64,000 bases of DNA from Armatimonadota bacterium (GTDB taxonomy: Bacteria; Armatimonadota; Chthonomonadetes; Chthonomonadales; CAJBBX01), in assembly GCA_026392115.1 (NCBI GenBank), contig JAPLCQ010000155.1:62001-126000 (forward strand). The letters are read 5' to 3'. Below, in pieces: positions 1-64,000 of the stretch. The notes under the pieces are model-generated. The model was not told the origin of the DNA and searched no databases. It saw only the letters and a list, made by a program, of their open reading frames with translations. Numbering within the stretch: the stretch's first letter is position 1; every line of letters begins with the position of its first letter. The position numbers were made by a program, and so were the translations under genes.

Positions 1-843
1 TTCGAGCAGCGTCACGAGCGCGGCGCCCTGGACCTGCGCACCATCGAGCCCAAGGCCGTCATGGCCGATGGCGCCGTGGTCGACCTCGTAGAGGACGAGC
101 GTTGTCGTGCGCACGAGATCATCGAGGACTTCATGGTCGCCGCGAACGGCGTCACGGCCCAGTTCCTCACCTCGGCGGGCTACCCGTCGTTCCGCCGCGT
201 TGTGGTCGAGCCGCGTAGGTGGGACCGCATCCGCCGTCTGGCCGATGACCTGGGCGAACGCCTGCCCGCCGACCCCGACCCCAGGGCGCTGAACCGGTTC
301 CTGGGGCGCAGGCGCCGTGCCGACCCCGTGGAGTACCCCGACCTCTCGCTGTCCGTCGTCAAGCTGCTCGGGAAGGGCGAGTACGCGGTCCAGATGCCGG
401 GCGACGAGCCCATCGGCCACTTCGGGCTCGCCGTCCGCGACTACGGGCACTCAACCGCTCCCAACCGCCGCTTCCCGGATCTCATCACGCAGAGGTTGCT
501 GAAGGCCGCCATTGCAGGCGATCCCGTGCCATACTCCCGGGATGATCTGATCGCACTCGCCGAGCACTGCACGCGTCAGGAGGATGCCGCCAAGAAGGTC
601 GAGCGCCAGATGCGCAAGGCCGTGGCCGCCATGGTGCTTGCGCCGCGCATCGGGCAGACCTTCTCGGGCATCGTCACAGGGGCCGCCGACAAGGGGACCT
701 GGGTGCGTCTTTTCCGGCCGCCGGTGGAAGGCAGGCTGATCGAGGGGGCCCGCGGCCTCGATGTGGGAGACCGTGTGACGGTCAAGCTTGTGGATGCAGA
801 CCCGTACCGAGGGTACATCGACTTCGTCAGGTCCAGCCGCTGA
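1..843 (+). CDS. RNB-domain (RNase II/R family) ribonuclease, 3' part
   Basis: The reading frame is open from the first base of the window and stops at TGA 841-843, so the 5' end lies outside. The visible 280 residues hold the C-terminal part of an RNB 3'-5' exoribonuclease domain. A segment reading GALDL, EIIEDFMVAAN and later HSTAPNRRFPDLITQR matches the conserved end of the RNB catalytic core, where the Arg-rich motif contacts RNA. The last 65 residues (GQTFSGIVTG to YIDFV) look like an S1-type RNA-binding fold. The protein should degrade single-stranded RNA in the cytoplasm. Which subtype it is (RNase R, RNase II or a smaller RNB protein) cannot be decided without the N-terminus. An internal ATG at 61 is not the start, because conserved residues precede it. 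Confidence 0.85.
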   Translation, partial: FEQRHERGALDLRTIEPKAVMADGAVVDLVEDERCRAHEIIEDFMVAANGVTAQFLTSAGYPSFRRVVVEPRRWDRIRRLADDLGERLPADPDPRALNRFLGRRRRADPVEYPDLSLSVVKLLGKGEYAVQMPGDEPIGHFGLAVRDYGHSTAPNRRFPDLITQRLLKAAIAGDPVPYSRDDLIALAEHCTRQEDAAKKVERQMRKAVAAMVLAPRIGQTFSGIVTGAADKGTWVRLFRPPVEGRLIEGARGLDVGDRVTVKLVDADPYRGYIDFVRSSR

Positions 844-870
844 GGACGACCGCCTCGAGGAGGAGCCGCT

Positions 871-2181
871 GTGAACGAACCCCTACCCGTCTCCAGGGTT
901 GCCGATGAGGTGATCCGCGCCGTGCTTCAGACCCCGGTTATTGATATGCACACGCATATCTACTCCACTTCGTTCGGCACGCCCGTGGCCAATGCGGCGG
1001 GTCCCGCCGACCCGGGCGGCCTCCTGCTCTGGGGCATCGACGAGATGCTGACGTACCACTACCTGGTCGCCGAGGCCTTCCGGGTCCGGCCTGCGGACGA
1101 GATGCCTTACGAGACCTTCTGGCGCCTCTCCAAGCAGGATCAGGCCGACCACGTCTGGCGCTGCCTCTTCGTGGAGAGGACGCCGGTCTCCGAGGCCGCC
1201 AAGGGCCTCCTGACCACGCTGCAGGCGCTGGGCCTTGAGTTGCCAGTTTCGGGCTTGAGCGGGCTGCGGCGCTGGTTCGCCGAGCAGGACCCCGACGACT
1301 ACATCGACCGCGTCATGGAGGTCGCGAACATCGACAAGATGACCATGACGAACGCGGTGTTCGACGACGCCGAGCGTGCGCGCTGGGACGCCGGCATCAC
1401 GCCGGACAGCAGGTTCGACGCCGTGCTGCGCATCGATCCGGTGCTCCGGGATTGGCCCGCCGCCGCCGCGGCTATGCGCGGCATGGGCTACGGCGTGGCG
1501 GACGACCTCTCCGGCGGCTCGGTATCGGAGGGACGTCGCTTCCTTCTGGACTGGGCGGGGCGCATGAAGGCGGTCTACCTGGCCGCGAGCCTGCCGCCCA
1601 GCTTCGCATTCACCGACGGCGGCCCCGGTCGTCCCCTGGGTGAGCAGGCGTTCGCCAGGATCGTCCTGCCCGCGTGCCGCGACCTCGGTGTGCCCTTCGC
1701 CATGATGATCGGAGCCCGGCGGGCGGCCAACCCGGCCCTGGGCGACGCCGGCGACATGACCGGTCGGGCCGACATCGAGGCGGTCACCAACATCTGCGCC
1801 GCCTTCCCCGGCAACCGCTTCTTCGTCACCATGCTCTCACGGGAGAACCAGCACGAGCTCTGTGTCGCTGCTCGCAAGTTCGGCAACCTCATGATCTTCG
1901 GATGCTGGTGGTTTCTCAATAACCCCTCGCTGGTCGAGGAGATCACCCGTATGCGTGTGGAGCTGCTCGGCACGACCTTCATCCCGCAGCACGCCGACGC
2001 ACGGGTGCTGGACCAGATGATCTACAAGTGGCGCCATAGCCGACCCATCATCGCCCGCGTCCTGGCAGCAAAGTACGAGGACCTGGTCGGCACGGGCTGG
2101 CCCGTCACTCCGAAGACCATCGAGCGGGACGTTCGGCTGTTGCTTCGAGACAACTACCTCAACTTCATCGCTCCGCGTTGA
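871..2181 (+). CDS. Uronate (glucuronate) isomerase-like amidohydrolase-superfamily protein
   Basis: This 436-residue protein begins at GTG with an AGGAGGAG ribosome-binding site at about 858-865. An IDMHTH motif (His27, His29) early in the chain is the first metal-binding strand of the amidohydrolase superfamily. The C-terminal half (ENQHELCVAARKF, FGCWWFLNN, then RMRVELLGT and KWRHSR) resembles uronate-isomerase-like proteins related to UxaC. Classical UxaC interconverts glucuronate/galacturonate and their keto-acids. This protein is a divergent relative, so the substrate is inferred. It opens a four-gene operon and is followed after 25 nt by the UroD-like gene. Confidence 0.75.
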   Translation: MNEPLPVSRVADEVIRAVLQTPVIDMHTHIYSTSFGTPVANAAGPADPGGLLLWGIDEMLTYHYLVAEAFRVRPADEMPYETFWRLSKQDQADHVWRCLFVERTPVSEAAKGLLTTLQALGLELPVSGLSGLRRWFAEQDPDDYIDRVMEVANIDKMTMTNAVFDDAERARWDAGITPDSRFDAVLRIDPVLRDWPAAAAAMRGMGYGVADDLSGGSVSEGRRFLLDWAGRMKAVYLAASLPPSFAFTDGGPGRPLGEQAFARIVLPACRDLGVPFAMMIGARRAANPALGDAGDMTGRADIEAVTNICAAFPGNRFFVTMLSRENQHELCVAARKFGNLMIFGCWWFLNNPSLVEEITRMRVELLGTTFIPQHADARVLDQMIYKWRHSRPIIARVLAAKYEDLVGTGWPVTPKTIERDVRLLLRDNYLNFIAPR

Positions 2182-2206
2182 CCACAGCCACTGGAGGCTC
2201 TTCAGC

Positions 2207-3430
2207 ATGACCCCTCGCGACCGAGTCCTGGCCGCCCTGAACTTCACCGAAACGCCGCTGACGCCCCTGGATCTGGGCGCCATGCGGTCCACCGGCATCA
2301 GCGCCTTCGCCTACCCGCGCCTGGTGGAGGCCCTCGGCCTGCCGCCGCGCCGACCCCGCGTACATGACACCGGGCAGATGCTCGCGCTGCCGGACCTCGA
2401 CGTCCTCGATGCGCTCGGCTGCGACGTGGTCACCATCGACGGCGGCGTGACCGACGCCTTCGATGAGCCCGAAAAGTGGCACGACTACGACTTCGGCGGG
2501 CGGCTGCCGGCAAGGGTGCTGAACCCCGACGCCTTCGTGCTGGAGGCCGACGGCGTCATCCGCCAGTGGGGCTCCAGCATCATGCCGCCCTCGTCGTTCG
2601 TGTTCAACTCCGATCACAGCGGCCAGCCCCTCCTGGGCCTCGACGCGCCGTTGCCGCTCATGGACCTCGCCGAGCACCGGCGGCGCATGCTCTCCTACCG
2701 CGTCACCGAGGAGCAGGTGAAGGCCACCGCCGAGATGGCGCGCCGCGTGCGCTCCTCCACGGACCGGGCCGTCTTCATGACCGACTGGTGCGGCTCCGGA
2801 CTGGGCATCGGCGGCCACTCCGGCATCGGCATCTTCCCGATGATCTGTAAGCTGGAGCCTGACTACGTCCGCGAGTACCACGAGATCCAGATCGAGAACG
2901 CCATCTACAACGTGCGGGCCGTGCTGCCGGCGGTGGCCGACTCCGTCGATATCGTGATGACCACGGCCGACGACTGGGGCACCCAGAACTCGCTCATCGC
3001 GTCGCCAGCCACCTACCGGAACCTATTCCTGCCCTACTACCGACGCCTGAACGACGAGGTCCACGCCCTCCTTCCCAACGTCAAGACCTTCATGCACAAC
3101 TGCGGCGCCATCTACGACATCCTCGACATGATCGTCGAGAGCGGCTTCGACATCCTGAACCCCATCCAGTGGCCCGCCGGCGGACACAGCTACCGCGAGT
3201 GGAAGGATAAGCTCCGCGGTCGCGCGACCATGTGGGGCGGCGGCGTCGATACGCAGCACACGCTGGCGCAGGGGACCCGTGCGGACGTTCTCGGTGAGAT
3301 CGCCGAGATCGTGCCCTACTGCTGCACCGACGGCGGCTTCGTCTTCAACAACGTCCACAACCTGCTGGCAGAGGTGGACGCCGACACCGTTGTGGCCATG
3401 TACCGGGCCGCCCGCGACGTGCGGCGGTGA
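2207..3430 (+). CDS. Uroporphyrinogen decarboxylase-family (UroD/MtaA-like) protein
   Basis: This 407-residue protein starts MTPRDRVLAALNF, the typical opening of the UroD-like family that includes cobamide-dependent methyltransferases. An HNCG motif (His297, Cys299) and a Cys-Cys pair at 372-373 resemble the His-x-Cys...Cys zinc site of MtaA/MtbA-type methyltransferases. True haem-pathway HemE lacks that site, so a methyl-transfer or unknown role is more likely than haem synthesis. The gene sits in an operon with a uronate-isomerase-like gene. Its TGA overlaps the GTG of the next gene (3427-3430), indicating translational coupling. No cobamide-binding corrinoid partner is visible nearby. Confidence 0.75.
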   Translation: MTPRDRVLAALNFTETPLTPLDLGAMRSTGISAFAYPRLVEALGLPPRRPRVHDTGQMLALPDLDVLDALGCDVVTIDGGVTDAFDEPEKWHDYDFGGRLPARVLNPDAFVLEADGVIRQWGSSIMPPSSFVFNSDHSGQPLLGLDAPLPLMDLAEHRRRMLSYRVTEEQVKATAEMARRVRSSTDRAVFMTDWCGSGLGIGGHSGIGIFPMICKLEPDYVREYHEIQIENAIYNVRAVLPAVADSVDIVMTTADDWGTQNSLIASPATYRNLFLPYYRRLNDEVHALLPNVKTFMHNCGAIYDILDMIVESGFDILNPIQWPAGGHSYREWKDKLRGRATMWGGGVDTQHTLAQGTRADVLGEIAEIVPYCCTDGGFVFNNVHNLLAEVDADTVVAMYRAARDVRR

Positions 3431-3945
3431 CGGGTCCCGCCGTGCCCTGCGCGGTCGACAAGGAGCGGGCTTACCTCCACGCGATCGACGCCATTGAGTC
3501 GCTGACCGCCGGTGAGGACGACGAGGTGGCCGTCATGGCCACGGTGGCCTGCGAACTCCGCGTGGCGGTGCCGTACGCCTCGTGGGTCGGGTTCTACCGC
3601 GTGTTCGCGCCCGGCCTGCTCAAGATTGGGCCCTACCAGGGCGGGCACGGCTGCCTGACGATCCCGTTCGACCGTGGAGTATGCGGGGCGGCCGCCAGGC
3701 TCCGGGCCACCCAGGTCGTGCCGGACGTGCGCCTGGCCGTCCATCACATCGCCTGCTCCAGCGCCACGCTCTCCGAGATCGTGGTTCCGCTGCTCGATGC
3801 GGCGGGCGAGACGCGCGCGGTGCTGGATCTCGACAGCGAGGCGCCGGCGGCGTTCGACGCCGTGGACCGGTTCCGCTTGGAGCAGGTCTGCGAGTTGGTT
3901 GCTCGGCGCATCGGCTGGTTGCCGCCGCCGGAGGAGGGTGCATGA
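3427..3945 (+). CDS. msrC: Free methionine-(R)-sulfoxide reductase (GAF-domain fRMsr)
   Basis: This is a 172-residue single GAF-domain protein. Three cysteines (Cys76, Cys86, Cys110) have the same 10 and 24 residue spacing as the catalytic cysteines 84/94/118 of E. coli fRMsr. They lie in the family motifs IPFDRGVCG and HHIACSSATLSEIVVPL. The enzyme reduces free methionine-R-sulfoxide in the cytosol using thioredoxin. The GTG start overlaps the upstream TGA, and its own TGA overlaps the next ATG (3942-3945), so it is embedded in a translationally coupled operon. The conserved cysteines make a catalytic rather than a pure sensor GAF role likely. Confidence 0.88.
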   Translation: MTGPAVPCAVDKERAYLHAIDAIESLTAGEDDEVAVMATVACELRVAVPYASWVGFYRVFAPGLLKIGPYQGGHGCLTIPFDRGVCGAAARLRATQVVPDVRLAVHHIACSSATLSEIVVPLLDAAGETRAVLDLDSEAPAAFDAVDRFRLEQVCELVARRIGWLPPPEEGA

Positions 3946-5105
3946 CGCGACGCGAACTGCTGGCGGGAGCCGCTGCGATGGCCGTTCTGCCCGAGCCAAA
4001 GGACGCCTGGCAACCATTGGCCAAGCTGATACAGGACGGGTTCGATGCGGGCGACTATCCCGGCGCCGGCGTCATCGCCATGCGCGACGGGCGCGTGCGC
4101 CTCGAGCGGTACTGGGGCGCGTACATGGGGCTGGGCGGCGATCATCCCATGGCGGCAGGCGTGCGCCACCCGCTCTACTCGTTCTGCAAGCTCGTCAGCT
4201 CCACGGTGGTGGCCATGGCGGTGCAGGACGGACTGGTGGACTATGCCGAGCCGGTCAGCCGGTACGTTCCGGAGTTCGCGGCCCAGGGCAAGGGCACGGT
4301 GACGGTCCGGCACCTCCTTACCCACTCAGCGGGCATCCCCGGTGTGCCTCTGGTCGCCGTCCGCAACGAGGAGGAGTGGGCGACGGCCGTCCGCGCGGTC
4401 TGCGCCGCGCCGCTTGAGTGGGCGCCGGGGTCGCGCAGCGCCTACCACGCCCTTACGGGTCTGCTCATGGCTGCCGAGTGCGTGCGACGAGCCTCCGGCG
4501 GCGCGACATGGGAGGATATCTGCCGCCGGCGCCTCTTCGGTCCTCTCGGCGCGCGGTCGCTCTCCTTTGCCACCCCGGACGATGCTTCCGCGACGGCCAT
4601 CGTTCCGCGCCCCAAGAACCGGCCCAGCACGTATGCCTCCGCGTTCGGGCTCTCCGGACATCCAGCCGGCGGCGGGTATGGCACGTTGCGTGACGCACTG
4701 AAGGTCGTGCAGCTCCATACCCAGAAGGGCGTCTGGAACGGTCGGTCGTTGCTCAAGCCCGAGATATGGGGCGAGATGCACAGGCTCCAGTACGGCGCCG
4801 AGATTGCCGCGGCCAGGGCGGCGGGGAAGGACCCCGCGTTCGAGCCCTGGGGCCTCGGCCCGCTGCTTCGGGGGCCCGGCCGCGCGGAGCCGTCGTCGGG
4901 CTGGTTCGGCTTCGCCAACCAGACCGGGCCGGCCGTCTTCGGCCATGCGGGCATCGACACGGTGATCGGGGTCGGCGATCCGGATACGGGCTGTTCGGTC
5001 TTCTTTGTCACGTCGGACTCGCCGAAGCCGCCCGAGCGCGTCGTGCCCCTCCGGTGCGGCGTGACCGACCGCGCCATGGAGGCCCTTACGGCGAAGCGAG
5101 GCTGA
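3942..5105 (+). CDS. Serine hydrolase, class C beta-lactamase/penicillin-binding-protein fold
   Basis: The protein is 387 residues from an ATG that overlaps the previous stop. The N-terminus, MTRRELLAGAAAMAVLP, looks like a short twin-arginine signal, suggesting export. The SxxK nucleophile motif is Ser80-Phe-Cys-Lys83. The Tyr motif is Tyr168-His-Ala rather than Tyr-x-Asn, and HAG near the C-terminus stands in for KTG. HLLTHSAGIPG is a hallmark of the class C-like esterase family. The substrate is unknown: esterase, D-aminopeptidase or carboxypeptidase are possible, and antibiotic hydrolysis is not implied. Its 3' end overlaps the convergent MFS gene by 20 nt. Confidence 0.82.
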   Translation: MTRRELLAGAAAMAVLPEPKDAWQPLAKLIQDGFDAGDYPGAGVIAMRDGRVRLERYWGAYMGLGGDHPMAAGVRHPLYSFCKLVSSTVVAMAVQDGLVDYAEPVSRYVPEFAAQGKGTVTVRHLLTHSAGIPGVPLVAVRNEEEWATAVRAVCAAPLEWAPGSRSAYHALTGLLMAAECVRRASGGATWEDICRRRLFGPLGARSLSFATPDDASATAIVPRPKNRPSTYASAFGLSGHPAGGGYGTLRDALKVVQLHTQKGVWNGRSLLKPEIWGEMHRLQYGAEIAAARAAGKDPAFEPWGLGPLLRGPGRAEPSSGWFGFANQTGPAVFGHAGIDTVIGVGDPDTGCSVFFVTSDSPKPPERVVPLRCGVTDRAMEALTAKRG

Positions 5106-6360
5106 GCGGCGGGGCCTTCCGACGCTCGTGTCGGTCGGCCCTATGCCAAGCGATGATGATCGCCGCGGCGACCAGCAGCACGGCCGCGTTGAGGCGGATC
5201 GCCTGCGTGGCGCCCACGTGCTCGGCCAGAAAACCGATCTGCAGGCCGCCCAGCGGCATCATGGCGTTGAACATGAGCGAGTAAACGGCCATGACGCGTC
5301 CGCGCAGGCGGTCGGGGGCGTCTTGTTGCACCTTGGTCTGGGCGTTGATGCCGAACATGATCATGGCGAAGCCCGCCACCACCAGAACGGCCAGCAGGGC
5401 GCCGAAGGAGCGCATCGCCGTGAGCGTCAAAAGGGCCACCCCGAAGAGCGCCGCTCCGACGTAGGTCAGGTGCGCCCGCTCGAAGCGGCCACCGTACCAG
5501 GCGACCAGTAGCCCTCCCGCCGCCGCTCCGGCTCCGTGTGCCGCCATAATGGCGCTGAAGCCTCCGGCTCCGCGGTGAAACTGGGCCGCGAGCACCGGGT
5601 AGAGCGTTGTCGTCGACCATGCGAAGAGGCTCCCCAGCGATACCAGGGTCACCACGCGTAGGATGGACGGCGTCCGCGCGATGAAGAGGAAGCCGCCCCA
5701 CGGCGCGCTGTGGCGGCTCCGAGGTTGCGCCGCCGGCAGCCTCATGGCGCTGAGCGACGCGATCACGGCCAGGAAGCTTGCGGCGTTGGCCAGGAAGCAG
5801 AAGGGCAGCCCGTAGCGGCTCAACACCCAGCCCGCCAGGATCGGGCCCACGAACCGCGCCATGTTGAACCGCAGCGAGTTCAGGGCGATGGCGTTGCCGA
5901 TCAGTTCGGGGTCGTCGATCAGCTCCGTAACCAGCGCGTGCTGCGCGGGCATCGTGAAGGCGTTGATCGCCCCTCCGACAGCCGCGATGACGGCCACATG
6001 CCAGGCCTGCGGGCTCATCCAGCGTCCGTCCGCCACCACGAAGAGGGCCAGCGCGAGCAGCATGGCGGCCACCTGAGTGACGATCAGCACATTGCGCCGT
6101 GGCCGATCATCCGCCACTTGACCGCCCCAGACCGCGAAGAGCACGTACGGAATGGCGCTGGCGCCGGCTACGATCCCCAGCCACTTGGGCGAGTGCGTGA
6201 GGCTGTAGACCAGCCACTGCTGCGCCACGCTCTGCATCCATGAACCGGCCACAGAGACGAGCTGGCCCGCGAAGAAGAGTCGGAAGTTGCGGCAACGCAA
6301 GGCCGCGAAGGGGCCGGTCGGCGTGGTCGGGCTATCGGTCGGTCTCTCGGATTGGGGCAT
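5086..6360 (-). CDS. MFS transporter, EntS/MFS_3-like exporter
   Basis: The protein is about 424 residues with roughly 12 hydrophobic segments. It opens FAALRCRNFRLFFAGQLVS, characteristic of the MFS_3 group (enterobactin exporter EntS and relatives), and has the loop motif GGQVADDRPRRN between TM2 and TM3. It is an inner-membrane, proton-driven exporter of unknown substrate. I chose ATG at 6360; a TTG at 6387 would add nine residues, but neither has a clear ribosome-binding site. It ends with TAA inside the 3' end of the convergent serine hydrolase and is divergent from the GH127 gene. Confidence 0.85.
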   Translation of the reverse strand: MPQSERPTDSPTTPTGPFAALRCRNFRLFFAGQLVSVAGSWMQSVAQQWLVYSLTHSPKWLGIVAGASAIPYVLFAVWGGQVADDRPRRNVLIVTQVAAMLLALALFVVADGRWMSPQAWHVAVIAAVGGAINAFTMPAQHALVTELIDDPELIGNAIALNSLRFNMARFVGPILAGWVLSRYGLPFCFLANAASFLAVIASLSAMRLPAAQPRSRHSAPWGGFLFIARTPSILRVVTLVSLGSLFAWSTTTLYPVLAAQFHRGAGGFSAIMAAHGAGAAAGGLLVAWYGGRFERAHLTYVGAALFGVALLTLTAMRSFGALLAVLVVAGFAMIMFGINAQTKVQQDAPDRLRGRVMAVYSLMFNAMMPLGGLQIGFLAEHVGATQAIRLNAAVLLVAAAIIIAWHRADRHERRKAPPLSLASP

Positions 6361-6508
6361 GGCGTGGGTCGGCCGACGGATCGGCAACGCATCATTCTAC
6401 TGCCAAACCGGCGCCCCGGCGCCCGGCCAGGCAGGAACGGCTCGCTCCCGTCGCGAATGGTACGCCGAGCGGGCGGCCGCGCTTGGCGCTCGACGACGGG
6501 GGTGGGGT

Positions 6509-9292
6509 ATGGCCAACCGGACGCGTGCGGCCGGTGCTTGCGGCGTCTGCTGCGTCGTGTTGCTCATGGCTTCGGCCGGAGCGCATGCGGCGAACGAAGA
6601 GGGTGGAGGCAAGCCTACGATGAAGCGTGCGAAGGGCGTTGAGCTACGGCTCGAGGGACCTGTGGGTGACCGCATCAAGGCCGGGGTGGAGCAGTGGCTC
6701 CTGACGGCTCCGGAGGCCAACCCCGGGATGCTGGCCATGATGACGATGCGCGATCGGCGGCCCGCACCGGAGATCATGCCGTGGGCAGGCGAGTTCGTGG
6801 GCAAGTACCTGATGTCGGCCATACAGACCCTGAGCCTCGTGGACGATAAGCGGCTTACGCGGACGGTCCGAGCCACCGTGAAGTCGCTGATCGCATCGCA
6901 GGCGTCGGACGGCTACCTGGGCCCCTTCCCCAAGGCGCAGCGCCTGAAGGCGAACTGGGACCTCTGGGGGCACTACCACTGCATGATGGCCCTGCTCATG
7001 TGGCACGAGCGCACAGGCGACTCGGCCGCGCTGGCCTGCTGCCGGCGCGCCGCCGACCTGATCTGCTCCACGTATCTCTCCGGCGAGATGCGGGTCTACG
7101 ACGCCGGCAGCCATGAGATGAACATGGCGGTCATCCATGCCTTCACGCAGCTCTACCGCGTGACGCATTGGCCCCGCTACCTGACCATGGCGAAGGAGAT
7201 CGAGAAGGACTGGGAGCGGGCCGGCGACTACCTCCGCACCGGCGCTGACGGCGTCGACTTCTGGCGCACGCCACGGCCCCGCTGGGAGAGCCTGCCGGAT
7301 ATGCAGGCCCTGCTGGACCTCCACGCCATCACCGGTGACGCCAGGTACCTGCGCTCTGCCACCAACCACTGGCGCTCCATTGCCCGGCGGGATATCCACA
7401 ACTCCGGCTCGTTCTCGTCCGGCGAACAGGCCACGGGCGACCCGTGGGCGCCCGGAGCCATCGAGACCTGCTGCACCACGGCCTGGGTGGCCTACTCCGT
7501 GGATGTGCTGCGCGCCACCGGCGATCCCGCCGTGGCTGACATGTTGGAACTGGCTACGCTCAACGCCGTGCCCGGCTCGCAGCACCCGTCGGGCCGCTGG
7601 TTCACCTACAACACTCCCATGGACGGGGTCCGCGAGGCATCGGCGCACACCATCGTCTTCCAGGCCAAGGCCGGCACTCCCGAACTGAACTGCTGCTCGG
7701 TCAACGGGCCGCGGGGCTTCAGCATGCTGGCCGAATGGGCCGTGCTCGAGGACGCCAGGGGTGTCACGATCAACTGGCTCGGCGCGGGGAAGGCGTCGGC
7801 GCACCTGCCGGACGGCAGCGCCATCACCATTCGAACCCGCACGGCCTATCCGGCGGACGGCCTGGTCGAGATCGAGGCCAAGCTGGAGGCGCCGCGCCGC
7901 GCGGTCGTGAGGGTGCGCATCCCCGGTTGGGCCCGAACAGCCGCTCTGGCCGTCAACGGGAAGGCGCAGAAGGGCGTGTTGCCGGGCTCGTATGCCGTTC
8001 TCGACCGTGTGTGGCGCGACGGCGACAAGATCACGCTGCAGCTCGACATGGGCCTCCGCTGCGTGCCAGGCGGCCGGTCGGCGGTCGGTTGCGTCTCCCT
8101 GTTCCGGGGCCCGCTGCTGCTCGCCTATGACCAGCGCTTCAACTCCATGGACGAGGCCGAATTGCCGCTGATCCCGGCCGACGCTCTGAAGGCCTCCCTG
8201 GTCCCCGCTCCCGACGAAAAGGTCGCCCTGGCGGCTTCGCTGGCGCCCTGGGTGGTCGTTGACGTGCGCGGTGAGGGCGGCAAGCGCATCCGGCTCTGCG
8301 ACTTCGCCTCTGCGGGGCAGACCGGCGCGCGCTACCGGACGTGGCTAAGGGCCTCCAACGCGGCCCCGTCTCCCTGCATCCCGGAGAAGCCGCTTGATGC
8401 CGCCGCCGTGCCCGCAGGGGCGCTCACCTTCCGGTGGTCCGTCACGCAGCCCGAGCGGCCCAGGAGCCTTCGGGTGGTCGTGTCGGCGCAGCCCCGCGGC
8501 GTGCCCCTGATCGCCAAGGCGGCCGAGGCGCCCAACAGCGTCACCTTCAGCGAGATGGAGGCCTCGGGCCTGCCTGTTGGGCGGCAGCTCTACTGGGGCG
8601 TCGAGGCGGCCGACGAACACGGCGCCACATGGAGCCTCGGTCCCGACAGATGGTTCAAGATTGATCCATCGCTGAAGCCCGAGCCGGCCCGTACCGTGGC
8701 GCTCACGCCGCGCGAGGTCGAGGGCTATGTGCTCTTCGATGCCCTGGCCGGCGAACCGAAGCCGGAGGCCGGCACGCTGGCCGGCGCCCCCGGCACGGAG
8801 GCGGCCCGCGGTCGGCAGGGGCGTTTCCGCGAGGCGGTGCAGACCAACGGCGTCGACGGCAAGGTGGCCTACCGCTTCGAGGAGTTCCCGGGCGAGAGCT
8901 TTGCGCTCTCCGTCGATGTCTGCATCGACGCCCTGCCCGACGGCCGCATCGGCCAGGTCTTCAGCGCCTGGGCCGTGCCCATGGATGATCCGATCCGCAT
9001 TTGCATCAGCGACGGCAAGGTGGCGGCCCGCATCGAGTCGGGGAACGGCTTCGCCACGCCGGGCGTGCCCGTGACGGTAGGGAAGTGGACGACGCTCGTG
9101 GTCGTGAAGGACGGCCCCCGCCTGACGCTCTACGTGGATGGCGTGCCCGGTGAGTCGGTCACCGTACCGGGCCAGCTCTACACCGGCAGCACCGAGGCCG
9201 CGCTGGGCTCGAATCCGAAGTACGCCGGGGACGAGCACCTGAAGGCCAGGTTCAGCAACCTCAGCCTGCGGGTGGGCGCCCACAAGCCATAG
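6509..9292 (+). CDS. GH127/DUF1680-type glycoside hydrolase with FN3-like and LamG-like C-terminal domains
   Basis: The protein has 927 residues from ATG 6509, chosen because it begins a signal peptide (MANRTRAAG... to AGAHAA). The reading frame extends further upstream without support. Residues of about 60-550 match the DUF1680/beta-L-arabinofuranosidase fold, including DGYLGPF and WDLWGHYHC. The zinc-thiolate catalytic site of GH127 is intact: Glu319-Thr-Cys321 and the pair Cys395-Cys396, equivalent to E338/C340/C417/C418 of HypBA1. Residues of about 627-717 resemble a fibronectin-III module, and 739-927 a LamG/concanavalin-like fold. It is probably secreted and removes furanosides such as arabinose from polysaccharide; the exact sugar is inferred. 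Confidence 0.85.
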   Translation: MANRTRAAGACGVCCVVLLMASAGAHAANEEGGGKPTMKRAKGVELRLEGPVGDRIKAGVEQWLLTAPEANPGMLAMMTMRDRRPAPEIMPWAGEFVGKYLMSAIQTLSLVDDKRLTRTVRATVKSLIASQASDGYLGPFPKAQRLKANWDLWGHYHCMMALLMWHERTGDSAALACCRRAADLICSTYLSGEMRVYDAGSHEMNMAVIHAFTQLYRVTHWPRYLTMAKEIEKDWERAGDYLRTGADGVDFWRTPRPRWESLPDMQALLDLHAITGDARYLRSATNHWRSIARRDIHNSGSFSSGEQATGDPWAPGAIETCCTTAWVAYSVDVLRATGDPAVADMLELATLNAVPGSQHPSGRWFTYNTPMDGVREASAHTIVFQAKAGTPELNCCSVNGPRGFSMLAEWAVLEDARGVTINWLGAGKASAHLPDGSAITIRTRTAYPADGLVEIEAKLEAPRRAVVRVRIPGWARTAALAVNGKAQKGVLPGSYAVLDRVWRDGDKITLQLDMGLRCVPGGRSAVGCVSLFRGPLLLAYDQRFNSMDEAELPLIPADALKASLVPAPDEKVALAASLAPWVVVDVRGEGGKRIRLCDFASAGQTGARYRTWLRASNAAPSPCIPEKPLDAAAVPAGALTFRWSVTQPERPRSLRVVVSAQPRGVPLIAKAAEAPNSVTFSEMEASGLPVGRQLYWGVEAADEHGATWSLGPDRWFKIDPSLKPEPARTVALTPREVEGYVLFDALAGEPKPEAGTLAGAPGTEAARGRQGRFREAVQTNGVDGKVAYRFEEFPGESFALSVDVCIDALPDGRIGQVFSAWAVPMDDPIRICISDGKVAARIESGNGFATPGVPVTVGKWTTLVVVKDGPRLTLYVDGVPGESVTVPGQLYTGSTEAALGSNPKYAGDEHLKARFSNLSLRVGAHKP

Positions 9293-9300
9293 CGGACTCC

Positions 9301-9333
9301 GCGGGCGGCAACCGCATGTGGGTAGCCGCCCGC
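9301..9333. terminator. Bidirectional hairpin between convergent genes
   Basis: A perfect 9-bp inverted repeat (9301-9309 with 9325-9333) with a 15-nt loop lies between the stop of the GH127 gene and the stop of the convergent isomerase gene. Neither side has a long T-tract, so termination is inferred from position. Confidence 0.5.
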
Positions 9334-9351
9334 GATATCTTCGCGACCATC

Positions 9352-10272
9352 TCAGCCGTGCGGGATGTACTGCCTCAGGAACCAGATCGACTGCCGTACG
9401 GCGCGCTTTCGGTCGGCTTGCGTCGCCTCGTAGGCGCGGTCCTCGACCTCGATGCAAACGGCGCCGGTGTAACCCGCGTCCGTCAGGGCGCCGAAGAACG
9501 GGCCCCACGCCACCTCGCCCATGCCCGGCAGCTTGGGTGTGTGGTAGCGGTTGGGGAAGCCCATGATGCCGTGCTCGGCCAGGCCGCTCCGGTCGATCCG
9601 GGCGTCCTTGGCATGGATGTGGTGTAGTCTGGGTCCGAACTCGCGGATGGCGGCGCAGGCGTCCATGCCCTGCCAGACGAAGTGCGACGGGTCGAAGTTG
9701 AGTCCGAACCTTGCGGTGGGGAAGGTGGAGAACATACGGCGCCAGATGGCCGGTGAAGTGGCGAGGTTCTTTCCGCCCGGCCACTCGTCCTCGGTGAAGA
9801 GCATGGGGCAGTTCTCGATGCCGATCTTCACGCCGGCATAGTTCGCCCGCTCAAGCAATGGGCCCCAAACTCGCTCGAAGGCGGGCCAGTTTTCGTCGAT
9901 CGTCTTGTGTGGGTCGCGGCCGATGAAGGTGGTGACGCACGGGACCTCGAGGCTCGCCGCGGCATCGATGACTCTGGTCAGGTGGGCTACCGACCGCGCC
10001 GCCTCATCCGCGTCCGGCGAGAGGACGTTCGGGTAATAGCCCAGGGCGCTGATCTCCACGCCGTAGCTGCGCTGGAGGTCACGGACCTCATGGGCCTGTT
10101 GCAGGGCCAGGTTCGTCACGTCTATGTGCGTCACGCCCGCGTAGCGGCGCTCGGCCTTGCCGGCAGGCCAACACATCAGCTCGAGGCAGTCCAGTCCTTC
10201 GTCTGCCGCAAACCGGAACAGATGCTCCAGCGTCATGTCCGGCAAGATGGCGGATGCCAGTCCTAGTTTCAA
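9352..10272 (-). CDS. Sugar phosphate isomerase/epimerase, TIM-barrel (xylose-isomerase-like)
   Basis: The protein has 306 residues and starts at TTG (10270-10272), preceded on the minus strand by a strong AGGAGG. It opens [13 protein letters not shown], and the strand ends GIEICPM-like (KIGIENCPM), [16 protein letters not shown] and [10 protein letters not shown] carry the metal-binding Glu, Asp and His positions of the AP-endonuclease-2/xylose-isomerase superfamily. It is cytosolic, since no signal is visible. Such enzymes isomerise or epimerise keto-sugars such as inosose or tagatose derivatives; the substrate here is unknown. Confidence 0.85.
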
Positions 10273-10352
10273 TGGTCCCTCCTGTCACTCGCCGCGCCGC
10301 GTGCGCCGGCTGGTCTGTTGTACCCCCGGCGGGGCCGCGAGCGGACCCGTGG

Positions 10353-10358
10353 TATAAC
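10353..10358 (+). promoter_or_regulatory. Possible -10 element (TATAAC)
   Basis: TATAAC lies 38 nt before the ATG of the dehydratase gene in a 123-nt divergent spacer. No good -35 hexamer stands at 16-18 nt, so this is a weak call. Confidence 0.3.
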
Positions 10359-10395
10359 GCACGATACGACGAAACGACCCACAGGGAGCGCGTGA

Positions 10396-11649
10396 ATGGC
10401 TGACGATCGAGCGGGCGCCATCTTGGTGGCGGGAGCGGCCGGGTTCATCGGCCCCATGGTGCTACGTGTGCTGCTTCGGGAGACAGACCGCCGCATTGTC
10501 GTGCTGGACAAACTGACCTACGCGGGCCGCCGCGACAACGTCACGCGGGCTCCTGAGCGAACCGAGGACGCCCAGCGCGTCACCTTCGTGCAGGGGGATA
10601 TCTGCGACCTGGCGGTGCAGGGGCTGCTGGAGGCCTACGGCGTTACCTGGCTGGTCAACCTGGCCGCGGAGTCGCACGTGGACCGCTCGCTGGGCGCCGC
10701 GCCGGACTTCCTGCGTACCGAGATGCAGGGCACCTTGAACCTGTTGGAGGCCGTCCGCGCCACGCCCGCAGTGACCAAGTTCGTGGCCGTCGGGACCGAC
10801 GAAGTCTACGGTAGCATCGACCGCAATGCAGGTTATGAGGGCGAACGCTGGTACGCCCTTGCCCGGGAGCAGTCCGACCTCCGCGCGGTCGTGCGCGAGC
10901 ATCTGTTCCGTGAAGGGGCGCCGCTGCGTCCCGGCTCGCCCTATGCGGCCACCAAGGCCGGCGCCGACCTGCTGGTCCATGCATTCGTCAACAGCTACCG
11001 GCGGCGCGACGGCTCGCCGATGCCCTGCGTGGTGACCCGCGGCACCAACAACTACGGCCCCTTCCAGCATCCCGAGAAGCTGCTTCCGCTTGCCATCTGT
11101 ACGTTGCTCAGGCCGGACGTGGGCAAGGCGGGGCGCCGGCGAGTGCCTATCTACGACGACGGCCTGGCCGTCCGGGAGTGGCTCCATACCGAGGATCACG
11201 CGTATGGCATCCTGCGGGCGCTCCAGTCCGCCGACGCCGGGGCCACGGTGAACTTCGGTAGCGGCGTCCGATGCCTGAACCGTGACCTCCTGTTGGCCGT
11301 CTTCCGCGAGGTCTCGGCTCGGGCGGGCACCCCCTTTGCGTCGCTGGCCGAGGCCTCCTTCCCGGCGGCCCGCGCCGGCCACGACCTCTGCTACGGCGCC
11401 GACTGCTCGGCGGCCCGCACGGACCTCGGCTGGGAGCCGCGGCACACGGACCTGGACCGCGAGATCGGCTGCCTGGTGCAGTGGTACATCGACAACCTCG
11501 ACTGGTGGATGCCGGTCTGGGAGAGCGCCGACTTCGACGCCTACTGGGAGAGCAAATACGCCGCCCGCATGGCCGATGCCGGCAACGCCCCCTACCTGTT
11601 CTACGATGAGGCGGCGACGGACCGGTCGCTGGCGCAGGCGCTGGTATAG
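10396..11649 (+). CDS. NAD-dependent sugar epimerase/dehydratase (dTDP-glucose 4,6-dehydratase-like)
   Basis: This 417-residue extended short-chain dehydrogenase has the NAD-binding AGAAGFIG near the N-terminus. It also has the catalytic region GTDEVYGS, with the Thr-Asp-Glu of dTDP-glucose 4,6-dehydratases, and the Tyr-x3-Lys pair in YAATK. NNYGPFQHPEKLLPL is typical of RmlB-like proteins. A C-terminal extension of about 60 residues, rich in Trp and Tyr, goes beyond the usual 330-360 length. It likely makes a 4-keto-6-deoxy nucleotide sugar for surface glycans. Six bases separate it from the FemAB-like gene, so the two are probably cotranscribed. Confidence 0.82.
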   Translation: MADDRAGAILVAGAAGFIGPMVLRVLLRETDRRIVVLDKLTYAGRRDNVTRAPERTEDAQRVTFVQGDICDLAVQGLLEAYGVTWLVNLAAESHVDRSLGAAPDFLRTEMQGTLNLLEAVRATPAVTKFVAVGTDEVYGSIDRNAGYEGERWYALAREQSDLRAVVREHLFREGAPLRPGSPYAATKAGADLLVHAFVNSYRRRDGSPMPCVVTRGTNNYGPFQHPEKLLPLAICTLLRPDVGKAGRRRVPIYDDGLAVREWLHTEDHAYGILRALQSADAGATVNFGSGVRCLNRDLLLAVFREVSARAGTPFASLAEASFPAARAGHDLCYGADCSAARTDLGWEPRHTDLDREIGCLVQWYIDNLDWWMPVWESADFDAYWESKYAARMADAGNAPYLFYDEAATDRSLAQALV

Positions 11650-11655
11650 CCCTGC

Positions 11656-12660
11656 ATGGCTGATCTGCGCTTCGAGCGCGTCCCGCTCGATCGTGTCCCG
11701 TGGGACGCCCTGGACGCCTATCCCGACCGCGTGGTCTGCCAGACGCGCGGCTGGCTCGGCTATCTTCGCGACACCCAGCGCGCCGAGGCCGTCGTCGCCC
11801 GCCTGCTCGACGGCTCCCGCGAGGTCGGCTGGTTCACGGGCGCCGTGGTGCGCAAGGCCGGAGTGCGGGTTCTGGGCAGTCCCTTTCCGGGCTGGCTCAC
11901 GTTCGACATGGGCTTCAACCTCCAGCCGGGAGTTGCGCGGCGCGAGGCGCTGGCGGCGCTGCGGCGCTTCGCCTTCGGTCCCATGGGTTGTTGGCACGTG
12001 GAGGTCCGTGATCGCTACGCGACGCCCGACGACGCATCGGCGCTCGGCTGGGACGTGCAGCCGGGCAGCACCATTTTGGTGGATCTCGCCAAATCCGAGG
12101 ATGCCTTGATGAAGGGCCTGGACCGAGACGTCCGCCGTTGCATTCGCCGCGCCGAGGAGCAGGGCGTGCAGATCGTAGAGGCCGATGACGAGGCATTCTT
12201 CGAGGAGCACTACCAGCAACTGCTGGAGGTTTTCGGCAAGCAGGGTATGTCGCCGCTCTACGAGCGCGATCGGCTCGTTGCATTGTGGCGGAACCTTCGG
12301 GGGGCTGGCAGCCTGTTGCTGCTGATGGGCCTAACGCCGGACGGCGAGTGCGCCTCCACCGGCGTCTTTGCGGCCATGAACGACACCATGTACTGGGTGG
12401 CCTACTCGAGCTGGCAGAAACACCAGGCACTGCACGTCAACGACCTGCTGCAGTGGCGCGCCATGCTGCACTGGAGCCGCCGCGGGATCACACGGTACGA
12501 CATGGCGGGCTGGGTGCCCTACAAGATGAAGTTCGGCGGCGTGCGGACGGAGATCGCCTGGCTCCGTTGCTCGCGTCTGCCAGGGCTGTCGCGACTACGT
12601 GAGCCCGCGCGGCGCTTCATTCGTGCGTACCGGCTGCGGCATGGGGTCGGCGGAGGTTAG
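11656..12660 (+). CDS. FemAB/GNAT-fold peptidyl- or acyl-transferase-like protein
   Basis: The protein has 334 residues. The layout resembles the double-GNAT fold of FemAB-like proteins (lipid II interpeptide-bridge and exopolysaccharide-associated acyltransferases): a first half ending in a WDVQPGSTILVDL strand, then KGLDRDVRRCIRRAEEQGV, and a second half with a HVNDLLQWRAMLHWSRRGI helix and YDMAGW. It directly follows a nucleotide-sugar dehydratase, which suggests cell-envelope glycan or peptide modification. The substrate is not deducible. Its TAG overlaps the TAA of the convergent thioredoxin gene. Confidence 0.7.
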   Translation: MADLRFERVPLDRVPWDALDAYPDRVVCQTRGWLGYLRDTQRAEAVVARLLDGSREVGWFTGAVVRKAGVRVLGSPFPGWLTFDMGFNLQPGVARREALAALRRFAFGPMGCWHVEVRDRYATPDDASALGWDVQPGSTILVDLAKSEDALMKGLDRDVRRCIRRAEEQGVQIVEADDEAFFEEHYQQLLEVFGKQGMSPLYERDRLVALWRNLRGAGSLLLLMGLTPDGECASTGVFAAMNDTMYWVAYSSWQKHQALHVNDLLQWRAMLHWSRRGITRYDMAGWVPYKMKFGGVRTEIAWLRCSRLPGLSRLREPARRFIRAYRLRHGVGGG

Positions 12661-13220
12661 GGTTCGGCCAGCAGCTTGTCGATCTGGTCGTTCATTTCGC
12701 CCTCCGAGCCGCTGCCGTAACCCTCTGCGATCCAACGGATCACGCCCTTGCGATCGAGCAGGAGCATGTAGGGGATGCCCGATCGCGTTCCCACAAGCTC
12801 CTTCACCGGCTCAACGTCCTTTGGAACGCCGGTGGGGTAGGTCATGCCCATCTCTTTGACGAACGCTGGAATCTGTTCGCCTCCGTCACGCTCCAAGGCG
12901 ATGCCGAACACCTCGAAGCCCTTGTCGCGGCGCTTGGTGTATGAGAGTTGCACCCCTGGGATCGACATCCGGCAGGGCCCGCACCAGGTTGCCCAGACAT
13001 CCACGAGGACGACCTTGCCTCGCAGGGAGGCCAACGACAAGTCGCCCTTACCCGTGCTGATGACGACATCCGTCGCCGGTTGACCCACGCCGAGCCCGCC
13101 CCCGCGTGCCTGAGCCGCGCCGGGCTGCGGGCCGGTAGGCTGTGGCGGCCGTATAGAACTGAGCGCAACGATGATGAGCACAAGAAGGCCAATGGCGATC
13201 AGGATGTTGTTGCGGAGCAT
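12657..13220 (-). CDS. Membrane-anchored TlpA/ResA-like thioredoxin-fold protein
   Basis: The protein has 187 residues from ATG 13218-13220, chosen because it begins MLRNNILIAIGLLVLIIVAL, a single N-terminal membrane anchor. The open frame extends 46 residues upstream without similarity. The redox site WATWCGPCRM is intact, and GIPYMLLLDRKGVIRW contains the conserved cis-proline region of TlpA/ResA proteins. It should face the periplasm or outer surface and reduce disulfides, for example in cytochrome c maturation, though no ccm/res genes are adjacent. It is convergent with the FemAB-like gene and divergent from alaS. Confidence 0.85.
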   Translation of the reverse strand: MLRNNILIAIGLLVLIIVALSSIRPPQPTGPQPGAAQARGGGLGVGQPATDVVISTGKGDLSLASLRGKVVLVDVWATWCGPCRMSIPGVQLSYTKRRDKGFEVFGIALERDGGEQIPAFVKEMGMTYPTGVPKDVEPVKELVGTRSGIPYMLLLDRKGVIRWIAEGYGSGSEGEMNDQIDKLLAEP

Positions 13221-13331
13221 GGCGCTTGCGACCTCGTGGATAGGCGTGGGTGACCGGCGCATGCAGTCTACCCCGGCCATCGGCGAAGCCGGCCTGGCGG
13301 GTCCGATCGGCCTGCGTCTGCGGCAAGATGC

Positions 13332-13337
13332 TATAAT
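13332..13337 (+). promoter_or_regulatory. Probable alaS promoter -10 box (TATAAT)
   Basis: A perfect TATAAT lies 81 nt before the alaS ATG in the divergent spacer 13221-13418. The region 16-18 nt upstream does not match TTGACA, so activator dependence or a weak -35 is implied. Confidence 0.5.
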
Positions 13338-13418
13338 ACCGATTGCGCTGTGCGGCAATCCGTCTTGGCCCAGGCGCCACCACTATGGGTTCGCCACTCG
13401 CCAGGAGACGCACACGCG

Positions 13419-16124
13419 ATGCTCGCCACTGAACTGCGCCGCAAGTATATCGAGTTTTTCATCGGCAAGGGACACCTGCACATGCAGGGCGCGCCCCTGG
13501 TGCCCATCGATGCCCTGGGTGTCGAGGACAAGTCCACGCTTTTTACCAGCGCGGGTATGCAGCAGTTCAAGCCCTTCTTCGTGGGTGCGGCCAAGCCTCC
13601 GGCCTCGCGCGTGGTCACCGTGCAGAAGTGCGTTCGCACCGGCGACATCGACAGCGTGGGCGACACATCGCACTGCACCTTCTTCGAGATGCTGGGCAAC
13701 TTCAGCTTCGGTGACTATTTCAAGGCCGAGGTGATCCCCTGGACCTGGGAGTTCATCACCGAGTGGCTCAAGCTGGATGCCGACCGCCTCTGCGTCACAG
13801 TCTACCGCGACGATGACGAGGCCTACGACGTCTGGCACAACGTGGTGGGCCTACCGGCCGACCGCATCCACAGGCTCGGCGAGGACAAGAACTACTGGCC
13901 CGCCAACGCCGTGAGCCAGGGCCCGAACGGCCCCTGCGGCCCCTGCACCGAGATCTTCTACCGGGTGGCTCCCGAGTGTGAGATGACCGCGGACCCGTCG
14001 CTGACGCCCACGCAGCGCTATCTGGCCGACGACGACGCGGGCCGCTGGCTGGAAATATGGAACAACGTCTTCACCCAGTTCGATCGCGGCGAGGAGCCCG
14101 ACGGCACGCCGGTGCTGAAGCCCCTGCCCTGCAAGAACAACGATACCGGAGCCGGGTTCGAGCGCCTCCTCTGCCTCATGCAGGGCGTCACCAGTGTCTT
14201 CGGCACGGACCTCTTTGCCTCGTCGCTGGCCAGGATCTCGGAACTGTCCGGGTTGCAGTACGGCGGCACGGCCGGGGCCGCGGACTTCGCGTTCCGCGTG
14301 GTGGCCGAGCACACGAGGACGACCGTCTTCTGCGTCGCCGACGGCATCCTGCCCTCCAATGTGGGGCGCGGCTACGTGCTCCGGCGCATCATGCGGCGGG
14401 CCATCCGCTACGGCAAGACGGCGCTGGGCTTCGACCAGGCCTTCATGCATGAGATCGCGCCTATGGTCATCGCGCAGATGGGCGCCGACTTCCCGGAGAT
14501 CGTCGACCGGCAGAACTCGATCCTCGCGGCCATTCGATCCGAGGAGGAGCGCTTCCGCCGCACGCTGGACAACGGTGAGCGGCGGCTCTACGATGTGATG
14601 GCCATGCCCGAGGTGCTGGCCGCTAAGAGCGTCGGCGGCGATGCGGCCTTTATGCTCTACGACACCTTTGGCTTCCCGCTGGAGCTGACGCAGGAAGTCG
14701 CGGCCGAGCAGGGGCTCGCCGTAGACACCGTGGGCTTCGGGACGGCCATGGAGGAGCAGCGCCGTCGGTCGGCCGAGTCGTCGGGCATCCATAAGGATGT
14801 CTTCAAGACCTTCGGTGCGGCGCTCAGCGAACTACAGAACACGGTGCCCGTCACGCGGTTCGTGGGCTATGAAGGCATCGAGTGCGATGGCTGCACCGTG
14901 CTGGCGCTGATCCGCGACGGCGAGCTGGTGACCGATGCGGCCGCGGGCTCGCAGGTCGACGTGGTGCTGGACGCCACGCCCTGTTACGCCGAGTCCGGCG
15001 GCCAGGTGGGCGACGCGGGCCTGCTGTCGGCCCCGGGCCTCGCCGTGGAGGTGACAGACACCATCAAGACGGGCGGCATCTTCTTGCATGTGGGCAAGGT
15101 GACCGAGGGATCGATCTCCACCGGCATGCAGTTGGACGCGGCAGTGGACCAACAGCGGCGGATGCACGTTCAGCGGAACCACACCGCGACGCACCTGCTC
15201 CACGCGGCGCTAAGGTCCGTCTTGGGCGACCATGTGCACCAGAAGGGCTCTCTCGTGGCGCCCGACCGCCTGCGTTTCGACTTCACGCACACCCAGCCGG
15301 TCACCGATGCCGAACTGACGGAGGTCGAGCGGCTTGTAGTCGAGGCCATTCTAGCGGATGCGACCGTGTCGGTCTCGGACGGCGTACCCATTGAGGAGGC
15401 GCGCTCCCGCGGCGCCATGGCCCTCTTCGGCGAGAAGTACGGCTCGCATGTGCGCATGGTCGAGGTTCCAGGCGTCAGCGTAGAGCTCTGCGGCGGCACG
15501 CACCTGCAGCGTACGTCACAGATCGGCTCGTTCCGGCTCGTCTCCGAGACCGGCGTGGCGGCGGGAGTGCGGCGCATCGAGGCCCTCACCGGTTTCGGCG
15601 CGTGGCGGCAGGTCAAGGAGCAAGACGCGGCGCTGTCGGATGTTGCCGCTATGCTCAAGACCTCGCCGCGCAGCCTGCGTTCGGCTATTGAGAAGCTGAT
15701 GGCCGCCCGCATCGACCTGGAGAAGGAGATCCGCCGTCTGCGCACCTCAAACGCATCGGCCGGCGAGAGCCTGGCGCAATGCGAGGTCGAGGGCGCCACG
15801 CTGGTCGCGGGAGCGCTCAACGATGCCGATGCCGGCACTCTTGCGGCTCTGACAGACCGAATCGCGGCGGAGCGTGGCTCAGCGGTGGTCCTGGTTGCGG
15901 CGGTGGCGGACGGCAAGGTGGCGGTGGCAGCCAAGGTGACCCCCGATCTGGTGGCGCGCGGAGCCCACGCGGGGAACCTGGTGCGCGACGTGGCCCGTAT
16001 GCTTGGCGGCGGCGGGGGCGGACGGCCGGACTTCGCCCAAGCCGGCGGTCGTCTGCCCGGGAAGGTCGACGAGGCGCTGGCCGCGGCGCCGGGCATCCTT
16101 GCGGGCCAACTGAACAAGCGATGA
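13419..16124 (+). CDS. alaS: Alanyl-tRNA synthetase
   Basis: The protein has 901 residues from ATG 13419, which follows an AGGAG and matches the family start (MLATELRRKYIEFFIGKGH); the frame is open 23 codons further upstream. The class II catalytic core occupies about residues 1-450. The editing domain carries the HTATH zinc motif near residue 590 and CGGTH near 690. A DHHA1-like C-terminal domain with a Gly-rich stretch ends the protein. It charges tRNA-Ala in the cytoplasm. The length is close to the family norm of about 875, with no sign of damage. Confidence 0.97.
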   Translation: MLATELRRKYIEFFIGKGHLHMQGAPLVPIDALGVEDKSTLFTSAGMQQFKPFFVGAAKPPASRVVTVQKCVRTGDIDSVGDTSHCTFFEMLGNFSFGDYFKAEVIPWTWEFITEWLKLDADRLCVTVYRDDDEAYDVWHNVVGLPADRIHRLGEDKNYWPANAVSQGPNGPCGPCTEIFYRVAPECEMTADPSLTPTQRYLADDDAGRWLEIWNNVFTQFDRGEEPDGTPVLKPLPCKNNDTGAGFERLLCLMQGVTSVFGTDLFASSLARISELSGLQYGGTAGAADFAFRVVAEHTRTTVFCVADGILPSNVGRGYVLRRIMRRAIRYGKTALGFDQAFMHEIAPMVIAQMGADFPEIVDRQNSILAAIRSEEERFRRTLDNGERRLYDVMAMPEVLAAKSVGGDAAFMLYDTFGFPLELTQEVAAEQGLAVDTVGFGTAMEEQRRRSAESSGIHKDVFKTFGAALSELQNTVPVTRFVGYEGIECDGCTVLALIRDGELVTDAAAGSQVDVVLDATPCYAESGGQVGDAGLLSAPGLAVEVTDTIKTGGIFLHVGKVTEGSISTGMQLDAAVDQQRRMHVQRNHTATHLLHAALRSVLGDHVHQKGSLVAPDRLRFDFTHTQPVTDAELTEVERLVVEAILADATVSVSDGVPIEEARSRGAMALFGEKYGSHVRMVEVPGVSVELCGGTHLQRTSQIGSFRLVSETGVAAGVRRIEALTGFGAWRQVKEQDAALSDVAAMLKTSPRSLRSAIEKLMAARIDLEKEIRRLRTSNASAGESLAQCEVEGATLVAGALNDADAGTLAALTDRIAAERGSAVVLVAAVADGKVAVAAKVTPDLVARGAHAGNLVRDVARMLGGGGGGRPDFAQAGGRLPGKVDEALAAAPGILAGQLNKR

Positions 16125-16179
16125 TCCTGCAGACGGCGGCGGGGCGGGCCTCGGCGCCCGCGGGAAGGTAGGCCCAACC

Positions 16180-17742
16180 GTGATCGGTGTGGAGATATCG
16201 GCCGAAGAGGTCGTCATCGAGCCGGGCGGCACGGCGCAACTGCACGTGACGGTCAAGAACATCGGCGCCGAGGAGGATCGCATCCTCCTTGAGGTTGAGG
16301 GCATCGACATCGAGTGGTACGCCCTGCCGGAGCCCGCCGTCACAGCGGCCGCCGGGCAGAGCGTGGCCGTCGGCATCCTGTTCCGCGTCCCCAGGTCCAC
16401 CGAGTGCGCGGCAGGCGCCTATCCGTTCCTTGTCCGTGCGCGCAGCATGGAGTCCGGCGAGGCCGGCGTGCGCCAGGCCACACTAACCGTCAAGCCCTTC
16501 ACGAGTCTCCAGATCGATCTTGACCCCAAGCGGGCCACCTCGACGTTCATCCATCCGGTAAGCCCCTTTGAAGTACGCGTCTGCAACCTGGGCAACCAGC
16601 CGGAGACGCTGGATATGGATGCCTCGGACCCCGAGGGCGCCTGCGCCTATGAGTTCGAGAACGCCCGCGTCACCGTGCGTCCCGGCGCCACAGAGACCGT
16701 GGCCATGTACGTCGAACCCAAGACACGGCCCGTGGTGGGTACTGCCCGTCTCTACGCCTTCAACGTGCTCGGCCGGTCCACGGCTGATCGATATATCTCG
16801 ACCAGCGTGGCAGGACAGGTGGAGCGCAAGGCGTTCCTCTCGACGGTGACCGCCATCGTGATGCTGCTCGCGGCGCTCTCGGCGGTCGGCTACGCCATTC
16901 TGCGTCCCCGACCCGTGGTGCTGCGGAGCTTCACCGCATCGCCCACCGAGGTGGTGGCCGGCGACAACGTGACGCTGTCGTGGGACATCGGCGACCTCGG
17001 CGACGGCTCATACATCACCTCGGGCGAGGGATCGCCAACCATACCCGTGACCAAGGGTGTGGGCAGCATCGCCGTGCAGCCGCAGGTTCCCACGACCTAC
17101 GCTTTGGTGGCCCGTGGTGGAGGCGCGGAGGTGCGCCGCGCAGTGGCGGTGGCGGTGACGCCGCGGCCCGAGGCCCCCAGGGCCCGCATCGCCGCGTTCA
17201 CAGCGTCGGCCAAGCGCATCCATGCCGGCGAGGCAGTTACGCTGTCGTGGCTCGTCGACGGCGCCGCCGCCATGGTCCTCAATCCGCTGGGCACGCTGAA
17301 CCCCAGGCTTGATCGCTCGCGGCAGGTGACACCGGACCTCACAACGGCGTATGTGCTTACGGTTCAGGGCCAGAACAACGATGTCGTGACCAAGAGCGTC
17401 ACGGTGACCGTCGTGCCGCCGGACGCTTGCACCGCGGAGATCACCGGTTTCAAGGCCACGCCGTCGACCATCCATGTCGGTGAGAGGGCCACGTTACGGT
17501 GGCTGGTGGACGGCGCAGCCACGGTGGAGATCGACAACGGCGTGGGCTCGAGCCTAACCGCCAAGGGCTCGTTCCCCGTGGCGCCGGAGCAGACGACGAC
17601 GTACACTCTGCGGGCCGCAGACAACCGAGGCAACATCGTGACGCGTCCGATCATCATCACCGTGCTGCCGCCGGACCCGCTCGCGGGCTCCACGCCGCCG
17701 CCCGTCGACGGTGTCGGCGCGGGAACGCCGCCGCCCGGTTAG
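16180..17742 (+). CDS. Membrane-anchored protein with Ig-like repeats
   Basis: The protein has 520 residues starting at GTG. The first 210 residues resemble COG1470-like Ig/NPCBM-associated modules (GGTAQLHVTVKNIGAEED). A single hydrophobic segment near residues 222-242 (STVTAIVMLLAALSAVGYAI) would anchor it. Three tandem repeats of about 80 residues follow, each with the pattern F-A-x-P/A...G-E-x-x-T-L-S/R-W, a VDGAA turn, and TTTYTL or TTAYVLTV. A Pro-rich tail ends the chain. No enzymatic motif is present, so it is probably a structural or adhesion protein. The N-terminal half lacks a signal peptide, so the topology is uncertain. Confidence 0.65.
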   Translation: MIGVEISAEEVVIEPGGTAQLHVTVKNIGAEEDRILLEVEGIDIEWYALPEPAVTAAAGQSVAVGILFRVPRSTECAAGAYPFLVRARSMESGEAGVRQATLTVKPFTSLQIDLDPKRATSTFIHPVSPFEVRVCNLGNQPETLDMDASDPEGACAYEFENARVTVRPGATETVAMYVEPKTRPVVGTARLYAFNVLGRSTADRYISTSVAGQVERKAFLSTVTAIVMLLAALSAVGYAILRPRPVVLRSFTASPTEVVAGDNVTLSWDIGDLGDGSYITSGEGSPTIPVTKGVGSIAVQPQVPTTYALVARGGGAEVRRAVAVAVTPRPEAPRARIAAFTASAKRIHAGEAVTLSWLVDGAAAMVLNPLGTLNPRLDRSRQVTPDLTTAYVLTVQGQNNDVVTKSVTVTVVPPDACTAEITGFKATPSTIHVGERATLRWLVDGAATVEIDNGVGSSLTAKGSFPVAPEQTTTYTLRAADNRGNIVTRPIIITVLPPDPLAGSTPPPVDGVGAGTPPPG

Positions 17743-17749
17743 GCCCGCG

Positions 17750-18496
17750 CTAGGGCATTCCGCGTTCGGCTCGTCGGGTGCGGAAGCAGGAGGCCATCAG
17801 GGGACCCGGCGAAGCTGCAGCCACAGCCGCGGTAGCGCCCGGGATATGGAACAGGCGCGAGTAGGTCCAGCCCTCAGGAGGCGCCATGGCTTCCGGGACC
17901 GTGAGCGGATGGCCGGTAGCCGTCGATGGCGCACCGACGTGCAGCGCCTTCATGCCGGCGGCGATCCCCAAGCCCGAGGCCTTGAGCAGCGCCTCCTTCA
18001 CGGTCCAGGCAACCATCAGGTCCTGCCATGCGGAACCGCCTGATCGCCACTCCTCGATCTCGCCGGGGCTCAGGACGCGCTCTGCGAGGCGATCGGACCC
18101 CGCACGAGATGGGCTCGTCTCCACATCGACGCCGATGTCCGTGGTTGGGCAGAGGGCCGCGCAGGCCAACCTGCCCGAATGGCTCAGGCTGACGCCGGGC
18201 AGCCGCTTGCCTGCTATTCTTGGCTTGCCGCCGGGGTCGGCCACCAGTTCAACGGCGCCGGGATCCAGGCCCAACTCGCGTGCTGTGAGGAGGCGCAGCA
18301 GCACATGGGCGCAGGCATAGGTCAGCGCATCGGCAGGCCGGCGCAGGCGTGCGTGGCGATCCATCTCCGGCTCCGTCAGCAACGCAAGAAGACTGTCGGC
18401 ATCGGCGGCCCAGTCGGCAGAGTCGGCCCACCAGACCACGATCTCTGTCGGGTGCAGGCGGCCATCGACGGTGGGAGTGGCGGGCGCGTCGGTCAT
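17750..18496 (-). CDS. 4'-phosphopantetheinyl transferase, Sfp type
   Basis: The protein has 248 residues. It contains the two signature motifs of the Sfp/AcpS superfamily: GVDVE, which binds magnesium, and WTVKEALLKASGLG, with the catalytic Glu and Lys. The LSHSGRLACAAL motif is also typical. It transfers phosphopantetheine from CoA to carrier-protein serines in fatty-acid, polyketide or peptide synthesis. No synthase genes are adjacent. It is convergent with the Ig-like gene (7-nt gap) and divergent from the ABC-F gene. An Sfp-type rather than AcpS-type enzyme suggests secondary metabolism, or use as the only PPTase. Confidence 0.9.
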   Translation of the reverse strand: MTDAPATPTVDGRLHPTEIVVWWADSADWAADADSLLALLTEPEMDRHARLRRPADALTYACAHVLLRLLTARELGLDPGAVELVADPGGKPRIAGKRLPGVSLSHSGRLACAALCPTTDIGVDVETSPSRAGSDRLAERVLSPGEIEEWRSGGSAWQDLMVAWTVKEALLKASGLGIAAGMKALHVGAPSTATGHPLTVPEAMAPPEGWTYSRLFHIPGATAAVAAASPGPLMASCFRTRRAERGMP

Positions 18497-18590
18497 GGCC
18501 CTATTCTACTCCTCGTCCGGCGGGCGCGTCGAGGGGTAGACTACCAGCATTCACCATCAGACTCTGGCCGGGAGGCGTGTGCCGCAGCCT

Positions 18591-20162
18591 ATGAGCTTTC
18601 TTCTAAATGCCCAGGGCCTGTCCAAGTCCTTCGGGACGCGCTCCCTGTTCCGCAACATCAGCCTGAGCGTCCGCGAGCGTGAGCGGATTGGGCTCATCGG
18701 CGCCAACGGCATCGGCAAGTCGACGCTCTTGCGCATCATCGCGGGTCTGGAGACAGCCGACGCCGGCACTATCGGCGCCCGCCGCGGCCTGCGCGTGGCC
18801 TATGTGCCGCAATCTGACGATCTGCCGCCGCATGAGACGCTGCGGTCTCTGATCATCGCCGCGATGCCCGGCGCTACGGGCCCCTCGGAGGCGCGCGCCA
18901 TGGAGGCGGGGCCCGTAGCGGCGCGGTTAGGGCTCGACGCCCTGGACCAACCCGTGGCCTCGCTCTCGGCCGGGGTCCGCAAGCGCGCCTCCATCGCGCT
19001 GGCCCTGATCTCCGAACCGGATCTGGTGCTGCTCGATGAGCCGACGAACCACCTCGACCTGGATGGCGTCCTCTGGCTGGAGCGGCAGATCGCTTCGCTG
19101 GCGAGCGCGTCGATCTCGGTGACCAACGACCGCTACTTCCTGGAGAAGGCAGCCACGCGCATCGTGGAGTTGGATCGCGCCTACCCGGACGGCCACCTGA
19201 GCGTCAACGGCTCCTACAGCGCCTTCCTGACCGAGCGTGAGGCCCGGTTGGCCGCGCAGCAGCAGCAGGAGGAGTCCATGGCGATCCGTGCGAGGCGCGA
19301 GATCGAGTGGCTCCGCAGCACGCCTCAGGCTAGGACGACCAAGGCCGCCCACCGGATTGAGGACGCCCACAAGCTGATCAACGACCTGGCCGACCTCCGA
19401 GACCGGAACCGGGCCTCCGACACCGCGGGCATCGACTTCGCGGCGACGGGGAGGCGGTCCCGCGAACTGGTGACGCTGACCGACGCCGTCCTGAAGGCCG
19501 ATGACGCCGTCATCGTGTCGGGCCTCAACCTATCGCTGGCGCCGGGCCAGAAGCTGGGCATCGTGGGACCGATCGCCAGTGGCAAGTCCTACCTCGCCAA
19601 GGCCATCGCCCAGGAGGCGCCCCTCACCTCGGGTGTCAGCCGAGCCGCAGCAGGCCTGGCCGTTGCGTATGTCGAGCAGGAACGGCCGCTGCAGGACCCC
19701 AGGCAGTCCCTGCGCGAGGCGCTCTCGCCGAATGGCGACACGGTGGTCTACCAGGGCAGGCCGATGCATGTGGCGGCCTGGGCGAAGCGGTTTCTGTTTG
19801 ACAGGGCTGAGTTGGAACGGCCCGTGGGTACGCTCTCCGGTGGCGAGAGGGCGCGCCTCTCGCTGGCCCAACAGATGGTTCGCGCCTGCGACTTGCTGGT
19901 GCTCGACGAACCGACCACCGACCTGGACATCGCCACGCTGGACGTGTTGGAGGAGAGCCTGCTCGAGTTTCCCGGCGCGGTGGTCATCGTGACGCAGGAC
20001 CGCTATCTGCTTGACAGCGCGTGTACTCTCATCCTTGCGCTCGACGGTCGAGGTGGCCACGCATTCCTGGCCGACACCGCCCAGTGGTCTGCATGGCGCG
20101 GTCAGGAAGCGGCGCCGGTCGTGTCGGCTTCGGCGCCGTCGGCTCCCAAGCCTGCTCGGTAG
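18591..20162 (+). CDS. ABC-F family ATPase (Uup-like), truncated by in-frame TAG
   Basis: This soluble protein has two ABC ATPase domains. Domain 1 has Walker A GANGIGKST, signature LSAGVRKR and Walker B LVLLDEPTNHLD. Domain 2 has Walker A GPIASGKS, signature LSGGERAR and Walker B LLVLDEPTTDLD. ABC-F proteins act on the ribosome. Two oddities stand out. The switch histidine is Asn179 in domain 1 (VTNDRYFLE) and Gln469 in domain 2 (VTQDRYLLD). Translation stops at TAG 20160-20162, although the usual C-terminal coiled coil continues in the same frame to 20405. I chose ATG 18591; a GTG at 18579 lies closer to the GGGAGG at 18570. Confidence 0.85.
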   Translation: MSFLLNAQGLSKSFGTRSLFRNISLSVRERERIGLIGANGIGKSTLLRIIAGLETADAGTIGARRGLRVAYVPQSDDLPPHETLRSLIIAAMPGATGPSEARAMEAGPVAARLGLDALDQPVASLSAGVRKRASIALALISEPDLVLLDEPTNHLDLDGVLWLERQIASLASASISVTNDRYFLEKAATRIVELDRAYPDGHLSVNGSYSAFLTEREARLAAQQQQEESMAIRARREIEWLRSTPQARTTKAAHRIEDAHKLINDLADLRDRNRASDTAGIDFAATGRRSRELVTLTDAVLKADDAVIVSGLNLSLAPGQKLGIVGPIASGKSYLAKAIAQEAPLTSGVSRAAAGLAVAYVEQERPLQDPRQSLREALSPNGDTVVYQGRPMHVAAWAKRFLFDRAELERPVGTLSGGERARLSLAQQMVRACDLLVLDEPTTDLDIATLDVLEESLLEFPGAVVIVTQDRYLLDSACTLILALDGRGGHAFLADTAQWSAWRGQEAAPVVSASAPSAPKPAR

Positions 20163-20405
20163 CCCCGCCTCACACCCGGCGAGCGCCGGGAGTTGCAGAC
20201 CATCGAGCAGGACATCAGCGACGTTGAGGAGCAGATTCAGGCGCGGGAACGGGACATGGAGCGGCCGGAGGTGGCGACGGATGCAAGCAAGCTACAGCAT
20301 ATCTGGGAGGAGCTTCCCCGGCTTAAGGAGCGCTTGGCCGCGCTCTACGACCGGTGGCAGGAACTGGAGGATCGCAAGCAGGCGGCCGGCAAGCCTCGCG
20401 AGTAG
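20163..20405 (+). pseudogene. Severed C-terminal coiled-coil domain of the ABC-F gene
   Basis: These 80 codons follow the ABC-F TAG without a frame change. They encode a charged coiled coil (LTPGERRELQTIEQDISDVE... RLAALYDRWQELEDRK), which corresponds to the ABC-F C-terminal domain that normally follows an AAPKK-type linker. Replacing TAG by a lysine codon (AAG) would restore a family-typical protein. A TTG at 20193 could restart translation but has no ribosome-binding site. Either this is a nonsense-split gene, a sequence error, or a site of readthrough. Confidence 0.7.
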
Positions 20406-21861
20406 GTTCGCTCCGGCGCTTGCCCTGCTTGTCCTGGCCGCCGTCGGCTGTGCCGGACAGGCTACCACCAGGCCGTTCCTCTCCCCGGCCTTCGAGGATC
20501 ACGCCGTCCTACAGCGTGACGTCCCCGTACCGGTATGGGGTTGGCACACGCCCGGCGCAACGGTCAAAGTCACCTTGGGCGCCGTCACCGCGCAGGGCGT
20601 GACCGGCGCGGACGGAAAGTGGATGGTCATGCTCCCGCCGCAATCCGCCGGCGGCCCGCTGATGCTCAAGGTCCAGGCAACGGACCGCGAGACGGAGCGT
20701 CGCGACATCCTGATGGGCGACGTCTGGCTCTTTTCAGGCCAGTCGAACATGGCCATGGGCGTGTTGCTTGCCGCCGACGGCCAGGCCGAGGCCGCAAAGG
20801 CGGCCAATCCCGCGATCCGGCTCTTCATGGCGCCCAATGCGATTGCTGCCGCGCCCAGTTCGCAAGTCGAGGGCTACTGGCGCCTCTGCAGTCCGGCGGC
20901 CGTCGGCTCCTCCACGGTGGGCTGGGGCGGCTTCTCGGCGGTGGCCTACTACATGGGTAGGCGCCTATACGAGGAACTGAAGGTGCCCATAGGCCTGATG
21001 CAGGTGGCCTGGATGGGTACGAAGATCTGTAGCTGGACCAGCCAAGAGGCAACAAGAAAGGCGGGTCTCGCGGTCGCTCCCGGCCTACTGCCGGAGTTCG
21101 AGGTGATTCCGGCGCTGACCGACCCGCGGATGAACCTGCCGTCCGCAGCATTCAACGGGATGCTTGCTCCGCTAATCCCAATGGCGATCAAGGGGATCGC
21201 TTGGTACCAGGGCGAATCCGACACATCGATCGGTCTCGGTTACGAGAGGTGGCTGGTGGCCATGGTGACCGATTGGCGTGCACGTTGGGGCCGACCGGAC
21301 CTGCCGTTCCTCGTGGTGCAGATCCACAGCCATGGCGAGCCGTCGGTGGAGCCGCTGGACAACAAGCTCTCCGAACTGCGCGAGGCCCAGGCCAACGCCG
21401 TTGCTCGACTGGGGCATTGCGGAATGGTGGTCACCACTGACATCGGCGACCGCAAGAACATCCATCCAAAGAACAAGGCCGAAGTGGGCCGACGGCTGGC
21501 GCTGCAGGCCCTCAGCCTGGTCTACGGCAGAGTAACGCAGGCTACCGGGCCAAGGCTTCTCCGTTGGGCTACCGAGGGCGGGGTGGTCCGTTTCGCCTTT
21601 GATCCTGCCACGGGCCCGCTGAAGGCCTCTGAGTTGCCCTTGCGCGGCTTTCAGATCGCCGGAGCAGACCGGCGCTTCGTCTGGGCGCAGGCTGTATTGG
21701 AGAGCGAGACCGTGGTGGCGGTGCGCTCGTCGTCTGTCGCCGACCCCAAGGCCGTCCGCTATGCCTGGAGCGCCTTCCCGGGGGCCACGCTGACGAACGC
21801 CGCGGGCCTCCCCTGCGCGCCGTTCCGCACGGACGCCTGGCCGGTCCTGACCTCGCCATAA
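20281..21861 (+). CDS. Sialate O-acetylesterase-like SGNH esterase, start uncertain
   Basis: The mature part matches sialate O-acetylesterases (SASA domain). It has GDVWLFSGQSNM with the nucleophilic Ser, AWYQGESD, and DIGDRKNIHPKNKAEVG with the catalytic Asp/His. A hydrophobic segment ending LLVLAAVGC looks like a signal or lipoprotein leader, placing the enzyme outside the membrane, where it removes acetyl groups from carbohydrates. The start is unclear. The only standard codon before the leader is ATG 20281, which gives an oddly long arginine-rich N-region. An ATC at 20371, next to GGAGG, would give an ideal leader. The 5' end overlaps the ABC-F coiled-coil remnant. Confidence 0.8.
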   Translation: MQASYSISGRSFPGLRSAWPRSTTGGRNWRIASRRPASLASRFAPALALLVLAAVGCAGQATTRPFLSPAFEDHAVLQRDVPVPVWGWHTPGATVKVTLGAVTAQGVTGADGKWMVMLPPQSAGGPLMLKVQATDRETERRDILMGDVWLFSGQSNMAMGVLLAADGQAEAAKAANPAIRLFMAPNAIAAAPSSQVEGYWRLCSPAAVGSSTVGWGGFSAVAYYMGRRLYEELKVPIGLMQVAWMGTKICSWTSQEATRKAGLAVAPGLLPEFEVIPALTDPRMNLPSAAFNGMLAPLIPMAIKGIAWYQGESDTSIGLGYERWLVAMVTDWRARWGRPDLPFLVVQIHSHGEPSVEPLDNKLSELREAQANAVARLGHCGMVVTTDIGDRKNIHPKNKAEVGRRLALQALSLVYGRVTQATGPRLLRWATEGGVVRFAFDPATGPLKASELPLRGFQIAGADRRFVWAQAVLESETVVAVRSSSVADPKAVRYAWSAFPGATLTNAAGLPCAPFRTDAWPVLTSP

Positions 21862-21906
21862 GGGCATTCGGGAAGGCTTGGCTTCCGACCGTGCGGCAAC
21901 GCTCGT

Positions 21907-22248
21907 TCAGCAACCGGCGCTGTTCACGGCCTCCAGCAACGCCTCCAGCAAGCCGGGCAAGTCGTGACGAACCGTGCTCCACACGATGCCCATGTCCACG
22001 CCGTCGTACATGCGCATGACCTGGTTCCGTATGCCGATCATCTGTCGCCACGGTACGTCCCGTAACGCGACGCGCGTCTCCTCCTATACCCGTCGCGCCG
22101 CTTCGCCGATGATCTCCAGCCGCCGGATGACCGCGTCCTGCAACCGCACATCGGACTCGAAGTCGGCCGGACGGCTGTCGTCCGTGTACGATATCGCAAG
22201 TCGTGCCGACTCCACGATGTCATGCAGGTATGCCGGATCACGCCGCAT
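21907..22248 (-). pseudogene. HepT-like HEPN toxin remnant (DUF86)
   Basis: Starting at ATG 22246-22248 on the minus strand, 113 codons match a HepT/DUF86 HEPN protein: MRRDPAYLHDIVESARLAI, then RLEIIGEAARRV, VPWRQMIGIRNQ and a DLPGLLEALLE end. Codon 55 is TAG (22084-22086), which truncates it. The HEPN ribonuclease motif R-N-x3-H reads RNQVMR (residues 74-79), so the catalytic histidine is also replaced by arginine. It would have been the toxin of an MNT-HEPN pair. With both lesions and a broken antitoxin next door, it is almost certainly inactive. Confidence 0.8.
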
Positions 22249-22530
22249 GGATCACCTGTGCGGACTCGAGAATGGCGCGCCGCCGGATGGTGTTTGAGCT
22301 TTGCTCGATGCCGCGGCGGCTGACGACATCCACGTTCCGCCCGAGCATCTGGGCCAACTCGTCCTGCATTTGAACCATGTCAAACAGCGTCGGTCTCGCG
22401 GCCGATGCAAAGCGGACCAGGAGGTCGATGTCGCTGGAAGCGCCGAGCCGAACAGCGCCAGTTCGGTGATCTGCCAGCGATCACAGAACCGGCCCAGAGC
22501 CTCGACCGGTAGGGCCAGCCCTAGTTCCAT
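22238..22530 (-). pseudogene. MntA-like minimal nucleotidyltransferase antitoxin remnant, frameshifted
   Basis: ATG 22528-22530 opens MELGLALPVEALGRFCDRW and reaches ITELALFGSA, the first half of the MNT motif. The second half, SDIDLLVRFASAARPTLFDM through QVIHAA, lies in a different frame. About 19 nt appear to be missing at roughly 22434-22443, which removes the residues between GSA and SDIDLL and shifts the frame. Such proteins AMPylate and silence the neighbouring HEPN toxin. The remnant's end overlaps the hepT start by 11 nt, the normal arrangement of the module. Confidence 0.78.
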
Positions 22531-22555
22531 CGTGTTACCTTCACCATAGTCTGGC

Positions 22556-22609
22556 CTCCGGCCCGGGTGCCGCCGCCCCGCCATCGGTGCGGCCGTGCCC
22601 GGGCCGGAG
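22556..22609. terminator. Large GC-rich hairpin downstream of the GH4 gene
   Basis: A perfect 12-bp inverted repeat (22556-22567 with 22598-22609) encloses a second 5-bp stem (22569-22573 with 22589-22593). It lies 11 nt beyond the stop codon of the minus-strand GH4 gene, so transcript termination or 3'-end protection is likely. There is no T-tract. Confidence 0.55.
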
Positions 22610-22619
22610 ACCATGCGGT

Positions 22620-24053
22620 CTACTCGCCGCCGCTGCCCTGCGAGATGAGCGTCCCGAACCGCTTGCCGATGGCCAGCGCCGGGTCCAACGGCACGTCTGC
22701 GCGGACCACATCGGCCGGCACGCTGATCGTCGGCGTGGGCTTCAGCGCCTTGCCGGCGAACTGCGGCAGCCACTGCGCCTCGGCTGCCAGCATCTCGGCC
22801 GTCATCTGGCGGACTTCCGCCAGCGTGCAGCACGCCGAGGTCAGAGGGTCCATGGCTATGGCGTTCATGGCCAGCTCAGGATCGCCGTTCAGGCCCGCCT
22901 CCACCGCCAGCGTCTGCACGGTGACGTTGCTCTGGTTGGCGGCGGCACACTGCGGCGGCAGATTGCCCACGCGCAGCGGGTGGAGCCCCTCGCGGTCCAC
23001 GTAGACCGGCACCTCGACGCAACAGCCGCGCGGCAGGTTGTCGATGTAGCCGTCGTTGCGAACGTTGCCCTGTAGCCGGAAGGGCTTGCCCGTGGCCGCG
23101 GCCTCCAGCAGGTGCGAGCAGTACTCGACGCTCCTCGGCTCCAGCAGGGGCGACTCGAACTGCAGTGGGTCGGTCTGCGTGTACTTGTCGGCCACCACCG
23201 CGGACCACTTGAAGTAGGCGCCCGACTCGCCTCCGAATGCCGGTTCGTCGCAATACAGCTCCATGGCGCGCTTGCTGCTCCGGAACCAGGGAAGGTACTC
23301 GGAAAGGTGGCCGGTACTCTCGGTCATGAAGTAGCCGAAGTGGCGCATCATCTCGATGCGGACCTTCTCGTTCACATAGTAGCCCGGCTCCTCGCAGCGC
23401 TCCTTGAAGAGCGGGTAGAGGTCCTGCCCCTCGCGCTCCAGCTTCAGGAACCAGCCCATGTGGTTGATCCCCGCGCAGAGGAAGTCGATCTCGCTCTTTG
23501 GCACGCCGACGTAGCCCGAGATCAGGTCCAGCGTCGTCTGCACGCCGTGGCAAAGGCCGATGTAGGGTACGTTGCTCACACGGCCCAGCGCGTAGCAGCA
23601 GGCGGCCATGGGGTTGGTGTAGTTCAGCAGCAGGGCGCCCGGCTTGGCCAGACGCTCCATGTCCTGCACAATGGCCGTCAGGACCGGTATGGACCGGAGG
23701 CCCCGCAGAACGCCGCCGGGTCCCAGGCTGTCGCCGATGCATTGGTCGACGCCGTACTTGAGCGGAACCTCGTAGTCCACGCGGAACGCATCGGTGCCGC
23801 CCACCTGCACCATGCAGACGACGAAGTCGGCATCACGGATGGCTTCCTGGCGATCGGTGGTGGCGTAGCAGCTCGCAGGCAGGCCATTCTCCCGGATCAT
23901 CCGGTTGACAAAGGCCTCCATGCGGCGCAGCTTCGTCTCGGTGGGGCTCATCAGGGCATAGGTGGCCCCTTGCAGCGCGGGCGTGTTCAGCATGTCGTTC
24001 ATCAGTGTCTTGGTGAAGACGATGCTTCCCGCGCCGATCATGGCGATCTTCAT
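22620..24053 (-). CDS. Glycoside hydrolase family 4 (alpha-galactosidase/galacturonidase type)
   Basis: The protein has 477 residues from ATG 24051-24053; an upstream extension of the frame runs antisense to spacer and the MBL gene and is not supported. MKIAMIGAGSIVFTKTL is the NAD-binding start of GH4. The divalent-metal ligands Cys168 (GLCHGVQ) and His198 (GINHMGW) and the NYTNPM motif are present. GH4 enzymes use NAD+ and Mn2+ in an oxidation-elimination mechanism to cleave alpha-glycosides in the cytoplasm. A melA/alpha-galactosidase or alpha-galacturonidase specificity is likely. It follows the MBL-fold gene by 85 nt on the same strand. Confidence 0.9.
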   Translation of the reverse strand: MKIAMIGAGSIVFTKTLMNDMLNTPALQGATYALMSPTETKLRRMEAFVNRMIRENGLPASCYATTDRQEAIRDADFVVCMVQVGGTDAFRVDYEVPLKYGVDQCIGDSLGPGGVLRGLRSIPVLTAIVQDMERLAKPGALLLNYTNPMAACCYALGRVSNVPYIGLCHGVQTTLDLISGYVGVPKSEIDFLCAGINHMGWFLKLEREGQDLYPLFKERCEEPGYYVNEKVRIEMMRHFGYFMTESTGHLSEYLPWFRSSKRAMELYCDEPAFGGESGAYFKWSAVVADKYTQTDPLQFESPLLEPRSVEYCSHLLEAAATGKPFRLQGNVRNDGYIDNLPRGCCVEVPVYVDREGLHPLRVGNLPPQCAAANQSNVTVQTLAVEAGLNGDPELAMNAIAMDPLTSACCTLAEVRQMTAEMLAAEAQWLPQFAGKALKPTPTISVPADVVRADVPLDPALAIGKRFGTLISQGSGGE

Positions 24054-24138
24054 GAGCGTAGCCTCCCTGGCTGGAGTGGTCGATGGATGGGTATTGCGAC
24101 ATCGGCCGCCGGATTCCTGCCGAGCGGCGCAGAGCGGA

Positions 24139-24900
24139 TCAATCGAGGTCGATGACCTGGCCGTCGTACGCCAGTTCCATGCCTTCGGGCAGCAAGGCGT
24201 TGGTCGCCGCGTGGTCGTAGGCGTGCGAGAGATGCGTGAAGAGCGTCCGCTCCGCGCCCAGGGCGGTTGCGATGGGTACGGCCTGCTCCAGCCCGAAGTG
24301 GGTCGAGTGGGCCAGCGGCCGCACGGCATCCAGCACGAGCAGCCGCAGTCCTTGCAGCATCGCCATGCTGTCCGGCGGGATGTGGTTCACGTCCGTGACG
24401 TAGGCGATGTCGCCGATCCGATAGGCCAGGATCGGCAAGGAGCCGTGGAGGACCGGGACCGGCGTCACGTCCATGCCGCAGATGCGGGCCGGGCCGTCGA
24501 GTAGCTCCAGATCAAGGCGCGGCTTGCCGCCGCCCATCTGGGTCTCCACGAAGGCGTACTGGAAGATGCGGCGGATGTCGTGCAGCGACTCCTGCGAACC
24601 ATAGATGGGAAGGCTCCTGCCGGCGAGGTCGTTGAACCTCCTGAGGTCGTCCAGCCCCATGATATGGTCCGCATGGGTGTGGGTGACCAGCACCGCATCG
24701 AGCCGGGCGAGGCCAACTGCAAGGGCCTGCAGCCGCAGTTCCGGCGTGGTGTCGATCAGCAGGGTCTCGGAGCCGTTGGTGATGCAGGCAGAGGGCCGTA
24801 GCCGCCGGTTCCGCGGGTCCGTGGACGTACAGACGGGGCAGTGACAGCCGATCATGGGCACGCCGTGCGACGTGCCGGAACCCAGAATGGTCATGCGCAT
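24139..24900 (-). CDS. MBL-fold metallohydrolase (PhnP/RNase Z-like)
   Basis: The protein has 253 residues from ATG 24898-24900. It begins MRMTILGSGTSHGVPMIGC, characteristic of PhnP-type metallo-beta-lactamase-fold proteins, followed by CHCPVC. The metal motif HTHADH is intact, with downstream His and Asp ligands (VTDVNHIPP, FTHLSHAYDH). PhnP relatives cleave cyclic phosphodiesters such as phosphoribosyl 1,2-cyclic phosphate. No other phn genes are nearby, so a general phosphodiesterase role is as likely. It is divergent from rarA with only 55 nt between the starts. Confidence 0.85.
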   Translation of the reverse strand: MRMTILGSGTSHGVPMIGCHCPVCTSTDPRNRRLRPSACITNGSETLLIDTTPELRLQALAVGLARLDAVLVTHTHADHIMGLDDLRRFNDLAGRSLPIYGSQESLHDIRRIFQYAFVETQMGGGKPRLDLELLDGPARICGMDVTPVPVLHGSLPILAYRIGDIAYVTDVNHIPPDSMAMLQGLRLLVLDAVRPLAHSTHFGLEQAVPIATALGAERTLFTHLSHAYDHAATNALLPEGMELAYDGQVIDLD

Positions 24901-24942
24901 GGTGGGCTGGATTCTACCCGTGCCGGTGCAGGCGGGGTGTGC

Positions 24943-24948
24943 TATAGT
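24943..24948 (+). promoter_or_regulatory. Probable rarA -10 box (TATAGT)
   Basis: TATAGT stands 8 nt before the rarA ATG in the 55-nt divergent spacer, so the transcript would be leaderless or nearly so. The -35 region is poor. Confidence 0.4.
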
Positions 24949-24955
24949 ACGCCCC

Positions 24956-26326
24956 ATGGGCGCCAAACAGCATGAGGATGGGGGTCTCTTCGGCGACGAA
25001 TTGCCGGCGGCGGCGGCGGAGCGCCCCGGCGCGGGGCCCGATGCGCCGTTGGCCGCACGCATGCGGCCTCGGACGCTGGCCGAGTTCGTGGGGCAGCAGG
25101 AGATCGTGGGCGCCGGAACGGGCCTGCGGCACGCCATCGAGGGCGACCGCCTCTCCTCCATCATCCTGTGGGGACCGCCGGGCTGCGGGAAGTCGACCCT
25201 CGCGGGCATCGTGGCCAACGGCACCCGGTCGGCGTTCGAGCCCTTCTCGGCGGTCACGTCGGGCGTGCCCGAGTTACGGCAGGTGATCGCACGCGCCCGC
25301 GATCGGCGCAGGCGGCTGGGCCAGCGCACGATCCTCTTCATCGATGAGATCCACCGCTGGAACCGCGCACAGCAAGACGCCCTCCTGCCGCACGTCGAGG
25401 AGGGTGTGATCGTGATGGTGGGGGCCACCACGGAGAACCCCTACTTCTCGGTGAACGGCCCGCTCATCAGCCGATCGCGTCTCTACCGTTTGAGTCCGCT
25501 GGACGAGGCCGGCATCCGGTCGATCATCCTGAACGCCCTTTCCGACTGCGAGCGCGGCCTCGGCGCTTCCGGGATCGAGGTGGATGAGGACGCGCTGGAC
25601 CACATCGTGCGCGCAGCGGGCGGCGATGCCCGCACAGGGCTGAATTCGCTGGAGGCGGCCGCGGGTCTCGTCCGCGAAGCTGAGCCGGGGGCGCGGCGCA
25701 TCACGCTGGCCGCCGCCGAGGAGGCCGTGCAGCGTCGCGCCATCGCCTACGACGCAACGGGCGACGAGCACTACGACACGATCTCGGCCTTCATCAAGTC
25801 GGTGCGCGGCTCTGATCCCGACGCGGCGGTCTACTGGCTGGCCAAGATGCTCATGGCGGGCGAGGATCCGCGCTTTATCGCACGGCGGCTGGTGATCCTG
25901 GCCTCCGAGGACGTGGGTAATGCCGACCCCATGGCGCTACTGCTGGCTTCGGCCGCGGCCCAGTCGGTCCAGATGATCGGCATGCCGGAGGCGCAGCTCA
26001 CGCTGGCCCAGGCCACGACCTACCTGGCGTCGGCGGCCAAGAGCAACGCGTCCATGGTTGCCCTGACGCGCGCCATGGAGGACATCAAGGGCCGCGGCGC
26101 CGCGCAGGCCCCACTACACCTGCGCAATGCCCCGCACTCCGGGCTGGAGCAGTTCGGCCACGGGCAGGGCTATCTCTACCCGCACGACCACCCCGGCGGC
26201 TGGGTGGCGCAGGATTATCTGCCCGCCGATGCGCGGTCGCAACCCTACTATGAGCCCAAGGGGATCGGCTACGAGGCCAAGATCAGGGCTCGCCTGGCGG
26301 CCCGACGGCCCGACGGCGAGGGGTAG
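24956..26326 (+). CDS. rarA: Replication-associated recombination protein RarA (MgsA) AAA ATPase
   Basis: The protein has 456 residues from ATG 24956; the frame is open for 34 codons further upstream, across the divergent spacer and into the MBL gene, without support. It has the sequence ARMRPRTLAEFVGQQ, Walker A GPPGCGKST, Walker B LFIDEIHRWNRAQQDALLP and the sensor-like GATTENPYF. The C-terminal domain (DEHYDTISAFIKSVRGSDPDAA, RFIARRLVILASEDVG) is the MgsA tetramerisation region. RarA acts at stalled replication forks. The length and all motifs are typical. A 3' hairpin at 26341-26366 lies between it and the convergent lyase gene. Confidence 0.95.
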   Translation: MGAKQHEDGGLFGDELPAAAAERPGAGPDAPLAARMRPRTLAEFVGQQEIVGAGTGLRHAIEGDRLSSIILWGPPGCGKSTLAGIVANGTRSAFEPFSAVTSGVPELRQVIARARDRRRRLGQRTILFIDEIHRWNRAQQDALLPHVEEGVIVMVGATTENPYFSVNGPLISRSRLYRLSPLDEAGIRSIILNALSDCERGLGASGIEVDEDALDHIVRAAGGDARTGLNSLEAAAGLVREAEPGARRITLAAAEEAVQRRAIAYDATGDEHYDTISAFIKSVRGSDPDAAVYWLAKMLMAGEDPRFIARRLVILASEDVGNADPMALLLASAAAQSVQMIGMPEAQLTLAQATTYLASAAKSNASMVALTRAMEDIKGRGAAQAPLHLRNAPHSGLEQFGHGQGYLYPHDHPGGWVAQDYLPADARSQPYYEPKGIGYEAKIRARLAARRPDGEG

Positions 26327-26340
26327 CCGGCCAAGACAAA

Positions 26341-26366
26341 GGGCCCACGGGTGATCCCACGGGCCC
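26341..26366 (-). terminator. Rho-independent terminator of the lyase operon
   Basis: A GGGCCC...GGGCCC hairpin (26341-26346 with 26361-26366) has an inner GGG/CCC stem and a TGAT loop. Read on the minus strand it is followed by TTTGTCTT, so it fits termination of the minus-strand tyrosine-phenol-lyase-like gene. Confidence 0.65.
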
Positions 26367-26391
26367 GGATGCCGGAGGCGGATCGCCGAGG

Positions 26392-27837
26392 TTACGCTTC
26401 GGGCCCGAAGTCCTTCTCGAACGCCGCTGTCAGGCGCGCGCCCCAGCCCCCCAGGTCCTCCATCTTCCCGAAGAAGAAGCGGAGCACCGGCGGCTCCTCC
26501 ACGAAGCGGAGGCCGCCCACCAGGTCGGCGTGATCCTTCAGCCACTTCAGGCGATCCACCACATACTCGATGTGGCTCATCGTGTAGACTCGGCGGGGTA
26601 CCGCGAACCGCGCCAGCTCCAGGTCGCCCATCACCTCGTTGCCATGCACGTCGCGATCCGTGCTCACCGTGCCGCGCTCCATGGTGCGGACGCCGGACGT
26701 GAGGTAGACCGCCGCCGCCAGCGCGCCCGCCGGGTAGACGGTCTGCGGCAGGTGGGGGAGCAGCTTCGACGCATCCACATGGCCCGCGAGTCCGCCCGGC
26801 GGCGTCACGGCGGGGATGCCCTCTTCGACCATGCGAGCGACGAAGTGGGCGATCAGGTCGGCCGAGCTGCTGGCCACCTCCAGGTCGGTCATCTCCCGGA
26901 GGCCGACCGCCATGGCCTCAATCTCCTTGCTCGACATTCCGCCGTAGGTGAGGAATCCCTCGTAGACGGGCAACCAGGGGCGGATCGCATCGAAAATCCA
27001 GCGGCGGTTGGTGGCGATGAAGCCGCCGCGGACGCAGGTGCTCTTGCGTCCCGACATGTACATCATGTCGGCCTCGGCCAGCATCGCCTTCACGATGTCG
27101 CCGATGCTTGCGTCTACGAACTCGGGCTCGCGCCGCTTGATGAAGTAGGCGTTCTCGCTGATCAGGCTCGTGTCCAGGATGAGCATGATGCCGTGGTTGC
27201 GAGCGATGCGGCTCACCTCCCGGAGGTTGGCCATGGAGAACGGCTGGCCTCCGATGAGGTTGGTGGTGCACTCCATGCGGATGAAGGGGATCGCGTCGGC
27301 GCCGTGCTCGGCTATGGCGGCCTCCAGCCGGTCGGTGTCCATATTGCCCTTGAAGGGGTGCGTGCTCGCCGTCTTCAGCGCCTCGGACGTGTAGAGCTCC
27401 AGCACTTCGCCGCCCATCAGCTCAAAGTGGGCCCGAGTGGTCGTGAAGTGGTAGTTGGTGATGATCTTGTGGCCGGGCTTGACGAAGGTCTTGGCGATCA
27501 GATGCTCGGCGGCGCGTCCCTGGTGTACGGGCAGGAAGTGCTCCAGGCCCAGCACGTCGCGGATGGCGTCGGCCAGGCGATAGTAGCTCTCGCCTCCGGC
27601 GTAGGCGTCGTCCGCCACCATCATGGCCGCCAGCTGGCAGTCGCTCATCGCGTTGGTGCCGCTGTCGGTCAGCATGTCGATGAAGACATCGCGAGTGCGG
27701 AGCAGGAAGGTGTTGTAGCCCGCCTCCTGCATGGCGGCCAAGCGCTCGGCGGCGGGCGCCAGGCGCGTCCGCTGCACGATGCGAACCTTGTGCATCTCGA
27801 TGGGCAGGTCCCTACCGTCGGTCAATCGAACGTTCAC
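26392..27837 (-). CDS. Tyrosine phenol-lyase/tryptophanase-family beta-eliminating lyase
   Basis: This 481-residue PLP enzyme starts at GTG, preceded by AAGGG. Lys265 in MYMSGRKST is the PLP lysine position. Tyrosine phenol-lyase traits are FTTTR (131-135), GVRTMERG with Arg388 equivalent to TPL Arg381, and LRFFFGKM near 452-459. Tryptophanases instead have DTT, VEIGS and LRHF here. Two conserved positions differ from both classes: the DATR/DGAR motif reads DTSL (Leu225), and the residue before the PLP lysine is Arg264. The reaction may be tyrosine to phenol, pyruvate and ammonia, or a related beta-elimination. apbE lies 47 nt upstream, probably in the same operon. Confidence 0.82.
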   Translation of the reverse strand: MNVRLTDGRDLPIEMHKVRIVQRTRLAPAAERLAAMQEAGYNTFLLRTRDVFIDMLTDSGTNAMSDCQLAAMMVADDAYAGGESYYRLADAIRDVLGLEHFLPVHQGRAAEHLIAKTFVKPGHKIITNYHFTTTRAHFELMGGEVLELYTSEALKTASTHPFKGNMDTDRLEAAIAEHGADAIPFIRMECTTNLIGGQPFSMANLREVSRIARNHGIMLILDTSLISENAYFIKRREPEFVDASIGDIVKAMLAEADMMYMSGRKSTCVRGGFIATNRRWIFDAIRPWLPVYEGFLTYGGMSSKEIEAMAVGLREMTDLEVASSSADLIAHFVARMVEEGIPAVTPPGGLAGHVDASKLLPHLPQTVYPAGALAAAVYLTSGVRTMERGTVSTDRDVHGNEVMGDLELARFAVPRRVYTMSHIEYVVDRLKWLKDHADLVGGLRFVEEPPVLRFFFGKMEDLGGWGARLTAAFEKDFGPEA

Positions 27838-27884
27838 GCAATGTCCCTTTCGTGGATCGCCGCGTCAGTTGCACGGCTTCTCTT

Positions 27885-28844
27885 TCACTCAACAGCCCGG
27901 ATCATGCTGCGGGAGCCCTTGTACTCGGCTACCAGCGCCCGGCCTCGATCCGGCCCCAACACGCAGGCGGCCGTGGACAGCGCATCGGACAGCGCTCCGC
28001 ACGGGGCGATGACGGTGGCGGCGCAACGTGTCGTGAGCCCCATGCCCGTGGCAGGGTCCACCACGTGCGAGTACCGCTTGCCGCCGATTTCGACGAACTG
28101 CTCCGTATCACCGGACGTCGAGACGCCGCACCGCGCGACCGTGAGCATCACGCGCGGGCTGCCGGCGCCGGGGTTCGCGACCTCGACCCGCCAGCCGTCG
28201 GCGCCGGGCGGCGCGTCGCCGACGACCAGGTCGCCGCCCATCTCCACCAGGGCGCTCCGGCGCCCCAAGCGGCGCAGCGCGGCCAGTGCGGCGTCGCATG
28301 CGTAACCCTTGGCGATGCCGCCCAGGTCCAACCGCATGCCAGCCGCTAGAAGCTCGACCGTGCGGTTCCTGCGCAACCGGACCATACCTCGACCGACGCG
28401 CCGCTTCGCCTCCGAGATCGCCGCCGGACCTGGCAGCGCCCCCGACTTGCGCGCCGCGCGCCAAAGGCCCACCAGGGGCCCCACGGTGATGTCGAAGGCG
28501 CCCGAACTGCGCTCCGCCACCTCGGCGCCCAGACGAAGCGTCTCGAAGAGGTCGCGGCTCACGCGGGTCGGCCGATGCACCGCCGTCTTGCAGAGCCGGT
28601 TCAGCTCGCTGTCGGGCTTGTAGTCGCTCATGGAGGCGTCAAGCGCGGTCACGCAGTCGAATGCCGCCCTGGCCGCGCGCACGGCTCGCGCCTCGGATGC
28701 GTCATACATCACGATGCGCGCTTGAACGCCCATCACGTATTGCGTATACTCATAGCGTTCGAGTAAGTCCGCGGGGCTTGGCGGGGCGAGGACGGCTACG
28801 GCTACCGCCCCGCCGAGAAGCCTGACGCATGGAAGGTAATGCAT
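27885..28844 (-). CDS. apbE: FAD:protein FMN transferase ApbE
   Basis: The protein has 319 residues from ATG 28842-28844 with a hydrophobic N-terminus (LLGGAVAVAVLAPP), consistent with export. The conserved blocks DLGGIAKGYACDAAL, MGGDLVVGD, HVVDPATGMGL and SDALSTAACVLG are those that bind FAD and magnesium. ApbE attaches FMN covalently to threonines of redox subunits such as NqrB/RnfG. No target protein is nearby. The start codon shares two bases with the ATG of the divergent FGE-like gene. Family similarity begins near residue 30, so a later start is possible. Confidence 0.92.
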   Translation of the reverse strand: MHYLPCVRLLGGAVAVAVLAPPSPADLLERYEYTQYVMGVQARIVMYDASEARAVRAARAAFDCVTALDASMSDYKPDSELNRLCKTAVHRPTRVSRDLFETLRLGAEVAERSSGAFDITVGPLVGLWRAARKSGALPGPAAISEAKRRVGRGMVRLRRNRTVELLAAGMRLDLGGIAKGYACDAALAALRRLGRRSALVEMGGDLVVGDAPPGADGWRVEVANPGAGSPRVMLTVARCGVSTSGDTEQFVEIGGKRYSHVVDPATGMGLTTRCAATVIAPCGALSDALSTAACVLGPDRGRALVAEYKGSRSMIRAVE

Positions 28845-29685
28845 GTCTCTCAACCGTCGTTTCTCACAGGCAGGCGCCGGGCGCCTGCTCGGGCTGGTTT
28901 CGGTCCTTGCTTCGGCGGCCTGCGCCTCGGCCCAGGCGCCCGCGCCCTTCGCCGTGACGCTGCCGAAGACCGTGGCTAAGATCGAGATGGTACCCGTCAA
29001 GGGCGGCGTCATCGTCCTCGATGCCGTTGCGGGCAAGGTCGAGAAGGCCTCCGTCAGCGTGAAGCCGTTCTGGATCGCCAAGACGGAGCTAACCTGGGAC
29101 CAGTACGATCCCTTCTCGACCACCGCTCTCTCGGCGGGCGCGGCTGCAAGCGCCACCGGAGCCGACGCCGTCTCGCGGCCCAGCCGCCCCTATGTTCCCG
29201 CCGACCTCGGCTGGGGGCACGCGGGCTTCCCGGTCATCAACGTCACGCCCTACAGCGGCGAGACCTACTGCAAGTGGCTCTCGCTGGTCACCGGGAAGAA
29301 GTTCCGCCTGCCCACCGAGGCCGAGTGGGAGCTTGCCTGCCGGGCGGGCGCCGCGCCCGCCACGCTGGCGGCTCCGGCCGCCTTGGCGAAGTCGGCTTGG
29401 TATGACGCGAACGGCGGAGGCGCCACGCACGCCGCGGCCAAGAAGGCCCCCAACGCCCTCGGGTTGTTCGACATGATCGGCAACGCGGGCGAATGGTGTG
29501 TGGGACGTGACGGCAAGCCCGTGCTCTGCGGCGGAAGCTGGAATGACAAGGCCCCGCAGGTCGGGCCCGGCGCCCGAGCTTGGCAGACGCCGGCGTGGAA
29601 TGAGACCGACCCGCAGATTCCCAAGAGCAAGTGGTGGCTCTCGGACGGGTCGTTCTGTGGCTTCCGGGTCGTCTGCGAGCCATAG
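28843..29685 (+). CDS. Secreted formylglycine-generating-enzyme (SUMF1)-like protein
   Basis: The protein has 280 residues with a signal peptide (MSLNRRFSQAGAGRLLG to ACASAQA). GGAAGG-type ribosome binding (28831-28836) precedes ATG 28843. The FGE-sulfatase fold is shown by PFWIAKTELTWDQY, PVINVTPYSGETYCKWL, FRLPTEAEWELACRAG, LFDMIGNAGEWC and CGGSWND. Many members of this family are not sulfatase activators but bind substrates or ergothioneine-like ligands. No sulfatase gene lies in the window. It is followed after 96 nt by Tat-exported sugar-metabolism proteins. Confidence 0.85.
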   Translation: MSLNRRFSQAGAGRLLGLVSVLASAACASAQAPAPFAVTLPKTVAKIEMVPVKGGVIVLDAVAGKVEKASVSVKPFWIAKTELTWDQYDPFSTTALSAGAAASATGADAVSRPSRPYVPADLGWGHAGFPVINVTPYSGETYCKWLSLVTGKKFRLPTEAEWELACRAGAAPATLAAPAALAKSAWYDANGGGATHAAAKKAPNALGLFDMIGNAGEWCVGRDGKPVLCGGSWNDKAPQVGPGARAWQTPAWNETDPQIPKSKWWLSDGSFCGFRVVCEP

Positions 29686-29781
29686 GCGGCGAACTCAGCG
29701 CCCGGCCAGGCGGCGTCGATGCCGCGGGAACGGGCTTACACCAGGGAGCCGCGAACAGGTCGGCTTCCGCAAGGAGGACTC

Positions 29782-31068
29782 ATGGGCTCAGAATCTGAGG
29801 GCGTCGGCGAGGCCGGCGTCTCCCGCCGTGAATTGGTCGCCGCATCGGCCGCCGTGGCCGCATCGGCGCTGTTCGCCACCGGCAACTACGCGTATGCGCA
29901 GGGCTCCGACCGCATCAAGGTCGGCCTGATCGGTTGCGGCGGCCGCGGCACAGGCGCCGCCAACGACTGCTTCCGCTCCAGCCAGGGCGTCGAGCTCGTG
30001 GCAATGGGCGACATGTTCGCCGATCGCCTCAACGGCTCCAAGAGCGCACTGAAGGATCAGCTCAAGGACGCGTTCAAGGTGACCGACGACACCTCCTTCG
30101 TGGGCCTCGATGCCTACAAGGGCGTGCTCGCCAGCCCGGCCAACCTCGTCATCCTGGCGACGCCCCCCGGCTTCCGCCCGATCCACTTTGACGCGGCGGT
30201 GAAAGCCGGCAAGAACGTCTTCATGGAGAAGCACGTCGCCTCCGACGCGCCCGGCATCCGCACGGTCCTTGCCGCCGGCGAGCTCGCCACCCAGAAGAAG
30301 CTTGCGGTCGTCGCGGGTACGCAGCGGCGCCACCAGGCCCCGTACGTGGCCACCATCGCCAAGCTGCAGGCCGGCGCCATCGGCGATATCGTCGGCGGCC
30401 AGGTCTACTGGAATGGCGGCGGCGTCGGCAACGGCTACGGCGATAAGGGCTCGCAGACCGACCTCGAGTGGATGATCCGCCACTGGTATCCCTGGACATG
30501 GCTCTCCGGCGATCATATCGTCGAGCAGCACGTCCACAACATCGACGTCGCGTGCTGGGTGATGGGTGGCCATCCGCAGAGCGCCATGGGCGTGGGTGGC
30601 CGTTCGCAGCGCACCGAGGCGCGCTTCGGCAACATCTTCGACCACTTCGCGATCGACTTCATCTATCCCGGCGACGTGCACATCCTCAGCATGTGCCGCC
30701 ACTGGGACGGCACCCCCGGCAACGTCTCGGAGCGGTTTGTCGGCACCAAGGGCGTCACCAACGCGGCGGGATCGATCAGCGGCCCCAATGAGTGGCGCTA
30801 CCAGGGCCAGAGCACCAACCCCTATGTGCAGGAGCATGCCGACCTGATCGCCAGCATCCGCGCCGGCAAGCCCCTCAACGAGGCCCGCCAGGTGGCCGAG
30901 AGCACACTTGCCGCCATCATGGCTCGTATGGCCGCGTACACCGGCCAGATCATCACGTGGGAGCAGGCGCTCAACTCGCAGGAGAGCATCCGGCCGGACC
31001 TGGCAAACCCCGCCGCTCCGATCCCGATCCCCGCCGTCTCGATTCCCGGTCGCACCGAGTTCAAGTAG
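29782..31068 (+). CDS. Gfo/Idh/MocA-family oxidoreductase with Tat signal
   Basis: The protein has 428 residues from ATG 29782, which has an AGGAGG at 29772; the frame is open 21 codons upstream. The N-terminus carries a twin-arginine signal, VSRRELVAASAAVAASAL (Arg15-Arg16). The Rossmann motif IKVGLIGCGGRGTG and the EKHVA segment are typical of the family. It is probably exported folded with NAD(P) bound and acts on a sugar or inositol derivative outside the membrane. It is followed by a Tat-exported isomerase, an arrangement seen in planctomycete- and armatimonad-type sugar clusters. Confidence 0.88.
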   Translation: MGSESEGVGEAGVSRRELVAASAAVAASALFATGNYAYAQGSDRIKVGLIGCGGRGTGAANDCFRSSQGVELVAMGDMFADRLNGSKSALKDQLKDAFKVTDDTSFVGLDAYKGVLASPANLVILATPPGFRPIHFDAAVKAGKNVFMEKHVASDAPGIRTVLAAGELATQKKLAVVAGTQRRHQAPYVATIAKLQAGAIGDIVGGQVYWNGGGVGNGYGDKGSQTDLEWMIRHWYPWTWLSGDHIVEQHVHNIDVACWVMGGHPQSAMGVGGRSQRTEARFGNIFDHFAIDFIYPGDVHILSMCRHWDGTPGNVSERFVGTKGVTNAAGSISGPNEWRYQGQSTNPYVQEHADLIASIRAGKPLNEARQVAESTLAAIMARMAAYTGQIITWEQALNSQESIRPDLANPAAPIPIPAVSIPGRTEFK

Positions 31069-31101
31069 GCCCGGCAGGCTTCGACGGTCAGTCTGGCGCA
31101 G

Positions 31102-31120
31102 GGCCCGCTCCGTGCGGGCC
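31102..31120 (+). other. Intercistronic hairpin
   Basis: A perfect 7-bp stem (31102-31108 with 31114-31120) has a 5-nt loop, followed by TTGTG. It may partially terminate or process the transcript between the oxidoreductase and isomerase genes. Confidence 0.4.
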
Positions 31121-31142
31121 TTGTGCACATACGGAGGTAACT

Positions 31143-32024
31143 ATGAAGGTTGACAGGCGTGAACTGCTGGCCGGCGGTGCGGCGACGCTGGCCCTGGCCG
31201 GCTCACGGCGCGGCGCTGACGCCCAGGCGCCGAAGCCGCCCAAGGCCGTGCTGAAGCTCTCCAGCCAGGAGGGGATCATCCCCGGGCGCGACCTGGCCGA
31301 GCGCGTCGCGAAGATGGAGAAGTGGGGCTTCTCGGGCATCGAACTGGGCGGCGACGCCGGTCGGCGCATCGAGGAGGTCCGGAAGGTCCTCGCCAACCAC
31401 AAGGTGAAGGTGAGCGCGCTCTGCGTGGGAACGCCGGGCGGCACCCTGATCAACGACGATCCCAAGGTGCGCCGCAGCGCCGTGGACGCTATCAAGGAGC
31501 TGCTTACCGTTGCCGGCGAGCTCGGCTCCACGGGTGTGATCGTGGTGCCGGCCTTCAACGGGCAGACGAAGCTGGAAAACCGCGAGGCCCGGCCGATCTT
31601 GATCGACCTCCTCAAGGAGATCGGCGAGCACGGCGCCAAGGTCAACGGTCGGTTGCTGCTGGAGCCGCTGAACCGGGGGGAGGCCTTCTTCCTGCGGCAG
31701 TTGGCTGACGCCGGCGCCATGTGCCGCGAGGTCAACAGCCCGGGCGTCGCCATGATGGGCGATTTCTACCACATGTGCATCGAGGAGCCCAGTGATATGG
31801 GCGCCTTCGTCTCCGCGGGGCAGTGGCTGCACCATGTGCATCTGGCCTCGCGCACGCGCGTCATGCCGGGCCAGGACGACCGCGACTTCACCAACGGCTT
31901 CCGCGGCCTCAAGACCATCGGCTACCAGGACTACTGCAGCCTTGAGTGCGGATGCAAGGGTGAGCGGGACATGGAAATCCCCAAGGCCGCGGCGTTCCTC
32001 AGAGATCAGTGGGCCAAGTCGTAG
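31143..32024 (+). CDS. Tat-exported sugar phosphate isomerase/epimerase-family protein
   Basis: The protein has 293 residues from ATG 31143 with GGAGG at 31133; the frame is open much further upstream but that part is antisense-like. The leader MKVDRRELLAGGAATLALAG is a twin-arginine signal (Arg5-Arg6). The TIM-barrel signature positions include GFSGIELGG, LLLEPLNRGE, MMGDFYHMC, HHVHLASR and CSLECGC. It likely isomerises a sugar in the periplasm or outer compartment together with the preceding oxidoreductase. The substrate is unknown. Confidence 0.86.
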   Translation: MKVDRRELLAGGAATLALAGSRRGADAQAPKPPKAVLKLSSQEGIIPGRDLAERVAKMEKWGFSGIELGGDAGRRIEEVRKVLANHKVKVSALCVGTPGGTLINDDPKVRRSAVDAIKELLTVAGELGSTGVIVVPAFNGQTKLENREARPILIDLLKEIGEHGAKVNGRLLLEPLNRGEAFFLRQLADAGAMCREVNSPGVAMMGDFYHMCIEEPSDMGAFVSAGQWLHHVHLASRTRVMPGQDDRDFTNGFRGLKTIGYQDYCSLECGCKGERDMEIPKAAAFLRDQWAKS

Positions 32025-32035
32025 ACAACCCAGAT

Positions 32036-32070
32036 GCCCTGGCGGCAACGGCCCGCCGCCAGGGCGTTTT
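32036..32070 (+). terminator. Rho-independent terminator
   Basis: A perfect 11-bp stem (32036-32046 with 32055-32065) has an 8-nt loop and is followed by GTTTT. It lies 12 nt after the isomerase stop and ends the plus-strand operon. It faces the convergent GH172 gene. Confidence 0.8.
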
Positions 32071-32079
32071 CAAGCCGCC

Positions 32080-34032
32080 TTAGCCCAACCGCGTCAGTTC
32101 GATGGTCACCATGTCGAGCCCGAAGCTCTTCTGGTCGCCCGACGGGCCAAGCTTCAGCATGATGGGGACCAGTCCCTGTCGCATGGTCAGGCGGCCCAGG
32201 TCGGCCCGGCGCACGGTCGGTGTCGAGGCCCGAAGGTCCACCAGCGGGCCGGTGGCCATCTCGTCGCGGAAGACCTGTACGGTCCCACGGTTCGGTCCCG
32301 CTACCGTCTCGATCTGCACCTTGTAGTCACCCGACGCCGGTACGTCGCACAGCACCTCCAGCACGTGTTGACCGAAGACGTCCTCACCCTCCGCGTCGAC
32401 GCGAAGGAACCGCACCCCCCTGTCGCCCACACGCTCGTCGCCTTTGCTGATCTGCATGTTGTTGAGCGAGAAGGCCCGGATCGGGATGTTCCAGCCTGCG
32501 GCGAACGTCACCTTGACGGGGTCGCCTACCTTGCGTTCCGCCACCGGAGCGATCGAGCCGGCCTGGGCAGGCGCCCTGTCAGCATAGAGGTATGCCACCC
32601 CCACGTAGTCCGTGGGAATGTCGTTCTTCTCCGGCGCGTGCTCAATAGCCATGGTGATGGACTTCTGGAACACCACCGGGTCGTAGGGCATGAACCGGAA
32701 CCCGGCGCTGCGGCCCATGTGCTTCTTGTAGTCGAGGCAACCACTCACCGGGAACGACTTGCGTCCGTCCCAGCGCCCGGGCACGTCGTACCAGCCTCCG
32801 TTGAGGAAGTCCTCCGATCCGGTGCCGTGCATGCAGAGCACGCCGTCGATGGTGGTCTTGTCGTCGCCCTCGAAGAAGGGGGTTGAACCGGGCGTCATGC
32901 CCTGCGCCTGCACCGAGACGCCCACGATGTGCCCGCGGCCCAGCGCCTCCACAAACGTGAAGGGCTTGCCCAGCGTGGTGGGGTTCTCACGGCGCCAGAC
33001 TGCGTAGAACCGGCCCTCGTCCTCCTGCCTGGGATCGGCCGCGATGTCGAATGAGGCCTCGACCTCGATGGAGCCGCCCTCGGTCCGCTCGTCGATGAGT
33101 TCCACCGTGGCCGACTTGTCGAACGGCATGGGCAGGTAGCAGTAGGAGGTCTCGCCGTCGGAACCCACGAGGGCCGACCGCATGGCGGGCTCGCCCCAGG
33201 AGGCGCCGAAGAAGTCGCCTGCGGGGCAGACGACCGCGGGCTTCCGACCGCCGTCCCAACTGATGCGCAGCAGGATGGATCGCTCCTTGTCTGCCAGCGC
33301 CGAGGCGGGGCCCAGGCGCATCCCGACGATGCGGCCGCCGGAGCTACGCTTCAGAAGGGTCACCTTCTTGCCGGGCAGCAGCTTCTTGTGCGCCGCGACC
33401 GTCTCTATCTTCGAGCCGGGTCGCGCGAGCAGGTCCGCCACGGCGGCGCCGGGGTTGCCCAGGAGGCGCATTGCCGCCGCGGCCGGCTCCGGAGCCGTGA
33501 CCTGCCAGTCCGGATCATAGCTCTGGACGTCGGCGCCGTCGGCCAACGTGGCGTGGTTGATCTGGAAGAACTGCATGACGGGGCCGCGGTAGACCACTTT
33601 CACCGACTTGCGGTAGGGGATCGGGACGTAGGAGTAGAACCCACCTCCTCCGTGGCCCACGAGCGGCTCTGGAAAGCCCTTGGCTCGGCCCAGGAAGAGG
33701 TCGCGGAAGCCGATATTGATGCGCGGCGTGGTCTCGCCGTCGAAGTAGAACTCCAGCGGCTGGTCCGTGGGAGTAGGCGTCCAGATGCGCTGGATGATGC
33801 CCGGGCCCTTGAGTTCCGTGATGACCAGGGCGTCGCCCTCTTTGCGGATGAACGAGTACTTGCCGGAGAAGCCGTCATCGTTGCCGCCGGTGCGGTCGTA
33901 GCTGGACTCCATGGCCGAGCGTTCAGCCCGAAGCCTGGGCAGTTCATAGGGGCGCGTCACATTACCGGTCACATGCACGGCCGGCGGCGTCTGGGTTGCG
34001 GTTGGCAGCACGGTTTGATCCTCCTGTCTCAT
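32080..34032 (-). CDS. DUF2961 (GH172)-family protein
   Basis: The protein has 650 residues. The N-terminal third (SSYDRTGGNDDGFSGKYS, ELKGPGIIQRIWTPTP, EFYFDGETTPRINI) is the DUF2961 signature. A second matching part follows at about residues 270-430, with TGSEDFLNGGWYDVPG. DUF2961 proteins are now GH172, which includes difructose-anhydride synthase/hydrolase and exo-D-arabinofuranosidases. No signal peptide is visible, so the location is unsure. Its ATG overlaps the TGA of the upstream membrane-protein gene (34029-34032), placing it last in a four-gene minus-strand operon. Confidence 0.82.
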   Translation of the reverse strand: MRQEDQTVLPTATQTPPAVHVTGNVTRPYELPRLRAERSAMESSYDRTGGNDDGFSGKYSFIRKEGDALVITELKGPGIIQRIWTPTPTDQPLEFYFDGETTPRINIGFRDLFLGRAKGFPEPLVGHGGGGFYSYVPIPYRKSVKVVYRGPVMQFFQINHATLADGADVQSYDPDWQVTAPEPAAAAMRLLGNPGAAVADLLARPGSKIETVAAHKKLLPGKKVTLLKRSSGGRIVGMRLGPASALADKERSILLRISWDGGRKPAVVCPAGDFFGASWGEPAMRSALVGSDGETSYCYLPMPFDKSATVELIDERTEGGSIEVEASFDIAADPRQEDEGRFYAVWRRENPTTLGKPFTFVEALGRGHIVGVSVQAQGMTPGSTPFFEGDDKTTIDGVLCMHGTGSEDFLNGGWYDVPGRWDGRKSFPVSGCLDYKKHMGRSAGFRFMPYDPVVFQKSITMAIEHAPEKNDIPTDYVGVAYLYADRAPAQAGSIAPVAERKVGDPVKVTFAAGWNIPIRAFSLNNMQISKGDERVGDRGVRFLRVDAEGEDVFGQHVLEVLCDVPASGDYKVQIETVAGPNRGTVQVFRDEMATGPLVDLRASTPTVRRADLGRLTMRQGLVPIMLKLGPSGDQKSFGLDMVTIELTRLG

Positions 34033-35771
34033 GGCTCCACGACCTCATAGACCTCCGCGTCGTCGCTGGAGGCGCCTTCCTGCAGCCGCAGGTAGGGCGC
34101 CGAAGTCAGGACGCCGCGGATGGCGTCCTTGGTGGCGGGATCGGCGGTCCAGCTTCGCAACTGGCTGAACAAGAGATACCGGACCCCCGAACTCCGCAGC
34201 AGCTCGCGGCGTTCTGCGTCCGGCGTCGCGGGCACCTGGAACCGAACCCACCGGCCCATGGTGGCGCCGAAGTCGGGCGTCTCGCCCCAGTGCCCGGCAT
34301 GTACGGGGCGTCCCGTGAGGCCCGGAGCAAAGCAGGCGGCGGTTGTATCGACGAATGCCGCCTTGCCCTGGCCCGATATCGCCACCCACGGCAGGGGCTG
34401 CACGGCCTCGCCGGGCCGCGTGTGCTCGCGCAGCCAGAGGAGGGCCGACACCTCGCCGGCATGCATGTACGGGCGCTGGATGCGGCTCTGGCCGCGGTTC
34501 TGGCTGAAGTTGCCGGTGTCGCGCAGCATGAACCGAACGTTCGTGGCGCCGAGGAGAGCCAGTGCGGCCGCCATGGCCCAGATCCGGCCCCGCACGGGCA
34601 CGCGCTCGGCGGCTGACGCCAGGCATAGACCCGCCAGGCAGGCGATGGGCAGATGCGAGCCCATCAGCATCTTGCGCTGGAAAGGCGCCGGCAGGTAGGC
34701 CGCCGCCAGGTTGGCTGTCGCCCATGTGAAGAGGAAGATGGCCGCCGTCTTCGCGGGTAGCGCGCCTGGGGCGTCGGGCCTCTCGTCAGCGTCGCGGCGC
34801 AGGGCCAGGTAGAGGCCGCCCAGCGCCAGCGGAAGGAGCAGGCCGTAGCCCAGAACGTAGAGCATGGGGCTGGGGCTCAGCGTCGCCACGGCAACGCGCT
34901 TGGCGAAGACAGCCTCCGTGCGGACGAGCCAGAACATATGGGCCGAGCTGATGCCCGTCAGCGCGGCGGCGCCCAAGGAGAGGAGCCACGGCCGGACCGC
35001 AACGCGGCGTTGCCGAACGGAGACGACCAGCAGCCAGGCAACCCAGACCACGATCAGAGTGATGACATCATAGGTATGGATGTTGCCGAGGAGCAGGCCG
35101 CAGCCGCCTGCCAGCAGGGCGGCCCTCCGGGAGCCGGTTTGGGATGCCCGCAGGAGCCAGCCTAGAACCCCGACCATCAGGAGCAGGGACACCAGGAAGA
35201 GCGGACTCAGATAGAGGCAGAGCCACGTGATGGCCTCGGGCTGCCAGACATCCGCAGGCGAGTTGATGCCGCTTGCCCGCCACTGGCCCGGGAGCCAGCC
35301 CACGCCGGCCGAGACCAGCACGGTCAGGAAGCAGACCTTGCGCACAGGCAGCTTCGGCGCCACCATTCCGAGCAGCCACCAGAGCGCCCGGAGGAAGGCA
35401 AGGCCGGCGACGATGCGGGCGCCGTGGTAGACGAGGAGCACGGGAGCGCCGGTGAAGCGCGCCACCAGCCCGAGCGCCAGGAAGAGCACATTGAACTGAT
35501 GCCCGACCTGCGGCTCCACCGTGAAGAGGTTGCGCTGGAACAGGGAGCCATCGGCCACCTGGCGCATCCACGAGAGGTAGACGCAACTGTCGTCCAGGTT
35601 GTACCCGAGCCACGAGAACCACCCGAGGGCCGGGTGGGCTCCGGTCAGCATCATGCCGAAGAGGTATGGAAGGCACGTGACCGCCATGGCCGCCAGTGAG
35701 ACACCCAGTACCCACCGGCTGCCGTCCGTAGCGGCACGCCGCCTGGTCGGTTGTTCGTCAGCGGACGCCAT
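34029..35771 (-). CDS. Polytopic membrane protein, GT-C glycosyltransferase-like
   Basis: The protein has 580 residues with about ten hydrophobic helices between residues 20 and 440 and a soluble C-terminal domain. The first loop, LGYNLDDSCVYLSWMRQ, places acidic residues just after TM1, as in GT-C-fold polyprenyl-phosphate-sugar glycosyltransferases. The C-terminal part (EVSALLWLREHTRPGEAV, VRYLLFSQL) resembles the periplasmic end domain of such enzymes. No named family is certain. The gene sits four bases after DUF1854 and overlaps the GH172 gene, so glycan assembly is a reasonable inference. Confidence 0.65.
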   Translation of the reverse strand: MASADEQPTRRRAATDGSRWVLGVSLAAMAVTCLPYLFGMMLTGAHPALGWFSWLGYNLDDSCVYLSWMRQVADGSLFQRNLFTVEPQVGHQFNVLFLALGLVARFTGAPVLLVYHGARIVAGLAFLRALWWLLGMVAPKLPVRKVCFLTVLVSAGVGWLPGQWRASGINSPADVWQPEAITWLCLYLSPLFLVSLLLMVGVLGWLLRASQTGSRRAALLAGGCGLLLGNIHTYDVITLIVVWVAWLLVVSVRQRRVAVRPWLLSLGAAALTGISSAHMFWLVRTEAVFAKRVAVATLSPSPMLYVLGYGLLLPLALGGLYLALRRDADERPDAPGALPAKTAAIFLFTWATANLAAAYLPAPFQRKMLMGSHLPIACLAGLCLASAAERVPVRGRIWAMAAALALLGATNVRFMLRDTGNFSQNRGQSRIQRPYMHAGEVSALLWLREHTRPGEAVQPLPWVAISGQGKAAFVDTTAACFAPGLTGRPVHAGHWGETPDFGATMGRWVRFQVPATPDAERRELLRSSGVRYLLFSQLRSWTADPATKDAIRGVLTSAPYLRLQEGASSDDAEVYEVVEP

Positions 35772-35775
35772 GCGC

Positions 35776-36324
35776 CTACAGGTGCCTCAGGATGATGGCC
35801 ATACTCCTGGCGTCAAGCGCGGCGATGTCGGGGAGCTCAAACCGGTTGCCTTCGACGTCGGTGATGATGACCCGACCGCCCGGCAGCTCCATCAAGTTCT
35901 CGCGCAGGTGGCGCGCCACGGCCTCGTGGACGCCGCGATCGGTCTGCAGCTTCCAGTAGACCGTACCGAACTCCTCCTTGACGGAGACGATGCTCTCCAC
36001 CACCGGGAGGAAGTAGCGGATTGCCAGGTCCTCGTCGATGGTTCGCTTCGACTCCTCGTCCATCAATGAAGGGTCCTGGATCATCCCCACGTCGCGCCCA
36101 TTGCCGTCCAGGAGCGCGATCAGGTGGTCCGTGTCGCTCAGCGGGAAGGCCCGTGCGACCTGCACGCGCAGCACGGTGCGCTCGTCCTCGATGGTGCATC
36201 GGGTCAGCCCGGTCCGGTGGAACACGCGCGTGCGCTTGGGATCGAGGAACCGCAGTTCGTAGGACTCCGGGTCGGTGCGTATGACGCCGTGGGGCGTCGG
36301 ATGTGCTTCTGTGGCTGTTGTCAT
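35776..36324 (-). CDS. DUF1854-family protein, ABC-exporter partner
   Basis: The protein has 182 residues. It matches DUF1854: FLDPKRTRVFHRTGL, FPLSDTDHLIALLDGNGRDVGMI, and then ITDVEGNRFELPDIAALD. Proteins of this family sit beside ABC exporters with an N-terminal extension, and annotation pipelines have called them cyanophycin-metabolism associated; no cyanophycin genes are visible here. It is soluble with no catalytic motif. It lies 36 nt after the ABC exporter gene on the same strand, supporting a functional pair. The true role is unknown. Confidence 0.8.
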   Translation of the reverse strand: MTTATEAHPTPHGVIRTDPESYELRFLDPKRTRVFHRTGLTRCTIEDERTVLRVQVARAFPLSDTDHLIALLDGNGRDVGMIQDPSLMDEESKRTIDEDLAIRYFLPVVESIVSVKEEFGTVYWKLQTDRGVHEAVARHLRENLMELPGGRVIITDVEGNRFELPDIAALDARSMAIILRHL

Positions 36325-36360
36325 CGGGATGTCCTCGGGCAGGCCGTCCGCCGCCCCGGT

Positions 36361-38604
36361 TCAGATGGCGCGGATGCGGTTCACTTCCATCTGGATCTTC
36401 ACGAGGTTGGCGTAGACGCCGTCCTGGTCCATCAGCTCGTCGTGCGTGCCGCACTCGGCCATCTTCCCTTCCTTCATCACCACCAGGCGGCTCGCGTGCC
36501 GCAGGGTGCTCAGGCGGTGGGCGATGGCGAAGGTCGTGCGGTTCTGCACGAGGCGCGAGATGGCCTCCTGGATGCGCTGCTCGGTCTCGGTGTCCACGCT
36601 GGCGGTGGCTTCATCCAGGATCAGGATCTTGGGGTCGTGCAGGATGGCCCTTGCTATGGAGATGCGCTGCCGCTCCCCACCGGAAAGGCGCTGACCGCGC
36701 TCACCCACCTGGGTATCGTAGCCGTCCGGGAACTTCAAGATGAACTCGTGGCAGTTTGCGGCCTTGGCGGCGCGCATCACCTCTTCGGCGCCGGCATCAG
36801 GCTTGGCGTAGGCGATGTTGTCGCGAATGGTGCCGGGGAAGAGGAACGGCTCCTGCAGCACGATGCCCAACTGGCGGCGGAAGTCGCCCATGTTGATCTG
36901 CCGAAGATCGACGCCATCGACCTCGATGGAGCCGTCGTTGACGTCGTAGAAGCGGGCCAGCAGGTTGATGATGGTGGACTTCCCGGCGCCGCTGTGCCCG
37001 ACCAGGCCGATCATCTCGCCCGGCTGCACGTGGAGCGTGAAGTCCTCAAGCACCCGGCGCGCCTTGTCGTATCCGAAGCCCACGTTGGTGAACTTCACCT
37101 CGCCCTTCACATCGGGAGCCGCCGTGGCCTTGTCGCCCTGCCGGACGTCCGGCTCGGTGTCGAGAATCTCAAAGACGCGGTCGGCGGCCGTCAGCGACCG
37201 GGTGGACCAATCGATGACGCGGCTGAAGTCCTGGAAGGGCGTGTAGAAGCGAACGAGGTAGCCCGAGAAGGCCGTCATAATCCCAAGCGTCATCGTCCCG
37301 AAGATGACCTTGCTCCCGCCGTAGAGCCAGATGATGTACGAGCCCGAGCCCATGACAAGGCCCAGAATCGGCCAGTAGGTGGCCCACATGGCGTTGGCCG
37401 CATAGCTGGCCTTGAAGACCTGCAGGTTGCGGTTGCGGAAGTTCTCGACCTCGCGGTCCTCCTGGGCGAACGCCTTCACCACCCGCATGCCGTTGACGGC
37501 GGTGGAGAGCGAGGCGTACATCTTGCTGATACGGTGCCAAACGTGGTGCCACTTGCGCTTGGCCCGGGGCATGAACCAGCGGTTCAGCGCGAAGACGAAG
37601 ATGCCGGGCGTCAACAGCCAGGAGGCGAGTTGCCAGTCCATGCGGAAGAGCATGCCGCTCGTCAGCGAAATGGCCAGGAGAGTGGACATGAGCCAGGGGA
37701 TGCCGTCGGTTAGGAAGTCCCAAAGATGGTCGGCGTCGTTCGTGATGCGGGAGATCACGGAGCCCGTGTTGCGCTTGTCGTAGTAGCCCAGCGAGAGCTG
37801 GTTGAGCTTGCAGAACATCGCAACCCGGATATCCATGAGGACCCTGGCCCCGAGCCAACTGCTGAGGCGCCGTTGTGCGTACATGAAGAGCGCGACGGCG
37901 ATCCTCGAGGCCGCGAACAACACCACCAGTTGCACAACCGGCGCGATGGTCGGCTTCGGCAGGGCCTTCTGGGTGACGATTGTATCGACGATGCGCCCTC
38001 CGATCCACGGTGGGATCAGTTCGAGGAACGCCAAGCATAAGATGATCACGCCCGAGCCGACCGCCTGGAGCTTGTAGGGCGCGAGGAACCGCAGCAGGCG
38101 CACCATGACCGCGCGCTTGTTCACGCAGCCGGGGCAGACGTCCGTGTCGTCCGGCAGAACGCGTTTGCACTTGGGGCAGTACCGGCGCTTGTTCTCGACC
38201 TCGTCCCACTTGGGCTGCTCGCCCTTGGAGATTCGGTTGAACTGCCGGGCGATGGCGGTGGCCTCAGCGGCCGCCGCGTGGGAGTACCGCATGAGGGTGA
38301 CGGTCTCGCGCGGCGTCTTCACCTGCAGGACGCCGTTGCCCACCAGAATCTCCGCCTTGGACTCGCGCAGGTCTTCAATCGGCACGGAATGGATGATCGA
38401 GATCGCTCCGTCGGCTTCGCGCAGCGCCAGGACGCGCCCGCCCGCCACGATCACCCACTCTTGCCCCCATTGTCCATGGAACGCGACGTCCGTCTCGAAG
38501 ACCATATCAGGCGTCAGCGTGGCCAGGTCGGCGCCAGGGGGAGGTGCGAGGGCCACGCGCAGTGGCTCCACGAGCGAGGCGGGCAGGTTGGGGAGAAGAG
38601 GCAT
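36361..38604 (-). CDS. ABC exporter (fused permease-ATPase) with PH-like N-terminus and zinc ribbon
   Basis: The protein has 747 residues, about 150 longer than a normal half-exporter. Residues 1-130 form a beta-rich, PH-like region (DVAFHGQWGQEWVIVAGGRV, TPRETVTLMRYS). A zinc ribbon follows: Cys143-x2-Cys146 and Cys157-x2-Cys160. Six transmembrane helices occupy about residues 165-470. The ATPase has GHSGAGKST, LSGGERQRIS, ILILDEATASVD and the switch histidine in AIAHRLS. It exports an unknown substrate as a homodimer. It heads an operon with DUF1854, a GT-C-like protein and GH172. Confidence 0.88.
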   Translation of the reverse strand: MPLLPNLPASLVEPLRVALAPPPGADLATLTPDMVFETDVAFHGQWGQEWVIVAGGRVLALREADGAISIIHSVPIEDLRESKAEILVGNGVLQVKTPRETVTLMRYSHAAAAEATAIARQFNRISKGEQPKWDEVENKRRYCPKCKRVLPDDTDVCPGCVNKRAVMVRLLRFLAPYKLQAVGSGVIILCLAFLELIPPWIGGRIVDTIVTQKALPKPTIAPVVQLVVLFAASRIAVALFMYAQRRLSSWLGARVLMDIRVAMFCKLNQLSLGYYDKRNTGSVISRITNDADHLWDFLTDGIPWLMSTLLAISLTSGMLFRMDWQLASWLLTPGIFVFALNRWFMPRAKRKWHHVWHRISKMYASLSTAVNGMRVVKAFAQEDREVENFRNRNLQVFKASYAANAMWATYWPILGLVMGSGSYIIWLYGGSKVIFGTMTLGIMTAFSGYLVRFYTPFQDFSRVIDWSTRSLTAADRVFEILDTEPDVRQGDKATAAPDVKGEVKFTNVGFGYDKARRVLEDFTLHVQPGEMIGLVGHSGAGKSTIINLLARFYDVNDGSIEVDGVDLRQINMGDFRRQLGIVLQEPFLFPGTIRDNIAYAKPDAGAEEVMRAAKAANCHEFILKFPDGYDTQVGERGQRLSGGERQRISIARAILHDPKILILDEATASVDTETEQRIQEAISRLVQNRTTFAIAHRLSTLRHASRLVVMKEGKMAECGTHDELMDQDGVYANLVKIQMEVNRIRAI

Positions 38605-38704
38605 GCTGCGCTCCGTGCGTCGGTGTAGCTGACCCCGACGATGCAGTCTACCTCGGCCTGTACCCGGGTGCGGCTGGAACTGCCGAAGCGGCCCGTGGTG
38701 CGTA

Positions 38705-38734
38705 TTGACTTCACCTAGGCCCTGCGTGTATACT
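38705..38734 (+). promoter_or_regulatory. Sigma-70 promoter of the ribosomal superoperon
   Basis: TTGACT (38705-38710) and TATACT (38729-38734) are separated by 18 nt. It is the best promoter match in the window and sits 224 nt before rpsL. The transcript should start near 38741. Confidence 0.8.
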
Positions 38735-38740
38735 GGACAG

Positions 38741-38957
38741 GTTGTGCGGGGAGGCTTTGTGCCGCCCCGTGGTCCCGTCGAACCGTCACACTAGAGGAGG
38801 CCACGCCGGAGTTCAGTCAACGACTGCTTCGAGTGTACCTGTTCCGGGCTTACTGGAACATGGTCCTGCGCCTCGGCCCCTCTGTGTGAGAGGGGCCATT
38901 CGATTCTATAGAGCCGACAGCGCCAGCGCCGTCAGGCCCAGGTGGTCCGGAGGTCCT
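38741..38957 (+). promoter_or_regulatory. Structured 5' leader of the rpsL operon
   Basis: The untranslated leader contains three hairpins. One is at 38746-38770 (10-position stem with one mismatch, loop TTTGT). One is at 38840-38860 (6-bp TGTTCC/GGAACA stem). One is at 38875-38897 (perfect 9-bp stem, loop GTGTG). No long T-tract follows them. Such a leader could be an attenuator or the binding site of an autoregulating ribosomal protein; which one is not known. The remainder of the spacer 38605-38704 shows nothing recognisable. Confidence 0.6.
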
Positions 38958-39329
38958 ATGCCTACCATTAACCAGTTGGTCCGTAAGGGCCGCGAACGCG
39001 TCGTGAAGAAGAGCTCCGCGCCTGCCCTCAAGGGCAATCCGTTCAAGCGCGGCGTTTGCCTGATCGTGCGCACCGTGTCACCGAAGAAGCCTAACTCCGC
39101 ACTCCGGAAGATCGCCCGCGTGCGCTTGGTGAACGGCATGGAAGTTACGGCGTACATCCCGGGCATCGGCCACAATCTGCAGGAACACTCTGTGGTGATG
39201 GTGCGCGGCGGTCGTGTCAAGGACTTGCCGGGCGTCCGGTACCACATCGTGCGAGGCACGCTGGATGCCACCGGAACCGCGAACCGCAAGTCAAGCCGCT
39301 CCAAGTACGGTACGAAGCGGCCCAAGTAG
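38958..39329 (+). CDS. rpsL: 30S ribosomal protein S12
   Basis: The protein has 123 residues from ATG 38958 with GGAGG at 38949-38953; the open frame reaches back over the leader but is not coding. It begins [13 protein letters not shown] and contains the decoding-centre loops around KKPNSALRK and [29 protein letters not shown]. These are the positions where streptomycin-resistance changes occur; the lysines are the usual sensitive-type residues. It is the first gene of the str block and of the whole run. Confidence 0.98.
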
Positions 39330-39348
39330 GAAACGCGAGGAGAGCTAA

Positions 39349-39822
<474 letters not shown>

Positions 39823-39866
39823 ACGACAACATATTCGGCCTGACTGAACGGCCGTGACTGGGCCGG

Positions 39867-39885
39867 GCCGCTCGTTTCGAGCGGT
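39867..39885 (+). other. Hairpin in the rpsG-fusA spacer
   Basis: An 8-bp stem (39867-39874 with 39878-39885, one G-T wobble) closes a TTT loop within the 128-nt spacer. It could be a processing or attenuation site. Confidence 0.4.
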
Positions 39886-39950
39886 CTTCCGGCGCGTGAA
39901 AGGCGCCCGCCTGAATCGCTCCGGCGGTTGCGGCGCGCAGTTGGAGACCT

Positions 39951-42029
39951 ATGGCGAGAGAGTATTCGCTTGACAAGACCCGCAATATCGGCATTGCGGC
40001 ACATATAGACGCTGGCAAGACCACCACCACCGAGCGCATCCTGTACTATACGGGACGGCTGCATCGGCTGGGCGAGGTCCATGAGGGCACTGCCACCATG
40101 GACTGGATGGAGCAGGAGCAGGAGCGGGGGATTACCATTACCTCCGCTGCCACTACCTGCTTCTGGCAGGACTGCCGGATCAACATCATCGACACTCCTG
40201 GACACGTGGACTTCACCGTAGAGGTGGAGCGCTCCATGCGCGTCCTGGACGGCGTCGTTGCCGTGTTCTGCGCCGTCGGAGGGGTCCAGCCCCAGTCCGA
40301 GACTGTCTGGCGCCAGGCCAGCAAGTACAGCGTTCCCCGAATCGCGTTCATCAACAAGATGGACCGCATGGGCGCCAACTTCATCAATGTGGTTGAGCGT
40401 ATGCGAGACCGTCTCAACGCGAACGCGGTTCCGATCCAGCTTCCGATCGGCGCCGAGGCCGAGTTCCGCGGGGTCATCGACCTCGTTGAGATGACGGCGT
40501 ATATGTATGCCGTGGATGATGGCCGCGACTTCGAGGTGGCGGCGATCCCGGACGACATGCAGGCTGAGGCTGCCCACTGGCGTGAGCAACTGATTGAGGC
40601 GGCCGCCGACTTCGACGACCATCTCATGGAGCGGTATCTAGAGGGGCAGGAGATTCCCAAGGATCAGCTGAAGGCGGCGCTTCGCAAGGGCACCATCGCC
40701 GGCAGCATCGTCCCCGTCACCTGCGGTTCGGCTTACAAGAACAAGGGCGTCCAGCCTCTCTTGGACTCCGTCATCGACTTCCTTCCGTCTCCGCTGGATA
40801 TGCCTCCCATTCGAGGGCTTAACCCGGATACCGGAGCGGTCGTCGAGCGGCGTTGCGCCGATGACGAGCCGTTCAGCGCCCTGGCCTTCAAGATCGCCAC
40901 GGACCGCTTCGGCGTCCTCACCTTCATTCGCATCTACTCGGGGACCCTTAAGAAGGGCGCCGCGATCATCAACGCCACCAAGCAGAAGAAGGAGCGCGTG
41001 GGCCGCATTCTGCGGATGCACGCCAAGGATCGCGAAGAGGTTGAGGTGGTGTACGCCGGCGAGATCGCCGCAGCCATCGGGCTGTCGGTGACCACGACGG
41101 GCGATACGCTGTGCGACGATGCGTCGCCGGTTCTTCTTGAGTCGATCACGTTCCGGGATCCGGTGATCTCCCTGGCCGTCGAGCCGAAGACGAAGGCCGA
41201 CCAGGAGAAGATGGCCATCGCGTTGCAGAAGCTTGGGGCCGAGGATCCGACGTTCCACATCAGCACGGACCAGGAGACCGGTCAGACCATCATCTCGGGC
41301 GTGGGTGAACTTCACCTTGAGATCATGGTGGACCGCATGCGCCGCGAGTATGGCGTCGAAGTGACGCAGGGCGCGCCGCAGGTAGCCTACCGCGAGACCG
41401 TCAGCCGGAAGGCCAAGGCCCGTGAGCCGTTCAAGCGGCAAACCGGCGGGCGCGGCCAGTACGGCGACTGCGAACTGGTCGTGGAGCCGCTGGAGCCAGG
41501 TACGGGCATCGAGTTCGTGGACAAGATCGTCGGTGGCTCCATTCCCCGCGAGTACATCGGACCCATCGAGGCCGGTGTGCGCGAAGCGTTGGATGGCGGC
41601 ATACTGGCGGGCTTCCCGATGGTCGATGTTCGGGTCACGCTGGTTGACGGTTCCTACCACGAGGTCGACTCGTCGGAGATGGCGTTCAAGATCGCCGCCT
41701 CGATGACCGTGAAGGAAGCCTGCCGCAAGGCCGGTCCGGTGCTCAAAGAGCCGGTAATGGCCGTCGAGGTGGTGACGCCGGAGCAGTTCCTCGGCGACGT
41801 CATCGGCGACATCAACTCGCGCCGCGGCCGCATCGAGGGCATGGAGCCCGGCTCGGGCGGCATCCAGGCGATTAAGGCCCAGGTTCCGTTGTCGGAGTTG
41901 TTTGGTTACGTGACCGCCTTGCGATCGCTGACGCAGGGACGGGCCGATCCGACCGTGGAGCCGTCGCACTACGATGAGGTTCCCCGGAGCCTCAGCGATG
42001 TTATTGTGGCTCGCTTGGCGGGCAAGTAG
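39951..42029 (+). CDS. fusA: Elongation factor G (canonical)
   Basis: The protein has 692 residues. All GTPase motifs are standard: AHIDAGKTT (G1), DTPGHVDF with the catalytic His (G3) and NKMDR (G4). Domain IV includes QTGGRGQYG. It catalyses ribosomal translocation and, with RRF, recycling. It is located between rpsG and tuf, the ancestral str order. A second, divergent EF-G (50265-52343) occurs later in the same run. This copy keeps every catalytic residue, so it is the main translocase. Confidence 0.98.
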
Positions 42030-42064
42030 TTAAGCAGGAATGGGATTACGCACGGAGGCAATCC

Positions 42065-43264
42065 ATGGGTAAGCAGCGATTCGAGCGCAACAAGCCGCAC
42101 GTGAACATCGGTACGATCGGTCACGTGGATCACGGCAAGACGACGCTGACGGCAGCGATCACTCGGTGTCTGGCATCTGCCGGCGGCGCCAAGTACGTGG
42201 CGTACGACGAGATCGACTCGGCTCCTGAAGAGAAGGCGCGTGGCGTCACGATCAACACGTACCACGCCGAGTACCAGACCGAGACCCGGCACTACGCTCA
42301 TGTGGACTGCCCGGGCCACGCCGACTACATCAAGAACATGATCACCGGCGCCGCGCAGATGGATGGCGCCATTCTGGTGGTCTCCGCTGCGGACGGCCCC
42401 ATGCCGCAGACCCGCGAGCACATCCTTCTGGCCCGCCAGGTGGGCGTTCCGTACATCGTGGTCTTCCTGAACAAGGCTGACCTCCTTGATGATCCGGAGC
42501 TGCTCGAGCTGGTCGAGCTTGAGGTCCGCGAACTCCTCTCCAAGTATGAGTTCCCCGGTGACGACGTTCCGGTGATCGCCGGATCAGCCACCCAGGCCCT
42601 GGAGAGCGAGGACGTGACCCGCGAGGATGCCGCCAACGGCAAGATCTGGCAGCTCATGGACGCGGTGGACAGCTACATCCCGACGCCGGAGCGCGCTTCC
42701 GATAAGCCGTTCCTGATGAGCGTCGAGGACGTGTTCACCATCACCGGTCGCGGCACGGTTGCCACGGGCCGCGTGGAGCAGGGCGTTCTCAAGGCCATGG
42801 AGCCCGTCGAGATCGTCGGCCTGCATCCCACGCGGACGACGGTCGCCACGTCGCTGGAGCAGTTCCGGAAGGTCTGCGACTACATCTACGCGGGTGACAA
42901 CGCGGGCGTCCTGCTCCGCGGCATCAGCCGGACCGATGTGGAGCGCGGCCAGGTTCTCTCCAAGCCGGGCGCCATCACGCCGCACACGAAGTTCCAGGCC
43001 GAGGTCTACGTCCTCTCCAAGGAGGAAGGCGGCCGGCACACCCCGTTCTTCACGGGCTATCGTCCGCAGTTCTACTTCCGCACGACCGACGTGACGGGCG
43101 AGATGCGGCTTCCGGACGGCGTTGAGATGGTGATGCCCGGTGACAACATCACGATCACGGGCGATCTCATCCAGCCCATCGCCATGAACGACGGCCTTCG
43201 GTTCGCCATCCGCGAGGGTGGGCATACCGTGGGCGCCGGCGTCGTCACCAAGATTCTCGAGTAG
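42065..43264 (+). CDS. tuf: Elongation factor Tu
   Basis: The protein has 399 residues beginning [32 protein letters not shown] and ending [11 protein letters not shown]1 is GHVDHGKT, G3 DCPGHADY with the catalytic His, and G4 NKADL. It delivers aminoacyl-tRNA to the ribosome. The start has GGAGG upstream. A strong intergenic hairpin (43277-43301) follows before rpsJ, at the junction of the str and S10 blocks. Confidence 0.98.
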
Positions 43265-43276
43265 CAGCAACAAACA

Positions 43277-43301
43277 TCGGGGGCCCATGCAGGGCCCCCG
43301 A
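43277..43301 (+). other. Perfect hairpin at the tuf-rpsJ junction
   Basis: A perfect 10-bp stem (43277-43286 with 43292-43301) has a 5-nt loop ATGCA. No T-tract follows, so it is more likely an mRNA processing or partial-termination site than a full terminator. Confidence 0.6.
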
Positions 43302-43316
43302 CATGGAGAGCGGATC

Positions 43317-43634
43317 ATGGCATCTGCACGACGGGACAAGGTTCGCATCCGGCTTCGGGCGTTCGACCACCGCATTCTCGACCAGTCGGTCGAGAAGATC
43401 GTGGATACCGCCCGGCGCACCGGTGCGCGAATCAGCGGCCCCGTGCTTCTCCCCACGGAGAAGGCGATCGTGTGCGTCAACCGGGGTACGACCATCGACA
43501 AAGAGTCGATGGAGCACTTCGAGATGCGCACGCACCGGCGTCTGGTAGACATTCTGGAGCCTGGCGCGAAGACGATCGATGCGCTCATGCGGCTGGACCT
43601 GCCGAGCGGCGTCGATATCGAGATCAAGCTGTAA
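43317..43634 (+). CDS. rpsJ: 30S ribosomal protein S10 (NusE)
   Basis: The protein has 105 residues from ATG 43317 (GAGAG upstream). The longer open frame starting inside tuf is spurious. It contains [29 protein letters not shown] and the end [11 protein letters not shown], which are the S10 norm. Besides its 30S role it pairs with NusB and NusG in antitermination. It opens the S10 block. Confidence 0.97.
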
Positions 43635-43644
43635 GCAACGCATC

Positions 43645-43678
43645 CGCCGCGTCAGTGCGGCGCCGGCCAGTCGGCGCC
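43645..43678 (+). promoter_or_regulatory. Two overlapping, mutually exclusive hairpins before rplC
   Basis: Hairpin A (43645-43662) has a 6-bp CCGCCGC-type stem with loop GTCAGT. Hairpin B (43659-43678) has a perfect 7-bp GGCGCCG stem with loop GCCAGT. They share 43659-43662, so only one can form at a time. The layout resembles a switch, but no ligand is evident. Confidence 0.4.
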
Positions 43679-43718
43679 TGTGGTGGCGCATTGGATCGTT
43701 GCGGAAAAGGGAACGAGA

Positions 43719-44360
43719 GTGGTAGACACAATTCTGGGCAAGAAAATCGGCATGACCCAGATCTTCAATGAAGACGGGTCAGTCACGCCGGTTTCCGTGA
43801 TCGAGGCAGGTCCCTGCACTGTCACGCAGCTCAAGAGTGTAGAGACGGATGGTTACACCGCCGTCCAGGTCGGATTTGGTGAAATCCGACCCAAGCACGT
43901 CAACAAACCGATGTTGGGGCACATCAAGGGCGGCCTGGCGAACCCGAAGTACAAGGACGCCCAGCCGCGAAAGACACTTCGCGAGGTCCGCACCGACGAT
44001 ACTTCCGACCTGGAGATGGGGCAGGCGATCGCCATCTCCGATGTCTTCCAGGTGGGCGACAAGATCAAGGTAAGCGGCACTTCCAAGGGCAAGGGCTTCG
44101 CCGGCGTCGTGAAGCGCTTCCACTTCCATGGCGGCGACCAGACGCACGGCTCGATGGTTCACCGTAAGCCGCAGTCCAGCGGTGCAACGGATGCCGCGCG
44201 GACGTTCAAGGGCACCCGAAAGCCGGGGCACATGGGCGCCGTGAAGACCACAGTGCGCGGCCTCACTGTTGCGCGCATCGACGCGGACCGCAACCTGCTC
44301 ATGGTCAAGGGAGCTGTTCCCGGCGCCAACGGCGGCTTGCTGACGATTACGAGGCTCTAG
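43719..44360 (+). CDS. rplC: 50S ribosomal protein L3
   Basis: The protein has 213 residues from GTG 43719. This start is chosen because L3 canonically opens with ILGKKIGMTQIF and an AAAAGGGA lies at the right distance; an earlier GTG at 43680 would add 13 residues. SMVHRKPQSSGATDAARTFKG and KGTRKPGHMG are the typical loop near the peptidyl-transferase centre. It is an early 50S assembly protein. Confidence 0.96.
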   Translation: MVDTILGKKIGMTQIFNEDGSVTPVSVIEAGPCTVTQLKSVETDGYTAVQVGFGEIRPKHVNKPMLGHIKGGLANPKYKDAQPRKTLREVRTDDTSDLEMGQAIAISDVFQVGDKIKVSGTSKGKGFAGVVKRFHFHGGDQTHGSMVHRKPQSSGATDAARTFKGTRKPGHMGAVKTTVRGLTVARIDADRNLLMVKGAVPGANGGLLTITRL

Positions 44361-44372
44361 GAGGCGACAGCT

Positions 44373-45065
44373 ATGCCGGATATCCCGCTTTACAAGACGA
44401 CCGGAGAGCAAGTCGGCACTCTGTCGCTGCCCGAGGCAGTGTTCGCCGCTGAGCCCAGCATCCCGCTGATCCACCAGGCCGTCCAGACAGAGGAGGCGCG
44501 CGAGCGCCAGGGCACTTCGGACACCAAGACCCGCTCCGACGTGAGCGGCGGCGGCAGGAAGCCGTGGCGCCAGAAGGGCACCGGCCGCGCCCGACAGGGC
44601 AGCACCCGTGCGCCGCACTGGACCAAGGGCGGCGTTGCCTGGGGCCCGCATCCGCGAAGCTACAGCAAGTCGTTCCCGACCAAGATGCGGCACGGCGCCC
44701 TGCGCAGCGCCCTTTCGCTGAGGGTTGCCGCGGGCGAGGTCCTGGGGCTGGACGCGCTGACGGTTGAGGCCGCCAAGACCCGCGTGGTCGTCGACGTTCT
44801 GGACAGGCTGCCTCTGAAGCGCGAAGTGACGACCAAGCACTATGAGGGCAAGGGCGATCTGGTGCGCGGCACCGCGCAGCGGCCCGACAAGGTGCTCGTT
44901 ATCGTTCCCGACTACGACCCGGTGCTTCTGAAGTCCTGCCGGAACATCCCCTACGTCACCCTTCGCTATGCGCCGAACTTCTCGGTCCGCGATGTGATGA
45001 ACGCCGGTCGCATCGTGCTGGCCGAGGGCGCCGTACCGAAGATCGAGGAGGTCCTCGCGCGATGA
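44373..45065 (+). CDS. rplD: 50S ribosomal protein L4
   Basis: The protein has 230 residues, about 20-25 longer than the E. coli form. It includes the extended loop [35 protein letters not shown], which lines the exit tunnel. The C-terminus ([31 protein letters not shown]) is standard. L4 autoregulates the S10 operon in some bacteria. Its TGA overlaps the ATG of rplW by 4 nt. Confidence 0.97.
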
Positions 45066-45352
45066 AGGATCCATTCCAGATAATCGAGCGCCCCTTGCTC
45101 ACCGAAAAGAGCATGGATCAGAGCCATGCCGGCAAGTACCACTTTGCCGTGGCCAAGGGCGCCAACAAGATCGAGATCCGGCAAGCCGTCGAGTCGATCT
45201 TCAACGTCAAGGTGACCAAGGTCAACACGCTGAACGTCCGCGGCAAGAGCCGCCGGGTCGGGCGTATGCCCGAGGGCCGTACCAGCGACTGGAAGAAGGC
45301 GATCGTCACGCTCGCCCCCGGCCAGACCATTACGATGTTCGAGGGACTGTAA
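45062..45352 (+). CDS. rplW: 50S ribosomal protein L23
   Basis: The protein has 96 residues. It begins [20 protein letters not shown] and contains [29 protein letters not shown], the L23 core. It sits at the tunnel exit and is the docking site for trigger factor and SRP. The start is coupled to rplD by an ATGA overlap, and rplB starts two bases after its stop. Confidence 0.97.
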
Positions 45353-45353
45353 G

Positions 45354-46187
45354 ATGGCGCTTAGACAGTACAAACCGACTACGCCCTCGCGGCGCTTCCG
45401 GTCGGTGTCTACTTTCTCGGAGATCACCGAGACGACGCCCGAGCGCTCGTTGCTGCAGAGCCTTCGAAGCACCGGCGGCCGAAACGACCAGGGCAAGCTG
45501 ACGGCAAGGCATCGCGGCGGCGGCAACAAGCGGCAGTACCGGTTGATCGACTTCAAGCGCGACAAGGTCACGGTGCCCGGCAAGATCGCCACGATCGAGT
45601 ACGATCCGAACCGCACCTCGCGAATCGCGTTGGTCCACTACGCAGACGGCGAGAAGCGCTACATCCTGGCCCCCGTGGGGATCAAGGTGGGCGACGCCGT
45701 TGTTTCGTCGGACACGGCGGACATCAAGCCGGGCAACTGCCTTCCGCTTCGGGCGATCCCGGTCGGCACGGTGATCCACAATGTGGAGTTGACACCGGGC
45801 CGGGGCGGCCAGATGGTCCGCAGCGCAGGCGCCGGCGCCCAGTTGATGGCGAAGGAAGGCAAGTACGCCCAGGTGCGGCTGCCGTCCAGCGAAGTTCGGC
45901 GCGTGCTGATCGAGTGCCGGGCGACCATCGGCCAGGTCGGCAATGTTGATCACGAGAACGAGTCCTGGGGCAAGGCGGGCAAGACGCGATGGCTCGGCCA
46001 GCGGCCTCACGTCCGAGGCGTTACGATGAACCCGCGGGACCATCCCCATGGTGGAGGCGAGGGCAAGTCGCCGGTTGGGCGGAAGAAGGGCCCGGCCACT
46101 CCGTGGGGCAAGCCGGCCTTGGGCTACAAGACCCGGCACAACAAGTCCACTGACAAGTACATCGTGCGCAAGCGCGGCGCCAAGTAA
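45354..46187 (+). CDS. rplB: 50S ribosomal protein L2
   Basis: The protein has 277 residues, the usual length. It begins [21 protein letters not shown] and carries [22 protein letters not shown] and [15 protein letters not shown]-like [18 protein letters not shown], with the conserved His near the peptidyl-transferase centre. L2 is essential for subunit association. It lies tightly between rplW and rpsS. Confidence 0.98.
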
Positions 46188-46205
46188 GCGCCCCAGGAGA
46201 AATAG

Positions 46206-46493
46206 ATGGGCCGTTCACTGAAGAAGGGGCCGTATGCAGCCCCCAAGCTGCTCGCGAAGGTTGAGCAGATGAACGCCAAGGGCGAGAAGAAAGCCATCAA
46301 GACCTGGTCGCGCCGCTCGACCATCTTCCCGCTCTTCATCGGCCATACGTTCATGGTGCACGACGGACGGAAGCATATTCCGGTCTTCGTCACTGAGAAC
46401 ATGGTGGGTCACAAGCTGGGCGAGTTCGCGATCACGCGTCTCTTCCGCGGTCATGCCGGCCAGCAGGTCGAGCGCCGCACCCAGATTCGGTAG
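46206..46493 (+). CDS. rpsS: 30S ribosomal protein S19
   Basis: The protein has 95 residues. It begins [19 protein letters not shown] and contains [52 protein letters not shown], all S19 landmarks. It forms a 30S head complex with S13. An AGGAGAA precedes the ATG. Confidence 0.98.
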
Positions 46494-46509
46494 CGAGTGG
46501 GGATATCAC

Positions 46510-47037
46510 ATGGGTAAGGACAAGAGCCCGTCGCGGTTCGGGCAGAACCAGTGCGGCGCTACCGCCAAGTTTGTCAGGGTGCCGCCTCGGAAGGCCAGGC
46601 TGGTGATGGACGCCGTCCGTGGGAAGTACGCCACGGAGGCTCTCGCGCTCCTGAAGTTCGTGCCGAATGAGGCAGCCAGGGAGATTGAGAATGTCCTGAA
46701 GTCCGCCGTTGCCAACGGTGAGAACGGTCGGCCGCTTGACGCCGAGTCCGGCCGGCAGCTGCCGCCGCTCGTCACTGAGAACCTGCGGCTCGTGGATGTT
46801 CGCGTCGATGAGGGACCGCGCATCAAGCGCATGCAGCCGCGCGCACATGGCCGCGCCTACAGCATCCTCAAGCGCATGTGCCACATCTCGGTGATTCTGG
46901 AAGAAGTGGCGCCGAAGCCGAAGCCCGTGCGTGCCGCCGCTGCAACCCGGCGAGCCAGGGCCGCGGGTCGTCCCGCCGCCGCGAGCACCCTGAAGCAGGC
47001 CGAATCGGCGCCGTCCCCTGCGGGCCAGGCAGAGTAA
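46510..47037 (+). CDS. rplV: 50S ribosomal protein L22 with C-terminal extension
   Basis: The protein has 175 residues from ATG 46510; the frame is open upstream over the end of rpsS but without similarity. The core (ATAKFVRVPPRKARLVMDAVRGK to HISVILEEV) ends near residue 137, matching the normal 110-120-residue L22. The remaining 38 residues are Ala/Arg/Lys-rich (AAAATRRARAAGRPAA) and form an extra tail. L22 lines the exit tunnel with L4. Confidence 0.95.
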   Translation: MGKDKSPSRFGQNQCGATAKFVRVPPRKARLVMDAVRGKYATEALALLKFVPNEAAREIENVLKSAVANGENGRPLDAESGRQLPPLVTENLRLVDVRVDEGPRIKRMQPRAHGRAYSILKRMCHISVILEEVAPKPKPVRAAAATRRARAAGRPAAASTLKQAESAPSPAGQAE

Positions 47038-47049
47038 AGGAGAAGAGCC

Positions 47050-47883
47050 TTGGGTCAGAAGGTACACCCCATCGGCTTCCGGATCGGCGTGATCCGCGAC
47101 TGGGAGAGCAAGTGGTATCTCGACAAGGGATACGCCGCCGCGCTGCTTGAGGATCACACGATCCGACAGCACCTGAAGAAGCGGCTTGAGGCGGCGCAGC
47201 TGTCTCATGTCGAGATCGAGCGGCCCGGCGGCACCGTCAAGGTCACCGTCCACACCGCCAAGCCCGGAATCATCATCGGGCGCGGAGGCAAGGGCGTCGA
47301 CGACGTGCGCGCCGATCTCGAGAAGCTCACGAAGAAGCGCGTCCACGTCAACATTCAGGAGATCCGTCATCCTGACATCAATGCGCAGCTCGTGGCGGAA
47401 TCGATCGGGCAGCAGATCGCTCGTCGCATCGCCTACAAGCGCGCCATGCGGATGTCCATCGTGCGGGCCATGAAACTCGGCGTTCGCGGGGTCCGCGTCC
47501 GTTGCTCGGGTCGCCTGGCGGGTTCCGAGATGGCAAGGACGGAGTCGATGCGCGAGGGCAAGATTCCGCTTCACACCCTCCGCGCGGACATCGACTACGG
47601 CTTCTCCGAAGGCAAGACGACCTACGGCCACATCGGCATCAAGGTCTGGATTTACAAGGGTGATGTCCTGCCGGGCGGCACCAGGCCGACTGAGGCGGAG
47701 ATCGTTCCCAGGGGCGCGGCGATGCGCGCTGAGCGTGGCCCGCGTGGTGATCGGCGCGGTGGTGGCGGCGGCGGTCGCGGCGGCGCAGGCGGCGGCAGGC
47801 CTGGCGGCGGCGGCGGTCGCGGCGGTCGCGGCGGCGCAGGCGGCGGTCGACGCGGCGATGGCGGTGGAGGAGGAACCCAGTAA
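47050..47883 (+). CDS. rpsC: 30S ribosomal protein S3 with Arg/Gly-rich tail
   Basis: The protein has 277 residues from TTG 47050, preceded by [32 protein letters not shown] and the KH-domain loop [20 protein letters not shown] are typical. The normal S3 ends near residue 229. From about residue 230 to the end the chain is almost only Gly, Arg and a few Ala, Pro and Asp, including repeated GGRGG units. S3 forms the mRNA entry tunnel with S4 and S5. Its TAA overlaps the rplP ATG. Confidence 0.96.
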
Positions 47884-48356
47884 TGTTGATGCCCAAGCGC
47901 GTCAAGTACCGCAAGCAGCATCGCGGGCACCGCAGGGGCGCCGCGCATAGCGGCAACACGGTGCACTTTGGCGAGTTCGGACTTCAGGCGCTGGAGTCCT
48001 GCTGGATGACCGCCAACCAGATCGAGGCTGCTCGTATCGCCATGACCCGCCACGTTCGCAGAGGCGGCAAGATTTGGATCCGGGTCTTCCCGGATAAGCC
48101 CTTCACGAAGAAGCCGGCCGAGACCCGAATGGGTTCCGGAAAGGGCGCTCCGGAGGGTTGGGTGGCCGTGGTGAAGCCCGGTCGCATCCTGTTCGAGATG
48201 GCCGGCATCCCTGAGGAACTGGCGAAGGAAGCCATGAGGCTTGCCAGCCACAAGCTGCCCATCGACGTGAAGTTCGTGAAGAAGGCCGAAGTGGAGGAGG
48301 AGACCCATGGCGGAGGAGAAGATCCGAGCGAAGTTGGAGCGGCTCAGGAATCTTAG
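47883..48356 (+). CDS. rplP: 50S ribosomal protein L16
   Basis: The protein has 157 residues from ATG 47883, which shares a base with the S3 stop. [19 protein letters not shown] and the [29 protein letters not shown] block are standard; the latter contains the arginine that is hydroxylated in some bacteria. The normal end is near residue 140. About 17 more residues (acidic, Gly-rich) are read through into rpmC, giving a 50-nt overlap. Confidence 0.97.
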
Positions 48357-48531
48357 CGATCAGGAGCTCGTTGACGAGTTGCGCAAGCAGCGGGAGCGCC
48401 TGTTTCAGCTTCGCCGCCGAAACGTCACCCGACAGCTCGACAACGTTTCATCGATCCCTGAGACCAAGCGCGATATCGCCCGCATCCTGACGCTTCAAAC
48501 GGAGCGTGCGATCGCCGGCGGCGGAGAATAG
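48307..48531 (+). CDS. rpmC: 50S ribosomal protein L29
   Basis: The protein has 74 residues with a GGAGGAGGAG ribosome-binding site just before ATG 48307. [51 protein letters not shown] is the two-helix L29 fold. The first nine residues extend the usual N-terminus and account for the 50-nt overlap with rplP. L29 sits by the tunnel exit beside L23. Confidence 0.95.
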
Positions 48532-48536
48532 GCACT

Positions 48537-48818
48537 ATGTCTGAGGAAGTGAAGAGCGCAGACGAGGCCCGCGGTCGTCGAAAGACCCGCATCGGGCGCG
48601 TCGTCAGCGACAAGATGGTTGAGACGGTGGTCGTTGCCGTCGAGAGCATGGTGCGCCATCCGCTGTACGGCAAGATCATCCGGCGCACCACCCGGTTCAA
48701 GGCGCACGATTCCGACAACACCTGTGGTGTCGGGGACCGTGTGGAGATCATGGAGACAAGGCCCATATCCAAGGAAAAGCGGTGGCGCGTCGTCCGCATC
48801 CTGGAGAAGGCCAAGTAG
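48537..48818 (+). CDS. rpsQ: 30S ribosomal protein S17
   Basis: The protein has 93 residues. The OB-fold core [44 protein letters not shown] is typical. The first 13 residues ([13 protein letters not shown]) are an acidic extension. S17 is a primary 16S-binding protein. It starts five bases after rpmC, and a spacer with a tetraloop hairpin follows. Confidence 0.97.
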
Positions 48819-48826
48819 GAACCGGG

Positions 48827-48842
48827 GGCGCGAGAGCGCGCC
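48827..48842 (+). other. Hairpin in the rpsQ-rplN spacer
   Basis: A 6-bp GGCGCG/CGCGCC stem closes an AGAG loop, 22 nt before the rplN ATG. Confidence 0.35.
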
Positions 48843-48863
48843 TGTGGTTATCGGAGAACTGCG

Positions 48864-49232
48864 ATGATACGACCCTATACGCGACTGAAGGCCGCCGACA
48901 ACAGCGGCGCCCGCGAGATTCTGTGCATCCGTGTGGTCAAGGGTTCTAACTGCATGGATGCCCGCGTGGGCGATATGATCGTCGGCGTTGTGAAGTCCGC
49001 GACGCCGGGCCAGCAGGTCAAGAAGAGCGACGTCATCAAGGCCGTGGTCGTCCGCACCAAGCAGGCGATCCGGCGGCCGGACGGCTCTGTCCTGCGGTTC
49101 GACGACAACGCCTGCGTGGTAATCAACAACCTGCAAGAGCCGCGAGGCACCCGTGTCTTCGGCCCTGTTGCCCGTGAGCTTCGCGATCGCAACTTCATGC
49201 GGATCATCTCGCTCGCGCCGGAGGTGCTGTAA
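48864..49232 (+). CDS. rplN: 50S ribosomal protein L14
   Basis: The protein has 122 residues, the exact family length. It begins [28 protein letters not shown] and ends [17 protein letters not shown]14 forms an intersubunit bridge and binds RsfS. Its TAA overlaps the ATG of rplX (49230-49234), so the two are translationally coupled. Confidence 0.98.
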
Positions 49233-49633
49233 TGGCCAAAGCCCCCAAGCCTGGCGAATACCCGGCCAAGCTGCGGATCAAGAAGGGCGACGAGGTGATG
49301 GTGATCGCCGGCAAGGATGCCGGTAAGCGCGGCAAGATTCTCCACGCGTTCCCTAAGGTGAACAAAGTGGTGGTCGAAGGCGTGAACATGATCATCCGCC
49401 ACCAGAAGGCCCGCCAGTCCGGCCGCACCGGCCGAAGCGGCGTTCAGCAGATGCAGGAAGGCGGACGCATCGAGAAGCCGGCGCCGCTGTTCGTGCCGAA
49501 GGTGATGCTGATCTGCCCGAACTGCGGCAAGCCGACCCGCGTCGGCTACGGCTTCCGTGAGGGAACCGAGAAGCTCTCGGCCCGCAAGTACCGGGTGTGC
49601 AAGCATCCGGAGTGCCTGAAGCCCATCGACTAG
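49232..49633 (+). CDS. rplX: 50S ribosomal protein L24
   Basis: The protein has 133 residues. The KOW motif is in KLRIKKGDEVMVIAGKDAGKRGKIL. A C-terminal zinc-ribbon-like part has ICPNC and CKHPEC, plus the common KPTRVGYGF. An N-terminal extension of about ten residues and an insertion make it longer than the usual 104. L24 initiates 50S assembly. Confidence 0.96.
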   Translation: MAKAPKPGEYPAKLRIKKGDEVMVIAGKDAGKRGKILHAFPKVNKVVVEGVNMIIRHQKARQSGRTGRSGVQQMQEGGRIEKPAPLFVPKVMLICPNCGKPTRVGYGFREGTEKLSARKYRVCKHPECLKPID

Positions 49634-49683
49634 TGCGAGGCCGTCGTGAGCCGAACGGCTCGTGGACGAGATGGAGATTCTAG

Positions 49684-50235
49684 ATGCCACGTCTTAAGGA
49701 CAAGTATAAAGAGCAGGTCGCCAAGTCGCTGCATGAGCAGTTCGCCTACGGCAACGTCATGCAGATCCCGCGCCTGGAGAAGATCGTGCTGAACATGGGC
49801 GTCGGGCAGGCCGGGCAGACCGGCGGCGACCCCAAGCAGCTCGACAACGCCATGCGCGACATGACCATCGTCGGCGGCCAGAAGCCCTGCGTGACCCGCG
49901 CCCGGAAGTCGATCTCGAACTTCAAGATCAGGGCCGGAGCGCGCATCGGCTGCAAGGTCACCCTTCGCGGCGACATGATGTACGAGTTCCTGGATCGCTT
50001 CGTCTCTCTGGCTTTGCCCCGAGTGCGTGACTTCCAGGGCATCAACCCGAACAGCTTCGACGGCCGCGGCAACTTCGCGACCGGCATCAAGGAGCAGCTG
50101 ATCTTCCCCGAGATCGATTACGACAAGATCGACAAGGTCCGGGGCATGGACATCATCATCTGCACCAGCGCCAGAACCGATCTAGAAGCGCGCGCGCTCC
50201 TCAAGGGTCTGGGCATGCCGTTCCGTGAGAAGTAG
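49684..50235 (+). CDS. rplE: 50S ribosomal protein L5
   Basis: The protein has 183 residues. [41 protein letters not shown] and the [23 protein letters not shown] end are typical. L5 binds 5S rRNA and contacts the P-site tRNA. In other bacteria rpsN follows directly; here an EF-G paralogue of 2.1 kb is interposed after 29 nt. Confidence 0.98.
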
Positions 50236-50264
50236 GCTGTAGGTCATCGGAGGTTACGGCCGAG

Positions 50265-52343
50265 ATGAAGAAATACGCTATCGACTCTATTCGCAACATA
50301 GGCCTCTTCGGCCATCAGGGCTCCGGCAAGACATCACTGGCGGAGGCGCTCTTGGTTGCGTCCGGCGCCAATGATCGGATGGGCCGGACCGACGATGGTA
50401 CGGCCACGACGGACTTCGACCCGGAGGAAGTCCGTCGCCATATCAGCATCAACATCGGGTTGGCGCCGTGTGAGTGGAATGGCTGCAAGATCAACGTGGT
50501 GGACGTTCCCGGCTACCTCGACTTCGAGGGCGAGGTCCGGGCGGCGGTCCGCGTCGTTGACGGGGCTATTCTGGTGCAACCCGCACAGAACGAGGTTGAG
50601 GTCGGGCTTGAGATCGCTTCGGCCCTTGCGGCTGAGGCCGGTCTGGCTCGTGCAATCTATGTGAGCCGCATGGATCGCGAGAACGCTGACTTCGGCGCGG
50701 TGCTCGGCAAGCTGCGCGCGGTTCTGGGTTCAGGCATCGCCCCGGTCCAGGTGCCCATCGGTGTGGCCGACGGCTTCAAGGGCATCGTGGACTTGGTGGC
50801 CCAGAAGGCATACGTCGGCGCGGGCGGCGAGTTTACCGAGGTCGCGGTCCCGGCCGAGCTGGAGCAGACGGTGGCCGATTATCGGGCCATGCTGATCGAG
50901 GCGGCTGCGGAGGGCGATGACGAACTGACCGAGAAGTTCCTGATGGAAGAGACCCTTACCGACGAAGAGATCGAGAAGGGGCTCTCCGAGGGCATCGCGG
51001 CCGGAACGGTGGTTCCGGTGCTCTGTGGCGCGTCCCCGCGGAACATGGGCGGCGCCGCTCTCCTGAACTTCGTCACGCATATGTTCCCGAGCCCGAGTCA
51101 GCGTCCCGCCGCCACCGGCAAGGCAGCCGACGGCTCGGTCGTTCAACGTGAGCCAAGCGAGGCGGCGCCGCTGAGCGCCCTGGTGTTCAAGACTCTCGCC
51201 GATCCGTTCGTGGGCCAACTGACCTACTTCCGCGTCTTCTCAGGCGTCATGAAGTCCGACAGCCATGTCTGGAACTCCGTCTCCGGCAAGGATGAGCGCG
51301 TCGGGCAGGTATACATCGTTCGCGGCAAAACGCAAGAAGCCGTGACCGAGGTGGGCGCGGGCGATATGGGCGCGGTTGCCAAGCTCTCGGCGACACACTC
51401 CGGCGACACCCTGTGCGAGCAGACGAAGCTCGTGGTACTTGACTCGATCGCGTTTCCCAAGCCGGTGTACGAAGTGGCCATTACGCCGAAGACCAAGGTC
51501 GACGAGGACAAGCTCGGGCCGGGCCTCCAGCGCGTCGCGGCTGAAGATCCGACCTTCTCGTTCCGCCGCGACCCGCAGACCTTCCAGACCGTCATGAGCG
51601 GCATGGGCGAGACCCACCTGAACATCGTGGTGGAGAAGCTCAAGAAGTTCCAGGCCAACGTGGAGACCGTACCGCTCAAGGTCCCGTTCCGAGAGACGGT
51701 CACCATCAAGGCCGAGGGGCAGGGCCGGCACAAGAAGCAGACCGGCGGGCGCGGCCAGTACGGCGATTGCCATATCCGGCTTGAGCCCAATCCTCGCGGC
51801 GCTGGCTTCGAGTTCGTTGACGCGATCGTCGGCGGCTCCATTCCGCGGCAGTACCTTCCCGCCATCGAGAAGGGCGTCATCGAAGCCATGAGCACCGGCA
51901 TCCTGGCCGGGAACACGGTCGTCGACATCAAGTGCACTTGCTACGACGGCTCGTACCATGACGTGGATTCCTCGGAGCAGGCCTTCAAGATGGCCGGCAT
52001 CCTGGCATTCAACGCCGTATCGCAGAAAGCGGGTCCGGTCATCCTGGAGCCCATGGTCACTGTTTCGGTCGTGGTGCCCGAGGGCATGATGGGCGACGTC
52101 ATGAGCGACATGTCCGGTAAGCGGGGACGGATCGTCGGCACCGAGTCCATCGGCCGCGGCCGCACCTGCGTCAAGGCGACGGCGCCGCTCTCCGAGATGG
52201 TTCGCTACGCCATCGACCTCCGGTCCATCGCCAGAGGCCGGGGTACGTTCGAAATGGAACCCTCGCACTACGAGGAAGTTCCCGCACACATCGCTCAGCA
52301 AATCGTCGCGGAGTACCAGAAGTCCCGCGACGAGCAGAAGTAA
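50265..52343 (+). CDS. EF-G paralogue (EF-G-2-like translational GTPase) within the spc block
   Basis: The protein has 692 residues and all five EF-G domains, including [11 protein letters not shown] in domain IV. GTPase motifs depart from the canon: G1 is GHQGSGKTS (16-24). G3 is DVPGYLDF, with Tyr84 in place of the catalytic His. G4 is SRMD (134-137) instead of NKxD. Similar substitutions mark the EF-G-2-type paralogues described in Thermus and others, whose function is poorly known. It lies between rplE and rpsN with short spacers (29 and 52 nt), so it is probably cotranscribed with the ribosomal genes. Base composition does not differ obviously from its neighbours. Confidence 0.92.
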
Positions 52344-52395
52344 CCTTCGTTACCGGCCGCGCTCATACCGCGGCTCCGACGAGAGGAGAACAGAC

Positions 52396-52581
52396 TTGGC
52401 AAAGAAGTGCCTCATCAACAAGCAGCAGGCTAAGCCGAAATTCGCCGTGCGCGCCTACACCCGGTGCAGCATCTGCGGACGAAGCCGCGGCGTGTTCAGA
52501 AAGTACGGTCTGTGCCGTATCTGCTTCCGTGAGATGGCTCTCCGGGGACTCATCCCGGGCGTCACCAAGAGCAGTTGGTAG
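52396..52581 (+). CDS. rpsN: 30S ribosomal protein S14, zinc-binding type Z
   Basis: The protein has 61 residues from TTG 52396 with GAGGAGAA upstream. The length and the four cysteines (Cys24, Cys27, Cys40, Cys43) identify the short zinc-ribbon form (rpsZ type). The end [11 protein letters not shown] is standard. The protein binds the 30S head. Confidence 0.97.
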
Positions 52582-52593
52582 GGGGAGAGGGAT

Positions 52594-52995
52594 ATGGCCT
52601 ACACGACTGACCCGGTTGCCGATCTTCTGACGCGCATTCGCAACGCCAACCATGCCTACCATGACTCTCTGGAGATCTCGGGCAGCAAGCTGAAGCTGGA
52701 GATCGTTCGCATCCTCCAGGCAGAAGGGTTCATCAAGGGCTTCGAGGTCATCAAGGACCCGAAGCAGGACCGCATCCGCGTCTTCCTGAAGTACGGACCC
52801 AAGCGCGAACGGGTGATCACCAACCTGCGCCGCGTGAGTAAGCCCGGCCTTCGCATCTATGTGGGCAAGGACCGGGTTCCGCGTGTTCTGCGCGGCCTCG
52901 GGATCGCCGTCCTCACCACGTCCCAGGGCGTGATGACGGACCGGCAGGCCCGCAAACTCGGCGTCGGCGGCGAGGTTCTCTGTTACGTCTGGTAG
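52594..52995 (+). CDS. rpsH: 30S ribosomal protein S8
   Basis: The protein has 133 residues. It begins [21 protein letters not shown] and ends [15 protein letters not shown], the canonical termini. S8 binds the central 16S domain and represses the spc operon in E. coli by binding near rplE. No clear S8 target was identified here. The start has GGGGGAGAGG upstream. Confidence 0.98.
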
Positions 52996-53006
52996 TCTGC
53001 GGATCG

Positions 53007-53029
53007 CACGGGGCGCCGGTCGCCCCGTG
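53007..53029 (+). other. Perfect hairpin in the rpsH-rplF spacer
   Basis: A 9-bp stem (53007-53015 with 53021-53029) has loop CCGGT, 18 nt before the rplF ATG, with the ribosome-binding GGAGGAG just downstream. It is a candidate translation or processing control site. Confidence 0.5.
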
Positions 53030-53047
53030 TGCCGGAGGAGCATATAG

Positions 53048-53623
53048 ATGTCACGCATCGGCAAACTGCCCATCCCGCTCCCAACTAGCGTCAAAGTGGA
53101 AGTGGGGGAGGGGTCGGTAACAATATCGGGACCCAAGGGCAGCCTATCTAAGCCCTTTGATCCCTGTCTGGGGATTGCGGTCGACGGCTCCACGCTCGTG
53201 GTGACCCGGCCGACCGACGAGCAGCGGCACCGATCACTGCATGGTCTTACCCGGACGATCCTCGCCAACATGGTCGAGGGCGTCACGAACGGCTATGCCC
53301 GAACGCTGGACGTTGTCGGCGTCGGCTACCGCGCGTTGATGGTCGGCCCGAACCTGAGCCTCTCCGTTGGGTACTCGCACGGGATCGAGATTCCGCCGCC
53401 GCCCGGCGTTACGTTCGAGGCCGGCGTAGAGCAGCAGACCAGGACGCCGTTCGTCATCATCCGCGGGATCGACAAGGAGCTCGTGGGCCAGACGGCCGCG
53501 CAGATTCGGTCGGTTCGCCGCCCCGAACCCTATAAGGGCAAGGGTATCCGGTACCGCGGCGAGCAGGTGCGGCGCAAGGCCGGCAAGCAGGGCAAGGCAG
53601 GCGGCAAGGGCGGAAAGAAGTAA
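53048..53623 (+). CDS. rplF: 50S ribosomal protein L6
   Basis: The protein has 191 residues. It begins MSRIGKLPIPLPTSVKVEV and has the duplicated L6 fold with GYRALMVGPNLSLSVGYSH and RSVRRPEPYKGKGIRYRGE. A Lys/Gly-rich tail (AGKQGKAGGKGGKK) adds about ten residues. L6 sits near the GTPase centre where EF-G binds. Confidence 0.97.
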   Translation: MSRIGKLPIPLPTSVKVEVGEGSVTISGPKGSLSKPFDPCLGIAVDGSTLVVTRPTDEQRHRSLHGLTRTILANMVEGVTNGYARTLDVVGVGYRALMVGPNLSLSVGYSHGIEIPPPPGVTFEAGVEQQTRTPFVIIRGIDKELVGQTAAQIRSVRRPEPYKGKGIRYRGEQVRRKAGKQGKAGGKGGKK

Positions 53624-53665
53624 CGCCGCCCGGCGCTTGCACTGGCTACACGCCGAACCCTGAGG

Positions 53666-53671
53666 TATACT
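53666..53671 (+). promoter_or_regulatory. Possible internal promoter -10 (TATACT) before rplR
   Basis: TATACT followed by TTT lies 70 nt before rplR in a 118-nt spacer. The best -35 at 17 nt is TGGCTA, which is poor; TTGCAC stands 23 nt away. A secondary promoter is plausible. Confidence 0.4.
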
Positions 53672-53741
53672 TTTCATTCGCGCCGGTCTATACGACGGGG
53701 CGCGTTGCGGGTCGGCAATCCGCGGACGAGGGGAAGTTCGA

Positions 53742-54098
53742 ATGGACAAGAAGATCGCGCTGCGCATCAAGCGCCACAGGCGGGTCCGTGCCAAGGTGCA
53801 TGGGACCGCCGAGCGGCCCAGGTTGGCCGTCTTTCGCAGCGTTAAGCACATATACGCCCAGTTGATCGACGATGACGCCGGCGCGACCTTGGCCGCCGCG
53901 GGTAGCGTCGACCCGACGCTGAAGACCACGATCTCGGGCGGGAACATCGACGGCGCGAAGGCTGTGGGCACGCTGATCGCGGCCCGGGCCATCGAGAAGG
54001 GCATCGCTACCGTGGTGTTCGACCGCGGCGGCTTCCGCTATCACGGTCGCATCAAGGGGCTTGCCGACGCCGCTCGCGAGGCCGGCCTGAAGTTCTAA
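53742..54098 (+). CDS. rplR: 50S ribosomal protein L18
   Basis: The protein has 118 residues. [44 protein letters not shown] and the end [24 protein letters not shown] are canonical. It binds 5S rRNA with L5. The 118-nt spacer before it holds a possible internal promoter and a GGGGAAG ribosome-binding site. Confidence 0.97.
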
Positions 54099-54120
54099 GG
54101 CGGGTGGGGGACATCCCGCC
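54099..54120 (+). other. Hairpin in the rplR-rpsE spacer
   Basis: A 6-bp GGCGGG/CCCGCC stem (54099-54104 with 54115-54120) has a 10-nt loop. It overlaps the last base of the rplR stop codon region and precedes the rpsE ribosome-binding site. Confidence 0.3.
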
Positions 54121-54136
54121 GGCGAAGGAGTGACGA

Positions 54137-54688
54137 ATGGCGAAGATCAACGCGGACACCCTGAACCTTGAAGAGCGCGTGGTACGCACCAACAAGGTGC
54201 AGAAGACGCATAAGGGCGGCCGCACGATGAGTTGGAGCGTCCTGGTCGTGGTTGGCGACCGTAACGGGTATGTCGGCGCCGGCCTCGGCAAGGCGCGTGC
54301 AATCCCGGACGCCATCCGCAAGGGCATCGAGGACGCTAAGAAGAACCTGATCGAGGTTCCCACCGTAGGCACCACTGTCCCGCATGAGATTCTGGCGCGC
54401 CACGGCGCGGCCGAAGTTCTGCTGAAGCCGGCCTCCCCCGGTACCGGTATCGTCGCAGGTAGCTCGGTTCGCACGATTCTCGAGCTCGCCGGCGTCCAGA
54501 ATGTTCTGGGCAAGTCGCTGGGCTCGTCGAACCCGGTCAATATCGCGTGGGCTACAATTCGCGCCCTGCAGTCCCTGAAGCGCGGTGAGGACGTCGCGAG
54601 GCTTCGCGGTCGGCCGCTGCGCGAGATGGCGCCCTGGATGTGCAAGGCGGAAGAGCCCGCAGGAGTATCCGCAGATGCCCAAGCTTAA
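54137..54688 (+). CDS. rpsE: 30S ribosomal protein S5
   Basis: The protein has 183 residues. [43 protein letters not shown] is the dsRNA-binding-like S5 N-domain, and [19 protein letters not shown] the C-domain. Its 3' end overlaps the start of rpmD by 14 nt. S5 takes part in the mRNA entry tunnel and decoding accuracy. Confidence 0.97.
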
Positions 54689-54881
54689 GATCACCCTCCG
54701 ACGTAGCCCCATCGGCTACGTCAGGACGCATCGGCGCACCGCCGAGGCCCTCGGGCTTCGCAGGCTCCAGCAGTCCGTCATCCAGCCTGACAACGATCAG
54801 ATTCGCGGCATGGTCCATACGATCGCCCACCTCGTCGAGGTGGAAGCTGTCGAGGACACCGCCGGTGAGGTGGTGAGCTAA
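54675..54881 (+). CDS. rpmD: 50S ribosomal protein L30
   Basis: The protein has 68 residues from ATG 54675, inside the end of rpsE and preceded by AGGAG. The open frame extends upstream but only as an rpsE shadow. [32 protein letters not shown] and the [15 protein letters not shown] end are typical L30. Its TAA overlaps the ATG of rplO. Confidence 0.96.
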
Positions 54882-55318
54882 TGGGACTCGACAAGCTCGC
54901 CCCGGCTGAGGGCGCTACCCACCGCAAGAAGGTGATCGGTCGCGGTCCCGGCTCGGGCCACGGTAAGAACGCCACGCGCGGTCATAAGGGCCGAAAGAAG
55001 CACGGTGCCGTCAACCCCAACTTCGAGGGTGGGCAGACGCCGCTGCATCGCCGCCTTCCGCACCTGCGCGGGTTCAAGCCTGTGAACCGCGTGGAATACG
55101 CCGTCGTGAACGTGGGCCTCTTCGCCGAACTCGAGGCTGGAACCGAGGTAACCCCTGAGTTCCTGTATCAGCATCGCCTGCTCCGCGACCCCAATGAGCG
55201 GCTCAAGGTCCTCGCCGACGGCGAAGTGACCGCTGCCATTCACGTCAAGGCGCATAAGTTCAGCGCGGCCGCCAAGGCCAAGCTGGAGGCGGCCGGCGGT
55301 ACAGCGGAGGTGCTCTGA
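54881..55318 (+). CDS. rplO: 50S ribosomal protein L15
   Basis: The protein has 145 residues. [37 protein letters not shown] is the canonical Gly/Arg-rich N-terminus, and FEGGQTPLHRRLPHLRGF follows. The ATG overlaps the rpmD stop. secY starts two bases after its TGA, the standard spc arrangement. Confidence 0.97.
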   Translation: MGLDKLAPAEGATHRKKVIGRGPGSGHGKNATRGHKGRKKHGAVNPNFEGGQTPLHRRLPHLRGFKPVNRVEYAVVNVGLFAELEAGTEVTPEFLYQHRLLRDPNERLKVLADGEVTAAIHVKAHKFSAAAKAKLEAAGGTAEVL

Positions 55319-55320
55319 CC

Positions 55321-56610
55321 GTGCTTGAGGCGCTGATGCAGGCGTTCCGGATTCCGGAGCTTAAGAAGCGGATCGTATTCAACATGGCTATGTTGGCGGT
55401 CTTCGTGCTGGGCGCCCACATCCCGGTGCCCGGCGTGGACCACAACAGACTGGACGCGTTGTTCGGCCAGGGCGGCTTCCTGGGCTTGGTGGACGTGTTC
55501 TCTGGCGGCGCGCTACGGAAGATGACCGTCTTCGCCATGGGGATCACTCCCTACATCAACGCCTCAATCATCATGCAGATGCTCACGCTGGCCATTCCGT
55601 TCCTTGAGTCGCTCAGCAAGGAGGGCGAGGCCGGACGCAAGCAGATTGCCAAGTACACCCGCTACGGCACGGTGGTCCTCGCGGTGATCCAGGCGATCGG
55701 TTTCGCCATGAGCTTTCGGGCAGCGACGACCGGGATCCTCGGTGTTGCTCAGATGGTCATCGTTATGACGGCCGGCACGATCTTCCTCCTTTGGGTCGGT
55801 GAGCAGATCACAGAGAAGGGCATCGGCAACGGTGTGTCCATCGTGATCTTTGCCGGCATCATGACGAGCCTACCCTTTCAGACCGGTGTGGTCGCGGCGT
55901 CAGTAAGGAACGGCTTCGTTTCGCCCGTCGCCGTGATCGTCCTCGGCCTGCTCTTCGTCGGAACGATCCTCGGCATCGTGTTCATTACGCAGGCCACGCG
56001 CCGCATTCCGATCCAGCACGTGAAGCGCGTTGTGGGAATGCGGATGACCCAGTCCGGCGGTGGCTCGTTCCTTCCGATCAAGGTGAACACCGCCGGCGTG
56101 ATCCCGATTATCTTCGCGATCTCGATCGTGTTGCTACCCGCCCAGCTGCTGAACAACTTCCCGCAGCGGGATGGGTTCATCGGCACGCTGAAGAGCATGG
56201 CGAACAACCTGAGCCCCGGCAGCACTTGGTACGCGATGCTGATCTACGTGGTCCTGATCGTGGTCTTCACGTACTTCTACACCGCCGTCGTGATGAACGT
56301 TCAGGAGATGTCGGACAACCTGAAGCGCTACGGCAACTACATCCCGGGCATCCGACCGGGTAAGCCGACCTTCGACTATCTGGACCGTGTGGTCTCGCGC
56401 ATCACGCTTGCAGGCGCGGTCTTCCTTGCGGCGGTAGCGGTGGTCCAGTACATCGCCCCCATTATCACCGGCGTGACCTCCTTCAACCTCATCGGTGGCA
56501 CCTCGCTTCTGATCGTGGTCGGCGTGGCGATCGAGAGCATGCAGGCGGTCGAGGCGCAGCTCTTGATGCGCAACTACGAGGGCTTCATCAAGGGGTCGGG
56601 TTCGAACTGA
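55321..56610 (+). CDS. secY: Preprotein translocase subunit SecY
   Basis: The protein has 429 residues from GTG 55321 and ten predicted transmembrane segments. Landmarks are ALRKMTVFAMGITPYINASIIMQML in TM2, the cytoplasmic loop ITEKGIGNGVSIVIFAGI, and QLLMRNYEGFIKGSG at the C-terminus. It forms the SecYEG channel in the inner membrane. Neither secE nor secG is in this window. Confidence 0.97.
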   Translation: MLEALMQAFRIPELKKRIVFNMAMLAVFVLGAHIPVPGVDHNRLDALFGQGGFLGLVDVFSGGALRKMTVFAMGITPYINASIIMQMLTLAIPFLESLSKEGEAGRKQIAKYTRYGTVVLAVIQAIGFAMSFRAATTGILGVAQMVIVMTAGTIFLLWVGEQITEKGIGNGVSIVIFAGIMTSLPFQTGVVAASVRNGFVSPVAVIVLGLLFVGTILGIVFITQATRRIPIQHVKRVVGMRMTQSGGGSFLPIKVNTAGVIPIIFAISIVLLPAQLLNNFPQRDGFIGTLKSMANNLSPGSTWYAMLIYVVLIVVFTYFYTAVVMNVQEMSDNLKRYGNYIPGIRPGKPTFDYLDRVVSRITLAGAVFLAAVAVVQYIAPIITGVTSFNLIGGTSLLIVVGVAIESMQAVEAQLLMRNYEGFIKGSGSN

Positions 56611-56630
56611 GACGCAGAGAGGCCAATACT

Positions 56631-57236
56631 ATGATCCTGGTTCTGTTCGGACCTCCTGGAGCCGGCAAGGGCACCCAGGGCGCGCGCATTGCGGAGACCG
56701 TCGGCATTCCCAACGTCTCTACCGGCGCGATCTTCCGTGGACTGGCTGCGGCCGGCACCGAGGTGGGTACCAAGGCGCTCGGCTACATGAAGGCCGGCGA
56801 GCTGGTTCCTGACCAGATCGTGGTTGACCTTGTTAGGGAGCGCATCGCCCAGTCCGACTGTGAGAGCGGCTTCCTGCTGGACGGCTTCCCTCGCACCATC
56901 GCCCAGGCTGAGATTCTGGACACGATGCTCGGCGAACTCGGCCTCTCGATTGACGCAGTACTGAACTTCGATGTCGCCGAGGACTTGCTGATCGAGCGGC
57001 TCTCGGGACGCAGAACCTGCATCACGTGCGGGGCAACGTACCACGTAGTGGCCGTGCCGCCGAAGGTTGATGGGAAGTGCGACGCGTGCGGCGCCGATCT
57101 GGTGCAACGTGCGGACGACATGCCTGAGTCCATTCGTACCCGCTTGCGTGAATATGCCGGGAAGACTGCGCCGGTTCTGGGTTACTACGAGGCTAGGGGC
57201 TCGCTTAAGAGCATTGAGGCAGTGGGTAGCCCGTAG
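56631..57236 (+). CDS. adk: Adenylate kinase, interrupted near its C-terminus by TAG
   Basis: The P-loop GPPGAGKGT, DGFPRT and the zinc-type LID (Cys130, Cys133, Cys150, Cys153) identify adenylate kinase, which converts ATP + AMP to 2 ADP. The stop at 57234-57236 leaves 201 residues, short for a LID-bearing enzyme. The missing C-terminal helix is encoded in the same frame just after the TAG: DVFASVTAIVQSLA, then TAG at 57279-57281. Substituting Glu (GAG) for the TAG would give a typical end. Ala33 replaces the near-invariant Asp of the STGD motif. It lies in the usual secY-adk-map order. Confidence 0.9.
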   Translation: MILVLFGPPGAGKGTQGARIAETVGIPNVSTGAIFRGLAAAGTEVGTKALGYMKAGELVPDQIVVDLVRERIAQSDCESGFLLDGFPRTIAQAEILDTMLGELGLSIDAVLNFDVAEDLLIERLSGRRTCITCGATYHVVAVPPKVDGKCDACGADLVQRADDMPESIRTRLREYAGKTAPVLGYYEARGSLKSIEAVGSP

Positions 57237-57281
57237 GATGTGTTCGCGTCGGTGACTGCTATCGTGCAGTCGCTGGCGTAG
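57237..57281 (+). pseudogene. Severed C-terminal helix of adk
   Basis: Fourteen in-frame codons after the adk TAG read DVFASVTAIVQSLA and end with a second TAG. This matches the usual final helix of adenylate kinases (pattern V-x-E-V-F-x-x-I). It is expressed only if the first TAG is read through or is a sequence error. Confidence 0.6.
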
Positions 57282-57298
57282 GCGGAATCCACCGCCGC

Positions 57299-58066
57299 AT
57301 GGTAGTCCGCAAGACGCCCGAAGAGATCGAGATGATTCGGGCGGCGGGCAGGGTTGTGCGAGCTGCTCTCAACGCCATGGGGCAGTCCATCATACCGGGC
57401 AAGAGCACGACGAACGATCTGGAAAACGCTGCCATAGCCGTCATTGAGGCTGCAGGCGCGACATCGGCGTTTCTGGGGTACGCGCCCCAGGGGCATCCCG
57501 CGTATCCGGCATGGACCTGTATCTCGGTCAACGAGGAGGTGGTCCATGGCATTCCGGGTCGGAGAGTCTTGAACGAGGGCGACGTGGTAAGTTGCGACGT
57601 CGGCGTGAAGCTGAACGGCTTCTACGGCGACGCCGCGTCTACGTTTGCGGTGGGTCGTGTTTCAGACGACGCCGATCGCCTGATGAAGGCAACACGGGAA
57701 GCCCTGTATAGAGGGCTGGAGAAGGCGGTGGCGGGTAATCGCATCGGCGATGTATCCGCCGCGGTAGATAAGCATGTACGGGCTCACGGGTTTTCCGTGG
57801 TCAGGGACCTGGTCGGTCATGGAGTGGGTAAGTCGCTCCACGAGCCGCCGCAGATTCCGAACTTCGGGCGACCCGGTCAGGGCGTGCTGCTTCAGGAGGG
57901 AATGACCCTGGCCATCGAGCCCATGGTCAACGCGGGCGGACAGCGGGTGCATGCTTTGGCGGATCACTGGACGGTGGTCACATCGGACGGGAAGCTGTCG
58001 GCGCATTTCGAGCACACCGTTGCCGTCACCCGCGGCGCGGTTCGGATACTGACGGAAGGGGACTGA
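57299..58066 (+). CDS. map: Methionine aminopeptidase, type I
   Basis: The protein has 255 residues from ATG 57299. It begins MVVRKTPEEIEMIRAAGRVV. Metal ligands are in SCDVGVKLNGFYGDAA, the catalytic HGVG region VGHGVGKSLHE, EGMTLAIEPM and FEHTVAVT. It removes N-terminal methionine from nascent proteins. The infA ATG follows its TGA without a gap. Confidence 0.97.
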   Translation: MVVRKTPEEIEMIRAAGRVVRAALNAMGQSIIPGKSTTNDLENAAIAVIEAAGATSAFLGYAPQGHPAYPAWTCISVNEEVVHGIPGRRVLNEGDVVSCDVGVKLNGFYGDAASTFAVGRVSDDADRLMKATREALYRGLEKAVAGNRIGDVSAAVDKHVRAHGFSVVRDLVGHGVGKSLHEPPQIPNFGRPGQGVLLQEGMTLAIEPMVNAGGQRVHALADHWTVVTSDGKLSAHFEHTVAVTRGAVRILTEGD

Positions 58067-58402
58067 ATGCCACCTAAGCGAACGTACAGGGGGGGCGGTG
58101 GAAGCGGCCGCAAGACCGGCGCGTCCAAAGGACCCAAGACTCCGGGCGGTCCGCGGCCGAGGCCGGCTCCAGAGCCCGTCGAGGACGGTAAGGAGCCTGG
58201 GATCGAAGTCGAGGGCGTGGTCAGCGAGAACCTGCCCAACGCCATGTTCAGAGTGCAACTGCAGACCGGACATGACGTATTGGCGCATGTCTCCGGCAAG
58301 ATTCGAATGCACTTCATTCGAATCCTGCCGGGGGACCGGGTCTTGGTTGAGTTGTCGCCGTACGACCTCACGCGAGGCCGCATCCTGTACCGCTACAAGT
58401 AG
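58067..58402 (+). CDS. infA: Translation initiation factor IF-1 with long basic N-terminal tail
   Basis: The protein has 111 residues; bacterial IF-1 is normally 71-73. The OB-fold core starts near residue 45 ([20 protein letters not shown]) and ends [15 protein letters not shown], as usual. The preceding 44 residues are rich in Gly, Pro, Arg and Lys ([15 protein letters not shown], then [11 protein letters not shown]). No ATG, GTG or TTG exists between residue 1 and the core, so the tail must be translated. It follows the map stop directly. Confidence 0.93.
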
Positions 58403-58481
58403 TGGTCTGGGTACGCCGTTCGGCCATGCCTGCGGCGGTTTGTGTGCGTGAGGGGCACGATGTTGCGGTTTGGAGGATGGA

Positions 58482-58595
58482 ATGAAGGTTCGGGCGTCTG
58501 TCAAGAAGATGTGTGAGAAGTGCAAGATCATCAAGCGCGAAGGCGTTGTCCGGGTGATCTGCAAGAACCCGAAGCACAAGCAGCGGCAAGGGTGA
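58482..58595 (+). CDS. rpmJ: 50S ribosomal protein L36
   Basis: The protein has 37 residues from ATG 58482, ending at TGA 58593-58595, with GGAGGATGGA just upstream. It reads [20 protein letters not shown] and continues to KHKQRQG, with the zinc ligands Cys11, Cys14, Cys27 and His32. It is the C-type (zinc) form of L36, in the standard infA-rpmJ-rpsM position. Confidence 0.97.
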
Positions 58596-58650
58596 TGTGC
58601 GAAGGCTCCCGCGCAAGGCGCCGGGTGGCCTGTGATCTGGGGAGGTTGCT

Positions 58651-59028
58651 TTGGCAAGAATTGCGGGCGTAGACCTGCCACGCGACAAGCGAATCGAATT
58701 CGCGCTGCCGTACATCTATGGAGTTGGGCTCACCAGCGCGCGCAAGATCATTGCGCAAGCCGGTGTTAACCCCGATACCCGCGTTCGTGAGCTGACTGAG
58801 GCTGAAAGCAGCCGTCTCAGGGAGATCATCGAGCGTGACTACCGGGTCGAGGGCGATCTGCGCCGGGAGATCTCGCTAAACATTCGGCGCCTGGTGGAGA
58901 TCGGGTCGTACCGTGGGCTGCGCCACCGACGCGGTCTTCCGGTCAGGGGCCAGCGCACCAAGACCAACGCGCGCATCCGCAAGGGTCCGAAGCGCGCGGT
59001 GGCCGGCAAGAAGAAGGCCAAGAAGTAG
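58651..59028 (+). CDS. rpsM: 30S ribosomal protein S13
   Basis: The protein has 125 residues from TTG 58651, preceded by [34 protein letters not shown] and [28 protein letters not shown] are canonical. It contacts the 50S subunit and P-site tRNA. It opens the alpha block. Confidence 0.97.
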
Positions 59029-59043
59029 CGGCGTTCGCCTCGC

Positions 59044-59060
59044 ATGCCGGCGGCCGGCAT
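59044..59060 (+). other. Hairpin in the rpsM-rpsK spacer
   Basis: A perfect 7-bp ATGCCGG/CCGGCAT stem has a 3-nt loop, located 15 nt after the rpsM stop in an 88-nt spacer. Confidence 0.4.
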
Positions 59061-59116
59061 CGGCCCTGCCTGTGGGTGGCCGCCTGTCCGGTGTGCGAAA
59101 GACCTAGGAGTGATGG

Positions 59117-59518
59117 ATGGCTAACAAGAAGACGGCGAGCGCCGGGCGCGCGAAGCCCAAGATCAGCAAGAACGTGGTTCAGGGCGTTGTCCACATCCAG
59201 TCGTCGTTCAACAACACGTTGATCACGTTCACGGATGTCAAGGGCGATACGCTCTCGTGGGCGAGCGCCGGTGGCATTGGCTTCAAGGGCACCAAGAAGG
59301 GCACCCCCTTCGCCGCCCAGATAGCTTCCGAGAACGCTGCGCGGAAGGCGATGGAGCATGGTCTCCGCCGAGTGGACGTGCATGTTAAGGGACCCGGTTC
59401 CGGTCGAGAGACCGCGATCCGTGCGCTTCAGGCCGTTGGCCTGGAGGTCACCCTGATCCGCGACGTGACGCCTATCCCGCACAACGGGTGCCGGGCGCCG
59501 AAGCGGCGACGCGTCTAG
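59117..59518 (+). CDS. rpsK: 30S ribosomal protein S11
   Basis: The protein has 133 residues. The core [41 protein letters not shown] and the end [15 protein letters not shown] are canonical. The conserved asparagine of the NG motif that can become isoaspartate is present. S11 lies on the 30S platform near the anti-Shine-Dalgarno. Confidence 0.98.
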
Positions 59519-59586
59519 TCGGCTGACACGCAAGGACGGAAGTGCGAGGGAGGACGAAGCGGCAGACTACCCGCGTAAACTCCCAG

Positions 59587-59602
59587 GAGCCCCGATGGGC
59601 TC
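59587..59602 (+). other. Hairpin in the rpsK-rpsD spacer
   Basis: A 6-bp GAGCCC/GGGCTC stem closes a CGAT tetraloop, 40 nt before the rpsD start within a 123-nt spacer. S4 autoregulates this operon in E. coli, but a matching pseudoknot was not established here. Confidence 0.35.
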
Positions 59603-59641
59603 TCGCTTACCGGAGGATCCGGAAGGAGCATTGGTCGCAGA

Positions 59642-60283
59642 ATGGCAGCTAACAATCTGGAACCGAGATGCCGACAGTGCCGGCGGGAGGGCGTCAAGCT
59701 CTACCTCAAGGGAGACAAGTGCGTCGGCAAGCACTGTACGTTTGACAAGGAGAGCCGGCGCAAGCCGCCCGGTATGCACGCCGCGAGTCCCTTCCAGCGG
59801 AAGGTGAGTGAGTACGGCACCCAGCTTCGCGAGAAGCAGAAGTGCCGCCGCGTCTACCGAGTGCTTGAGGGCCAGTTCCGCACCTACCTGGCCGAGGCCG
59901 AGCGGCGCAAGGGCGTCACAGGTGAGAACCTGCTGCAGCTCCTTGAGACTCGCTTGGACAACGTGATCTTCCGACTGGGCGTCGCTTCGTCGCGCGCCAT
60001 GGCCAGGCAGATGGTCAGCCACCGGTTCTTTACGGTCAACGGTCGCCGCGTCAACGTGCCTTCGTACCAGGTGCGCGTCGGCGATGTGATTGCGGTATTC
60101 CCCAGCAAGAACGACACGGACATCGTCCGGGCCGCCCGCGACAAGGCCATCTCCCGCGGTCTGCCCGCGTGGCTGGAGTACAAGGCGACTGAGATGGTGG
60201 GCACCGTGGTCAGCTTGCCCACCCGCGACCAGATTGATACCGACGTCCAGGAGCAGTTGATCGTCGAGTTCTACTCGCGGTAA
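59642..60283 (+). CDS. rpsD: 30S ribosomal protein S4, zinc-binding form
   Basis: The protein has 213 residues. The N-terminal zinc site is Cys10-x2-Cys13 and Cys27-x4-Cys32. The S4 RNA-binding domain has ETRLDNVIFRLGVASSRAMARQMVSHRFFTVNGRRVNVPSY. S4 is a primary assembly protein and a general antitermination factor for rRNA in E. coli. Its place between rpsK and rpoA is standard outside most Firmicutes. Confidence 0.97.
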   Translation: MAANNLEPRCRQCRREGVKLYLKGDKCVGKHCTFDKESRRKPPGMHAASPFQRKVSEYGTQLREKQKCRRVYRVLEGQFRTYLAEAERRKGVTGENLLQLLETRLDNVIFRLGVASSRAMARQMVSHRFFTVNGRRVNVPSYQVRVGDVIAVFPSKNDTDIVRAARDKAISRGLPAWLEYKATEMVGTVVSLPTRDQIDTDVQEQLIVEFYSR

Positions 60284-60305
60284 GCCGCAAGAGGCGTCCG
60301 CCGAC

Positions 60306-60320
60306 GGCCCTTTGTGGGCC
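60306..60320 (+). other. Small hairpin before rpoA
   Basis: A 5-bp GGCCC/GGGCC stem with loop TTTGT lies 33 nt before the rpoA ATG. Confidence 0.25.
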
Positions 60321-60352
60321 TGACCCGGCGCGTCACCCGTTGCGAGGTATAT

Positions 60353-61375
60353 ATGGAAATCACACTGCCACGCCTTGAGACGTTGGAAGAGACGTCGACG
60401 CACGGTCGTTTCGTGGTCGAGCCTCTGGATCGGGGCTACGGCGTTACGCTCGGCAACTCGCTGAGGAGGGTCATGCTCTCCTCGATCGAGGGCGCCGCGG
60501 TGACGGATGTCCAGATCGAGGGCGTCCTGCACGAGTTCTCGATGATCCCGGGGCTCAAAGAGGACACGACCGAGCTGTTGCTGAACCTGAAGAGCCTGTA
60601 TGTCCGCGTGGATCGGCTGATGGCCGGCTCCGAGGGCGGATGGAAGATTCGAGTGGATCGCTCCGGTCCCGGTCGAGTGACCGGCGCGGATGTGGAGTGC
60701 CCGGCCGGTCTTGAGATCGCCAATCCCGAGGTCTACATCGCCACCATGGCCGACAGCAACGCTCGGCTCTGCATGGAGATGACGGTGGAACTCGGCAAGG
60801 GCTATGTCCTGCCCGATAAGCAGGAGAAGCGCGGCCCGGTCGTCATCGGCGTGATGCCGGTAGGCGCCGCATTCACTCCCGTTCGCCAGGTGAACTTCAC
60901 CGTGGACGCCACGCGCGTCGGGTTCAAGACCGATCTTGAGCGGCTCACCATGGAGGTCGTTACGAACGGCACCATGACGCCTCGGACTGCGGTCTCCGAG
61001 GCTGCCCAGATTCTGACCAAGTACTTCCGGTACTTCGCAACCTTCGGCGGCGCCGAGGACGATGGGCTGGGGATCGGCGGTCAGATCGGCGGCCCCGACG
61101 TGCCGGATGTGAAGGTTGAAGAGCTCGAGTTCAGTTCTCGGACGTTCAACTGCCTGAAGCGCGACTCGATCGACAGCCTGAGCAAGCTTGTCCAGCGCAC
61201 CGAGGCGGAGTTGCTGCAAATCCGCAACCTCGGCCGGAAGTCGCTGGCCGAGATCGTGGTGAAGCTGCGCGATCGGGGCTTGGAGCTGAAGGGCGGGACG
61301 TCGATCAAGCCCGAGGAACTGGAAGCTGTGTCGGCCGGCGGAGCCGCTGACGACGAAGAGGCAGAGGGGAACTAA
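60353..61375 (+). CDS. rpoA: DNA-directed RNA polymerase subunit alpha
   Basis: The protein has 340 residues from ATG 60353 (GAGG upstream); the earlier open frame is not supported. The N-terminal dimerisation domain has PLDRGYGVTLGNSLRRVMLSSIEGAAVT. A Gly-rich linker (GLGIGGQIGG) precedes the C-terminal domain, with ELEFSSRTFNCLKRDSI and LLQIRNLGRKSLAEIVVKL, which binds UP elements and activators. Confidence 0.98.
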   Translation: MEITLPRLETLEETSTHGRFVVEPLDRGYGVTLGNSLRRVMLSSIEGAAVTDVQIEGVLHEFSMIPGLKEDTTELLLNLKSLYVRVDRLMAGSEGGWKIRVDRSGPGRVTGADVECPAGLEIANPEVYIATMADSNARLCMEMTVELGKGYVLPDKQEKRGPVVIGVMPVGAAFTPVRQVNFTVDATRVGFKTDLERLTMEVVTNGTMTPRTAVSEAAQILTKYFRYFATFGGAEDDGLGIGGQIGGPDVPDVKVEELEFSSRTFNCLKRDSIDSLSKLVQRTEAELLQIRNLGRKSLAEIVVKLRDRGLELKGGTSIKPEELEAVSAGGAADDEEAEGN

Positions 61376-61377
61376 CA

Positions 61378-61857
61378 GTGCGACATCGTATTGGCGGCCG
61401 CCAGTTCGGCCTACCCAGCGACCAGAGGCGGGCGCTCCTCAAGGGCCTCGTTCGCTCTCTGTTCGCATATGACAAGATCGTGACGACCGAGACGCGCGCC
61501 AAGGACGTCAAGCCGATCGCGGAGAAGCTGATCACGACGGCGAAGAAGAACGATATCGCGGCCAGGCGACTGGTGCGGCGGTACCTCGACGCTAATGTCG
61601 CCGAGTTTGCGCGAAGCGCAGACAGCGGCAAGATCGTGCGGAACCCGGACTACATCCTGCCCAGGCTCTTCGAAGTGATTGCGCCCAGGTACAAGGCCCG
61701 TTCGGGCGGCTATACTCGGATCGTGAAGATCGGGCAGCGCCGCGGCGACGGTGCGCCGATGGTGCTGCTGGAGCTGCTCGACAGCGAGCCGGTGGCTCAG
61801 TCCACGGAGACTGCCGCCACTCCGGCAACGGCGAAGAAGGTCGGGGCGGGGAAGTAG
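61378..61857 (+). CDS. rplQ: 50S ribosomal protein L17 with C-terminal tail
   Basis: The protein has 159 residues from GTG 61378, three bases after the rpoA stop. MRHRIGGRQFGLPSDQRRALLKGLVRSLF is canonical and the core ends GAPMVLLELLD. About 25 further residues (Thr/Ala/Lys-rich) form a tail. It ends in TAG 61855-61857. The truA coding sequence follows in the same frame with no conventional start codon. Confidence 0.96.
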   Translation: MRHRIGGRQFGLPSDQRRALLKGLVRSLFAYDKIVTTETRAKDVKPIAEKLITTAKKNDIAARRLVRRYLDANVAEFARSADSGKIVRNPDYILPRLFEVIAPRYKARSGGYTRIVKIGQRRGDGAPMVLLELLDSEPVAQSTETAATPATAKKVGAGK

Positions 61858-61860
61858 GCC

Positions 61861-62607
61861 ATCGCCGGATCGCCGCGGTCATTCAAGGCCACGCTCGAGT
61901 ATGACGGTACGGAGTATGCCGGGTTCCAGTACCAACCCGGACAACGGACCGTTCAGGGCGTGCTGGAGACCGCGGTGCACCGGATCAGCTCACAGGCGGT
62001 GCGAGTTTCGGGGGCCGGCAGGACCGATGCCGGCGTCCATGCGATGGGGCAGGTGGTAGGCTTCAGGATCGAGACGGCCGTTCCTACGGACCGGATGGCC
62101 CTGGCACTGAATGCCAATCTGCCGGCCGATACGCGGATCACGACTGTGCGGGAGGTCGATCAGGGCTTCCACGCCAGGTTCAGCGCTACCTCGAGAAGGT
62201 ATGTCTATCTGATTCTGGCGCGGCCGGCTCCTTCTGCTGTGCTGGGACGGTACACCTGGCATCTGGCAGACGCGCTTGACGTGTCAGGTATGCAAGCTGC
62301 CGGGGAGCGCCTCCTTGGGGAGAACGACTTCGCGGCCTGGGCGAACGATCTGCGCGAGGCGACGACCAGCATCCGCTTCATGCGGCAATGCTCGGTGCGG
62401 AGGGCTGGACCGTTCGTGATGGTCTGGGTCGAAGCCAATGCTTTCCTAAAGGGCATGGTCCGGAACATCGTAGGGACGCTCGTACAGGTGGGTCGCGGCA
62501 AACGGCCTCCCGATGACTTCGATGTGATAACGCGATCACGCGACCGTGGTCAAGCCGGGCCATCCGCCCCTGCACGGGGTCTGTGCCTGGTACGTGTGCG
62601 ATACTGA
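61861..62607 (+). CDS. truA: tRNA pseudouridine(38-40) synthase TruA, non-standard start
   Basis: The coding sequence from 61861 encodes 248 residues with the full TruA fold: FKATLEYDGTEYAGFQYQPG near the N-terminus, catalytic Asp56 in GAGRTDAGVHA, and FLKGMVRNIVGTLVQVG near the end. It isomerises uridines 38-40 of the tRNA anticodon arm. No ATG, GTG or TTG precedes the conserved strand. The codon at 61861 is ATC, with GGGGAAG 8 nt upstream. The frame is the same as rplQ, separated by its TAG. The first conventional start (GTG 61960) would delete about 33 essential residues. Confidence 0.85.
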   Translation: MAGSPRSFKATLEYDGTEYAGFQYQPGQRTVQGVLETAVHRISSQAVRVSGAGRTDAGVHAMGQVVGFRIETAVPTDRMALALNANLPADTRITTVREVDQGFHARFSATSRRYVYLILARPAPSAVLGRYTWHLADALDVSGMQAAGERLLGENDFAAWANDLREATTSIRFMRQCSVRRAGPFVMVWVEANAFLKGMVRNIVGTLVQVGRGKRPPDDFDVITRSRDRGQAGPSAPARGLCLVRVRY

Positions 62608-62617
62608 GGAGACTTCG

Positions 62618-63058
62618 ATGAAGACGTTCTCGGCCAAGCCCGAGGAGATGGAGAAGGCGTGGTACGTCCTGGATGCCAGTGGGCAGTCCATTGGACGGCT
62701 GGCCGTCGAGGCGGCGCGGATTCTGCGCGGCAAGCATAAGCCGACGTTCACGCCGCATGTGGACACCGGCGATTTCGTCATTGTCATCAATGCTGCCCAA
62801 GCCAAGCTTACGGGCAACTCCAAGGGCGGCGAGAAGATTTACCGCCACAGCGGCTGGCCCGGTGGCATCAAGTTCATCACCCGGGCGCAGGAGCTAGATC
62901 GCAAGCCCCAGGAGGCCGTTCGGCGCGTGGTGCGCGGTATGCTGCCGCACAACCGGCTGGGCGACGCCATCATCGGCAAGCTCAAGGTTTACGCAGGTCC
63001 GGAGCATCCGCACGAGGCACAGAAGCCTGTTGCGTGGCTCGGCGTTGCGGCGGAATAA
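62618..63058 (+). CDS. rplM: 50S ribosomal protein L13
   Basis: The protein has 146 residues from ATG 62618 with GAGGAG upstream; the frame is open earlier over truA. MKTFSAKPEEMEKAWYVLDASGQSIGRLAVEAARILRGKHKPTFTPHVDTGD is typical, as is VRRVVRGMLPHN. It is paired with rpsI, as in nearly all bacteria. Confidence 0.97.
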   Translation: MKTFSAKPEEMEKAWYVLDASGQSIGRLAVEAARILRGKHKPTFTPHVDTGDFVIVINAAQAKLTGNSKGGEKIYRHSGWPGGIKFITRAQELDRKPQEAVRRVVRGMLPHNRLGDAIIGKLKVYAGPEHPHEAQKPVAWLGVAAE

Positions 63059-63070
63059 GGAGAACTAGGC

Positions 63071-63466
63071 GTGCTCAACTCTGTTCGCTACTACGGAACC
63101 GGTAAGCGCAAGGATGCGGTGGCCCGGGTGTGGATTGTTCCGGGATCGGGCGTCGTTACCATCAATGATCGCCCGGCTGATCGCTACTTGGGCCGCCTCG
63201 TTCTCGAGCGCCTCTTGCAGCAGCCGTTCGATGTCACTGAGATGGCGGGCCGGTTTGACGTGATCGCCCACTGCAAGGGCGGCGGGATCAGCGGCCAGGC
63301 CGGCGCGATCCGGCATGGCATCAGCAAGGCCCTCGTGGAGGCCGATCCGGAGCATCGGACCGCTCTCCGCCGCTTGGGCTACCTGACCCGCGATCCCCGC
63401 GTCAAAGAGCGGAAGAAGTACGGTCGCAAGCGAGCGCGGCGCGGCTTCCAGTTCAGCAAGCGCTAG
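63071..63466 (+). CDS. rpsI: 30S ribosomal protein S9
   Basis: The protein has 131 residues starting at GTG 63071 with AAGGAGAA upstream. [21 protein letters not shown] and [16 protein letters not shown] are canonical; the terminal Lys-Arg contacts P-site tRNA. It ends the ribosomal run and is followed by a terminator hairpin. Confidence 0.98.
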
Positions 63467-63510
63467 TCGCCGGTTCGGAGGCCTTCAGGCCTACGGCATC
63501 TGCAAAGCCG

Positions 63511-63550
63511 AGGACCATGGATCAACGCGGAAGCGCGGGTCCATGGTCCT
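63511..63550 (+). terminator. Terminator hairpin of the ribosomal superoperon
   Basis: A perfect 11-bp stem (63511-63521 with 63540-63550) encloses an 18-nt loop that can fold further. It lies 45 nt after rpsI and is followed by ATTGCG. The rest of the spacer to 63643 shows nothing recognisable. Confidence 0.65.
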
Positions 63551-63643
63551 ATTGCGTGTGGCGGCGCAAGCGTTTCGGTGGTGGGCTGAAGGCGAGGGGA
63601 ACCGAGCGGCGCCACGGTCGTCCGGGCCTGGCCCGCCTCGTGC

Positions 63644-64000
63644 TTAGTCGTTGAGGCCGGCCAGGAGGCCGTCTGCGGGTCGAAGGCACTCAGGGCCCTC
63701 GTTGCGAGCGCTGTTCACGTAGGTTGAGACCGGCTCCATGGACATCAGCTCCTCAGGCATTGGGGTCAGCGCAGGCATCACCCGGGCCGCCGGCACGAAG
63801 CCGGGCGTCATCCAGAGATCCTCGTCCCACTCCCTCAGGATCGCCGGCATACGAGTGTGGATGCCGGCAAGAAGCGCGTTGGGTTCGACCGTGATGATCG
63901 TGCAGGTCCGGAGGGGCGAGCCGTCCGGCGATGGCCACTCGTCGTACAGGCCCGCGAAGGCGAAGAGCCGTCGGTCGCGTAGATGGATGAAGTAGGGCTG
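63644..64000 (-). CDS. yedK: SOS-response-associated peptidase (SRAP/YedK/HMCES family), C-terminal part
   Basis: The minus-strand frame is open from the window edge to TAA at 63644-63646, giving the last 118 residues. PYFIHLRDRRLFAFAGLYDEW, then LRTCTIITVEPNALLAGIHTRMPAIL and MEPVSTYVNSARNEGPECL are the SRAP signature. The His in IHTRMP is the active-site histidine. YedK crosslinks to abasic sites in single-stranded DNA through its N-terminal Cys2, which lies outside the window. The internal ATG at 63850 is not the start. Confidence 0.93.
   Translation of the reverse strand, partial: QPYFIHLRDRRLFAFAGLYDEWPSPDGSPLRTCTIITVEPNALLAGIHTRMPAILREWDEDLWMTPGFVPAARVMPALTPMPEELMSMEPVSTYVNSARNEGPECLRPADGLLAGLND

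Follow-up and report, generated by a model that had tools for sequence, protein, structure and literature searches.

Has this bacterium given up the last helix of its adenylate kinase (Adk), or is the stop codon that removes the helix a property of the assembled sequence rather than of the cell? The question arises from a 64,000-nucleotide stretch of DNA (the window) contained in contig C102 of a 5.72-Mb Chthonomonas-type genome (Armatimonadota), which was assembled in 181 contigs and is 98.6% complete with 1.5% contamination. In its ribosomal-protein operon, secY (55321–56610, plus strand) is followed by adk and then by map, which encodes a type I methionine aminopeptidase (57299–58066, plus strand). 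Both neighbors are intact. As it stands, the adk open reading frame occupies 56631–57236 on the plus strand, begins with an ATG at 56631, and encodes 201 amino acids before an in-frame TAG at codon 202 (57234–57236). Beyond this codon the frame continues for 14 orphaned codons, DVFASVTAIVQSLA (57237–57278), until a second TAG (57279–57281). A first-pass annotation had described this arrangement, and the sequence confirms it. The product of adk is generally essential. In yeast, an Adk knockout is lethal (PMC5028032).

Up to its premature end, adk encodes a bacterial adenylate kinase of the ordinary kind. The open reading frame encodes a P-loop of the GxPGxGKGT type (GPPGAGKGT, residues 7–15), the NMP-binding part, a zinc-type LID with four cysteines (C130, C133, C150, and C153), and the last strand, and the substrate and catalytic motifs all lie upstream of the TAG. 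The product scores 272.6 bits against the NCBIfam model PRK00279.1-2 (NF001380; cutoff 251), so even the truncated protein stays above the equivalog cutoff, and it reaches 233.4 bits against TIGR01351 (cutoff 168). Both Pfam domains, ADK (PF00406) and ADK_lid (PF05191), were found, the latter with 62.3 bits. What the open reading frame lacks is the C-terminal helix after the last strand, which is encoded in frame past the TAG. In its motifs, its zinc-type LID, its position between secY and map, and the preserved codons of its last helix, the gene thus agrees with the bacterial long-form Adk defined by these models; the TAG that splits off this helix occurs in this assembly only. A search of the genome returned a single adk match and no second copy able to cover for it.

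The loss of the helix had been called unexpected in the first-pass annotation, and it is indeed unusual. In two congeners, G001 and G002 (90–91% identical), codon 202 is GAA; the tails past it read DVFASVTAVVQSLD and DVFASVTAIVQSLG, and both proteins have 216 residues, their genes closing with a TAG at the spot of the second TAG here. The outcome named beforehand as a refutation, close relatives whose adk ends at the premature stop, did not occur: both have a sense codon there and a full helix. Each of 76 other Adk sequences, drawn from Armatimonadota and many other phyla, extends 11–30 residues beyond the point of the TAG, whereas the open reading frame in the window extends none. Among the matches listed from 291 surveyed Armatimonadota genomes, 277 of which had a match, there was no other interrupted adk; one flagged as interrupted, in G118, was set aside when the flagged stop turned out to be where that gene ends naturally. 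The stop was also placed correctly when it was said to fall exactly before the final helix. For the read-through protein, AlphaFold2 with a 14-row alignment confidently predicted the last strand at residues 192–196 and a helix at 201–215 (mean pLDDT of the helix 91.7), and the segment lost by truncation corresponds to a conserved amphipathic helix. For the 201-residue form, folding from the sequence alone yielded no usable model (pLDDT 42).

The orphaned codons also bear on the age of the TAG. Relative to G001 they show seven synonymous changes and one amino acid change, and relative to G002 about 5.5 synonymous and 2.5 amino acid changes. The body of adk shows the same substitution behavior. 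Because changes in the tail are mainly synonymous, it was translated under selection during almost all of the period since the species diverged. Constraint that lasted until very recently confines the TAG to the extreme tip of the branch, so that it is either very young or not real. The first-pass annotation had derived it from GAG by a one-base change. Of 28 codons that are GAA in both congeners, 4 are GAG in this genome, which makes such an intermediate plausible, although it has to be assumed because codon 202 is GAA in both congeners.

The stop in adk is one of several. Comparison with the congeners over about 135 genes and 57,196 aligned codons revealed three in-frame stops that are young and flanked on either side by constrained sequence, located in adk, in the gene of an ABC-F type ATPase, and in the gene of SteA, a putative cytokinetic ring protein. 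In the ABC-F gene (window 18561–20402), a TAG at 20160–20162 removes the conserved C-terminal ABC_tran_CTD domain; the codons downstream of it are constrained, and the congener is uninterrupted. The SteA gene, on the minus strand (G000:C102, about 34647–33499), has a TGA at 34039–34041 (L166:14039–14041), which is codon 203 of 383. The halves before and after it are both recognizable as SteA, and the gene is uninterrupted in the congener. In the reverse comparison (137 genes), the congeners had one or two doubtful in-frame stops. Many of the stops that other genes seemed to contain were traced to start-site or antisense-ORF artefacts and rejected. All three young stops lie on contig C102, which was the source of 63 of the 146 gene pairs. 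Two further stops on this contig are better explained by wrong consensus bases, or by a general load of nonsense changes, than by a peculiarity of adk. No clean frameshift was seen on C102, which eliminates indel-type errors of long reads as the cause. Oxidative damage (G>T, C>A) on this branch is likewise unsupported: at codon positions 1–2 the counts were 26/137 versus 18/158 (p = 0.07), and over all sites the signature showed no difference (p = 0.83).

Three ways out of the dilemma had been offered at the outset: a truncated enzyme that works, read-through of the TAG, or a wrong base. The second, whether by a suppressor or by reassignment, fares poorly. TAG terminates 42 of the 105 genes that share their end position with a congener, and 37 of these 42 also end in TAG in the congener. 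RF1 was found (487 bits), and none of the 43 tRNA genes has a CUA anticodon; given the estimated completeness of the genome, it is conceivable but improbable that one was overlooked. With TAG an ordinary terminator, RF1 present, and no CUA tRNA, reassignment is excluded and dedicated suppression is unsupported. Only the frame that stays open past the TAG, with its conserved tail, speaks for a sense meaning, and against it adk itself is terminated by TAG in both congeners, so that we give reassignment virtually no credence. A real TAG read through by a near-cognate tRNA or an undetected suppressor, yielding some full-length enzyme, would agree with a tail that is still constrained and an original stop that is retained, and a small full-length fraction might do given the overcapacity of Adk (PMC5028032). 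The same tRNA, RF1, and terminator counts stand in its way, however. In wild-type bacteria, UAG is read through at a basal level of about 0.005–0.02% (Pseudomonas putida, about 0.01%; P. aeruginosa, 1/20,000; E. coli, ~0.02%; PMC9481147), and an Adk variant at 0.0002 of the wild-type kcat failed to support yeast growth (PMC5028032). On its own, therefore, basal read-through would hardly rescue the cell unless the short protein also had activity. Moreover, the other young stops include a TGA, which neither RF1 nor a TAG suppressor explains. We consider read-through improbable.

The choice then lies between a working short enzyme and a wrong base. A TAG that is real and very recent would leave cells living with a 201-residue Adk of sufficient activity, and this account draws strength from the binding and catalytic motifs that precede the stop, from the equivalog score, and from the single change that separates TAG from GAG, the likely ancestral codon. 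Overcapacity again helps, as yeast growth at 30 °C was sustained by a variant of E. coli Adk whose kcat was 0.4% that of yeast Adk1 (PMC5028032). Yet the conserved amphipathic helix that would be dispensed with is lost in 0 of the 76 other Adks, and, according to PMC7709884, which cites Ayabe et al. 2000 (its reference 35), changes in the C-terminal helix of human AK1 are linked to lower substrate affinity and catalytic efficiency. No paper that directly examines a C-terminally truncated bacterial Adk turned up in our literature search. The two additional stops on the contig also suggest a general rather than an adk-specific cause. We judge a tolerated truncation to be the main rival, though less likely than not, and we are more doubtful still that an Adk without its final helix has recently been fixed and is functional in vivo in one Chthonomonas lineage.

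With slightly more confidence than doubt, we infer instead that the in-frame TAG reflects a base that is wrong, or unrepresentative, in the assembly consensus. It would stem from a base-calling or consensus error, or from a minor defective allele in the population, and the cells would make a normal 216-residue Adk. This reading is favored because adk is single copy and its product generally essential, because the congeners have GAA and the same tail, and because the helix is present in every other Adk compared, with no other interrupted adk among the matches listed. The young stops comprise TGA as well as TAG and fall partly in mid-gene, and so look like random base errors; the two further cases on C102 shift the balance among the three original options toward the wrong base. 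Metagenome-assembled genomes are known to carry consensus errors or rare nonsense alleles. The resemblance lies in the single nonsense base within a constrained gene and in the additional cases in the same assembly; the difference is that in adk the error is deduced from the assembled sequence. Several observations pull the other way. A random-error account of three nonsense changes in 57,196 codons requires about 6e-4 wrong bases per base, which is high for a short-read consensus. In addition, there was no change specific to the window at 389 near-invariant residues of ribosomal-operon proteins, a comparison of little power because only about one error was expected. The lack of a clean frameshift on C102 also counts against the error account, and the ABC-F and SteA genes may be real pseudogenes, since nonessential genes can truly break. 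Most likely, the locus presents neither a new kind of enzyme nor a new genetic code, but a wrong assembly base or a very recent mutation.

Each outcome has its own consequence. If the TAG is real, the locus is a natural test of how far Adk needs its last helix, as no other member examined is without it. If the TAG is an error, this assembly has nonsense errors in conserved genes, and its stop-interrupted genes should not be taken for biology unless reads confirm them.

Several minor features were recorded alongside this analysis. Throughout the genus, uS5 (window 54137–54688) carries R20K, F33W, E55A, and G87A, unlike nearly all other bacteria compared. A segment of ~170 bases recurs at roughly 35–40 places in the genome, on many contigs and at 70–80% identity (matches to L148:4590–4770); it is perhaps a repeated protein domain. 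Elements of ~60–150 bases, resembling a dispersed repeat, occur in both orientations on many contigs, including G000:C160:60479–63626, at 80–96% identity (matches to L158:7390–7630).
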